Source of the DNA: Chthoniobacteraceae bacterium
GTDB lineage: Bacteria; Verrucomicrobiota; Verrucomicrobiia; Chthoniobacterales; Chthoniobacteraceae
Direction: 5' to 3'
Length of the DNA stretch: 45,351 nt
Assembly: GCA_947476045.1 (NCBI GenBank)
Contig: CANJNZ010000034.1
Location: forward strand, 1 to 45,351
Part shown: positions 1 through 45,351 of the stretch, piece by piece
Position numbering within the stretch: position 1 is the first letter of the stretch
How the letters are laid out: each line of letters opens with the position of its first letter
Notes under the pieces: model-generated
Database searches by the model: none
Told to the model about the DNA's origin: nothing
Seen by the model: the letters and a program-made list of their open reading frames with translations, nothing else
Made by a program: the position numbers and the translations under genes

Positions 1-342
1 ATCCGCAAAGTGACGCCCAGCGGAGTGGTGACCACCTTGGCGGGCACCGCCGGAGTCGAAGGCAGCGCGGATGGCACTGGCAGCGAGGCGCGGTTTTACT
101 ATCCCAATGGCGTGGCCGTGGACAGCAGCGGGAACGTGTATGTGGCGGATTACGGTAACCACACGATTCGCAAAGTGACGCCCAGCGGAGTGGTGACCAC
201 CTTGGCGGGCAGCGCCGGATTCAGCGGCAGCGCGGATGGCACTGGCAGCGAGGCGCGGTTTAACCATCCCCTAGGCGTGGCGGTGGACAGCAGCGGGAAC
301 GTCTATGTGGGGGATACAGATAACTCCACGATCCGCAAAGTG
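1..342 (+). repeat. 165-bp tandem repeat encoding NHL units
   Basis: The segment beginning at base 1 recurs at 166 and again, partially, at 331, giving an exact period of 165 bp (55 codons). Copies are nearly identical at DNA level, including silent positions, so they were duplicated or homogenised recently. More copies probably lie upstream of the window. Confidence 0.85.
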
Positions 343-1140
343 ACGCCCGGCGCCGAGACCATCGCCGTGGTCGTAAAAAACGACGCAGCTGCGGGTCTCG
401 CCAACGCGAAGTTTGTGAGCTTTGGCAACCCCGCGATGAATAGCGAAAATCACACTGCGTTTTATGGGACAATCACTGGCACCACCCCCGCCGCGACGAC
501 TGCACTGATGGGCAAAACCAAAGGCATCTGGGCGGACGACAACACGGGCGACCGGCAACTCATCATCCGCGTGGGCGACACTGCGGCTGGCACCACCAGT
601 GCCGTCTTCAGCGCCATGGGCGACCCCGTGTATAATGAGAACGAGGAGATCGCTTTCAAAGGCACGCTCAAAGTGGGCGTGGGCGGAGTGACGAGCACTC
701 CTGCGCTCACAGCAAACAACATCGGCATCTGGAGCAACACCGGCGGCACGTTGCATCTCGTGGCGCGGAGAGCAGGGGAAGCCCCCGGCTGCGCTGACGC
801 GACGTTCGCCTCGTTCACATCCCTCGTGCTCCCGGATCAGGGCGGCGTGGTGATGCTGGCGAATCTGAATAGCGGAACCGTATCTTTGCCCGGCCCCGGC
901 GGTGTCACACCAGCCAACAACATCGGCATCTGGGCTGCGGACACAGCAGGCGACCTGCAACTGATCGTGCGCAAAGGCGACACGCTGGATGGCAAGGTGA
1001 TTACAGCGCTGAGCTTCCTGCCCGCAGCAGCGGGAGTGAGCGGCCAGAGCCGGAGCTTTAGCCAAACCACCGGCGACCTGGTCTACAAGGCGACCTTCGC
1101 CGACGGCAGCACCGGCATCTACAAAGTGGTCTTCCGGTAA
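1..1140 (+). CDS. NHL-repeat surface/secreted protein, 5' partial
   Basis: The reading frame is open from base 1, so the true start lies upstream of the window. The visible ~379 residues begin with NHL beta-propeller units: each has a G-V-A-V-D-S-S-G-N-V-Y-V-(A/G)-D core followed by IRKVTP and a Gly/Ala-rich turn. The units are 55 residues long and almost identical, which is typical of extracellular NHL proteins. From about residue 117 the sequence changes to a second repeat type with N-x-G-I-W-x-x-D and L-x-L-(I/V)-(V/A/I)-R motifs, seen three times and ending in a G-I-Y-K-V-V-F strand; this resembles the DUF7453-type repeats found with NHL domains in PVC bacteria. Function is unknown; a cell-surface or secreted adhesion/recognition role is inference. 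A strong terminator follows the stop codon. Confidence 0.8.
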   Translation: MRKVTPSGVVTTLAGTAGVEGSADGTGSEARFYYPNGVAVDSSGNVYVADYGNHTIRKVTPSGVVTTLAGSAGFSGSADGTGSEARFNHPLGVAVDSSGNVYVGDTDNSTIRKVTPGAETIAVVVKNDAAAGLANAKFVSFGNPAMNSENHTAFYGTITGTTPAATTALMGKTKGIWADDNTGDRQLIIRVGDTAAGTTSAVFSAMGDPVYNENEEIAFKGTLKVGVGGVTSTPALTANNIGIWSNTGGTLHLVARRAGEAPGCADATFASFTSLVLPDQGGVVMLANLNSGTVSLPGPGGVTPANNIGIWAADTAGDLQLIVRKGDTLDGKVITALSFLPAAAGVSGQSRSFSQTTGDLVYKATFADGSTGIYKVVFR

Positions 1141-1160
1141 GCGGGAGAAGCGTCATTTCA

Positions 1161-1197
1161 CAAAAGGCCACTCGTCGCAAGGCGGGTGGCTTTTGTG
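1161..1197 (+). terminator. Rho-independent terminator after NHL gene
   Basis: An inverted repeat GGCCACTCG / CGGGTGGC (one G-T pair) with an 8-nt loop is preceded by AAAA and followed by TTTTGTGTTTTG. It starts about 20 nt after the stop at 1140. The A-run upstream means it could also work on the minus strand. Confidence 0.8.
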
Positions 1198-1487
1198 TTT
1201 TGTCCGCAAAGCATCCGCACGAAGATGACATAAGCGCGGGGAGGGCAACGCTATTTGGGATTTCGGATTGCGGATTGCGGATCGGGGGACAGGGAATTGC
1301 AGATTGCAGAACGGAGTGGAACGACATCGCCTGCCGCAGGCAGCCCGCAGGGACGTTGCGGCGGCAACGGGCATTGCAGATTGCGGATCGGGGACTGGTG
1401 ACTGGTGAACGGAGGGGCGTGATGAGGCCGTGGGGAAACCGACACGGTGAAGTGCCAGCGTCCGTCAAGGGCGGTTCTGTGCATTTT
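1198..1487. repeat. Gene-free gap with short periodic and inverted repeats
   Basis: No convincing gene. Between 1264 and 1310 the motif GGATTGC/AGATTGC is repeated about every 7 nt, and a related copy is at 1371-1408 where it runs into a duplicated ACTGGTG. Between them are two small perfect hairpins, CTGCC-GCA-GGCAG (1331-1343) and GTTGC-GGCG-GCAAC (1355-1368). The arrangement looks like a dispersed intergenic repeat of the REP/MITE kind; whether other copies exist in the genome cannot be seen here. Confidence 0.5.
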
Positions 1488-1817
1488 TTAACGGACTTCG
1501 ATCAGTTTCTCTCCTTGGTTCAAGCGGGTTTCGATGTCGGTCAGACGAGGTTCCAGCCAAGCCAGCAGTGCGCGACGTGATGCATTACCAATTCGCAACC
1601 AGACGATGGCAGGGGCGGTGCGGCTGGCGGAAGCGCGGATAGGGAAGTCCTCATCCTTGGTGATGATGACCACGCCATGCGCAAGGGCGTGCTGCCAGAT
1701 GGCATTGTCATCGGCATGGCGTAGGCCCGCGTCTTCCACATGCTCGGCCTCATGTCCGCGCTGCTGGAGCAACCGGGCGAGCGCGGGCGGGAGTTGGGCG
1801 TCAATGATCCAGCGCAC
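1488..1817 (-). CDS. DUF5615 PIN-like toxin
   Basis: A 109-aa protein starting M-R-W-I-I-D-A-Q-L-P-P, the typical N-terminus of DUF5615 PIN-like proteins, in which the D-x-(Q/N)-L-P segment carries the first acidic residue. It continues with a D-D-x-x-I-W-x-x-A block (around residue 37) and I-I-T-K-D-x-D-F (around residue 51), the second acidic site. These are the putative RNase-type metal-binding positions of the Mut7-C/VapC-like fold. It lies 12 nt downstream of a DUF433 gene, the standard partner, so the two form a toxin-antitoxin module with this gene as the likely ribonuclease toxin. Full length, with no visible damage. Toxicity is inferred from the family. Confidence 0.85.
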   Translation of the reverse strand: MRWIIDAQLPPALARLLQQRGHEAEHVEDAGLRHADDNAIWQHALAHGVVIITKDEDFPIRASASRTAPAIVWLRIGNASRRALLAWLEPRLTDIETRLNQGEKLIEVR

Positions 1818-1829
1818 AGTGAATGTGGT

Positions 1830-2066
1830 TCAAACGGCGGTGACGGTGCCAGCGAGGATGGCGTGGTCGCTTTGCGCGGCGGCGTATTGGAGGCAGGCGT
1901 CAATGTCAGCGGGTTCCAAGTAAGGGAAGTCTTCGAGAATTTCCGACTCCGGCACGCGTGCGGCGAGCATGTCGAGCACGTCCTTGACACGGATGCGCAT
2001 CCCGCGGATGCAGGGACGCCCGCCGCATTGAGCGGGGTTGATGGTGATGCGGTCGAGGTAGTTCAT
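1830..2066 (-). CDS. DUF433 antitoxin
   Basis: A 78-aa protein with the DUF433 signature: N-P-x-x-C-G-G-R-P-C-I-R-G near the N-terminus, then R-I-R-V-K-D-V-L-D-M-L-A-A and an I-L-x-D-F-P-Y-L-E segment, which together form a small helix-turn-helix. DUF433 proteins pair with DUF5615 PIN-like toxins and are expected to neutralise them and to repress their own operon through the HTH. The gene is first in the pair, as usual for antitoxins. Length and motif order are normal for the family. Confidence 0.85.
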   Translation of the reverse strand: MNYLDRITINPAQCGGRPCIRGMRIRVKDVLDMLAARVPESEILEDFPYLEPADIDACLQYAAAQSDHAILAGTVTAV

Positions 2067-2245
2067 GGTTTTGGCTATAGCCGGTTTATTGCGTCGGGGA
2101 AAGCGGCATTACTGTTTTTGGGTTTTCAGCTTCACGTCTGCGAAGTGGCGGGAGATGTCGTCCTCTTCCACAAAGCGGCGGTCGCTGAAATCCAGATCAT
2201 GATGAGAGGGTAGCAGCGCATTACGTCCGCCATGAGACTTCCGTC

Positions 2246-3697
2246 TTACAGCCCGAGCTTGGTGAGGACTTCGCCGAGGGCGGCTTGCCATTTTACGTAT
2301 CCGGCTTTGGTGGGGTGGAGCATGTCGCCGAATTCCTCGCGTTTGCAGATGCCGTTGCCGTCGTCGAAAATGCTCCATGTGTCGCAAAGGGTGAGGCGTT
2401 TGTCGGCTTTCACGATCTCGTCGAGCATGGCGTTGAGTTCTTTGATTTTCTCGGGGAATTTCCCGGCCTGTGCGCCGCGCGGCATGACGTGGTTGATGAT
2501 GATGGGGACGCTGGAGTTCTGTTTTTGCAGCTCGGAGAGGATGGCTTTGACGTTGTCGCGCGTCTGCGCGGGGGTGCCGTCCTGCGCGAGGTCGTTGGTG
2601 CCGATGAGGAGGCTGACGGCCTTGGGGTGAAGGTCGAGCACGTCTTCCTTTAAGCGGTAGAGGACGCCGCGCGAGGTGTCGCCGCTGATGCCGCGGTTGG
2701 CGGTTTTCATTTTCGGGAAATCCTGCGCGAGACTGCCCCAGCCCTGCGTGATGCTGTCGCCGAGGAAAACGACTGCGCCCTGATCGGCTTCGCGCTGGCG
2801 GTGGAATTCGATGCGGCGTTTGATCCACGTTTTCTGGAACCAGTTGTTGATTTGCACCGGGCCGGTGCCGGCGAAGGCGTCGGGCGAAGCGGGCAGAGCG
2901 AGCGCGGTGTAGGGGCTGACGGCGAGTTCGCTTTTCTGCGCGGGCAGGCCGCGTTTTTGGGCGAACATCCACGGGAGCAGATTCGGCTCGGCGAAGGCCA
3001 TCACCCATGAGTCGTGCGCGACGCCGGGATATTCGGTGTGAAAGACGGTGCCGCCCGCGGCTTTCAATCCCTCGACCATGTCCTTGGTGCGGCTGGGCTT
3101 CACGACGCCGTCGGCGAGGCCGTGAAATGCCCACGTGGGCACGGGCTTCGCGGCGGCGGCTTTGGTGTTATCCCCTCCCCCGCAGATGGGCGCGGCGGCG
3201 GCGAATTTATCCGGGTAGCGCGTGATCAAATCCCACGTGCCGTAGCCGCCCATGCTGAGGCCGGTGACGTAGAGCCGGTCGGCATCAATGCTGAATTCCT
3301 TCTGCACCGTTTCGAGCGCGGCGAGCAGGAGCTTTTGCGGCGCGGAGGATTCGGCGGGCGCGGTGCCGGTGTCGCCGCCCCAGTCCATGTCCACCCACTT
3401 TTGGTCCTTCGGGCATTGCGGCACGAGGACGAAGGCGGGGAATTTTTCGCGTGCTTCGGCGTTGGCGAAAAGACTGCCGCCCCATTTGAGCTGCGCACTG
3501 TTGTCGTCGCCACGCTCACCCGCGCCGTGGAGCAGGATGACGAGCGGGTATTTTTTCGCGGCGTCGTAATTGAGCGGCTGGAGCAGGCGATACGGAAGCT
3601 TGCCGCCATCGGAGGCAGTGAAGATGCGCGCTTCGTAGTCATCAGCGCAGGCGACATTGGCGAGGACAATCATACCGAGGAGAGTGTGGATTTTCAT
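2246..3697 (-). CDS. Secreted alpha/beta-hydrolase esterase fused to SGNH (GDSL) hydrolase
   Basis: A 483-aa protein; I start it at the ATG at 3697 because a signal peptide (MKIHTLLGMIVLANVACA) follows, whereas the longer open frame has no sensible N-terminus and runs over the divergent promoter region. Residues ~25-250 form an alpha/beta hydrolase like PHB-depolymerase/feruloyl-esterase proteins: LLHGAGERGDD, nucleophile motif G-L-S148-M-G-G, D196 in H-G-L-A-D-G, H228 in G-V-A-H-D-S. Residues ~285-483 form an SGNH hydrolase: block I F-L-G-D-S315-I-T, block II G336, block III G-T-N368-D, block V D458-x-x-H461. Both catalytic sets are complete, so this is probably a two-activity exported carbohydrate esterase. 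Such fusions occur in polysaccharide-degrading PVC bacteria; the substrate is not evident. Confidence 0.85.
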   Translation of the reverse strand: MKIHTLLGMIVLANVACADDYEARIFTASDGGKLPYRLLQPLNYDAAKKYPLVILLHGAGERGDDNSAQLKWGGSLFANAEAREKFPAFVLVPQCPKDQKWVDMDWGGDTGTAPAESSAPQKLLLAALETVQKEFSIDADRLYVTGLSMGGYGTWDLITRYPDKFAAAAPICGGGDNTKAAAAKPVPTWAFHGLADGVVKPSRTKDMVEGLKAAGGTVFHTEYPGVAHDSWVMAFAEPNLLPWMFAQKRGLPAQKSELAVSPYTALALPASPDAFAGTGPVQINNWFQKTWIKRRIEFHRQREADQGAVVFLGDSITQGWGSLAQDFPKMKTANRGISGDTSRGVLYRLKEDVLDLHPKAVSLLIGTNDLAQDGTPAQTRDNVKAILSELQKQNSSVPIIINHVMPRGAQAGKFPEKIKELNAMLDEIVKADKRLTLCDTWSIFDDGNGICKREEFGDMLHPTKAGYVKWQAALGEVLTKLGL

Positions 3698-3818
3698 AAC
3701 GGGTCGCGGAGTCTGTGAAGCGAGCGGCTGCCGTGCAATGCCGAAAGCCTGACGTCGCGCGGGAGATAACAATATCTTTTTTTGCAGAAGCGCGGAGAAA
3801 TGGCATTCTTTAGCCGCC

Positions 3819-4406
3819 ATGAAAACCCTCTGCTGCCTCATCGCCATCGCCCTCACAAATGCGACCACGTGCTTCGCGCTCGATGTGGGCGAACTCCTCA
3901 CGGACGCGCAGCGCGCCTACCTGCGTGGCGAGACGACGGCGGCCAAGGAGAAGTTTGAACTTGTTTTGAAACTGGAGCCGGAGAACAGAACGGCAATCAT
4001 GTATAAGCGCCGCATCGCCGCCGAGGAGGCGAGGGAAACCGCGATCAAAGGACCGCCCAACGCAACGAAGGCAATGCTCGAAATTCTCACGTTGCCAAAG
4101 GTGCAGTTCAACGAGGCATCACTCGGCGACGCGCTCGAATTTCTACGCAAAAAAGGGAATCAACTCGGCGAAGGAAAAGTGGCGATCAATTTCGTAGTGA
4201 TGCTGGATGAGAAGGCCAAAGAAACCAAAGTCACCCTCTTGCTGGAAAATGTCCCTTTCACCGAGGTGCTGCGCTACATCGGCGATCTGGCAAACGTGCA
4301 GTTCATCTACGACCGCTTCGCGATCACTGTGAAATCGAAGACGACCGTCGTGGAAACAAAAGCGCACGCACCTGCTCCAACGGGCGTGAAGGTGAACGGC
4401 CTGTAG
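3819..4406 (+). CDS. Exported STN-like (secretin N-terminal) protein
   Basis: A 195-aa protein with an N-terminal signal peptide (about 20 residues ending near C-F-A). A short helical TPR-like stretch follows (residues ~25-75: repeated A-x-x-x-Y-L-R-G and K-L-E-P-E-N). A C-terminal ~90-residue domain has the pattern of secretin/TonB short N-terminal (STN) domains: a P-K-V-Q-F-N-E-A-S-L-G-D-A-L-E-F-L opening, then V-T-L-L-L-E-N-V-P-F-T-E-V-L-R-Y-I and a final I-Y-D-R-F-A-I-T-V strand. Related proteins accompany verrucomicrobial type IV pilus/secretin systems, but no other secretin gene is nearby. Ends with TAG 3 nt before the convergent truA stop. Exact role unknown. Confidence 0.7.
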   Translation: MKTLCCLIAIALTNATTCFALDVGELLTDAQRAYLRGETTAAKEKFELVLKLEPENRTAIMYKRRIAAEEARETAIKGPPNATKAMLEILTLPKVQFNEASLGDALEFLRKKGNQLGEGKVAINFVVMLDEKAKETKVTLLLENVPFTEVLRYIGDLANVQFIYDRFAITVKSKTTVVETKAHAPAPTGVKVNGL

Positions 4407-4409
4407 TGC

Positions 4410-5174
4410 TCAATAAAACACGCGGTCGAGATACAGCCCTTCGGCGGGCGCGGCCAATGGCGACTTGATGCGGCCTTTCGACGCAAACAAATCGGCGATG
4501 AGGCTGAGCGGTGCGCGACCTTGCGCGATGCGCACGATGGCCCCGGTGAGCAGGCGCACCATTTTATAAAGAAAGCCGTCCCCCTCATAGGTGATCGTGA
4601 TGAGCGGAGCGCGACCCGTAACGCGGACACGTGTGATCGTGCGTGTGGTGTTCACTTCAATCTTTCCGCGATTTGCAGCGAAGCCGGCGAAGTCGTGCGT
4701 GCCGACGAGCAGCGCGGCGGCGGCGCGCAGCGTGGCGATGTCAATCGGTCGCGACGTGTGCCATGCACGGCCGACTTCCAGCGGGTGCAGCCAGCCGTCG
4801 TTCCAGATGCGGTAAACGTAGCGCTTTCCGCGCGCTTTGTAGCGTGCGTGAAAACCATCGCTCCCGCCGCGCACCCGCGTAATTCGGAGCACGCGAATCT
4901 CCGCAGGCAGGTTTGCATTCAGCGCAGAGAGCCATGTCGCAGTCGAATGTTTGCCGCGAGGAACATCCACATGCGCGACCTGACCGCGTGCATGAACGCC
5001 GGCATCGGTTCGCCCGGAACCATGGATGCGAACATCTTCACCACAGATTTTGTTGAAGGCCGACTTGATGGCATCCTGCACGGACTCCCCGCCCGCCTGA
5101 CTCTGCCATCCGGAAAACGAACAACCGTCGTAGGCGATGATGAGTTTGAGGCGCTCGACGTTGGAGATACTCAT
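4410..5174 (-). CDS. truA: tRNA pseudouridine(38-40) synthase TruA
   Basis: 254 aa, the usual length. It shows the TruA hallmarks: N-terminal K-L-I-I-A-Y-D-G-x-x-F-S-G-W-Q, the catalytic loop G-S-G-R-T-D-A-G-V-H-A with the nucleophilic Asp at about residue 61, H-D-F-A-G-F-A around residue 162, and the C-terminal G-D-G-F-L-Y-K-M-V-R segment. It converts uridines 38-40 in tRNA anticodon arms to pseudouridine in the cytoplasm. The start at 5174 lies 4 nt after the stop of a small membrane-protein gene, so it is the last gene of the operon beginning with the mannose-1-phosphate guanylyltransferase. Confidence 0.95.
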   Translation of the reverse strand: MSISNVERLKLIIAYDGCSFSGWQSQAGGESVQDAIKSAFNKICGEDVRIHGSGRTDAGVHARGQVAHVDVPRGKHSTATWLSALNANLPAEIRVLRITRVRGGSDGFHARYKARGKRYVYRIWNDGWLHPLEVGRAWHTSRPIDIATLRAAAALLVGTHDFAGFAANRGKIEVNTTRTITRVRVTGRAPLITITYEGDGFLYKMVRLLTGAIVRIAQGRAPLSLIADLFASKGRIKSPLAAPAEGLYLDRVFY

Positions 5175-5178
5175 ACGC

Positions 5179-5352
5179 TCAATGCAGAATTAACCATCCA
5201 ACATAGATGCAAATAACTAAGATGATAAGCATGGCCAAAGCACCGAAGAGCAGTCTTTTCCGAGTAGAGTAATCCTTCCACGGGAGAAGCGTCTCAAGAA
5301 TCTCTGACCAAAAGAAAGACAAGCAATCTAGTTTGATTTCAAACCACCTCAT
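5179..5352 (-). CDS. 57-aa single-pass membrane protein between ruvX and truA
   Basis: A short open frame of 57 codons fits exactly between ruvX and truA: its ATG at 5352 lies 4 nt after the ruvX stop and its TGA at 5179 lies 4 nt before the truA ATG. A GAGG ribosome-binding site stands about 5 nt upstream of the ATG. The product begins MRWFEIKLD, has a charged middle (W-K-D-Y-S-T-R-K-R) and then a strongly hydrophobic C-terminal helix (L-L-F-G-A-L-A-M-L-I-I-L-V-I-C-I-Y-V-G-W-L-I-L) ending in His. By the positive-inside rule the N-terminus should be cytoplasmic. Not a family I recognise. The exact fit and the RBS make translation likely; function unknown. Confidence 0.6.
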   Translation of the reverse strand: MRWFEIKLDCLSFFWSEILETLLPWKDYSTRKRLLFGALAMLIILVICIYVGWLILH

Positions 5353-5356
5353 GACC

Positions 5357-5779
5357 TCAGAGCATAAAACTCTGCGAATCGAGCCAGCCTTGCAGGATGA
5401 GTTGAGCGGCGACTTGATCGATCACCTCGCGGCTCTGCTTCGCGTTTCGGCCTGCCTCGTGCAGTGATCTCTGCGCAGCGACGGTCGTGAGGCGCTCATC
5501 CCAAAGTCGGACGGGGCACGTCACGAGTGCGCGGAGTTTTTCGGCGAAAGCTCGCACCTTCTCGGCGGCGGCACCGGTCGTGCCGTCCATGTTTTTCGGC
5601 AGGCCGAGGATGATGTTTCCGATGCCACGCTCGGCGACGACCTGCGCAACACGTGCTGCGGTATCGGGCGTGTCTTTCACGGCAATGGTTTCGAGCGGAT
5701 GCGCGAGCATTCCGAGTTCATCGGAAATCGCGAGGCCGATGCGGGCGTCGCCGTGGTCAATTCCGAGCGCACGCGTCAT
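5357..5779 (-). CDS. ruvX: Putative Holliday junction resolvase RuvX (YqgF)
   Basis: 140 aa from the ATG at 5779. That start gives the canonical N-terminus M-T-R-A-L-G-I-D-H-G-D-A-R-I-G-L-A, which carries the first catalytic Asp of the RNase H-like fold. It also overlaps the upstream gene's stop in an ATGA. Other YqgF motifs are G-L-P-K-N-M-D-G-T-x-G near residue 75 and W-D-E-R-L-T-T near residue 97, with the second acidic residue. The family acts in 16S pre-rRNA 5'-end processing in E. coli and as a putative Holliday junction resolvase elsewhere. Second gene of the minus-strand operon. Confidence 0.92.
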   Translation of the reverse strand: MTRALGIDHGDARIGLAISDELGMLAHPLETIAVKDTPDTAARVAQVVAERGIGNIILGLPKNMDGTTGAAAEKVRAFAEKLRALVTCPVRLWDERLTTVAAQRSLHEAGRNAKQSREVIDQVAAQLILQGWLDSQSFML

Positions 5780-6849
5780 TGGAGTTCCGGCGGCACTTTG
5801 GACACGAGGTGCTTGATTTTTTCCGCCTCGTGGCGGTTGCAAATGAGCACCGCGTCGTCGGTTTCCACGACGATGAGATCGCTCACACCGAGCATAGCGA
5901 TGCGGCGCTTTGACGTGGAGAAAATGAGATTATTGTCCGCTTCGAGCGTGGTGATTTCACCGTTTGCCACATTTCCCGCTGCGAGCACCGGCAGATATTT
6001 TGCGAGCGCCGTCCAGCTTCCGATGTCGTCCCAATCAAACGCGCTCTCCACCATCAGCACACGCGCCGCTTTTTCCATGATGGCGTAGTCCACCGAAATC
6101 TTCGGCAGCTTCGGGAAAACATCGCGCAGCAACATTTGAAAATCCTCACCCGAGTGCAGACGTGAAACGAACGTCCCCAACTCCGGCGCGTGTCGGCGCA
6201 GCGCACTGAGAATCGCAGGAATCGTCCAGATGAACATTCCCGCATTCCATCGGAAATTTCCCTGCCGCAAAAATTGCTCCGCCAGTTCCGCGTTTGGTTT
6301 TTCGCGGAAGCGCACCACGTCATGCACCGCAGGTCCGTCTTTCGCATCGGCGATTTTCACCTGCGGCCCCATCTCGATGTAGCCGAAGCCGGGGCACGCC
6401 CACGTGGGCTGGATCCCGATGGTGACAAGCTCCCCGGTCTCGCGCGCCGCAGCAACGGCAGTGCGCAGCGTTTTCTGAAAAGCGATGGCGTCCTGAATGA
6501 GATGATCCGCAGGCAGGACAATCATCGTCGCCTGCGCATCGCGCGCCGCCACCCATCCCACGCCGAGTGCGATGGCCGCAGCCGTGTCGCGCTTCGCAGG
6601 CTCTGCCACGATGTTTTCCGCAGGCAGCGATTTCGCGAGAGCGCGCACCGCAGCCTCTTGATCCGCGTTGGTTAAAATGAGGATGTTTTTTGCAGGCACA
6701 AGGCCGTCGAGACGGCGCAGCGTTGCTTCGAGCAGCGTCTCCGGGCCGAAGAGCGCGAGCAATTGTTTTGGCCGCGACTTGCGGCTGAGCGGCCAGAACC
6801 GCTCACCGCTGCCGCCTGCGAGAATAAGAACGTAGAGAGAGGAAGACAT
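5776..6849 (-). CDS. manC: Mannose-1-phosphate guanylyltransferase
   Basis: 357 aa from ATG 6849, chosen because the nucleotidyltransferase motif then falls at residue ~11: L-A-G-G-S-G-x-R-F-W-P-L-S-R followed by P-K-Q-L-L. Further sugar-nucleotidyltransferase features are V-L-P-A-D-H around residue 112, F-R-E-K-P near 180, W-N-A-G-M-F-I-W near 200 and F-D-W-D-D-I-G-S-W near 290. It makes GDP-mannose from mannose-1-phosphate and GTP for glycan or exopolysaccharide synthesis. It lacks the C-terminal isomerase domain of the long bifunctional form. First gene of the operon with ruvX, the 57-aa protein and truA; its stop overlaps the ruvX start. The symbol is by function; orthology is not proven. 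Confidence 0.88.
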   Translation of the reverse strand: MSSSLYVLILAGGSGERFWPLSRKSRPKQLLALFGPETLLEATLRRLDGLVPAKNILILTNADQEAAVRALAKSLPAENIVAEPAKRDTAAAIALGVGWVAARDAQATMIVLPADHLIQDAIAFQKTLRTAVAAARETGELVTIGIQPTWACPGFGYIEMGPQVKIADAKDGPAVHDVVRFREKPNAELAEQFLRQGNFRWNAGMFIWTIPAILSALRRHAPELGTFVSRLHSGEDFQMLLRDVFPKLPKISVDYAIMEKAARVLMVESAFDWDDIGSWTALAKYLPVLAAGNVANGEITTLEADNNLIFSTSKRRIAMLGVSDLIVVETDDAVLICNRHEAEKIKHLVSKVPPELQ

Positions 6850-6993
6850 CGCGCTTCGTGGTGGTGTGTTGTGTGGAAATAACGGATCGTTCGCTCGATG
6901 GGAAGATGACTGTTCGCATTTCGTCAATCACGCACGCGGCCCAGTCCGTGCTGGACAGAAACGCACAAATTAGCATCTTCCCGTGTGAGCCAC

Positions 6994-7281
6994 ATGGAAT
7001 CAAAAACACCGAGCGACAAGTTGAATTCGTCCCTGCTCGCCGTCACGCAGACAGCGGTGGGTTGCGGCCTCGGCCTTCTCCTCGGCGGAAAAATGAGCCG
7101 CTCCGCACAAAAGACCACCGCCTTCACCCTCCTCGGCCTCGGCGCGCTCCTCGCACTCCCCGCCATCGTGGACGCCGTCAGCAAACTCATCGCCGGCCCC
7201 GAAACCGAACGTGGCGCCAAGAAGAGCCTCGACAGCATCCGCGACGACTCCGGCCTCCCCGAAGACGCCGAGGCGTTTTAA
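6994..7281 (+). CDS. Small membrane protein of unknown function
   Basis: 95 aa from ATG 6994; a GTG at 6985 is possible but only the ATG has a GTGAG stretch in front. Two hydrophobic stretches are visible, residues ~14-30 (V-T-Q-T-A-V-G-C-G-L-G-L-L-L-G-G) and ~40-55 (T-T-A-F-T-L-L-G-L-G-A-L-L-A-L-P), with a charged C-terminal tail. I do not recognise a family; it resembles general YtxH-like/gas-vesicle-type accessory membrane proteins in size only. Its stop codon overlaps the stop of the convergent adenosyltransferase gene in a shared TTAA. Confidence 0.6.
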   Translation: MESKTPSDKLNSSLLAVTQTAVGCGLGLLLGGKMSRSAQKTTAFTLLGLGALLALPAIVDAVSKLIAGPETERGAKKSLDSIRDDSGLPEDAEAF

Positions 7282-7820
7282 GCAATACCGCTCTTTGTTT
7301 CAACGAAGCGGGCGTATAGCCAGCAGAGGTCGGAGAGACGGTTGAGGTATTGCAGGATGGCGTCGCTGACGGGCATGGAGCGCTCGCGCAGTTCCCACAT
7401 GGCGCGCTCGGCACGACGACAGATGACGCGCGCTTGATCGAGACACGCGCTGGCTTTGGTAGCTCCCGGGGTTGCCCAGTGTTTGTAGGAAATTTGGTGG
7501 TTGGTTTCCAGATCATGGATAAGCGCGGTGAGGCGCTCGACCATTGCCGGCTCGATAAATTGAAATCCTTTTTCGCGATAGCGTTCGCGATCGTCGGGGG
7601 CGCAGGCGATTTCGCCCATGAGGATGACGAGTTCCTTCTGCACTTCAAAGATGGGCTTTGTGATCAGCGGGTCGTCGTTCCATGCCCGGGCGAGGCCGAG
7701 GGCGGCGTTGAGTTCGTCGCACGCGCCGTTGGCGGCAATGCGGGGATCGGTCTTTGGCACGCGGCGGTTGAACATGATGCCGGTTGTGCCGTTGTCTCCG
7801 GTCTTTGTGGCGATGGACAT
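7278..7820 (-). CDS. Cob(I)yrinic acid a,c-diamide adenosyltransferase, PduO type
   Basis: 180 aa starting at ATG 7820, where the canonical N-terminus (S-I-A-T-K-T-G-D-N-G-T-T-G) begins. It contains A-R-V-I-C-R-R-A-E-R-A (ATP/cobalamin-binding region, about residue 137) and L-N-R-L-S-D-L-C-W-L-Y-A-R near the C-terminus, both PduO-family signatures. The enzyme transfers the adenosyl group of ATP to cob(I)alamin to make coenzyme B12. No other cobalamin genes are adjacent, so it probably serves salvage. It stands downstream of the rpoC terminator and is likely transcribed from its own promoter. Confidence 0.92.
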   Translation of the reverse strand: MSIATKTGDNGTTGIMFNRRVPKTDPRIAANGACDELNAALGLARAWNDDPLITKPIFEVQKELVILMGEIACAPDDRERYREKGFQFIEPAMVERLTALIHDLETNHQISYKHWATPGATKASACLDQARVICRRAERAMWELRERSMPVSDAILQYLNRLSDLCWLYARFVETKSGIA

Positions 7821-7856
7821 GAGTGTTTGTTGCAGGATTGTGGATATGCTGGAAAA

Positions 7857-7893
7857 CAAAAAAGGCCGCCGATTTTCTCGGCGGCCTTTTTGT
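7857..7893 (-). terminator. rpoC terminator (bidirectional shape)
   Basis: A perfect 8-bp stem GGCCGCCG / CGGCGGCC with a 7-nt loop is flanked by an A-run on one side and a T-run on the other. It starts about 15 nt beyond the rpoC stop codon (7905-7907). On the minus strand it ends in T6, a textbook intrinsic terminator. Confidence 0.9.
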
Positions 7894-7904
7894 GATTCGT
7901 AGTG

Positions 7905-10900
7905 CTACGCGATTTCCTCGGCGGGCGCCGTGCTGCCTTCGGGGTCGAGGCTGACGATCTTGAGCTCCTTGTGGGACTTGAATCCTGTTCCAGCCGGGAT
8001 GAGGTGGCCCATGATGACGTTTTCCTTGAAGCCGCGCAGGATGTCGGTGCGTCCGAGCGTCGCTGCGTCGGTGAGGACACGCGTGGTATCCTGGAAGCTG
8101 GCTGCGGAGATGAAGCTCTCGGTTTCGAGCGAGGCCTTGGTGATGCCAAGGAGCACCGGCACGGCTTCGGCGGGCTTGCCGCCTTTTTCCGCAACGCGGT
8201 TGTTCTCCTGCTCGAAGGTGAGCTTGTCCACCTGATCGCCCCACAGCAACGTGGTGTCGCCGGGTTCGGTGACTTTCACTTTGCGGAGCATCTGGCGGAC
8301 GATGATCTCGATGTGCTTGTCGGAAATTTCCACGCCCTGGAGGCGGTAAACTTCCTGCACTTCGTTGACCATGTGCTCCTGGAGAGCGATTGGGCCGAGC
8401 ACGTCGAGGATGTCGTGCGGAGGCACGGGACCTTCGGTGAGTTGCTGGCCTTTTTTCACGTTGTCGCCGGTATAGACGATGATGTTGCGGCCTTGTGGCA
8501 CGAGGTGATCTTCCTCGGCACCTTCTTCGTCGCGGACGATGATCTTGCGCTTGCCGCGAACGAGGCCGCCGATTTCGACGACGCCGTCAATGCGGCTGAT
8601 TTCGCAAGCGTCCTTCGGACGACGGGCTTCAAAGAGCTCGGCAACGCGCGGAAGACCGCCGGTGATGTCCTTGGTTTTGGACATTTTGCGAGGAGTCTTC
8701 GCGAGCAAGGTTCCGGCTGGAATCTTTTTGTTTTCCTGCACGGCCAAGTGAGCGCCGGCCGGGACTGCGTAGCTGGCGATGACCTTCTTGTCCTCGTCTT
8801 CGATGACGATGGAAGGATGGAGATCCTCTTTGTGTTCGATGACGACCATGCCGACGTTGCCGGTGGCTTCGTCGGTTTCCTTCTTCACGGTGACGCCACT
8901 GATCATGTCCTTGAAGATGACCTTGCCGGCCTTCTCGGTGAGAATCGGAACGTTGTATGGATCCCACTCGACGAAGGCATCGCCTTTCTTGACGTGGCCA
9001 CCATCTGGAATGGAGATGACGGAGCCGAGGATGATGTTGTGGCGTTCGAGTTCGCGACCATCCTTGGCGCTAACGGTGATGTAGCCGTTTTTATTCAGCG
9101 CGATCCACTTGTCATCCACACTGTGGACGACACGGAGTTCGTGGAACTTGATGTCACCATCCACCTTGGCCTTGATGATTGGCGTCTTGAACGTCTGCAT
9201 GGCGACGCCACCGACGTGGAAGGTGCGCATGGTGAGCTGCGTGCCGGGTTCGCCGATGGACTGTGCGGCGATGATGCCGACTGCCTCGCCGATCTTGACC
9301 ATCGCGGATGTGGCGTGCTGGCGACCATAGCATTTCGCGCAGATGCCGCGCTTGCTTTCGCAAGTAAGACCGCTGCGGATTTTCATGCTCTCGTGACCGA
9401 TGGCGTCAATGGCGACTGCCGTGGACTCCTCGATGAGCGAGCCCTTCTTGCAGATGGTCTTGCCAGCGACAGGATCTTTGACCGTCTCGCAGCTCACGCG
9501 ACCAATGATACGCGTGGCGAGCGGGACGACTTCTTCGTCGCCGTCGTAGATGGCGCGGACAACGATGCCCTGCGAAGTGCCGCAATCTTCCTCGGTGATG
9601 ATGACATCCTGCGAGGCGTCCACGAGTTTGCGCGTGAGATAGCCGGAGTCGGCGGTCTTGAGCGCGGTGTCGGCGAGACCCTTACGGGCGCCGTGCGTGG
9701 AGATGAAGTATTCGAGCACCGTGAGGCCTTCGCGGAAGTTCGAGGTGATGGGCTGCTCGATGATGGAGCCGTCGGGCTTCGCCATGAGGCCGCGCATACC
9801 GCCGAGCTGGTTGACCTGCGTGCGGTTACCGCGAGCGCCGGAGTCCACCATGAGATACACGGGGTTGATTTCCTTGCGCCCTTCGTTGTGCTGAAGGGTG
9901 CGGAACATGACCTCGGAGATCGCGTTACCGGCCTGTGTCCATGAATCGATGACCTTGTTGTGGCGCTCACCGTCGGTGATGATGCCGCGGCGGAATTGCT
10001 TATCAATTTCCGAGACGGATTTGAACGCCTTGTCGAGGTTGGCGTGTTTCTCCGGCGGAATGATCATGTCCTTGATACCGACGGACACACCGGCGCGCAT
10101 CGCCCACGTGAATCCAAGCTCCTTGAGCTTGTCGAGCATCTCGACGGTCGCCTTTTGTCCGGCGACCTGGTGAGTGCGCGAGATGAGTTCGGAGAGCTGC
10201 TTCTTCGGGCAGGCTTTGTTTATGAAGCCGACGCCGTCGGGCCAGATCTGGTTGAAGATGACGCGACCAACAGTCGTCTCGATGACGTTCTTTTCCGAAT
10301 CGCCATAGACGGTCTTCTTGCCCTTGTCGGGGTTCTTGAAGTGGATGCGGTCATGCACCTTCACCTTGTGCTCTGCCATGGCGAATTCGACCTGGCTGTG
10401 GTCGGCAAACAGCGGGAGGCGCTGGCCTTCACCCTTCGGATTACGCGGCTCCTGCGAGAGGTAGTAGCAGCCAAGCACGATGTCCTGCGACGGTGTGCTG
10501 ATTGGCTTACCGCTCGCGGGCGAGAAGAGGTTGTTCGGCGCAAGCATGAGCAGGCGCGTTTCCAACTGTGCTTCGACGCTGAGCGGGACGTGGACGGCCA
10601 TCTGGTCGCCGTCGAAGTCCGCGTTGTAAGCGGTGCAAGTCAGCGGGTGCAGACGGATAGCCTCGCCCTCGATGAGCTGCGGCTCGAAAGCCTGAATCGA
10701 GAGACGGTGCAGCGTGGGAGCGCGGTTGAGCAGGATCGGGTGGCCTTTGGTCACCTCGTCGAGAATGTCCCACACTTCGGGCGTCTGTTTCTCGATCATC
10801 TTCTTCGCGCTGCGGACGGTGTGGACGTAGCCACGCTCCTTGAGCACGCGAATGATGAACGGCTCGAACAACACGAGCGCCATCTTCTTTGGAAGACCGC

Positions 10901-12008
10901 ACTGGTGGAGCTTGAGTTCAGGACCGATCACGATGACGGAACGGCCCGAGTAGTCCACGCGCTTGCCGAGCAAGTTTTGGCGGAAACGGCCACCCTTGCC
11001 CTTGAGCATGTCGGACAGCGATTTGAGCGCGCGGTTGCCTGCACCGGTGACGGCACGGCCATGACGACCGTTGTCGTAAAGCGCGTCCACAGCTTCCTGC
11101 AGCATGCGCTTTTCGTTGCGGATGATGACCTCGGGCGTCTTGAGCAGGAGCAGATTCCTCAGACGGTTGTTGCGGTTGATGACGCGGCGATAGAGGTCGT
11201 TGAGGTCGGACGTTGCGAAACGGCCACCTTCCAGCGGGACGAGCGGACGCAGGTCGGGCGGGATGACGGGAAGCACTTCGAGCACCATCCACTCGGGACG
11301 TGTGTTCGAGTTTGCAAAGCCCTGCGCAAGCTTGAGGCGCTTCGCGAGTTTTTTGCGGTTCTGCTTCGATTTCGTCGCGCCCATTTGCTCTTCGAGTTCC
11401 ACTTGCGCGGTTGCGAGATCGATGGATGCGAGCATGTCGCGAACAGCCTGACCGCCCATGCCGGCGCGGAAACTATCCTCGCCGTATTGGTCGAGCGCCT
11501 CGCGATATTCCGTCTCGGTGAGGAGCTGGCCCTTTGCGAGCGGCGTGTTGCCTGGATCAATGACGAGGTAATCCTCGTAATAGATCACGCGTTCGAGCTG
11601 GCGGCTGCTCATGTCGAGCATGAGGCCGATGCGCGAAGGCATGCACTTGTAGAACCAGATGTGCGTGGTCGGCACGGCGAGTTCGATGTGACCCATGCGC
11701 TCACGGCGAACGCGGGACAGCGTGACTTCGACGCCGCAGCGGTCGCAGATGACGCCCTTGTGCTTGATGCGTTTGTATTTTCCGCAAGAGCACTCCCAGT
11801 CGCGCGTCGGACCGAAAATGCGCTCGCAAAAGAGGCCGCCTTTTTCGGGTTTGAACGTGCGGTAGTTGATGGTCTCGGGATTTTTGACTTCGCCCTTCGA
11901 CCACGAACGGATCGAATCGGGCGCTGCTACGGTGATGGTGACCGAGTTGAATTCAGCCTGTGGTTGAGGCTGCTCGGAACCGAGGATGTCGCGGAGAATA
12001 TCGCTCAT
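7905..12008 (-). CDS. rpoC: RNA polymerase subunit beta'
   Basis: 1367 aa, a normal size. Motifs in order: N-terminal zinc-binding cluster C-S-C-G-K-Y and C-D-R-C-G at residues ~70-92, the active-site Mg-binding [12 protein letters not shown] near residue 460, the bridge-helix/trigger-loop region (D-S-G-A-R-G-N near 735, then [19 protein letters not shown]), and a second zinc site [13 protein letters not shown] around 905-915. Catalytic subunit of RNA polymerase, cotranscribed with rpoB 31 nt upstream. It ends with TAG and a terminator. Starts [10 protein letters not shown] at ATG 12008. Confidence 0.98.
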
Positions 12009-12039
12009 TGTAGTAAGTGTTTTTTAAGTTGTGCTGCGG

Positions 12040-15840
<3,801 letters not shown>

Positions 15841-16343
15841 AGAGACGATGTGGTTGTGTTATTTGGACGAAGAAGCCGCCTGACTCACGGGATACGTGGG
15901 CTGGCGGCAGTGAGAGTTTAGAAAGTGAAAGTCCGCCCGAGCGAGCGGCTCTGCCACGAAGCGTGGCGTTGGATGAGTGACTGAAGAAATGAAGAAAACA
16001 AACCGTTGGAAATCCCCACAGGGGCCGGACTAGTTGCGAATGAGTGAAACATTGGGATGCAGCGGGACGCCGTTTCCACCAAAGTCACGGGCGCAACAGT
16101 TTCGAGCGGCAAATTTAAGCGGCGAAATTGAAACCAGAAGCGAAGACGTGTGTTCAGCGAAGCAGCGTGTTTTATTTTGTTGTCTATACACCTCTACAGC
16201 GTTAAGGCCGGAGAAGAATCCGCTTTCATATGTTTTTCATGCCAATGCGCAAGGTAAATTTCTCTTTTGCATAAAAAACTTTCCCAGCAGGCCTCAACTC
16301 CCCTGCCCGCTTAGGAGAACAATTTAACGTTTATAGGAACTCA
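15841..16343 (-). promoter_or_regulatory. rpoB leader/promoter region with two hairpins
   Basis: About 500 bp without a credible gene. Reading toward rpoB, a perfect hairpin (stem GCCACG/CGTGGC, 3-nt loop) lies at 15953-15967. A larger compound hairpin lies at 15875-15908: outer stem GCCGCC/GGCGGC, inner stem CACG/CGTG. The latter ends about 35 nt before the rpoB ATG and has no T-run, so it is not an intrinsic terminator. A weak sigma70-like pair (TTGCGC and TATGAA, 16-nt spacing) lies near 16225-16260 on the minus strand, which would give a leader of several hundred nt. Whether these structures control rpoBC is inference. Confidence 0.45.
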
Positions 16344-16802
16344 TCAGTCATTTTCGCGGGCCCAGGATTTGAAAACGTAGCGGTGGACACATTTCATCCC
16401 GGCACACATGATGATAGATTTGGCGTAACTCGCAAAGCCGGAGACAGAAATGTCAGTTGTTCGAGTCAGCTTTGTGCTGGTAGTGTCGACTGGCTCCAGC
16501 ACGAATTCTTCGAGGATCGCCGTCACGCATGGGCGGAAATACAAATTCGTCTCCTCCATCTGGAAGCGCAGCACCTTTCCCTCTTCCCAATGCGTAATCC
16601 TCTGCTGAATCACTCCGCGATTCGATACACATTGCCTCCTCTCCCCCACTCCGCCCCTTCCATCTGGCAATCTGCACTCTACAGGCTTCGGAATGCCGAG
16701 CCTGAAGAAACATGGAATGCTCGTGTCCATTTTGGACGAACACAGCAACGGCCAGACGACAGCGGGTGGTTTGCCAATGATGATGGAAGTGCGGACGCGC
16801 AT
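16344..16802 (-). CDS. SRPBCC-family protein
   Basis: 152 aa beginning M-R-V-R-T-S-I-I-I-G-K-P-P-A-V-V-W-P-L-L, the usual opening of START/SRPBCC (polyketide cyclase/dehydrase) lipid- or ligand-binding folds, where an exposed strand is followed by P-x-x-x-V-W. A mid-region strand T-H-W-E-E-G-K-V-L-R-F-Q-M-E-E-T and a C-terminal helix complete the fold. No ligand can be deduced. It lies between rpoB and the large surface protein on the same strand; a link to either is not evident. Confidence 0.75.
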   Translation of the reverse strand: MRVRTSIIIGKPPAVVWPLLCSSKMDTSIPCFFRLGIPKPVECRLPDGRGGVGERRQCVSNRGVIQQRITHWEEGKVLRFQMEETNLYFRPCVTAILEEFVLEPVDTTSTKLTRTTDISVSGFASYAKSIIMCAGMKCVHRYVFKSWAREND

Positions 16803-16879
16803 AAAGAAGTGCGCTTTATTCCGCGATAATAATGATGGCGACTACCAAAACGGTGCAGGCTGCGGGCGGGCCGCCTCTA

Positions 16880-19250
16880 TGAGGCGACTTCGTGGAGGTA
16901 GAAGTCGAAGGTGCTGAATGGGAAGGCTCCCATGCCGGGGCCGGTCGGCGCGGCGGCGAAGGATTCTTTGGTGTTCGCTTTGAATGCGTAGGAGACGGTG
17001 CCGATTTTGGCTTTGCCGATTTGCTGGGCGACGATGCCGAAGTGGTCGCCGCTCGCAGGGGTGCCAAGGGCCTGGCCTTTGATGATGAGGCTGGCGATGG
17101 TGGAGATGCGCCCCGGTTCGTCGATGCCGATAGTGACTCTGGTGTCGTCGCCGGTGCCGGCAAAGCCGTCGGTTCCCTTGGTGGTGCTTGCGAGGATGCT
17201 GCTGGCGATCCAAGCACGGCCTACGCTGATTGCGCCGATGCCAGAGTCTGCGTTGTTGTTTTCCCCGATGGTGACATTGATGGTTTCGAAGTTGCCGCCG
17301 ATGGTGAGTTTGCCGATGGCGTTGTCGGGGCCTTTCCCGGCGAGGGGGGATTTGGCGAAAATCTCAACCTCGGTGTCGTTCAAGTCCCCGCCGATGGTAA
17401 TGGCGGCGATGCGGTTGACTGCCTGAATGCGGCCTACGTCGCGGAAGCTGCCACCAATTTTGATGGTGCCGATTCCTGCGGCGCTTTGGATGGTGCTCTT
17501 GGTGACGGAGCCGCCGACAGTGAGGCTGGCGAGGTTACCGGAATCCTGTTGATTGGAAAAGATGTCGGTGCTGCGGATGTCGCTCTTTTCGGTGATTTTG
17601 CCGAGGCCGTGTGCGCCGTTGATTTCGTCGCCTTGCGGCGAGGTGCCGCCGAGGGTGCCGAGGGATTGCACAGTGAGACTGCCGAGGGCGATGCGGGTGG
17701 CGTTGGAATCGCCGACGTCGAGGCTTTGTAGTTCGCCGCCGATGGTCACTTTGCCGAGGTCGGTCTGGTCGGCCTCGATTTCGCCGACGTTGACGAATCC
17801 GTTGCCACCGTTCGGTCCGACCTTTGCGGTGATGGTGACGTCAAATGCTTTTCCGGCAGTCTCGGGGGTGAGGGTGAGCGAACTGAACAGCCCGCCAACG
17901 CCCGCTGTGGTGATGACAAAGTCGCCCATGCTGAAAGTGCCGAGCGAGCGCTTCACGGTGACGAGGTCGCCGTCCACATCGGTGAAGGTGGCGGTCTTGT
18001 TGTCAGTGGAAAGTGTGAGGTTCGGCCCGGTGGCGTTGATCGTCGGCGTGGTGGAGCCGAGTTCGCGGATGGTGAAATCGAACGCGGGATTTTCCGTGCC
18101 CGAACCGGTGAGAGTCGGGGCTGCGAAGAATGCTTCGTGGTTCAACGTCGCACCTTTGTCTGCCTTGAATGCAAACGTGCTCGTGCCGACCTTGGCCTTC
18201 CCGATCTGCTCGGCGACGACGCCGAACATATCGCCCGTGTCGCTCTTGGTTCCGAATGCCTGCCCCTTCACGGTGAAGCTGCCGATGCTGGAGGCGATGT
18301 TCGCGTTGTCGCGCACGCCGCCGGAATACTTCGCATCATCCGCATTGCCGAACACGCTATCGAGCCCTCCGTTCACGCCCGCAGTGGCAGAGCTGGCGAT
18401 CCAGTCGCCGCCGACGGTGATGCTGCCGATGGATGCATCCGCGTTTAGGCTCCCTGCCCCGCCGGCGAGGAAGTTCGCGTTCTCTACGCTGCCTTTGATG
18501 GTGACTGTCTTGATCGCGACGTCGGTGCCTTTCGTCGGCGCGGTCGGCTGACCGAAGGCGGTGATGTTCACCGGATTGAGCCGATCCCGACCCACGATAC
18601 TGCCATCCACTGTGAGTGCGCCGAGCACACCGCCGCGCGCGACGATGCTGACCTCACCGTTCACTCCGCGGATGTCACCGACGATTTTCACCAGCCCGAT
18701 GCTGCCTGCGGCTTCGATGCGATTGGCTCCCACCATCGAACCGCCGATGGTGACGGTGCCGAGCGAGCCCTCGTCGCCGATGTCAATACTGCCGCGCAGG
18801 TCGTTCTTCACCGTGAGCTTCGGCAACGCGCCCTGAGTCTCCACGCCGATGAAGCCCAGACCCGCCCCCGTGAGCGTGCTGTCCCCGAGCAGTCCGATGC
18901 TTTGCACGGCGAGCGATTTCATCGCGGGCACTTTCGCGTCGCCGCCGACCGAGCCGACGGTGACCCGCGCCACATCGCCGGCGATGGTCACATTTCCGAG
19001 ATCCACGCCGACGGCGTCGAGGTAGCCTAGGTTCACGAAGCCATTGCCGCCATCCGCACTGGGCTTCGCGGTGATGGTGATGTTCGCGCCGTTGAAAGTC
19101 GAATCGAGGAAGAGCTTTTGGAACAAGCTCGCGCCATTCGGCCCGCCGGTCTGGTAGCCGGTGAGGTTCGCAGTGGTGAGCGCGCCCTTGCTCGTCATAA
19201 ATGTCACGATGTCTCCGTCCACGTCGCGGAAGGTGATGCTCTTGCCATTC
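16880..19250 (-). repeat. Two tandem ~1.2-kb modules in the surface protein
   Basis: Module 1 runs roughly from 19250 down to 18050, module 2 from 18008 down to 16880. Both start with a T-F-(R/T)-D-V-D-G-D motif, continue through G-G-N-G-F-V-N-(L/V)-G, S-L-(A/T)-V-Q-S-(I/L)-G, repeated G-x-(V/I)-x-(V/I)-G-G-(S/D) strands, then W-I-A-S-S and G-D-x-F-G-(V/I)-V-A-(E/Q)-Q-I-G-K-A-K-(V/I)-G-T, and finish with F-D-F-x-(I/L)-x-E. Divergence at amino-acid level is considerable, so the duplication is old. Confidence 0.75.
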
Positions 19251-19870
19251 GCCGACGGCGTTCCAGCGAGCGGATCGTCCGTCACGATTGCCACGTCGTT
19301 CCCGTCGCCGCCGACGTAGGTGATCGTCGCAGGGGGGCTGAAGCCGGGGATCGTGTCGCCTTCGCCAAGTCCGTCGAAGGTGCCGGTGATCGCGTCCACG
19401 CCGTCATTCTTGATAATGATGAACTCCGTGCCTGCTGGCACAGAGGTTCCGCTGATCGCCTGCAGCGTCGCACCGGCAATGTTCACGGTGCCATTCACGG
19501 CGACCTGATCGTAGCTCGTGCCGGCGACTCCGCCTTCGATGTCCGCGATGAAATACATCGCGCTAGGCAGTGTCACCGTCGCGGTGCCGACATCGAACGT
19601 CGTGATCTGCGTGCCCGCGACGTTGAAGGGATGGCCGAGCGTGAAGCCGTCTGCATCCGCGAAGGAGCTGTCGCCCGTGGCCGTGCCGGAGGTGAAGATG
19701 AGCGTGTCCACGTCGTTCGCGCCGGGGAAGGAAATCGCGCCACCCGTGCCGAGTGTAAGCGTCGGCACCACGATGCTCGCGCCGCCAGTGGCGGTGATGC
19801 TCGCAGCGTGAATCTCCAGCGCCGTCACACTCGCAGGAGTGATCGCCGACACGACGTTGGCTACGTTCGT

Positions 19871-19906
19871 CGCACCGTTCGCACCGTTCGCACCGTTCGC
19901 ACCGAT
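19871..19906. repeat. 9-bp microrepeat (four copies) in surface protein
   Basis: Four direct copies of CGCACCGTT (last one altered in its final two bases) encode a run of A-N-G triplets on the minus strand. A slippage-type repeat within the coding frame; multiples of 9 keep the frame, so copy-number change would alter only loop length. Confidence 0.8.
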
Positions 19907-21356
19907 TTGCAGCGTGGCTGCGGTGATCAGGTCAATCTCCGCATCCGTCACGCCGAAGACGCCCGCCGAGTCCCCGGCACCGATGCGGATTTCCGGCGTC
20001 GCAGTGAGCGGCGCGAGCGTCACCTTTCCGATGCCCGCATTGACCGCGCCGTTGATGGTGATGCCGTCCGCGACTAGCTCCACATCGCCGTTACTCGTGG
20101 TGATGCCGGAGACGGAAAAACTGCTCGAATCCTTGTAGCTCACACCGCCCGTCGTGTTCGCGGATAGCGTGTTGATGTGGTTGATCGCTGCGTTGAGCGT
20201 GAAAGACCCTGCGCCCGCCAGCGTGAGGTTGCTCGTCAGAATATCCGCGCTCGATGTCTGCGTGACTGCGCCCGCCGAGCTGAAAACGATCGTGCCGTTA
20301 TTCGTGGAGACGCCGGTGAGGGTCGCAAAGCTGGCGATTTGAAGAGCACCGGTGTTCGTGAAGGAAAGAGTCGAGCCGTTGTTCGTCACGCGCCCGGCAA
20401 AATCCCCGACGTTGTTCTGGCCCGTCAACGACGCAGTCTGCACGCTATCCACCGCCAGCTTCACCGCCGTGATCGCGCCCGCGCCACTCTGTGTCACCCC
20501 TTGGCCCGTTTTCAGCAAGACGACCGCCGTGCCGAAATTCATCGCCGCATCGTTCAGTATCTGGCCGCTGCTCGCATCGCCGAGCTTGATGAACGGCGCA
20601 CTGAGTTTGCTCACCTCCGCCGCCGTGAGGCTGACGCGGCCGGCGTTTTCCGTGCCGAGAGAAAATTCGCGCCCCGCCGTGGATGCGACGAACGAGATGG
20701 TCTACGTCGCATTGATGCTCGCAAACTGGCCGATATCGAGGTTGTCCGTGGTGAAGGACACGTTCGTCGCGCTGTTGACCGCCTTGTCCACCCTGATCGT
20801 CTCCGCCTTGATGCTCAGTGCGCCATTCACCACGAGCGGTGTCGAGTTGTTGGAGTTACTAATGCGGGCGGAGTCAGTTCCCGCGCCCGTGTCCGCCGTG
20901 AGCGGCTTGGTGAGGCGGTCAATGAAAAGCGAGTCGTTTTGATCCCCGAGATCGAGATCGAACGAGTCGAAGGCGGACAGCGACCCTCGCACGTCGGACT
21001 GACCGCCAAAGGCGTAACTGAAGATACCCTGCGCTCCCAAACCGAGCGTGATGTTTTCGCTGTCGCGAAACAGAAGCTGATTGTCCGTCCCGCCATTCAC
21101 CGATTCGACGAATATCGCGATGCTATTGATCGAACCGGAGTTGGCTGTGTATCGCAGCACGCCGCCCACGATATCGAGCGTGGAAGGAACGATGCGGGTT
21201 TCGAGGATTTCGATGGTGGATGAGCGCGAGGTGGCTTTCATGGCGCGAACGGATAGCGAAAATACGCCGTCATGCGAGCAAAGAAACACGTGCGGTGATA
21301 GTTACCGCCGCACTTCGATTGCGATGGCTGAACTCAGCCTTGGGGAGCTCCCGCGA

Positions 21357-23129
21357 CTACGCCTCCGCCCACTCGACGGGGAGTTTGCGACCGGCCTGGC
21401 CGGCGGAAAAGTGGATGCGGCCCTGTGGGTCGGCTTCGAGGCGGCATTCGATGGCGGGGGCGGCGCCGTCTGCGGACGCCGTCACGCCTTTCACCACGAA
21501 GACTCCGAGCGGACGCGGCACGCTGCCCATCCCGGTCTGGCCCTGCTGGAAGCGGACGCGCGCTTCGGTGCCGCCGTTTTCCTTCGCGCGCCACGGAATT
21601 TTTCCGTGTGCGGGGAGTGGCTGGCGGGGTTGGAATATGATGCCTCCATCGCCGTCTTCGAGCGTGAGCAGGACGGGGCGCAGGAGTTGGCCGCTCGGGT
21701 GGATTTCGAGGGCGACGCCCGATTGCACGCGCATCCCGGTCCATGCTTCGATGGCGGATTCGGCGGCGGCTTTGAAGTCGTCCGCTGCGCCGCTGAGTTG
21801 CGCGCGGCGGAGTGCCTCGATGGCCTGCGAAGTTTTTCCGAGTTGGTGAAGCGACTGCGCGTAGTTCCAGTCGAGACGCTTGGTGTATGAGCCGCCGGTC
21901 ACCGCTGGCTGAATGGTCACTTCGAGCGCGCCAGCGTCGCCAGCGTCGCCGATCATCGCGCAATACTGGAGCAGCGTTTCCTCCGACTTCGGATTGCGCT
22001 CATGCGCCTGCTTTGCGAACTCCAGCGCCTGCGGCATGTCTCCCCGGTCGCGTGCCAGACTGCTCGCGAGCAGCAACGGCATCCACGCGCCGCGTTGCTC
22101 GGCAAATTCCGCGAGCTGCTTCTCCTTCGCCGCATCGGTCTCGCTGCCTTTCAGCTCAAATTTAATCCCGAGCGCGGGCTGGATGTTCGGGTCAATCTCC
22201 AGCGTTTTCGTCAGCGCCGCCATCTCTGCGTCCTTGTCCCCTGCTGCGTTACACGTCTGCGCGAGGTTGAAAAAACCAAACGGATCCTCCGGCTTCAGCT
22301 CCGTGTAGCGCGTGATGTTCTCGCGGCTCTCCACAAATTTCCCCAGCATCCGGTAGCCCGCGCCGAGCGCGATGAGCGTGCGCGGATCCTCCGGCTGGAG
22401 TTCGCGTGCTTTTTCCAAAGCCTCCACGCCCACGTCGGCGATGATCCCGTCGCGCAAAAGCGTCTCGCCGAATTGCACGAGCTGCTCCGGGTGTTTGCTG
22501 AGCGGTTCGATTTGCTGCTGCGCCATCTGCTTGAACTGCTCCACCGGCACCACCACGAGGCTCTTCGGGTCCTTCGGGTCGCGCTGGAGTTTCACCGCCG
22601 CCTTGAGCTGCACGAGCGATTCGAGCGCCACTTGATCGTCCGGGCTCGCCTGCACCGCGCGGATGAACGCCTGCACTGCCTGCTCGCGCTCGCCATTCTC
22701 CGCCAGCATCGTGCCGAGATTGTCCCAGATGAACGGAATCCCCGGCGCCTTCTCCGCCGCCGCCGCATAAAGCCGCACCGCCTCCGGGTCATTGCCGCCC
22801 TGCCGGTTCACGTAGGCCTGGTGAAAAAGCACATACGGCGAGCCGGAATGTTCCGCCTCGATTTTTGTCAGCAGCTCCGTCGCCCGCAAATACTCATGGT
22901 CCTCCAGCGCCTCCGTCATCGCGCCGAAATGCTCCGCCGCCGCCGCAAAGCCGCGCCACGGCCCTACGACACCCTCCTCCGCACAAGCCCGGCACCCGCG
23001 CACCAGCGCATCCATATTAAACTGCTGCGCATCCGGCTGGAGCGCATCCGCCGCCCAAGGCACCCGGTGCGGAAGCCCGAAAAAGTCCAGTTGCCATGCT
23101 TGCGATTCGATCCAGTTGTAAGTGCTCAT
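21357..23129 (-). CDS. TPR protein with C-terminal Hsp70 substrate-binding-like domain
   Basis: 590 aa, cytoplasmic (no signal peptide). Residues ~75-450 hold many tetratricopeptide units, e.g. P-F-I-W-D-N-L-G-T-M-L-A-E-N-G-E-R-E-Q-A and L-Q-P-E-D-P-R-T-L-I-A-L-G-A-G-Y. A C-x-x-C pair sits near residue 46. Residues ~478-585 match the beta part of the Hsp70/DnaK substrate-binding domain in order: a (L/I)-P-x-x-x-x-x-x-(F/W) turn, E-A-R-V-R-F-Q-Q-G-Q in place of V-L-Q-G-E, L-G-V-F-V-V-K-G-V, G-A-A-P-A-I-E-C-R-L, D-P-Q-G-R-I-H-F-S-A. No ATPase domain is present. Probable chaperone-like or scaffold protein; comparable TPR-Hsp70 pairs are known only loosely, so the role is inference. Confidence 0.75.
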   Translation of the reverse strand: MSTYNWIESQAWQLDFFGLPHRVPWAADALQPDAQQFNMDALVRGCRACAEEGVVGPWRGFAAAAEHFGAMTEALEDHEYLRATELLTKIEAEHSGSPYVLFHQAYVNRQGGNDPEAVRLYAAAAEKAPGIPFIWDNLGTMLAENGEREQAVQAFIRAVQASPDDQVALESLVQLKAAVKLQRDPKDPKSLVVVPVEQFKQMAQQQIEPLSKHPEQLVQFGETLLRDGIIADVGVEALEKARELQPEDPRTLIALGAGYRMLGKFVESRENITRYTELKPEDPFGFFNLAQTCNAAGDKDAEMAALTKTLEIDPNIQPALGIKFELKGSETDAAKEKQLAEFAEQRGAWMPLLLASSLARDRGDMPQALEFAKQAHERNPKSEETLLQYCAMIGDAGDAGALEVTIQPAVTGGSYTKRLDWNYAQSLHQLGKTSQAIEALRRAQLSGAADDFKAAAESAIEAWTGMRVQSGVALEIHPSGQLLRPVLLTLEDGDGGIIFQPRQPLPAHGKIPWRAKENGGTEARVRFQQGQTGMGSVPRPLGVFVVKGVTASADGAAPAIECRLEADPQGRIHFSAGQAGRKLPVEWAEA

Positions 23130-23307
23130 TGGTTTTAAAAAAGTCCCCGCCGCAGCGGGCCGCGCACACTAGGCGCGAGCCTCATCGCGACAAGCGGAAA
23201 CGTTCGCAAAAGCCCCAAAGTCCCACCGCATCCCCGTATGTAACACTCAAAGATCCCAATCCAATTCTAACTTTTTCCACGCTCCACCTTGACACCTTTC
23301 ATAGGGG

Positions 23308-23667
23308 TTAGTCCGCATGGTCTCCTTTGCGGTTTTGGGTGAATGACATGACGGAAGAAAAGATAAACACCAAGAGCACGGCGCACCAGATCAACCAGAA
23401 TGTCACGGTCCGATCAATCGCGTGCTGAGCCATCGGCGTAGCAAGCCAAAGCAACAGGAAGATGACCGAGAATACGCCCACAAGATAGCGACACCAGCGC
23501 ACGCCGCAGAAGAAAAGAATGGCGGGTGCGAGCGCCACGGCCGCGAGAATGAGGTGCTCCGTAAAGTCTTCAGAACCACCGCGAATCAAGCTGAGAGCGA
23601 GGCGAAAGAGAAACGGGAGCGCATAAGCACCAATCGCGATCCGTCGAAGACGCTCGTATGTTTTCAT
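23308..23667 (-). CDS. Small polytopic membrane protein
   Basis: 119 aa with four hydrophobic segments: ~10-27, ~38-60 (H-L-I-L-A-A-V-A-L-A-P-A-I-L-F-F), ~62-80 (Y-L-V-G-V-F-S-V-I-F-L-L-L-W-L-A) and ~88-108 (V-T-F-W-L-I-W-C-A-V-L-L-V-F-I-F). A short basic C-terminal tail follows. I recognise no family. It stands alone between two unrelated transcription units, on the minus strand. Start ATG 23667 chosen as the first Met, followed by a basic stretch (K-T-Y-E-R-L-R-R) suited to a cytoplasmic N-terminus. Confidence 0.6.
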   Translation of the reverse strand: MKTYERLRRIAIGAYALPFLFRLALSLIRGGSEDFTEHLILAAVALAPAILFFCGVRWCRYLVGVFSVIFLLLWLATPMAQHAIDRTVTFWLIWCAVLLVFIFSSVMSFTQNRKGDHAD

Positions 23668-23883
23668 GCGCGCAATGCGGCCTAACTAGTGGATCACAAA
23701 CAGAAGTGTTGTGTTGGTGAAGGCCTTTATGGGTGTCGGTTCTGTAGGAACATTACGGGGTGGGAAGTGCATGGGCGTGGGTTTTTGCGCAATTGGCGGG
23801 AGCGGGCAATGTAATAGTAGTCTATCGAAGCTGGCGGCTTTGCCGTTGCCCAATCTGCCAAGCGCGTGTTTCTTCGCGGGCCG

Positions 23884-26800
23884 ATGAAAGCTCTATCGTT
23901 CCTCGCATTTTGCACCACTGCGCTCGCGCCGCTGTTTGCGGATGAATCACTCGATGCGGGGCTGATGCGGATGCCTGCGGTTTCCGGGAAGCACATCGCG
24001 TTTGCCTACGCGGGCGACATCTGGCTCGCGCCGAAGGACGGGGGGACGGCGTTGCGGCTGAGTTCGCCGCGCGGCGAGGAAAGCTGGCCGCGTTTTTCAC
24101 CGGATGGCCGCGAGATTGCGTTCACGGGAAACTACGAGGGTAATGAGGACATTTACGTGATGCCCGTCTCCGGCGGCGAGCCACGGCGCGTGACTTTTCA
24201 CGGCGCGTCGGACCGCATGGTGGGCTGGTGGCCGGACGGGAAGAGCATCGTCTTCGCATCGAAGCGGGAGAGTTTCACCGAGCGGGTCGGGCAGTTTTTT
24301 AAAATCAACACGCAGGGCGGTGTGGCGGAGCGGCTGGCGATTCCCTACGGCGAGTTCGGCGCGATTTCGCCGGACGGCAGAACGTTTGCCTACGTGATGA
24401 CGAACACCGACGGCGCATCGTGGAAACGCTATCGCGGCGGACTCGCGCCGGATGTGTGGCTCTTTCACCTCGACACGGGCGCGGCGGAAAATGTGACGAA
24501 CAACGATGCGTGCGATTCGCAGCCGATGTGGGCGGGTGACACGAAGCTCTATTTCCTGAGCGACCGAGACGAGCGGAAGCGCGCGAACCTCTGGTGCTAC
24601 GACACCGCTGCGAAATCGCTGCGGCAGGTGACGCATTTCACCGAATACGATGTGCGCAACCCGAGCATCGGGCCGAAGGAAATCGTGTTTGAAAACGGGG
24701 GCCGCCTCGTGCTGCTCGACCTGGCGACGGAGCAGACGCGCGAGGTGAAGGTGGACGTAATCACGGACAAGGCGACGTTGCGTCCGCGTGTGGAAAATGC
24801 GGGCGGCTTGATCAAGAACGGCGCGATTTCGCCGAGCGGGAAGCGGGTGATCTTCGAGGCGCGCAGCGACATTTTTTCCGTGCCCGCCGAGAACGGCATC
24901 GTGCGCAATCTCACCGAAACACCCGGCATCGCCGAGCGCTATCCCGCGTGGTCGCCCGATGGAAAATGGATCGCGTATTTTTCAGACCGCAGCGGCGAGT
25001 ATGAACTGACGCTCCGTCCCGCCGACGGCAAGGGCGAGGAGAAGCAGGTCACGACGCTCGGCCCCGGCTGGCGCTACCAGCCGCATTGGTCGCCGGACAG
25101 CCGCAAGCTCGTGTTCATAGACAGCGCGATGAAAATCTGGCTGCACGATCTCGACACGCAGCAGACGGAGCAAATTGACAAACAACTGTGGATGTATCAC
25201 GGCCAGCTCGATGCTTTCAAAGTGAACTGGAGCAGCGACAGCCGCTGGCTCGCCTACGCAGGCGACACGGACAGCCAGCTCAACGCCATCGTGATTTACG
25301 ATGTGAAGGCGCGCAAAAGGCATCAGGTGACGAGCGCGTATTACGATGACGACGAGCCGGTGTTCGACCCGGCGGGGAACTATCTTTTTTACCGCAGCAA
25401 ACGGAATTTCAACGCGCTCTACAGCGACTTCGACAACACGTGGGCCTACGTGAACAGCCACGCGCTCGTCTGCGTGCCGCTGCGCAAGGACATCGCGTCG
25501 CCGCTCGCGCCGAGGAATGACGAGGAGCCGTTCAAAAAGGACGAGCCGAAGAAGGAGGAAAAGAAGGACGACAAACCGAAGTCGAACGAGCCGGAGAAAA
25601 AACCGGAGGACTCGAAGAAGGGCGACAAGCCAGCCGAGGCGTCCATCAAACCCGCCGAGCCGAAGCCCGCCGACAAAAAGCCGGAGGATAAAAAAGGCGA
25701 CGCCGACAAACCCGCCGACGTTCCGCATCCGAAGGAAGTGAAGATCGATCTCGACGGCTTCGAGGGGCGCGCCGTCGTCCTGCCCGTGGGCAGCGGGCGG
25801 CTGGATCAAATCAGCGCCCTGCCCGGCAAGGTCGTCTTCCGCTGGCCGCCGCGCACCGGCGCATCCGGCGGCAACGCACCGCTCAGCTACTACGACATCG
25901 AAGCGCGCGCCGAAAAGGCGATGCTCGACAGTGCGGGCAGCTACGAGATTTCCGCCGATGGAAAAAAGATGCTCGTCGCACGCGGCGACCAGTGGTTCGT
26001 CGCCAACGCCGCCGAGGGCGCGAAGACGGACAAGGCGCTGAGCACTTCGCTCGAACTCACCGTGGACCCGGTTGTCGAGTGGCGGCAGATGTTCAACGAC
26101 GCATGGCGCATCGAGCGCGATTTTTTCTACGACCCGCATCTCCACATCGTCGCATGGCAGCAGATGCGCGAACGCTACGGCAAAATGCTCGCCGGTTGCG
26201 CCACACGCCACGACGTGAACTACATTCTCGGAGAATTGCTCGGAGAACTAAACAGCTCGCACACTTACCGCAGCGGCGGCGAACTCGAACAGGGCGCGCA
26301 CCGCAGCGTCGGCTACCTCGGTTGCAACTTCGCACTGGAGCAGGGAGCATTTCGCATCAAGCACATCCTCGATGTCGCGCCGTGGGACACGAACGTGCGC
26401 GCCCCGCTCCGCACACCCGGCCTCGCCGTGAAGGAAGGCGAATGGCTGCTCGCCGTGAACGGCCGCAAGCTCGACCCCGCACAGGAACCCTACGCCGCAT
26501 TCCAGGGCCTCGCCGACAAGGCGGTGATGCTCACTTTGAACGACAAGCCCACGCTCGAAGGTGCGCGCGAAATCCTCGTGCAAACCATCGGCAGCGAGAG
26601 CGCGCTCCGTCACAGCGCGTGGATCGAAAACAACCGCCGCATCGTGGACGAAGCCACGCAGGGCCGCGCGGGCTACATTTACGTCCGCAGCACGGCGATT
26701 GACGGGCAGACGGAACTTTACCGCCAGTGGCGTGCGCAAACGCACAAGGACGCGCTCGTCATTGACGAACGCTGGAACAGCGGCGGCCAGATTCCAGACC

Positions 26801-27267
26801 GTTTCATCGAGTTGCTCAACCGCCCCGTCACGAATCATTGGGGCGTGCGCGACGGCAGGGATTGGACGACGCCATTCGTCCCCACCACGCAGGCAAAAGT
26901 GATGCTCGCCAACCGCTGGAGCGGCTCCGGCGGCGATTGTTTTCCGTGGCTCTTCCAGCAGAAAAAACTCGGCCCCGTCATCGGCACGCGCACATGGGGC
27001 GGACTCATCGGCATGACCGGATGCCCCAAACTCGTGGACGGCGGCAGCGTCACCGTCCCCACATTCAGCATCTACGACAACTCCGGCAAATGGATCATCG
27101 AAGGCCGCGGCGTTGAACCCGACATCGCCGTGATGGACGATCCCGCCGTGCTTGCCAAAGGCACCGACCCGCAACTCCAACGCGCCATCGCCGAAATCAA
27201 AACCATGCTGGAGAAAAATCCGTCCGTCCGTCCGCCCAAACCCAACTACACCGACCGGACGCGCTGA
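23884..27267 (+). CDS. Tricorn-type S41 peptidase, exported
   Basis: 1127 aa from ATG 23884, where a signal peptide (MKALSFLAFCTTALAPLFA) begins; the upstream ATG at 23866 would spoil it. Residues ~30-540 are WD40/TolB-like propeller repeats (F-S-P-D-G-R-E-I-A-F-T-G and similar), the two tricorn propellers. A 70-residue Lys/Glu/Pro-rich linker follows (~550-620). The C-terminal half carries the tricorn PDZ and S41 core: N-S-S792-H793-T equals the Ser-His pair, V-I-D-E-R-W-N-S-G-G, the nucleophile segment W-S-G-S-G-G-D (1012-1018) and E1078 in G-R-G-V-E-P-D. All catalytic elements look intact. Probable large periplasmic peptide-degrading protease. Ends in TGA, convergent with the metallopeptidase gene. 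Confidence 0.92.
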   Translation: MKALSFLAFCTTALAPLFADESLDAGLMRMPAVSGKHIAFAYAGDIWLAPKDGGTALRLSSPRGEESWPRFSPDGREIAFTGNYEGNEDIYVMPVSGGEPRRVTFHGASDRMVGWWPDGKSIVFASKRESFTERVGQFFKINTQGGVAERLAIPYGEFGAISPDGRTFAYVMTNTDGASWKRYRGGLAPDVWLFHLDTGAAENVTNNDACDSQPMWAGDTKLYFLSDRDERKRANLWCYDTAAKSLRQVTHFTEYDVRNPSIGPKEIVFENGGRLVLLDLATEQTREVKVDVITDKATLRPRVENAGGLIKNGAISPSGKRVIFEARSDIFSVPAENGIVRNLTETPGIAERYPAWSPDGKWIAYFSDRSGEYELTLRPADGKGEEKQVTTLGPGWRYQPHWSPDSRKLVFIDSAMKIWLHDLDTQQTEQIDKQLWMYHGQLDAFKVNWSSDSRWLAYAGDTDSQLNAIVIYDVKARKRHQVTSAYYDDDEPVFDPAGNYLFYRSKRNFNALYSDFDNTWAYVNSHALVCVPLRKDIASPLAPRNDEEPFKKDEPKKEEKKDDKPKSNEPEKKPEDSKKGDKPAEASIKPAEPKPADKKPEDKKGDADKPADVPHPKEVKIDLDGFEGRAVVLPVGSGRLDQISALPGKVVFRWPPRTGASGGNAPLSYYDIEARAEKAMLDSAGSYEISADGKKMLVARGDQWFVANAAEGAKTDKALSTSLELTVDPVVEWRQMFNDAWRIERDFFYDPHLHIVAWQQMRERYGKMLAGCATRHDVNYILGELLGELNSSHTYRSGGELEQGAHRSVGYLGCNFALEQGAFRIKHILDVAPWDTNVRAPLRTPGLAVKEGEWLLAVNGRKLDPAQEPYAAFQGLADKAVMLTLNDKPTLEGAREILVQTIGSESALRHSAWIENNRRIVDEATQGRAGYIYVRSTAIDGQTELYRQWRAQTHKDALVIDERWNSGGQIPDRFIELLNRPVTNHWGVRDGRDWTTPFVPTTQAKVMLANRWSGSGGDCFPWLFQQKKLGPVIGTRTWGGLIGMTGCPKLVDGGSVTVPTFSIYDNSGKWIIEGRGVEPDIAVMDDPAVLAKGTDPQLQRAIAEIKTMLEKNPSVRPPKPNYTDRTR

Positions 27268-27315
27268 CGTAGAGCACCTGAAAATGCGCCCCAGTTTTTT
27301 GCAAGATGCGACGGC

Positions 27316-28617
27316 TCAAAGAGTGATGCCGAGCTTCTTGTAAGCAGTGCGGATTTCTTTCAGCAATTGATCCACCGTCCTTCCGTCCAGAAGGATATTC
27401 AGCGTTTTTGTCTGAAATGCTTTCTGCGCTTCGGGTGTGTCGATGTCAGCAGGTTTGGCCGGATGCTTAAGGGTGCTTGGCCATGAATAACGACCATCTC
27501 CCAGGTCCTTCACCGCGGGATTTTTCCGGAATTCCTCCACGGCACTCCGATACTTTTCCATCGCGTATTTCACTTCACCGACTTCGCGGAAGTAGTGGAT
27601 GAAACGCTGCCCGTCGCCCTTCCCGTCCATGTGCATGAAGTAATAAACAAGCAGGTAGGACGTGAAGTAGGCGCGGCGCGAGGTCATGGGATCCGCAGCG
27701 AGCGTCGCTCCCCATTCCTCGTTGGAAATCGTGAATAGTTTCTCCAGCGGAAACGGCGTGGGCACGCCTCCGACAACGCGCCTTTTCAGAAAATCCAGAT
27801 AATCCTTGAGTCCCGTCTTCGCGCTCGAGACGCGAAATTTTCCAGTCTTGAGCGGCAGGTTGCTCGTGTATTCGGCGGTGCCTTCCACGATCCATTGAGG
27901 AAGCGCATTCAGCCAGAAGTGCATCATCTGGTGGGTGAGTTCGTGGACGAGCGTGCCCGCATCGAAGTCGTCGTCTTTCGTGAAGGATTTTCCGCTTTCC
28001 TTGATGCCGATGCTTTCAAACGGAACGTAAAAACACTCGGTGTCCGAACGGTAAACACCGCTGCTGTTGGGTGGCCCTCCCGCCGCTGCATACGCGGCCT
28101 TGTCCTTGAGCAGTTTCGCCTTGAAGTGCGTGCCCGACGGCGGACGCGGCGCAACATTCCACGGCAGCGCTTTCAACAACTCATAGGTCGCTTCAAAGTT
28201 TCGCGCAATCTCGCGGAGCAGCGATTGCGTAAATTTTCCCTGCGACTCGAATTCGAAATTCGTTGTGCGATAAACAAACTTCCCGCCCGCCGCATCCTCG
28301 CTGACGATCTCCGTTTTGATCGCCGATGTCTCCACGCCCACGACATCCGGCATGGTGAATTTGATGGGCTGCTTTTTCATCCACTCGGCGAGATACGACT
28401 GATCCTCCGCACTCAGTTGCTCCGTAGTCGCAGGCACTCGCTGGCCGTTGGGCATTTTGAAAATGGCGGTCTTGCCGTCGAAAGAAATCAACGTCGCTGT
28501 AAACGGCGCACCAGCGGCCGACTTCCATGCGCGGGGCGGATCCACCACCGGCAACTGCGCGAAAGCAGATGTGCTATAACTCGCAAGGATCAATGCTGGA
28601 ACAAGGGCGCGCCACAT
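27316..28617 (-). CDS. Exported SHD1-domain metallopeptidase-like protein
   Basis: 433 aa with a signal peptide (residues 1-20, ending A-F-A). Residues ~28-80 form an SHD1 domain as in many planctomycete/verrucomicrobial proteins: R-A-W-K-S-A...F-T-A-T-L-I-S-F-D-G-K-T-A-I-F-K-M-P-N-G-Q-R-V-P, then L-S-A-E-D-Q-S-Y-L. The C-terminal part is gluzincin-like: L-V-H-E-L-T-H (HExxH zinc site) followed 20 residues on by W-I-V-E-G-T-A-E-Y, giving the third zinc ligand Glu. This resembles DUF1570-type peptidases. Substrate unknown. Convergent with the tricorn gene and divergent from the peptidoglycan-binding gene. Confidence 0.8.
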   Translation of the reverse strand: MWRALVPALILASYSTSAFAQLPVVDPPRAWKSAAGAPFTATLISFDGKTAIFKMPNGQRVPATTEQLSAEDQSYLAEWMKKQPIKFTMPDVVGVETSAIKTEIVSEDAAGGKFVYRTTNFEFESQGKFTQSLLREIARNFEATYELLKALPWNVAPRPPSGTHFKAKLLKDKAAYAAAGGPPNSSGVYRSDTECFYVPFESIGIKESGKSFTKDDDFDAGTLVHELTHQMMHFWLNALPQWIVEGTAEYTSNLPLKTGKFRVSSAKTGLKDYLDFLKRRVVGGVPTPFPLEKLFTISNEEWGATLAADPMTSRRAYFTSYLLVYYFMHMDGKGDGQRFIHYFREVGEVKYAMEKYRSAVEEFRKNPAVKDLGDGRYSWPSTLKHPAKPADIDTPEAQKAFQTKTLNILLDGRTVDQLLKEIRTAYKKLGITL

Positions 28618-28816
28618 GGCCTGCTACGTATTCAAGAGCCCTGCATGCAGCAAGCGCTTCCTCGGCAGAAACACCACAGGGACGCGATGTGATTCTTAAT
28701 GGAGGGATGCGTGCATCCCGGTTTTTTCAGCTCTTCCTAAAAGAAGTGAGTGGACGAAACACTGACATCGCGTGAATAGAGAAGGAACAACCTGCGTCGA
28801 AGTTGCACTCATCAGC

Positions 28817-29590
28817 ATGAAACTCCGCCTCTCTCTCCTCGCCATCGCCATGTTCGCAACCGCGAATGCCGATGACCGCATCCGTGATGCACAGGCCGAA
28901 TTGAAGAGTCAGGGATTTTTCTACGGGGAGGTGGACGGGAAGGATGGAGCCGAGAGTTCTGCCGCGATTCGTCGCTTTCAAATCCGCAACGGCCTGCAAG
29001 TCACCGGCAAACTCAACGACGAAACGCTCGCCGCGCTCGGTCTGGGAAACAATACCGAAAGCAAGCCGGAGCCTGTGCCACAAAAGCCGCAGCCCACACA
29101 GGTGAATCCACCGCAGGCCGGCGATCCCACGCCAGCGAAAGTCCCGCGGGCCTCACCCGTTCCCAACGTGGAGGTTCCACGCCCCAGACCGCAACTTCCC
29201 CCCGACGACCCCGGCATCGTGCCTCCCCCGCGTCCGCTGCCTCCTGCCACCAATGACGAATTTAGCGCCCTATTTCGTGGCACTCCCTACTCTACGGCAC
29301 CGCGCGAAGTGCAACTCGATGTTTTGCGCAAAGTGCAAAACCAACTCGGCCGTCGCGGCTTTTACAAAGCGCCACCGGATGGACTGCCCGGCCCCGCAAC
29401 AAGCGAGGCCATCTCGCTTTACCAAATCCAACGCCGACTCCCCCGCACAGGCCTCCTCGATCTCCAGACACTCAGCACGCTCGGCCTGCTCCCCGGTCGC
29501 AGCCCGGATGCGCCGCCGCTCAAGCCGTTCTACGATCCTGCGCGCCGGCGCGACCGTAGCGTAGACTACGATTCGATGCGCCGACTGTAG
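28817..29590 (+). CDS. Exported protein with two peptidoglycan-binding domains
   Basis: 257 aa from ATG 28817, which gives a clean signal peptide (M-K-L-R-L-S-L-L-A-I-A-M-F-A-T-A-N-A); the longer open frame has no such feature. A first peptidoglycan-binding-1 domain lies at ~20-75 (A-Q-A-E-L-K-S-Q-G-F-F-Y-G-E-V-D-G...A-A-I-R-R-F-Q...L-A-A-L-G). A proline-rich linker of about 75 residues with no charge bias follows. A second PG-binding-1 domain at ~165-220 has V-Q-N-Q-L-G-R-R-G-F-Y...A-I-S-L-Y-Q...L-S-T-L-G-L. No catalytic domain is visible. Likely a cell-wall-anchored spacer or adaptor. Stop lies 8 nt from the convergent DUF3108 stop. Confidence 0.85.
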   Translation: MKLRLSLLAIAMFATANADDRIRDAQAELKSQGFFYGEVDGKDGAESSAAIRRFQIRNGLQVTGKLNDETLAALGLGNNTESKPEPVPQKPQPTQVNPPQAGDPTPAKVPRASPVPNVEVPRPRPQLPPDDPGIVPPPRPLPPATNDEFSALFRGTPYSTAPREVQLDVLRKVQNQLGRRGFYKAPPDGLPGPATSEAISLYQIQRRLPRTGLLDLQTLSTLGLLPGRSPDAPPLKPFYDPARRRDRSVDYDSMRRL

Positions 29591-29598
29591 CCCGCGAG

Positions 29599-30378
29599 CT
29601 ACTTGGTAAATTCCACGCTCTTCATCTCTGCCCAGACGCGGCCCAGAAAAATTTCGCCCTCTGCGCGCAGCAGCATTCTGTCTTTGTCGTCGGAGACCCA
29701 CACTGTCAGTTTCTTCAGCCGCTTGCTCGGCGTGAGTGTGTGATTTTTCTCCACACTGCTCAGCTTCACGTCGCAGCGGATTGTGTCCCACTCGCGCCCC
29801 GCCACACACAATTTCTCGCGTCCGGATACTTTCACCTCCATGTGGTTGCCCGAGTTCCCCGCGCACACGCAGAGCCGCGCGCTGTCGCCCGTGCGCAGCC
29901 GCAGACTGTGGAAAAAGAGGAGCGCGCTTTGCGGGTCGTGCGCTCTCGGTAGAAGCACCTGTTTTGGCTTCGGCGGCTTCGGATCCGGCGGTGACACTTT
30001 TTTGAGACACGTGACGCCTTTGCGGGTGAAGTCGAGTTTCGTGGTGACGCACTTCTTTCCGTAGTCCTCCACCATCACGAGTTGGATCGGAGAAAGAGAC
30101 GACGTGCATGTGGAAACGACCGTCCCGTCCATGCCGTAAAGCACGCGTGCAAGCCCGACGCTCCCGCCTTTCACCTCCAGTTTGCACACACCGGATTTCG
30201 CGCTGGAAAACTTCACCTGCGCCTCAGCCGCCTTCACTCCGCTCCATCCGATTTCGTAGTTCGCAGTTTGCGCCGGGGGCTTCGGAAACTTTCCACGTCT
30301 CACGCTCAACTCATCGCGCCAGTCGGCTCTCAGCGGGCCGGTGAATGCAAAAAGCACGAGCAGCGTGAACCATTTCAT
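29599..30378 (-). CDS. DUF3108 protein, last gene of the Bat operon
   Basis: 259 aa from ATG 30378, which overlaps the previous stop in an ATGA and begins a signal peptide (M-K-W-F-T-L-L-V-L-F-A-F-T-G-P-L-R-A). The body shows the DUF3108 pattern: an opening strand Y-E-I-G-W-S-G-V-K-A-A-E-A, K-L-D-F-T-R-K-G-V-T-C, D-P-Q-S-A-L-L-F-F-H-S-L-R, and a closing strand T-V-W-V-S-D-D-K-D-R-M-L-L-R-A-E-G-E-I. These beta-rich periplasmic proteins have no established activity. Translational coupling ties it to the TPR-SH3 gene and the Bat system, which is not its usual neighbourhood as far as I know. Confidence 0.8.
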   Translation of the reverse strand: MKWFTLLVLFAFTGPLRADWRDELSVRRGKFPKPPAQTANYEIGWSGVKAAEAQVKFSSAKSGVCKLEVKGGSVGLARVLYGMDGTVVSTCTSSLSPIQLVMVEDYGKKCVTTKLDFTRKGVTCLKKVSPPDPKPPKPKQVLLPRAHDPQSALLFFHSLRLRTGDSARLCVCAGNSGNHMEVKVSGREKLCVAGREWDTIRCDVKLSSVEKNHTLTPSKRLKKLTVWVSDDKDRMLLRAEGEIFLGRVWAEMKSVEFTK

Positions 30379-31103
30379 GGCCGGACAAACGGCGCGATGG
30401 TCTCGATGCTTTGCGAAGGCAGCCAGCCGCGTGTGCCGCTTGGCAAATCGCAGTAGCTCCATTCGCCTAGCGAGGAAATCACACGCACACGGCTTCCCGC
30501 CGGGAGCGCCTCCGCGAGCTTCGCAGAACTTGCAGGCTCCGAATGCGACTCCACGCGCTCCGTGACAACAATCGCCAGCTTCGCCTGCTCACGCTGCCAC
30601 CACATCGCACCGGCTCCGTAGCCCGCACCGAGCATCAGCAGCAAAGCGCCGCCGACCACTCCGCCAGCACCGCTCCGACGCCACAGCGCGACTCCGCCCC
30701 AAAAAATCCCAATCCACGCCAGACCGATGGACAGCCACGGCGCGACCGATGTCGGAACAACGCTGAGCATCCGCGCAGCCAATGATAGTTCCAGCACGCG
30801 CGCACCCGCTTTTTGCCGGACGAATCGTAAATTCGACGCCGCCTCTCCATGACCCGGCGAAAGCGCGAGCGCCCGCTCATACGCCAGCACTGCGCGCCCA
30901 TGTTCTCCGAGGCGAAAACTGGCGTTGCCCAGATTGTAGAATTCATTCGCCCGCGCATCCTGTCGCAACGCGGCTTCGTAGCTCTTTTTAGCGCCCGCAA
31001 AGTCGCCGGACGCGTAGGCTTTGTTCGCGCTCTCAAACGCATCGTTCGCCCGCACATTGAGAGCGAGCGCGAGGAGCAGCGCTGCGATACGGAGCAGGTT
31101 CAT
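30375..31103 (-). CDS. BatE-like TPR and SH3-like domain membrane protein
   Basis: 242 aa from ATG 31103, overlapping the batD stop by 4 nt. Signal peptide at the N-terminus (N-L-L-R-I-A-A-L-L-L-A-L-A-L-N-V-R-A). Two TPR units at ~22-95 (A-N-K-A-Y-A-S-G-D-F-A-G-A...N-E-F-Y-N-L-G-N-A-S-F-R-L-G-E-H). Two membrane helices at ~120-165 (W-L-S-I-G-L-A-W-I-G-I-F-W and G-A-L-L-L-M-L-G-A-G-Y-G). A C-terminal bacterial SH3 domain with V-R-V-I-S-S-L-G-E-W-S-Y-C...G-T-R-G-W-L-P closes it. This is the BatE architecture in aerotolerance operons. Expected to sit in the membrane with the SH3 part outside or periplasmic. Confidence 0.82.
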   Translation of the reverse strand: MNLLRIAALLLALALNVRANDAFESANKAYASGDFAGAKKSYEAALRQDARANEFYNLGNASFRLGEHGRAVLAYERALALSPGHGEAASNLRFVRQKAGARVLELSLAARMLSVVPTSVAPWLSIGLAWIGIFWGGVALWRRSGAGGVVGGALLLMLGAGYGAGAMWWQREQAKLAIVVTERVESHSEPASSAKLAEALPAGSRVRVISSLGEWSYCDLPSGTRGWLPSQSIETIAPFVRP

Positions 31104-32800
31104 CGTGCAGCCCTCCCGCATTCCGCCAGCGTTTCCAGCACCTTGTCGCGCTCGATGCTCTTCAGCGCATCACCACGGCTTCCACCGGCATAGACCAGCT
31201 CCGCGCGTGCGGCAAAAATCTCGCGCACTCCCTGCGCGTTGTGCCTTGCGAGCACGGCGGCTTCATCCACACCCGCAAGCGGCTGTTTCGTCGCGAGCGC
31301 CACTTCAATTTGCAACATATGCGCCGCCGCATCGTAAAGCTCCGCACGCTCCTGTGTGGCGCGCACCTTTGCAAAGAGCGCCGCTTTTTCGCAACGCAGA
31401 GCTGCAATCTCCACCATGCGCGGATCAGATTTTCTCGCACGCCACGCGAACAGCAGCGCAAACACTGGCAGCGGCGCAAACATCACGCCAATCCACACGA
31501 GCGGTGACATCGCAACCGGCGCACCCCACACGCCGGGCGATGGTAGGTTGCCGATGATGTCCTCCGGCGCGGCAGGCTTCGGCGCACCCTCGACCGCAGA
31601 CTGCCCGGGCGTTGCTGGCGCAGTGAAATTTCCCTCCACCACGAGCGGTGTCGCATCGCTCTTGAGCGTCACGTATTTCGCCTCATCAGGATCAAAAAAG
31701 ACGAACGTGAAAACAGGCGTTTCACTTTTCTTCTCCTCCGGCACCACGGCGATTTCAAATGTCTTCGTGCCCGTGAGACCGAGCGTGTCGTTGGGGGAAA
31801 ACTTGTCCGTAGCCGGATAAGTGCGCCAGCCCGCCGGTTCCGCGAGCGCTGGTGTGGCGATGCGATCAAAGTTCCCCTGTCCGCTGATGGTCACTGTCAT
31901 TGTAACAGGATCGCCCGCCTTCACTTTATCGGGCCGCCCGCTCACAGACAGTTTGAATTTTCCAACAGCGCCGGCGAAGTCCTTTGGGCGTCCATCCACC
32001 GGCAGCGGTTTCACTTCCAACTCCACCGCAGGTGCGCTGACGACGACTTCCTGCCCCGGTCCAAAAGTGCCGCCGAACGGCGAGTAGCGGGTGTTCTGCT
32101 GTTTGGAATACACAAAACGCATATCAGCCGGCCCGAGCGAAAATTTTCCCGCCTTCGTCGGCGTGGCCACCGTTCGGAGCAGCACGCGCGCGTATTTTTT
32201 TCCCGCAAGTTCCACCTCGCTCTGCCCGCCTTCGACGACACGGCGCGTCGTAAAACCATCGCCTTCGAGCGATGGAGCCTGCTGCGCACTCCACCGCGTG
32301 GAGCGGTCGAGGAAATAGCGGATTTCCACCGGCACATCCTCTCCGACATAAACCGTTTTGCGCCCCACACGCATCTCGCCAAACGCGAGGTCGCCTTCGC
32401 CCTTCGTCTTTTCCGCAGGAGAAACTTTCAGCGTCAGCGTCTCCGTCCGCAGCTTCCTGCCGTCCACATCCACCTCGATTGGCGGGATGGTGAAAGTCCC
32501 TTCTTTCCTCGGCACAAGCGAGAATCTGTATTGAATCGTATGCTGCACGCCGCCACCGCTGATCAGCGTGCTGCTGCTCTGCGACGTCCCGCGCAACTCG
32601 ATACCATCCACCGCCGGCGGAACCGGCGCGTCCGCAGGGCTCCCTCCCTCGATGATCAATTCATACTCCACCGCCTCGCCCACACCGGCATTCGGCGTGG
32701 AAAGCGAACCGCGCACGCTCGCAGCCATCGCCATCGCTGGGATGAGAAAAATGAACACGCACACAGCACGCAGCATCGTTTTGGAAATCGTGTCTCTCAT
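31100..32800 (-). CDS. batD: BatD-family protein
   Basis: 566 aa; a signal peptide starts at M1 or at M9 (ATG 32776). The N-terminal two thirds are immunoglobulin-like beta domains as in BatD: V-G-E-A-V-E-Y-E-L-I-I-E-G-G, G-V-Q-H-T-I-Q-Y-R-F-S-L-V-P-R-K-E-G-T-F-T-I-P-P, and V-K-A-G-D-P-V-T-M-T-V-T-I-S-G-Q-G-N-F. A transmembrane helix follows at about residue 430-450 (W-I-G-V-M-F-A-P-L-P-V-F-A-L-L-F-A-W) and a helical cytoplasmic tail of about 110 residues. BatD is thought to work with BatA/BatB in envelope or oxygen stress. Stop overlaps the next gene by 4 nt; 2-nt gap from the previous one. Confidence 0.85.
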   Translation of the reverse strand: MRDTISKTMLRAVCVFIFLIPAMAMAASVRGSLSTPNAGVGEAVEYELIIEGGSPADAPVPPAVDGIELRGTSQSSSTLISGGGVQHTIQYRFSLVPRKEGTFTIPPIEVDVDGRKLRTETLTLKVSPAEKTKGEGDLAFGEMRVGRKTVYVGEDVPVEIRYFLDRSTRWSAQQAPSLEGDGFTTRRVVEGGQSEVELAGKKYARVLLRTVATPTKAGKFSLGPADMRFVYSKQQNTRYSPFGGTFGPGQEVVVSAPAVELEVKPLPVDGRPKDFAGAVGKFKLSVSGRPDKVKAGDPVTMTVTISGQGNFDRIATPALAEPAGWRTYPATDKFSPNDTLGLTGTKTFEIAVVPEEKKSETPVFTFVFFDPDEAKYVTLKSDATPLVVEGNFTAPATPGQSAVEGAPKPAAPEDIIGNLPSPGVWGAPVAMSPLVWIGVMFAPLPVFALLFAWRARKSDPRMVEIAALRCEKAALFAKVRATQERAELYDAAAHMLQIEVALATKQPLAGVDEAAVLARHNAQGVREIFAARAELVYAGGSRGDALKSIERDKVLETLAECGRAAR

Positions 32801-32802
32801 GC

Positions 32803-34839
32803 CTACCAGTTTTTCTGCACGCGACGCGGTGTCTGGCGTTCCTCCAGAAGTTTCAGCGGAGGAAGAATCACGTCGTTCTTGCGTAGCGATTCGAGGAGTT
32901 GTTTCGCGTCTTTTTCCGTCATGCGTCCTTCGCGTGCGGCGGCGGCGGCTTCAGCGGCTTCGCTCTGCTGTGCATCCTTGTCACCGGGTTGCTGTTCTCC
33001 GGCGCTCTTGAGTTCCCCTGTCTTTGGCTTCTCGTGCTCGCCGGCTTTCGGCTGGGCTTGCGGATCCTTCTTCTCATCGTCCTTTTGTTTGTCTACATTC
33101 TTCTTCTGGTCCTTGGGTTCTCCCTGCTTTTTGTCGGACTGCTCGCCGTCCTTTTTCTCCTGCTGCGAATCGTTGCCGTCCTTCTTTTCTCCATCCTTTT
33201 TCTCCCCGTCCTTGCTGTCTCCCTTTTGTTCTCCGTCCTTCGAGTCGCCATCTTTCTTTTGGTCGTCCTTCTTTTCCTGATCCTTCTTTTGATCATCCTT
33301 CTTCTGTTCGTCTTTCTTCTGCTGATCCTTTTTCTCCTCCGGCTTTTCGAGTTCTGCAATGGCCTTGCTGACAATATCGCGATTCTCCTTCGCGTTGGCG
33401 TTGGAAGGATCGAGCGCGAGCGCGTGGTCGTAGTTTTGCACCGCACTCTTCCACTCCGCGAGTTTCGGTTCCTTCTCCTTTTCCGCCGCACCGCGATGCG
33501 CAAGCGTGTTGGCGAGATTGTAGGCCGCCTTGGATTTCAGCGCCGCGTCGCCAGTGCCTAGCGCGTTACTGAAAGACGCGGCTGCCTTGTCGTAATCACC
33601 GCTTTTAAAAGCCGCACAGCCGACGTTGTAGTCGAGTTGCGGCGTGTTTGGACGGCGCTTCCGCTCTTCTTCAAGCGCCTTGAGTTCATCTGGCGGTGGC
33701 TTGGGCGCGGCGTCCTCTTTGGCAGTTTCAGGATGCAAGACTTTGTCAATCAGACGACCCATCAATCCTCTCGCCTCTGCGTTCTGCGGCACGAGGAACA
33801 TGGACGCGGCAAGTATCGTGACACGGAGCAATTGACGCCGCCTTTCGCCGAGCAACACCGAAGCCGCGATGCAGAGCAGGCCTAGCGAAAGCGGCCACTG
33901 GTAGCGCTCGATGGCGATTTTGTTCATGCGCTGGTCGGTGTCTTTTTCAGTCATGTTGCTAAGGCCGTCGCGGAAAAGCTGGCGCATCTCCGCCGGACCG
34001 TTCTGGAGGTGAATGTAGAAGCCTCCGCCCGCTTCCGCAACTTCGCGCAGGCGTTTCTCATCGAGACGGGAGGTGACGACGTTTCCCTGCTCGTCGCGCA
34101 CCATTTCCTTTCCCCTCCGCGAGGGCACGATGAGCGGTGCGCCACCCGGTGTGCCGAGGCCGATGGTGAAAATCCGGAACGTGTCCTTGTGCTTCTTCGC
34201 AGCCTCAAGCGCGTCCTCCTGCAAGTCCTCGCCATCGGTGAACAAAATCAATGCGCGATGTGTGCTCTCGCCTTTGCCAAACGCCCCGTCCGCGGCGGCA
34301 ATGGCGGCGCTGAGATTCGTTCCGCCCTGCGGGATGATTTCGGTATCCAGTTCTTCCAGCGAATCGCGCACCGCCTCGTAATCCGGCGTGAGAGGCGCCT
34401 GGAGAAATGCGGTGCCTGCAAACGCAATGAGACCGACCCGGTCGCCGTCGAGATTCGACAACAAATCCTGCGCGGCAAGCTTCGCGCGGGCGAGCCGGCT
34501 TGGTTCGAGATCCTGCGCAAGCATGGAGCGCGAAGTATCTACAGCGATGATGATGTCGCGCCCGCGACCCATGACCTGCTCGAAAGCAAATCCCCATCGC
34601 GGACGCGCCAGCGCCACGATGCAAAATGCCAGCCCCGCCAGCAGCAGCGCAAACGCCACACGCCGCTTCGCCACACTCACGCTGCCTGCGAGACGCGCTT
34701 GCAAACGTGCGGCTATCAATCTTCCAAGCGCCTGTGCGCGTTGGCGCTCACTCGTCAGGAAAAGCACGGCGAGAAACGGCAGCAGCACGAGCAGCCAGAG
34801 CCAGAGCGGCTGGACGAAGGTGGAGGGTGATTCACTCAT
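32803..34839 (-). CDS. batB: BatB-BatC fusion: VWA membrane protein with TPR and Lys/Asp-rich tail
   Basis: 678 aa from ATG 34839 (MSESPST), placing the first helix at residues 10-28; the longer frame only extends into a repeat. Two N-terminal membrane helices, then a von Willebrand A domain (~95-275) with MIDAS D101-T-S-R-S. A third helix lies at ~315-331 and another hydrophobic stretch near 345. A BatC-type TPR region spans ~375-475 (Y-N-V-G-C-A-A-F-K-S-G-D-Y-D-K-A, Y-N-L-A-N-T-L-A-H). The next ~150 residues are extremely rich in K, D, E and Q (K-K-D-E-Q-K-K-D-D repeats). So the usual separate batB and batC genes are joined here. It is expected to act in the inner membrane with MoxR and BatA. 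The low-complexity tail is probably disordered. Confidence 0.88.
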   Translation of the reverse strand: MSESPSTFVQPLWLWLLVLLPFLAVLFLTSERQRAQALGRLIAARLQARLAGSVSVAKRRVAFALLLAGLAFCIVALARPRWGFAFEQVMGRGRDIIIAVDTSRSMLAQDLEPSRLARAKLAAQDLLSNLDGDRVGLIAFAGTAFLQAPLTPDYEAVRDSLEELDTEIIPQGGTNLSAAIAAADGAFGKGESTHRALILFTDGEDLQEDALEAAKKHKDTFRIFTIGLGTPGGAPLIVPSRRGKEMVRDEQGNVVTSRLDEKRLREVAEAGGGFYIHLQNGPAEMRQLFRDGLSNMTEKDTDQRMNKIAIERYQWPLSLGLLCIAASVLLGERRRQLLRVTILAASMFLVPQNAEARGLMGRLIDKVLHPETAKEDAAPKPPPDELKALEEERKRRPNTPQLDYNVGCAAFKSGDYDKAAASFSNALGTGDAALKSKAAYNLANTLAHRGAAEKEKEPKLAEWKSAVQNYDHALALDPSNANAKENRDIVSKAIAELEKPEEKKDQQKKDEQKKDDQKKDQEKKDDQKKDGDSKDGEQKGDSKDGEKKDGEKKDGNDSQQEKKDGEQSDKKQGEPKDQKKNVDKQKDDEKKDPQAQPKAGEHEKPKTGELKSAGEQQPGDKDAQQSEAAEAAAAAREGRMTEKDAKQLLESLRKNDVILPPLKLLEERQTPRRVQKNW

Positions 34840-34857
34840 TCGGGGCCTCCTCTCAAA

Positions 34858-34942
34858 TAACGGATGACGAATGTCGAATGTCGAATGACTGACGCAAGCG
34901 CGCGAACATTCGTCATCCGACATTCGTCATTCGTCATTTTCT
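34858..34942. repeat. Long imperfect inverted repeat between batA and batB
   Basis: The 103-nt gap between the batA stop and the batB start contains GATGACGAATGTCG-type units: a left arm at 34861-34888 with ATGTCGA repeated, and a right arm at 34906-34940 built of the complementary CATTCGTCAT units. Together they can form a stem of about 25-30 bp around a 17-nt GC-rich loop. Units repeat every 7-8 nt on both arms. It resembles a REP/MITE-type intergenic element lying inside an operon transcript. Confidence 0.7.
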
Positions 34943-35956
34943 TCACGGCACCGTCCTCCAAATCGTCTGCGCAAGCGCGGCACGCACTGCGAGCAGCAGC
35001 GAACCTGCGGCAATGAACCACTCGAACAACTCACGCCACTCGACCTTGCGCTTGAGCTTCACTTCGGTTTTTTCGAGCTGGTCAATTTGCTTGAAGACAT
35101 TGTCTAGCGTCTCGCTGTCCGCTGCCCGGAAAAACTGGCCGCCACCAATCTGGGCAATTTTTTGCAGGCCCGGTTCGTCCGTGGGGAATTGCTGCATTCG
35201 ATACTGTTTCTGCCCGAAGAATGTTCCGGCAGGCACGCGCACGGGACCGTTTGTGCCGACGCCGATGGTGTAAATTTTAATACCCAGCGCCTTCGCAGCC
35301 TCGGCTGCGATCTCGGGCTTCACAGTCGTCACGTTCTCAGCGCCGTCGGTGAGCAGAACGATGATTTTACTCTTCGACACTTTATCGCGCAGGCGATTCG
35401 ACGCGCTGGCGAGCGCGGTGCCGATGCTCGTGCCGGTGTCTGGAAGAATGCCGTTTTGCATACGTTCGAGATTTTGCAGCAGCCACGTGTGGTCGAGCGT
35501 GGCAGGACTCATCAAATACGGACGTCCGGCGAAAACGATGATGCCGAGCCGATCGTTCGGGCGCGCTTCGATGAAGCGTTTGGTCACGTCTTTCACCGCA
35601 TCAAGACGGCTCGCAGGCTGCCCGCCGAGCGTGAAATCCTCGGCGACCATCGAGCCGGAAACATCGAGTGCGAGCATGATGTCCACGCCGCTGGATTCGA
35701 TGGTGTCGTGCGTTTTTCCAAGTCGCGGACGCGCAAGCGCGATGATGAGCAGCGCGAGCGCGATGTGTAACAGCACGCGGGCAAATCCACCCCATCCAGC
35801 GTTCCGTTTTTGCGCACCAAAGCGCATCGCTTCCACGGATGAAAAGCGCACGGCTGGAATCGGGCCGCGACCACCCTGCAACCACGCGAGCACAGGCAGC
35901 GCCGCCAGTAGGAGCAGCCACCACGGTTGCGCGAAACTGAAGTCGTCGAAGTTCAT
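34943..35956 (-). CDS. batA: BatA-family VWA membrane protein
   Basis: 337 aa. Membrane helices at ~10-25 (W-W-L-L-L-L-A-A-L-P-V-L-A-W-L) and ~58-76, then a von Willebrand A domain with perfect MIDAS D98-V-S-G-S102 and L-L-T-D-G-A-E-N near residue 205, closing with a helix at ~312-330. This is the standard BatA layout: VWA domain on the periplasmic side between two membrane anchors. Starts 4 nt inside the DUF4381 stop, so translation is coupled. Works with MoxR and the other Bat proteins; phenotype in this organism unknown. Confidence 0.9.
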   Translation of the reverse strand: MNFDDFSFAQPWWLLLLAALPVLAWLQGGRGPIPAVRFSSVEAMRFGAQKRNAGWGGFARVLLHIALALLIIALARPRLGKTHDTIESSGVDIMLALDVSGSMVAEDFTLGGQPASRLDAVKDVTKRFIEARPNDRLGIIVFAGRPYLMSPATLDHTWLLQNLERMQNGILPDTGTSIGTALASASNRLRDKVSKSKIIVLLTDGAENVTTVKPEIAAEAAKALGIKIYTIGVGTNGPVRVPAGTFFGQKQYRMQQFPTDEPGLQKIAQIGGGQFFRAADSETLDNVFKQIDQLEKTEVKLKRKVEWRELFEWFIAAGSLLLAVRAALAQTIWRTVP

Positions 35957-36486
35957 GTTTGTGCGCCTTGCACGAATGCGGTTGCGGCCTGGAGCAGCGC
36001 TGAGTTTTCGTCGGAGCCGACTTCGACGCGTGCGAATTTCAGCAAGTCGCAGCGCTCCAGAAATGCAGCGAGCAGACGGCGATCGTCGTCGGTGAAGCGC
36101 GCGGATGTCGCGATGCTGGCGAGAAACTCCGGGGAGGTTTGCTGCGTCGCGTGGAGATTAAAGTGCGTGCTGATATAGGTGCGGAGCACATCCGAGACGG
36201 CGACGCTGAATGCGTATGGCTCCAACTGCGCGACCTTCGCCCGCAATGCTTCGAGTTCGCGCAGAGCAATGGCGCGTGGTGAAGGCGGTGGCGTTTTCTT
36301 TTTCGAGAGACTTCGCAGCCAAAGTAAGAGCTTAATCTGTGCTGCCAGAACGATAAGGCCCAGCACCACATTCACCACCCACATCCACGTCGGCCACGGG
36401 ACTTCGACCAGCGGCGCATTGTCGCGCAGACCGGCGAGCAGATCGAGCGGGACATCGGGAGCGGGTGTGATGGCGGCGAGAATCAT
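35953..36486 (-). CDS. DUF4381 membrane protein
   Basis: 177 aa. A single membrane helix near residues 32-55 (T-W-M-W-V-V-N-V-V-L-G-L-I-V-L-A-A-Q) follows a short periplasmic N-terminus rich in Pro. A cytoplasmic basic segment (S-L-S-K-K-K-T-P-P-P-S-P) and a helical domain come next, with the DUF4381-like pattern S-D-V-L-R-T-Y-I-S-T-H-F and D-D-R-R-L-L-A-A-F-L-E-R-C-D-L-L-K-F-A. DUF4381 genes sit between DUF58 and BatA in moxR operons, exactly as here. Overlaps both neighbours by 4 nt. Confidence 0.8.
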   Translation of the reverse strand: MILAAITPAPDVPLDLLAGLRDNAPLVEVPWPTWMWVVNVVLGLIVLAAQIKLLLWLRSLSKKKTPPPSPRAIALRELEALRAKVAQLEPYAFSVAVSDVLRTYISTHFNLHATQQTSPEFLASIATSARFTDDDRRLLAAFLERCDLLKFARVEVGSDENSALLQAATAFVQGAQT

Positions 36487-37370
36487 CCGAGTGCGAGGCG
36501 GCGTTCGCGATTGCGAAAGAAATTACGGAGCGCGGGGACGTAGTCGGCGTCGGTGCGCAGAGTGATCGTATCCACACCGAAGCGACGGAAGCTGGCGGGA
36601 ATTTGCTCCTGCATTTCGGCCACATTTTCAGCGAAGCGCAGCCGCGCGCGGCGGTCGCTGGTGTTCACCACGAGACGTTCGCCGGTTTCAGCGTCCTCGA
36701 AAACCACGCGGCCCACGTCGGGCAGTTCCAGTTCGCGCGGGTCCACGATGGGGATGGCGACGACATCGTGGCGGCGCGCGGCGATGGTGAGCGGCTTGGA
36801 AAAATCCGGCGCCTGAAAATCGCTGAGCAAAAAGACAACGGCGCGGCGATTGAGCACGCGATTCGCAGCGACAAGCGCGCCGGCAACATCCGTCCCCTTC
36901 CCCTTCGGCTCGAAAAACAAAATCTCGCGGATGATACGCAGCGCGTGCCCTCGCCCCTTTGCAGGCGGGATGAAAAGCTCGACGTGATCTGAGAAAAGAA
37001 TGCAGCCGACCTTGTCGTTATTCCGAATCGCGCTGAACGCAAATAGACACGCCACCTCCGCCGCCAGTTCGCGCTTGCTGAGGTTCACACTGCCAAATTC
37101 CCCCGACGCACTCACGTCCACGATGAGCATCACCGTCAGTTCGCGCTCCTCGGTGAATTTCTTGATGAACGCATCGCCCATCCGCGCCGTGACATTCCAA
37201 TCAATCGCCCTCACCTCATCGCCCGCCTGATACTCGCGCACTTCCTCAAAATTCATCCCGCGCCCTTTGAACACACTCCGATACGCACCGGAAAAAGCGG
37301 TATCAATCATGCCTCGAGTCTTCAGCTCGATCTGACGAATTTTTTTGAGGATGTCGCGCGCGGCTTCCAT
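36483..37370 (-). CDS. DUF58 domain protein (VWA-like), MoxR partner
   Basis: 295 aa, soluble. The DUF58 core is clear: G-x-G-M-N-F-E-E-V-R-E-Y-Q-A-G-D-E-V-R-A-I-D-W-N-V-T-A-R around residues 37-63, then a VWA-like metal site in L-I-V-D-V-S-A-S-G-E-F-G near residue 85, and V-V-F-L-L-S-D-F-Q at ~180. DUF58 proteins are found with MoxR ATPases and are probably their clients or adaptors. Separated by one nucleotide from the preceding 83-aa membrane protein gene, and coupled to DUF4381 by an ATGA. Confidence 0.9.
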   Translation of the reverse strand: MEAARDILKKIRQIELKTRGMIDTAFSGAYRSVFKGRGMNFEEVREYQAGDEVRAIDWNVTARMGDAFIKKFTEERELTVMLIVDVSASGEFGSVNLSKRELAAEVACLFAFSAIRNNDKVGCILFSDHVELFIPPAKGRGHALRIIREILFFEPKGKGTDVAGALVAANRVLNRRAVVFLLSDFQAPDFSKPLTIAARRHDVVAIPIVDPRELELPDVGRVVFEDAETGERLVVNTSDRRARLRFAENVAEMQEQIPASFRRFGVDTITLRTDADYVPALRNFFRNRERRLALG

Positions 37371-37371
37371 T

Positions 37372-37623
37372 TCAGATCGCTGCGGTGCCGGGCTTTTTTA
37401 CGAGAAAGAATTGAGTGAATGCCCAGCCAAGAATCCCTGCGATGAGTTGAGCGAATCCGACCAGCGCCACATCATCGCAGCGTTGTAAAGCAATAGCCTG
37501 AGTGTGCGCTTGTGCTGGCGTTGGATCGGGATAGGGCACGCCAACCGCCAATGCGCCATAAAGGAACCCGGCGAGCAGGGTGATGAGTCCGATGAAGAAT
37601 AGCGTTTTGAAAAATGACCTCAC
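37372..37623 (-). CDS. 83-aa two-helix membrane protein between moxR and DUF58
   Basis: Overlaps the moxR stop by 4 nt and ends 1 nt before the DUF58 gene, so it is certainly part of the operon. Two membrane helices: ~5-27 (F-K-T-L-F-F-I-G-L-I-T-L-L-A-G-F-L-Y-G) and ~53-72 (V-A-L-V-G-F-A-Q-L-I-A-G-I-L-G-W-A-F). The ~25-residue loop between them contains P-Y-P-D-P-T-P and one Cys; both ends are basic. By charge, both termini should be cytoplasmic and the loop periplasmic. No family recognised. An extra gene at this point is not part of the usual moxR-DUF58 pair. Confidence 0.65.
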   Translation of the reverse strand: MRSFFKTLFFIGLITLLAGFLYGALAVGVPYPDPTPAQAHTQAIALQRCDDVALVGFAQLIAGILGWAFTQFFLVKKPGTAAI

Positions 37624-38606
37624 GGCACCGGTAAATTCGCAAACACCCGCTCGATGATCTTCTCGCTCGTCATCTCCTCCGCCTCGGCTTCGTAGGTCAC
37701 GGCGACGCGGTGGCGGAGGATGTCCATGCCCACGCTCTTCACGTCTTGCGGCGTCACGTAGCCGCGTCCGCTGAGAAACGCCTTGGCGCGCGAGGCGAGC
37801 GTGAGGGCGATGGTCGCGCGCGGGCTCGCGCCGTAGCGGATGAGGCCGGCGAGTTGCAGCTTGTAGGCGCTGGGGTCGCGCGTCGCGAAGACCACGTCCA
37901 CGATGTAATCCTTCACGCGGTCATCAATGTAGATGCTGTTCACGATCTCGCGGGCCCGGATAATTTGCTCCGGCTCCACCACCGGCAGCACGTCGAGCTT
38001 CGGCGAACTCGTGCCCATGAGGTCGAGGATTTGACGCTCCTCCACCTTCGTCGGGTAGCCGATTTTCAGTTTCAGCATGAAGCGGTCGAGTTGCGCCTCT
38101 GGCAGCGCGTAAGTGCCCTCCTGCTCCAGCGGATTCTGCGTCGCCAGCACAAGGAAAGGATCAGGCAGTTTGTGCGTCGTATCGCCCAGCGTCACCTGCC
38201 GCTCCTGCATCGCCTCCAGCAGCGCGCTCTGCACTTTCGCCGGGGCGCGGTTGATTTCATCTGCGAGGATGAGGTTGCTAAAAATCGGCCCGCGCTTCGT
38301 GGTGAAAACGCCCTCCCGTGGATTATAGATGAGCGTGCCGATGAGGTCGGCAGGCAGCAGATCGGGCGTGAATTGAATGCGCGAAAACCCCGTGCGAATC
38401 GCCGAGCTGAGCGTCTTCACCGTCAGCGTCTTGGCGAGGCCCGGCACGCCTTCCAGCAGCACGTGGCCATTGGTGAGCAGGCCGATGAGCAGCCCCTCGA
38501 CGAGGTAGCGCTGGCCGACGACGACGCGCGCGACTTCCTGCTGAAGCGCGGGCACCCAGCTATTCTGTTCCTGAACGCGGTTGGTGATGTCCTGTGTATT
38601 GGTCAT
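37620..38606 (-). CDS. MoxR-family AAA+ ATPase
   Basis: 328 aa, full length. Walker A G-V-P-G-L-A-K-T (53-60), Walker B L-I-L-A-D-E-I-N-R (113-120), sensor 1 A-T-Q-N-P (155-159) and the MoxR-specific P-E-A-Q-L-D-R-F-M segment with the Arg finger are all present. MoxR ATPases act as chaperones that mature VWA proteins, here probably BatA, BatB and the DUF58 protein encoded downstream. It is the first gene of the nine-gene minus-strand operon. Start ATG 38606; its promoter should lie in the 200-nt gap shared with the divergent gene at 38805. Confidence 0.93.
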   Translation of the reverse strand: MTNTQDITNRVQEQNSWVPALQQEVARVVVGQRYLVEGLLIGLLTNGHVLLEGVPGLAKTLTVKTLSSAIRTGFSRIQFTPDLLPADLIGTLIYNPREGVFTTKRGPIFSNLILADEINRAPAKVQSALLEAMQERQVTLGDTTHKLPDPFLVLATQNPLEQEGTYALPEAQLDRFMLKLKIGYPTKVEERQILDLMGTSSPKLDVLPVVEPEQIIRAREIVNSIYIDDRVKDYIVDVVFATRDPSAYKLQLAGLIRYGASPRATIALTLASRAKAFLSGRGYVTPQDVKSVGMDILRHRVAVTYEAEAEEMTSEKIIERVFANLPVP

Positions 38607-38804
38607 GGAATGTGCAAACGATTTGAAAAAGCGAAACGGCTGGTCTGTCTAAAGTGAAACTCCGTTCCGGGGAAGAGCGTTCATTCAGACAGCGCACACT
38701 GGAAAACATTCGAGAAAAAATGTTCCGCGGGAAATACAGCGCTGCTACACGACAAAGCCAACGCAACCCATGCGACAACCCAGCCCATCCAATCGAAACA
38801 AGTA

Positions 38805-39275
38805 ATGAAACAATTTTTCACTGAAATTCGTATCACTGCGATTGCGGTCACCTGCCTGCTACTTATCGGTTGGTTCACAGCGAAGCCCATCTTTTCACGC
38901 CGCAATACCGATAAAAGTGTTGTCGCCCTCGCCGACCGTCTTGATGGCCAAGTGGAGCACGGTCGCTACAAACGCACCGAGCCCGCTACCGTCACCGAAG
39001 CCGACGCATGGGGGCACCAACTCCGAATCGAGTATCGTGAGGAGGGCATCGGTGAGCGTCTTCTCGTCCGTTCAGCAGGGTCGGACGGCGCTTTCGATAC
39101 CGAAGACGACATCACCGCAAATCGTTTTCTGATGAACGCAAAAGGAATCGGCGAAGAGATCAAAGACGGCACAGCCTCTGTCGCCAAAGAAGCCACAAAG
39201 GGGCTCATTCGAGGCATCAAAGAAGAAGTGAAAGATGCTTTCAAAAAGAAAACCGATAAAGAGGGAGTGCAATAG
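38805..39275 (+). CDS. Membrane-anchored pseudopilin-like protein
   Basis: 156 aa. A membrane helix at residues ~8-27 (I-R-I-T-A-I-A-V-T-C-L-L-L-I-G-W-F), then a small domain with D-A-W-G-H-Q-L-R-I-E-Y and G-S-D-G-A-F-D-T-E-D-D-I, which resembles the calcium-binding loop of type II secretion pseudopilins (GspG) and of single-domain relatives common in this phylum. The last ~45 residues are an amphipathic Lys/Glu helix. No prepilin peptidase G-F-T-L-x-E site is visible, so it is not a classical pseudopilin. Last chromosomal gene before the tRNA fragment at which the mobile element starts. Confidence 0.65.
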   Translation: MKQFFTEIRITAIAVTCLLLIGWFTAKPIFSRRNTDKSVVALADRLDGQVEHGRYKRTEPATVTEADAWGHQLRIEYREEGIGERLLVRSAGSDGAFDTEDDITANRFLMNAKGIGEEIKDGTASVAKEATKGLIRGIKEEVKDAFKKKTDKEGVQ

Positions 39276-39312
39276 CCAGACTAACCATTCTCCCTTGTCC
39301 CGCTGATGAAAA

Positions 39313-39357
39313 TGGTTGCGGGGGTAGGATTTGAACCTATGACCTTCAGGTTATGAG
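39313..39357 (-). other. 3' fragment of tRNA-Met(CAT), putative attachment site
   Basis: On the minus strand the fragment reads anticodon loop CTCATAA, 3' half of the anticodon stem (CCTGA), variable loop (AGGTC), T arm with TTCAAAT loop, acceptor 3' strand CCCCGCA, discriminator A and encoded CCA (39313-39315). Nothing upstream of the anticodon loop can form the D arm or the 5' acceptor strand TGCGGGG. So this is not a tRNA gene but the 3' part duplicated by integration. The first T-stem pair is A-C, i.e. already mutated, as expected for a copy without function. Elongator tRNA-Met is more likely than tRNA-Ile2, but the anticodon alone does not separate them. Confidence 0.82.
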
Positions 39358-39412
39358 CTTGCAATATTACTCTATAGTTGACTTGAGCGGACAAAAAGCG
39401 GACACTTTCTGT

Positions 39413-40717
39413 ATGATCGCCAAAGATGCTGCCGAAACCTCCTCCCGCAAGTCTCGCTCTCCCATCGCGAAACTCCCGCGCGGTGTCGCGGTGTTTCGGA
39501 CTGTGAACGGCGATGGTCGGGAATACTGGCGCGTGCGATTGAACAAGAAATTCACGGGTGGGGCGGTGCGAAAGAAGAACTTCTCCTCTCTCGACGCCGC
39601 GCGCACTTGGATTTTTGGCGATGAGCGCGGTGACAGCCAGGCGGACGGTTTCAAGGCGACGGAGCTAGGGCAGGAAACGATGAAAAAGCAGCTTGGCGCG
39701 GCGGTGTTCGATCTCACTTCCGCGCAGCTTGGCGAAGCGCAGGATGCTTTCAAGCGGCTTGCTGCGGTAAAGCGGTCTTTGACGGAAGCGGTGAACTACT
39801 ATTTGCGACATGCGTTGCCGGCAGGCGGGACGCGCACGTTGGCGGTGATCGAGAAGGAATTCATTCAGCACCGGCGCTCGTTCAAGGACTGCAAGGCGCG
39901 GACGATCACGCAATACGAGAGCTACTTCAAAGTCATCAACGAGGAGTTCGGCGACGTGAACCTCAACGACATGAAGCGCGCGGATATTGAGGATTGGCTC
40001 GCGGAGAGCGAGTGGGCGCCGCGGACGCGGAAGAACTACCTCGTGACGCTGACGACCGTGTTCAACTTCGGCATGAACCGCGACTACTGCGCGGCGAATC
40101 CGGCGGCTTTGATCGAGCGGCCCATCATGGACGACAAGGTGGTCGGCATCCTCAGCGCAGTGCAAGCGGCGGCCTTACTCGGGAAGGCGGTGACGAACTG
40201 CCCGGAGATGATCGCGGGCATCGCCATCGGTCTGTTCGCCGGGCTGCGCCGATCGGAGATTTGCGCGCTGGATTGGTCCGAGATCGATCTGGAGGGCCGC
40301 ACGATTGTTGTGCAAGGCACTAAGGCAAAGACTCGCCGACGGCGTGTCGTGGCGATTTCGGACAATCTTTATGCTTGGCTGAAGCCGTTGGCGAAAGACA
40401 AGGGGCTGGTTGCGCCGAACGTGGACGCCTTTGGCGAGAAGCTGAGGCAGCTCGCCGACGACGCAGAGATTGCACCGTGGCCGCACAATGCTCTCCGGCA
40501 CAGCTTCGGCAGCTTCATCTACGCGCGCACGAAAAACGAAAACCTGACCGCAGCCGAGATGGGCAACACGCCGCAAGTCGTCTTCAAACACTATCGCGCC
40601 TTGGTGAAGGCGAAAGAGGTGGAGCAATTCTGGAAGATCAATCCACTAAAAGATTATCGGAAATCTTTGACCGCCTTCCTCGCGAAGGAAACGGAGAGCG
40701 TCGCTGCCGCCGCATAG
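39413..40717 (+). CDS. Tyrosine recombinase/integrase of the element
   Basis: 434 aa from ATG 39413; the earlier ATG at 39353 is the complement of the tRNA anticodon, inside the attachment site, and adds no recognisable sequence. Residues ~145-250 are a SAM-like core-binding domain (R-T-I-T-Q-Y-E-S-Y-F-K-V-I...R-K-N-Y-L-V-T-L-T-T-V-F-N-F-G). The catalytic domain has A-G-L-R279-R-S-E-I, N-A-L-R362-H-S-F-G-S (with Asn instead of the first His of the usual HxxR box) and H-Y394 as the likely nucleophile. It appears intact. It catalyses integration and excision at the neighbouring tRNA-Met site. Confidence 0.9.
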   Translation: MIAKDAAETSSRKSRSPIAKLPRGVAVFRTVNGDGREYWRVRLNKKFTGGAVRKKNFSSLDAARTWIFGDERGDSQADGFKATELGQETMKKQLGAAVFDLTSAQLGEAQDAFKRLAAVKRSLTEAVNYYLRHALPAGGTRTLAVIEKEFIQHRRSFKDCKARTITQYESYFKVINEEFGDVNLNDMKRADIEDWLAESEWAPRTRKNYLVTLTTVFNFGMNRDYCAANPAALIERPIMDDKVVGILSAVQAAALLGKAVTNCPEMIAGIAIGLFAGLRRSEICALDWSEIDLEGRTIVVQGTKAKTRRRRVVAISDNLYAWLKPLAKDKGLVAPNVDAFGEKLRQLADDAEIAPWPHNALRHSFGSFIYARTKNENLTAAEMGNTPQVVFKHYRALVKAKEVEQFWKINPLKDYRKSLTAFLAKETESVAAAA

Positions 40718-40789
40718 CTCGCGCGTTGAACCCAGCGATTGCGCTCTGCCGAGTGCAGCGGTGCAGACGGTCTCCGCAAGGATGGCGCG

Positions 40790-41128
40790 ATGCCGGAGCA
40801 GCCGCACACTTTCAAGCCAATCGTCGTTCACGGCGTGCGCCCGCTCGTGCTCAACAAGAAGCTCCTCATCCGCGTGCTTGGAAGCGAGAAGCTCGTCCAG
40901 CGGATGCTCTATGCGACGCGCCACGCCCTCGCGCCAGAGCCGTGGCTGCGCATCATGCGGTGGGGACGACCGGGCTGCGAATTGCTCGTGGACACGAGTT
41001 CGGTCGAGGAGGCGTATGCGCGCATCCTCGCCGGCGAAGAGCCGCCGCGATTGCCGAGCGAAATTCCGAAGCCGGCTGAGCCGGCCAAGCAGAAGCGCCA
41101 ACCGGGCGCGAGAATGGTCTCGGGCTAG
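40790..41128 (+). CDS. Small protein beside integrase, possible excisionase
   Basis: 112 aa, 72 nt after the integrase stop, same strand. Begins M-P-E-Q-P-H-T-F-K-P-I-V-V and has two predicted helices around L-V-L-N-K-K-L-L-I-R-V-L-G-S-E-K-L-V-Q-R-M-L, then W-L-R-I-M-R-W-G-R-P-G-C-E-L-L-V-D-T-S-S-V-E-E-A-Y and a Pro/Lys-rich basic tail. The position, size and the sequence around R-W-G...D-T-S-S-V-E-E-A-Y-A-R-I would suit a DNA-binding recombination directionality factor, but no family signature is certain. Confidence 0.5.
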   Translation: MPEQPHTFKPIVVHGVRPLVLNKKLLIRVLGSEKLVQRMLYATRHALAPEPWLRIMRWGRPGCELLVDTSSVEEAYARILAGEEPPRLPSEIPKPAEPAKQKRQPGARMVSG

Positions 41129-41176
41129 GCGTCGGTCGTGACGGTAGGTGCGAAAAAAGTGGAGCGATCCGCAGCG

Positions 41177-41452
41177 TCAAAATGCCATGAGCCATGGGCC
41201 GAGCAGGTTTCCAGCGACCAAGACCGCGAGGGATTTTTCGATCAGCAGTAGTCCCTCGTTGCTGCCCGTCGGTTGACGGCGAGTGCATTCCAGCAATAGC
41301 GCCACTACCAGACAGACCAGCGACACGGCGCATCCTGCGCAGCCACGCTCCCGGCATGTCGCGCCCCACACGACCTCGGCACCGCAGCCGGTGCAGACCG
41401 ATACAGCTTGTGGGATGGCGGTGTGGCAGCGCGGACAGACGAGCGAACTCAT
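41177..41452 (-). CDS. Zinc-ribbon membrane protein
   Basis: 91 aa. The N-terminus is a zinc ribbon, C-P-R-C-H at residues 6-10 and C-T-G-C-G at 20-24, with three further Cys near 33-41. Two hydrophobic helices follow (V-S-L-V-C-L-V-V-A-L-L-L and K-S-L-A-V-L-V-A-G-N-L-L-G-P-W-L). Unknown function; such small ribbon-TM proteins are common and usually uncharacterised. Its start codon overlaps the ATG of the divergent propeller fragment, leaving no separate promoter between them. Confidence 0.55.
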   Translation of the reverse strand: MSSLVCPRCHTAIPQAVSVCTGCGAEVVWGATCRERGCAGCAVSLVCLVVALLLECTRRQPTGSNEGLLLIEKSLAVLVAGNLLGPWLMAF

Positions 41453-41717
41453 GGCCGCATTTTACGCGACGTGTCTCGCGTTGAATGGCGCGGTGGTCGG
41501 CACTTACGCTGTCGAAACCGCACCCGCTGGAATCGTTTTTGACGGACGCTCCATTTGGGTCGCCAACTCGGGCTCAAACACCGTGACACAGCTCGACTGC
41601 ATCACCGGGCAACTCATTGGCTCATCACCAGTCGGTAATAGTCCGCTCGGACTCTGCTTCGCTGGAACCGCAGTGTGGGTCGCAAACAAAACGAGCAACA
41701 ACCTGCTTCGGCGGTAA
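41451..41717 (+). pseudogene. Fragment of a YncE/NHL-type beta-propeller protein
   Basis: 88 codons in all. From about residue 12 the sequence is a typical propeller repeat (V-V-G-T-Y...A-P-A-G-I-V-F-D-G-R-S-I-W-V-A-N-S-G-S-N-T-V-T-Q-L) followed by a second one (P-L-G-L-C-F-A-G-T-A-V-W-V-A-N). Real members have six or more such units and a signal peptide; here only two remain, with the stop right after the second. The first codons are shared with the start of the zinc-ribbon gene. Most likely a remnant. Confidence 0.6.
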
Positions 41718-41739
41718 TTCACCGCCGGACATTTCCCCG

Positions 41740-41764
41740 ACCACGGCAATGCGCCGTGGTTTTG
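41740..41764 (+). terminator. Intrinsic terminator after the propeller fragment
   Basis: Perfect stem ACCACGGC / GCCGTGGT with a 5-nt loop, followed by TTTTGT. It starts 23 nt after the stop at 41717. Confidence 0.75.
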
Positions 41765-41770
41765 TAAGGG

Positions 41771-41825
41771 GGACGCCCTACGTCTAAGCGGAGCTTAGAA
41801 AAAGTGTCCGAGCACGGAGGGCGTC
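41771..41825. other. Three-stem structured element (candidate oriT or structured RNA)
   Basis: An outer 8-bp stem GACGCCCT (41772-41779) / AGGGCGTC (41818-41825) encloses two small stems: CTAAGC/GCTTAG with a GGA loop (41784-41798) and GTGT/GCAC with a CCGA loop (41804-41815). They are separated by an A-rich strand, so the whole folds as a three-way junction. It lies 31 nt before a gene pair that ends in a conjugative coupling protein. A short inverted repeat followed by AAAAAGTGTCC is reminiscent of MOBQ-type nick regions, but I cannot identify a known family. Confidence 0.45.
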
Positions 41826-41856
41826 ATCCGGACGGCCACGAGGAAACCATGATCGT

Positions 41857-42249
41857 ATGAAAACGAATCCAGACATTGCCGCGCAGACGGCGCGGTTCGA
41901 GGAAGCTATCCGCGCATTCACGCCAGTCTGCAAGGCCCGCTACGCAAAACTGCTGCCCTTCCGCGACGACATCGCGCAGCTCCGCGAAAAGGGCGCGAGC
42001 TACGACCTCATCCGCGAGATGCTCGTCGCCGCAGGCGTGGCTGTCGCCGTGGACACCATCGGTAACTTTGTGCGTGAGGTCATTGAGCAACGTGAGCGCC
42101 CACAGCCGAACCCACGACGACGCCCACAGCCGCGACCGTTCACGGCCCATTCCGCGCCCACGATGGGGGCAACGAAGATGCCATTCACCGTCGCCCCGCC
42201 TGCTGGCGAAGCACAAGTTGTCGACACCACAAAGCAGAAGCCAAAGTGA
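41857..42249 (+). CDS. Small basic protein coupled to the coupling-protein gene; mobilisation accessory?
   Basis: 130 aa. Helical N-terminal two thirds: F-E-E-A-I-R-A-F, then R-D-D-I-A-Q-L-R-E-K-G-A-S-Y-D-L-I-R-E-M-L-V-A-A-G-V-A-V-A-V-D-T-I-G-N-F-V-R-E-V, which has the look of a ribbon or helix-turn-helix DNA-binding motif (a G-A-S-Y-x-x-I segment then an S/T-x-x-x-F-V helix). A Pro/Arg-rich basic tail follows. GAGGAA about 10 nt before the ATG is a good ribosome-binding site. Its TGA overlaps the GTG start of the coupling-protein gene. Relaxosome accessory is an inference from position. Confidence 0.6.
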   Translation: MKTNPDIAAQTARFEEAIRAFTPVCKARYAKLLPFRDDIAQLREKGASYDLIREMLVAAGVAVAVDTIGNFVREVIEQRERPQPNPRRRPQPRPFTAHSAPTMGATKMPFTVAPPAGEAQVVDTTKQKPK

Positions 42250-42623
42250 ACGCACTGCTTCCCGCAAAAGTCCTCGTCGCATCCATCGTGAGCGCGTGGT
42301 TGCTCGCGCTCATCATCCTGATCGTGATGCCGCCACGTCCTCGCAAACGAGTCGTCGCACGGCTCGGCGGCTTCGTCTGGACGCGCGAGGACTTTTACCG
42401 TGGATGGCTCATCACCGGAGACACTGGCTCTGGCAAAACGCGCTCAGGTATCACACTGCTATTGCAAGTATTCACCAACGAGCCGACATGGGGCGGGCTC
42501 TGTATTGATGACAAGGGCTCCATCGCCATCGGATGCCGACATTCGCATGACGAGGCGGCTCGCGGACTGCGGACGCACGCGCTCACTTTTTCCACACCGG
42601 CCCGATGGTGCCGCCGGGGATGA
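42246..42623 (+). pseudogene. Truncated VirD4/TraG-type coupling protein
   Basis: GTG start in a GTGA overlap with the preceding gene. One membrane helix (V-A-S-I-V-S-A-W-L-L-A-L-I-I-L-I-V-M), a basic segment, then the nucleotide-binding core: W-L-I-T-G-D-T-G-S-G-K-T (Walker A, residues ~56-63) and W-G-G-L-C-I-D-D-K-G-S near residue 88, as in type IV coupling proteins of the TraD/TraG/VirD4 group. Family members are 500-700 residues long. Here similarity stops after about 93 residues and the frame ends at 125, with an unrelated last stretch. Deletion or recombination has removed the rest, so conjugative function is lost unless supplied elsewhere. Confidence 0.7.
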
Positions 42624-43086
42624 ACTCCGCCGGGAAAGTCACCTAACGCTGCTCCTGACGTGCAAAGAGCGATCGTGCGCGGTGGCCACATCACATGGAC
42701 TCAATCAAATGATGGAACATCCTTTTCATTCAGTCCCAAAACCGCACGCTGCAAGGCTCTCTCCATCCTGATGAAAGTGCATCGTCCATGGATGGATACA
42801 TCGACGTGCCCGCCAACCGCTTTGATCTGAACACAAGTCCACTCTATAATAAGTATGACAGTGAGCATCCTTCCCCGGGCATTTTCGAACTGCCACCAGT
42901 TCAGGCTAAGTGCGCCTCCGGCATGATCACCGTCCAAGTCTTGCCGCTGAGACGCCACCAAGGGCAGCGTTGGCTCATGCAAAATGCCGGGACTTCCAAC
43001 GAAGCGCCAGCACCCGGTTTCAGTGAGCAACCCGAAGCCTTCCGTTTCTATTTTCACTGGACTCCTTCTGTTGGGAAATTACAACC
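42624..43086. other. Gap with unassigned remnants
   Basis: No gene I can support. In the +1 frame relative to the coupling-protein tail, the bases around 42590-42650 read F-H-T-G-P-M-V-P-P-G-M-N-S-A-G-K-V-T then stop, which looks like the C-terminal end of another protein. A frame open from 42713 to 43090 (ATG 42788) and an antiparallel one (43057-42701) both lack recognisable domains, and only one could be real. The region may join pieces of several genes. Confidence 0.3.
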
Positions 43087-44271
43087 ATGAGACCCGCTCT
43101 TGCCCTTGCCTGCACTTTTATGAAATCAGCGTGGCGGGCTATTTCGCTTCGCTTGGCTCTAGCCGCTATGCTGCTGGCTTCCGCAGGCCTGCTGCGTGCC
43201 GCCGAGACTCCACCCGCGCGCCCCCTTCTGCTGGCGAACTACTACTGCTGGTATCACGACGGCCAGCATCCCACACATCCGTTCCTGCACTGGACGTATC
43301 CCTCGACCGAAACCAACGAGTTGGCGAAGCAGGCGCAGAAGCCGGGGGAGCCGCCGCCGAACAGCATGTTCCGTCCGCTCGCCGGGCTTTACGACAGTGC
43401 CGATCCAGTGGTCGCTGAATGGCACGTTCAATTGGCGAAGGCTGCGGGGATCGATGCGTTTCTCGTGGACTGGTGGGATGCGCACAATGCTCTCGACCAA
43501 AATGTTGATCGCGGCATCGTTGCTGCGGCGGGCAAGCACGGTTTCAAGTTCGCACTGCTCGATGAACGCGCACAGTTCCACCAAAAGTTCGAAGATTATC
43601 AGGTCATGCTGGCGCGAGCCCTGAAACGCTACAAGGATCACCCGGCCTACCTCCGCATCGACGGACGTCCCGTGGTATATCTTTACCAAGTGGCGACAGA
43701 ACCGGGGCTTACCGCTGCGGAGTTTCCGCTGCTAAAAAAACACGTCGAGAGCGAGGTGGGTCCCGTCTATTGGATCGTGGACAAGATCGCTCACGATGCC
43801 AAAGCGGCCAACGTGGGTGACAAGGACCGCGAAAAGCGCATTCCCGAGGATTGGCTCACCACTCCGGGCGTGGATAGCTTCGCCTTCTATAGCACGTTCT
43901 CGAATTTCCGGGCACATGAATACGATGCCATCGTCGGCAAATATCGCTACCTGACAAAGCTCGCTCACGATGCGGGAAAGAAGATGCTCCTGCCAGTCCA
44001 TCCCGGCCATGACAATTCCCGTTTCCGAGACGATCCTTATGTCATGCCCAGGCGCGACGGACAGACCCTGCGCGATTTCCTCCGCGCCGCCACCGACGCC
44101 GGAGCCGACTACATCATGGTCACGAGCTGGAACGAATGGCCCGAGTCCACGGTGATCGAACCTTCCAGCACATGGAGTGACCCTTACAAGTATTTAAGAG
44201 TTATCGCTGAGTGGCGGGGAAAGAAATTTGAAATTCCGTCCGTCCCCTTTGTTCATGGGAAAGCAAAATAG
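43087..44271 (+). CDS. GH99-like glycoside hydrolase, exported
   Basis: 394 aa with a signal peptide (basic start, hydrophobic A-L-A-A-M-L-L-A-S-A-G-L-L-R-A-A); ATG 43120 is an alternative start. The body fits the GH99/WbsX-like (endo-alpha-mannosidase-related) TIM barrel: L-L-A-N-Y-Y-C-W-Y-H-D-G at the N-terminus, A-G-I-D-A-F-L-V-D-W-W near residue 120, Y-L-R-I-D-G-R-P-V-V-Y-L-Y near 200, and the C-terminal T-S-W-N-E-W-P-E-S-T-V-I-E-P with the acidic residues of the family's active site. Complete and apparently functional, unlike its neighbours. Probably acts on mannose-containing glycans outside the cytoplasm. Confidence 0.82.
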   Translation: MRPALALACTFMKSAWRAISLRLALAAMLLASAGLLRAAETPPARPLLLANYYCWYHDGQHPTHPFLHWTYPSTETNELAKQAQKPGEPPPNSMFRPLAGLYDSADPVVAEWHVQLAKAAGIDAFLVDWWDAHNALDQNVDRGIVAAAGKHGFKFALLDERAQFHQKFEDYQVMLARALKRYKDHPAYLRIDGRPVVYLYQVATEPGLTAAEFPLLKKHVESEVGPVYWIVDKIAHDAKAANVGDKDREKRIPEDWLTTPGVDSFAFYSTFSNFRAHEYDAIVGKYRYLTKLAHDAGKKMLLPVHPGHDNSRFRDDPYVMPRRDGQTLRDFLRAATDAGADYIMVTSWNEWPESTVIEPSSTWSDPYKYLRVIAEWRGKKFEIPSVPFVHGKAK

Positions 44272-44327
44272 ACAAAGCGGCTTAACATAGTTCGCATATC
44301 ACGATCACCTTCAAACCCTACCTCATT

Positions 44328-44489
44328 ATGCCTGAGATCATCCTTACCTTGGTATGTTCAATTCTTATTTTCCGCCCATCGCTCGGGGCGGATCTTCCTG
44401 TGCCGGACAATGTCATCTTCGAGAAGGCCATCGAATTTTCCAATCCCGACAACCAGCACCTTTTCCTGCCACTTACGCCACTTGGATGA
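44328..44489 (+). pseudogene. N-terminal fragment of an alpha/beta hydrolase
   Basis: 53 codons ending in TGA. A signal peptide (I-I-L-T-L-V-C-S-I-L-I-F-R-P-S-L-G-A) is followed by D-L-P-V-P-D-N-V-I-F-E-K-A-I-E-F-S-N-P-D-N-Q-H-L, the stereotyped beginning of PVC-type exported alpha/beta hydrolases (BD-FAE-like), where about 270 more residues with the catalytic triad should follow. They are absent. Confidence 0.6.
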
Positions 44490-44862
44490 TGATCTGTCCC
44501 GCACGGAATCCGGCAGTTACAGGCTGGTCAACGAATCCAACGGCCAGTCGCGGATGCTCAAGGCGGATTTCCCTATTTCCCTTCAGACGGCGGGCTTCAA
44601 GGAGGACCAGAAACTCGTGTTGCAAGAGAGGTGCTGACCCTATAGCCCGCTCCACGGGTGGGTGAAGAGAAGCGTGCTCAGCATCACATGGGACCTCGGA
44701 ACAAGGCCGCTGGAATCGGCGTGTGACGTATTTGCGTCACATGACAGATTCCACCAAGCCCTCCATTATCCATCATTCGTAGCGGCTATTCTTGCCAAAC
44801 CGTTGACGTGTCCGAACCTTCAATCCCAGCTACAGAGCAGCACGTTACCCAGCTTTTCAATC
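44490..44862. other. Gap between gene fragments
   Basis: No complete gene. An open stretch to 44637 in another frame reads D-D-D-L-S-R-T-E-S-G-S-Y-R-L-V-N-E-S-N-G-Q-S-R-M and so on; it could be the C-terminal end of a second gene joined to the hydrolase start, but I recognise no family. From 44640 to 44862 nothing is visible. Confidence 0.3.
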
Positions 44863-45174
44863 ATGAAACTCACAACCAGCAGAAGACGATTCGTAGCGAC
44901 CACCACCGCCACCGGCTTGCTCAGCATGGTTCCACGGCACCTTTCTTTGAACCAACCGGAAACGCCTATGCGCTTCAGCGAACCACGACTCTGGCGTTCA
45001 GTTACCGATGCGCGGCTCTGGCACCGACCGGCTCAGTCACGGCATGTGCTCCCGCCGCCAAGCCCAGCGCATGCCGCGCATTCGCCTCGCGCCTTTTCGC
45101 GCACCCGCGCGCTCCTTGGTCGCGGGTCGCTGAGCTTGGGGTCGTTCGGCAGAGAATACAAGATACTCAACTAG
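44863..45174 (+). pseudogene. Fragment starting with a Tat signal peptide
   Basis: ATG 44863 begins M-K-L-T-T-S-R-R-R-F-V-A-T-T-T-A-T-G-L-L-S, a twin-arginine signal peptide of the kind preceding exported Gfo/Idh/MocA oxidoreductases or similar enzymes in this phylum. After V-P-R-H the sequence becomes low-quality, Arg/Pro/Ser-rich with no domain, and stops at 45174. Only the signal sequence seems to be left of the original gene. Confidence 0.5.
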
Positions 45175-45212
45175 CAACAATGAATTCTAGCAATCACGAT
45201 TTCAAGGAACAA

Positions 45213-45243
45213 GAGGGCGGCCGAGCAAGTAATTTTCTGTAAA
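45213..45243. repeat. Probable terminal region of an IS256-family element
   Basis: Twelve bases beyond the transposase stop, the minus strand reads TTTTACAGAAAATTACTTG, the kind of sequence found at the ends of Mutator/IS256-group elements, where it forms the inverted repeat. The exact tip and target duplication cannot be fixed without the other end. Confidence 0.45.
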
Positions 45244-45254
45244 AGAGGCGAGTG

Positions 45255-45351
45255 TCAGGCGGAGGGTGGGATGGATGGATGCATATTGAGGTAAGTTTTA
45301 GAGGATTCCCAATCGTCGGAAGTTTCGGCGAGGAGAGCGGAGACGAGGCGG
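45255..45351 (-). CDS. IS256-family (Mutator) transposase, C-terminal end only
   Basis: A minus-strand frame enters from the right window edge and ends at TGA 45255-45257. The 31 visible residues read R-L-V-S-A-L-L-A-E-T-S-D-D-W-E-S-S-K-T-Y-L-N-M and a short tail. This is the C-terminal signature of IS256-family transposases (R-L-V-x-A-x-L-x-E-x-x-x-x-W-x-x-x-K-x-Y-L). The DDE catalytic part would be outside the window. Coordinates are cut by the window end. Confidence 0.7.
   Translation of the reverse strand, partial: RLVSALLAETSDDWESSKTYLNMHPSIPPSA

Follow-up and report, generated by a model that had tools for sequence, protein, structure and literature searches.

Within the window analysed here, that is, the whole stretch of 45,351 nucleotides from a bacterium of the family Chthoniobacteraceae, one gene encodes a TPR protein that carries a captured substrate-binding beta domain (SBD-beta) of the Hsp70 type, and which is not itself a member of the Hsp70s, since the nucleotide-binding domain (NBD), the interdomain linker and the lid are all absent. 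The SBD-beta of an Hsp70 is normally one half of an ATP-driven machine, and its presence as an orphan on a TPR scaffold constitutes a real, lineage-restricted domain combination. Among the papers listed by literature searches, judged by titles and the beginnings of abstracts, none describes a bacterial TPR-SBD fusion or an Hsp70 SBD devoid of its NBD.

A conserved, ATPase-free SBD-beta on a TPR scaffold would be a natural experiment on what this domain is capable of by itself, and could become a guide to the design of ATP-independent client binders. As the curated thresholds of Pfam and NCBIfam fail to pick up the domain in the window protein, further captures of this kind may have gone unnoticed.

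Architecture of the protein

Table 1. Positions of the gene, of its parts and of two diverged paralogues from two genomes of the window's genus (coordinates of the first five rows are those of the window).
Feature	Coordinates	Strand	Remarks and basis
Whole ORF	21357..23129	-	590 aa + stop, ATG start; order N-terminal segment, TPR solenoid, Hsp70 SBD-beta
Residues 1-26, conserved N-terminal segment	23052..23129	-	Alignments; model strands 4-8 and 22-26
Residues 39-463, TPR-like helical solenoid	21741..23015	-	Pfam TPR models, AF2 full-length model, Foldseek
Residues 464-590, Hsp70 substrate-binding beta domain (predicted fold)	21360..21740	-	Eight main strands, no lid after; profile, hhalign, fold
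Residues 527-531, FQQGQ (family LQQGQ/E)	21537..21551	-	Equivalent to VLQGE of DnaK 440-444; hhalign alignment
L035	4637-6484	+	Whole diverged paralogue
L044	4755-5660	-	Diverged paralogue cut by contig end

The reading frame is the one that the preliminary description had placed here, from ATG to stop, and the order of its three parts is also found in the aligned homologues from related genomes. In the N-terminal segment, W6, W12, F16, P20, P24 and W25 are invariant across the 21 rows of the family alignment (A2). The long TPR array that had been proposed is confirmed by Pfam, in which TPR_14 is the best model (E = 1.3e-16) and, together with TPR_2, TPR_1, TPR_8 and others, passes the cut-offs; in the full-length AF2 model (pLDDT 90.0, pTM 0.73) the solenoid has 24 predicted helices in about 12 hairpins, with strands at residues 178-182 and 191-195, and is followed after residue 463 by a beta domain that continues to the end of the chain. 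The solenoid matches OGT and other TPR proteins in Foldseek, Tom71 and P58IPK included.

Equally well founded was the claim that no ATPase domain accompanies the substrate-binding part, because the Pfam HSP70 model (PF00012) touches only residues 521-579, with its profile positions 429-486, and Pfam detects no actin-like nucleotide-binding domain within the 590 residues. In the AF2 full-length model there is no helix of at least 4 residues after residue 463 that could represent a lid, the protein stopping at its last strand, and no linker resembling VLLLD is found ahead of the domain in the aligned members. Since visual inspection of the sequence reveals no signal peptide, the protein is probably cytoplasmic.

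Homology of the C-terminal domain

The preliminary description had recognized the motif order of the DnaK SBD-beta at residues ~478-585; the homology is real, although the boundaries have to be drawn a little wider, at about 464-590. With the window protein alone, the Pfam HSP70 model gives E = 0.099 over the full length and E = 0.0075 for the last 126 residues, the C-terminal part reaching 15 bits, under the gathering cut-off of 20.6, and no Hsp70 model occurs among the 21 NCBIfam rows obtained for the protein at E = 1. The Hsp70-like stretch is thus real yet too weak to be called from the window's sequence alone, and, a single-sequence match being only a hint, homologues were gathered from related genomes and a profile of the C-terminal domain (A1) was built from 21 proteins, the window's included, one row of which is the diverged paralogue L035. 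Eight of these 21 family members match Pfam HSP70 at E = 1 or better, the best at 0.0013.

Against the PDB, the A1 profile finds DnaK chains at E = 1.3e-6 and 67 distinct sequences at E up to 10, and all 60 of those 67 that were listed belong to the Hsp70 family; among them, 5tky, titled as a putative uncharacterized protein, is Ssb going by the Foldseek listing, and 31gn, titled as an import motor subunit, is presumably a mitochondrial Hsp70. The comparison with an Hsp70 profile that the preliminary description had called for, for which hhalign was used with 30 verrucomicrobial DnaK SBDs, yields a probability of 95.6% and an E of 1.2e-8, a value that refers to one single comparison and not to a database search. 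As a control, A1 matched 33 of 34 Hsp70 ORFs, with up to 32.7 bits, bearing in mind that 31 of them had been fetched by this same profile and that 3 were chosen independently through PF00012; these three independent Hsp70s are all encoded in the genome of the window, and their scores are 21.4 (DnaK), 11.5 and 8.1 bits. With the profile reversed there is no match, and 20 column-shuffled profiles do not exceed 5.7 bits, with any match at all in 4 of the 20.

The fold points in the same direction. The AF2 model of the domain alone (pLDDT 89.9, pTM 0.82) has a best Foldseek match at E = 3.1e-6, and 48 of the 50 listed rows are titled as Hsp70 family members; the other two are ciliary central-pair entries, which we take to be Hsp70 chains. 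With VIA-align, the 50 listed rows range from Z 13.5 to 9.0, with an rmsd of 2.0 to 3.6 A over 101 to 111 residues, and they are Hsp70, Hsp110 or Ssz1, one ciliary title apart, with DnaK and BiP matched at Z 13; model residues 17-126 lie on 393-501 of 1q5l, with 106 aligned. Structure prediction followed by structural search had been proposed as a check, and the idea was to be given up if no Hsp70 fold were matched or if another beta domain matched better; the outcome was a match to the Hsp70 beta-sandwich in both searches, and the idea was not refuted. The predicted fold of the window protein includes an SBD-beta sandwich.

That some other beta domain should have come to resemble the Hsp70 motifs by chance is strongly disfavoured and, in our estimation, hardly credible. 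It could draw on the position of the window protein below the curated Pfam threshold, on the fact that no more than 8 of the 21 members match HSP70, and on a narrow profile, made from 12 DnaK SBDs, which at E = 1 recovers the gene in none of the 40 genomes of the family; furthermore, with the domain as query in the window's genome, DnaK appears at E = 0.052, behind a noise match at E = 0.038 that is the best non-self one. However, searches by profile, by profile-profile comparison and by fold all lead to Hsp70, the shuffled profiles stay low, and no other fold appears among the listed structure matches. We attribute the failure of the narrow profile, the weak match to DnaK in the same genome and the Pfam-negative paralogues to divergence, since identity to DnaK is about 17% in the fold alignments.

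Distribution, paralogues and selection

At E = 2.4e-40 or better, the gene is found in 27 of 40 Chthoniobacteraceae genomes, many of them being themselves sources of the profile. In the window's own genus it occurs in 9 of 10 genomes, four other genera have it in 4 of 4, 9 of 12, 4 of 5 and 1 of 1, and none of the 8 genomes in the last four genera has it. In a set of 27 contigs that carry the gene, two hold just a part of it. The genome sets for order, class and phylum overlap. No comparable match was obtained in 173 genomes from the rest of the order, in 10 of which there are weak matches only, at E 6.7e-7 to 9.5e-5 and in frames 358 to 723 aa long; in the class, none of 368 genomes reaches 1e-9, and in the phylum none of 287 is better than 1.7e-7. 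From the phylum survey, 29 loci (L055-L083) out of 72 were inspected, and all of them are Hsp70s, 27 in a single frame; the 43 others and the 10 weak matches of the order are, on the strength of score and frame length, taken as DnaKs. Three candidates for further NBD-less SBD genes were discarded: L058 and L078 are DnaKs, either broken or cut, and the one in G007 (C131) is a short frame at a contig end. A plasmid search gave six records, none of which reaches 60% identity or covers 80% of the query; the five listed match the TPR part only.

Two genomes of the window's genus contain a second, strongly diverged TPR-SBD subfamily (L035 and L044, Table 1), whose two members share 27% identity over about 300 aa and have no match to Pfam HSP70 at E = 1. 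In another genome, G024, the homologue L030 (C59, 81380-83117) comes up as two separate matches, one for residues 3-129 and one for 133-588, in different frames, which is either a pseudogene or an assembly error.

In comparisons with four relatives, dN/dS is 0.06 to 0.31 for the entire gene and 0.04, 0.08, 0.21 and 0.39 for the SBD part, the values of the two most distant pairs being rough for the latter (dS 0.70 to 1.48). These ratios indicate that the SBD-beta domain is under purifying selection.

Residues kept and lost with respect to DnaK

The residues were tabulated for 25 members, setting aside the paralogue L035 and the frame-broken L030. The equivalents of Pro419, Gln442, Gly443, Leu454, Gly455, Phe457, Gly482 and Ala488 of DnaK are kept, with L, I or V at Leu484, and within the FQQGQ motif Q529 and G530 are present in all 25. 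As to the base of the peptide pocket, for which an excerpt of PMC4110032 names positions 401, 426, 436, 438, 472 and 474 of DnaK, Ile401 is replaced by L, I or V, Val436 by A, T or V (T in 7), Ile438 by V or I, Ile472 by I, V or L, and Val474 by C, in each case in 25 of 25, and Phe426 by W in 23 of 25. Judging from the alignment, these six positions mostly remain apolar or small; nevertheless, they constitute weak evidence for a pocket, because any beta sandwich needs an apolar interior.

The hydrophobic arch is lost. The position of Met404 is occupied by E or D in 16 of 25 members and by P in 5 (E491 in the window protein), and that of Ala429 by K in 7, N in 4 and an apolar residue (I, F, A, V) in 7 (K516 in the window protein). 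The register for 401 and 404 presupposes that no gap separates beta1 from beta2, the hhalign alignment beginning only at the equivalent of 411; it is a gapless extension and not a set of superposed coordinates, and the VIA-align ranges agree with it. In the surroundings of the linker and of the contact with the ATPase, Asp393 is replaced by G, S or T and Lys414 by A or P, both in 25 of 25, and the position of Asp481 has D in 17 of 25 and Q in the window protein, while it is N in 29 of 30 verrucomicrobial DnaKs. Lys414 and Asp481 form part of the clamp on the NBD in DnaK, according to an excerpt of PMC4611139.

Proposed mechanism and alternative explanations

The reading that we favour, with a probability of roughly 0.4, is that of a TPR scaffold whose SBD-beta groove would weakly hold hydrophobic segments in a nucleotide-free manner and whose TPRs would select the partner. 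The beta half of an SBD of the DnaK type would have been captured by a TPR protein in the Chthoniobacteraceae, leaving behind the ATPase, the interdomain linker and the lid; in the resulting groove, with its apolar base retained and its arch and lid gone, extended hydrophobic segments would be held weakly and exchanged fast, without control by nucleotide, and the TPR solenoid, on binding its own partner, would thereby determine which protein is presented. The proposal of weak, nucleotide-free holding is made by analogy with Ssz1, the closest case to have been worked out, which, in the excerpted text of PMC7083937, has no lid and does not hydrolyze ATP, its rudimentary SBD being a low-affinity binder of nascent chains; the same excerpt gives a reduced affinity and an exchange 10-100 times faster for DnaK without its lid. 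The holdase action put forward in the preliminary description would thus be a possible chaperone activity by analogy, and peptide binding, given the pocket residues, the loss of the arch and the missing lid, a putative property.

One extension of this reading concerns the proline-rich and strongly conserved N-terminus (LPxRIPW), which might be a built-in pseudo-substrate lodged in the orphan SBD-beta and displaced once the TPR solenoid engages a client, in the way that the proline-rich LP-motif of Zuo1 sits in Ssz1 as a pseudo-substrate in the excerpt of PMC7083937. We regard this as a speculation with a small chance of being right; if it were true, the capture of clients of the Hsp70 type would be switched by protein binding and not by ATP.

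Almost as likely as weak holding is a domain with a structural or otherwise re-purposed role. Here, the SBD-beta would be a relic that caps or stabilizes the C-terminal end of the solenoid, or that provides a fixed contact with a partner, its peptide binding having gone. Such a fate is in keeping with the loss of arch, linker and lid, with turn and core residues (D494, G495, G496, P506, Q528, Q529, G530 and W587) that are as conserved as the pocket positions, and with the far greater divergence of L035 and L044 in precisely this domain, yet a pocket base that is still apolar or small, with Trp at the position of Phe426 in nearly all members, speaks against it. It is improbable, on the other hand, that the protein acts in trans as a co-chaperone, its SBD-beta docking on the ATPase domain of the DnaK in the same cell. 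The window's genome does encode DnaK and two further Hsp70s, and the best superpositions of the model are on SBD-beta in the ATP state or an ATP-like one (the first 12 rows have Z 12 to 13.5, most others 9 to 10.6), a gain that is in part due to NBD residues, since the aligned chain range starts inside the NBD; but the VLLLD linker is absent, the substitutions of Asp393 and of the clamp residue Lys414 are universal in the table, and the position of Asp481, at which most members have D, is itself N in 29 of the 30 verrucomicrobial DnaKs. Nor does a DnaK partner appear next to the gene. There is no Hsp70 gene on the window's contig, none was seen by eye among the recurring neighbours in 27 oriented loci, and in the 27 genomes no DnaK-SBD match lies on the gene's contig, with the proviso that many of these contigs are short and that the profile misses diverged Hsp70s such as that of contig C20; of the suggested survey, then, the homologues materialized and the neighbouring ATPase did not.

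The genomic context suggests a further possibility, namely a dedicated assembly or regulatory factor for enzymes of the aspartate family of amino acids (homoserine dehydrogenase, threonine synthase, aspartokinase), with the SBD holding a segment of one of them, which we consider unlikely. In the 27 oriented loci, the window's included, the neighbours vary between genera; thrC lies just upstream in 8, with gaps to the gene of about 11 to 305 bases, as calculated from start positions of which one is 3 bases off, hom precedes thrC in 5 of those 8, and 5 of the 27 have lysC after the gene, to which can be added two further genomes, G024 and G031, with lysC directly after the gene's end. Some contigs end before such neighbours could appear. 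In one neighbour set, Pfam identifies a homoserine dehydrogenase, a PLP enzyme, which we take to be threonine synthase, and an amino-acid kinase with ACT. Against a dedicated role, thrC and lysC are on other contigs in the window's genome, and other loci have different neighbours instead, namely an ECF sigma gene upstream in 4 of 27 or, downstream in 6 of 27, a gene for a GDSL hydrolase. Moreover, the genome G012, which lacks the gene, retains hom, thrC and lysC on one contig, so that the gene may simply have landed in this cluster, and, the linkage not being general, an arrangement hom-thrC-X-lysC is kept only as a rival to the weak-holding scaffold.

In G012 (locus L140, contig C267), opposite-strand ORFs lie between thrC and lysC, the interval being the site of the TPR-SBD gene in some other genera, and no diverged copy was found there. 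A 10.2-bit match in the same genome, lying in a short frame where the contig ends, was rejected and read as chance, because it covers 27 residues and has no Pfam match.

Comparison with known systems and neighbouring genes

With the SBD-beta of DnaK and other Hsp70s (the C-terminal part of PF00012), the domain shares the fold, at Z 9 to 13.5, and the order of motifs; it differs in the lack of NBD, VLLLD linker and lid, in the loss of the arch and of Lys414, and in the change of Phe426 to Trp. TPR co-chaperones of Hsp70 of the Tom71, P58IPK and Hop type resemble it in the solenoid, but are not known to have an SBD-beta of their own. The EEVD tail has a role with such co-chaperones, and the DnaK of the window's genome ends in a lysine tail, not in EEVD. 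Ssz1, of the ribosome-associated complex, also has a lidless SBD-beta, and its structure 6sr6 is among the fold matches (Z 9.6); nevertheless, as the excerpt of PMC7083937 has it, Ssz1 retains an ATP-binding NBD that is completed by Zuo1, whereas the window protein has no NBD and its companion is the TPR array in the same chain.

A lidless SBD-beta is also present in the Hsp70 of contig C20 in the window's genome (G000), which, unlike the window protein, keeps its NBD, and which scores 8.1 bits with the family profile against 21.4 for the DnaK of that genome. This Hsp70 (locus L040, 6036-7610, 524 aa) is followed, after 23 bases, by a frame at 7634-9364 whose product of 576 aa has an FGE-sulfatase (formylglycine-enzyme-like) domain, which makes an odd pair.

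In the window itself, positions 16877-21289 of the reverse strand contain ORFs of 1245 and 195 aa in one reading frame with a stop between them, neither with a Pfam match at E = 0.01, and which would be either two genes lying side by side or a single large surface protein that the stop interrupts. On the forward strand, at 23866-27267, there is an ORF of 1133 aa, which presumably encodes a protease of the tricorn type (S41).
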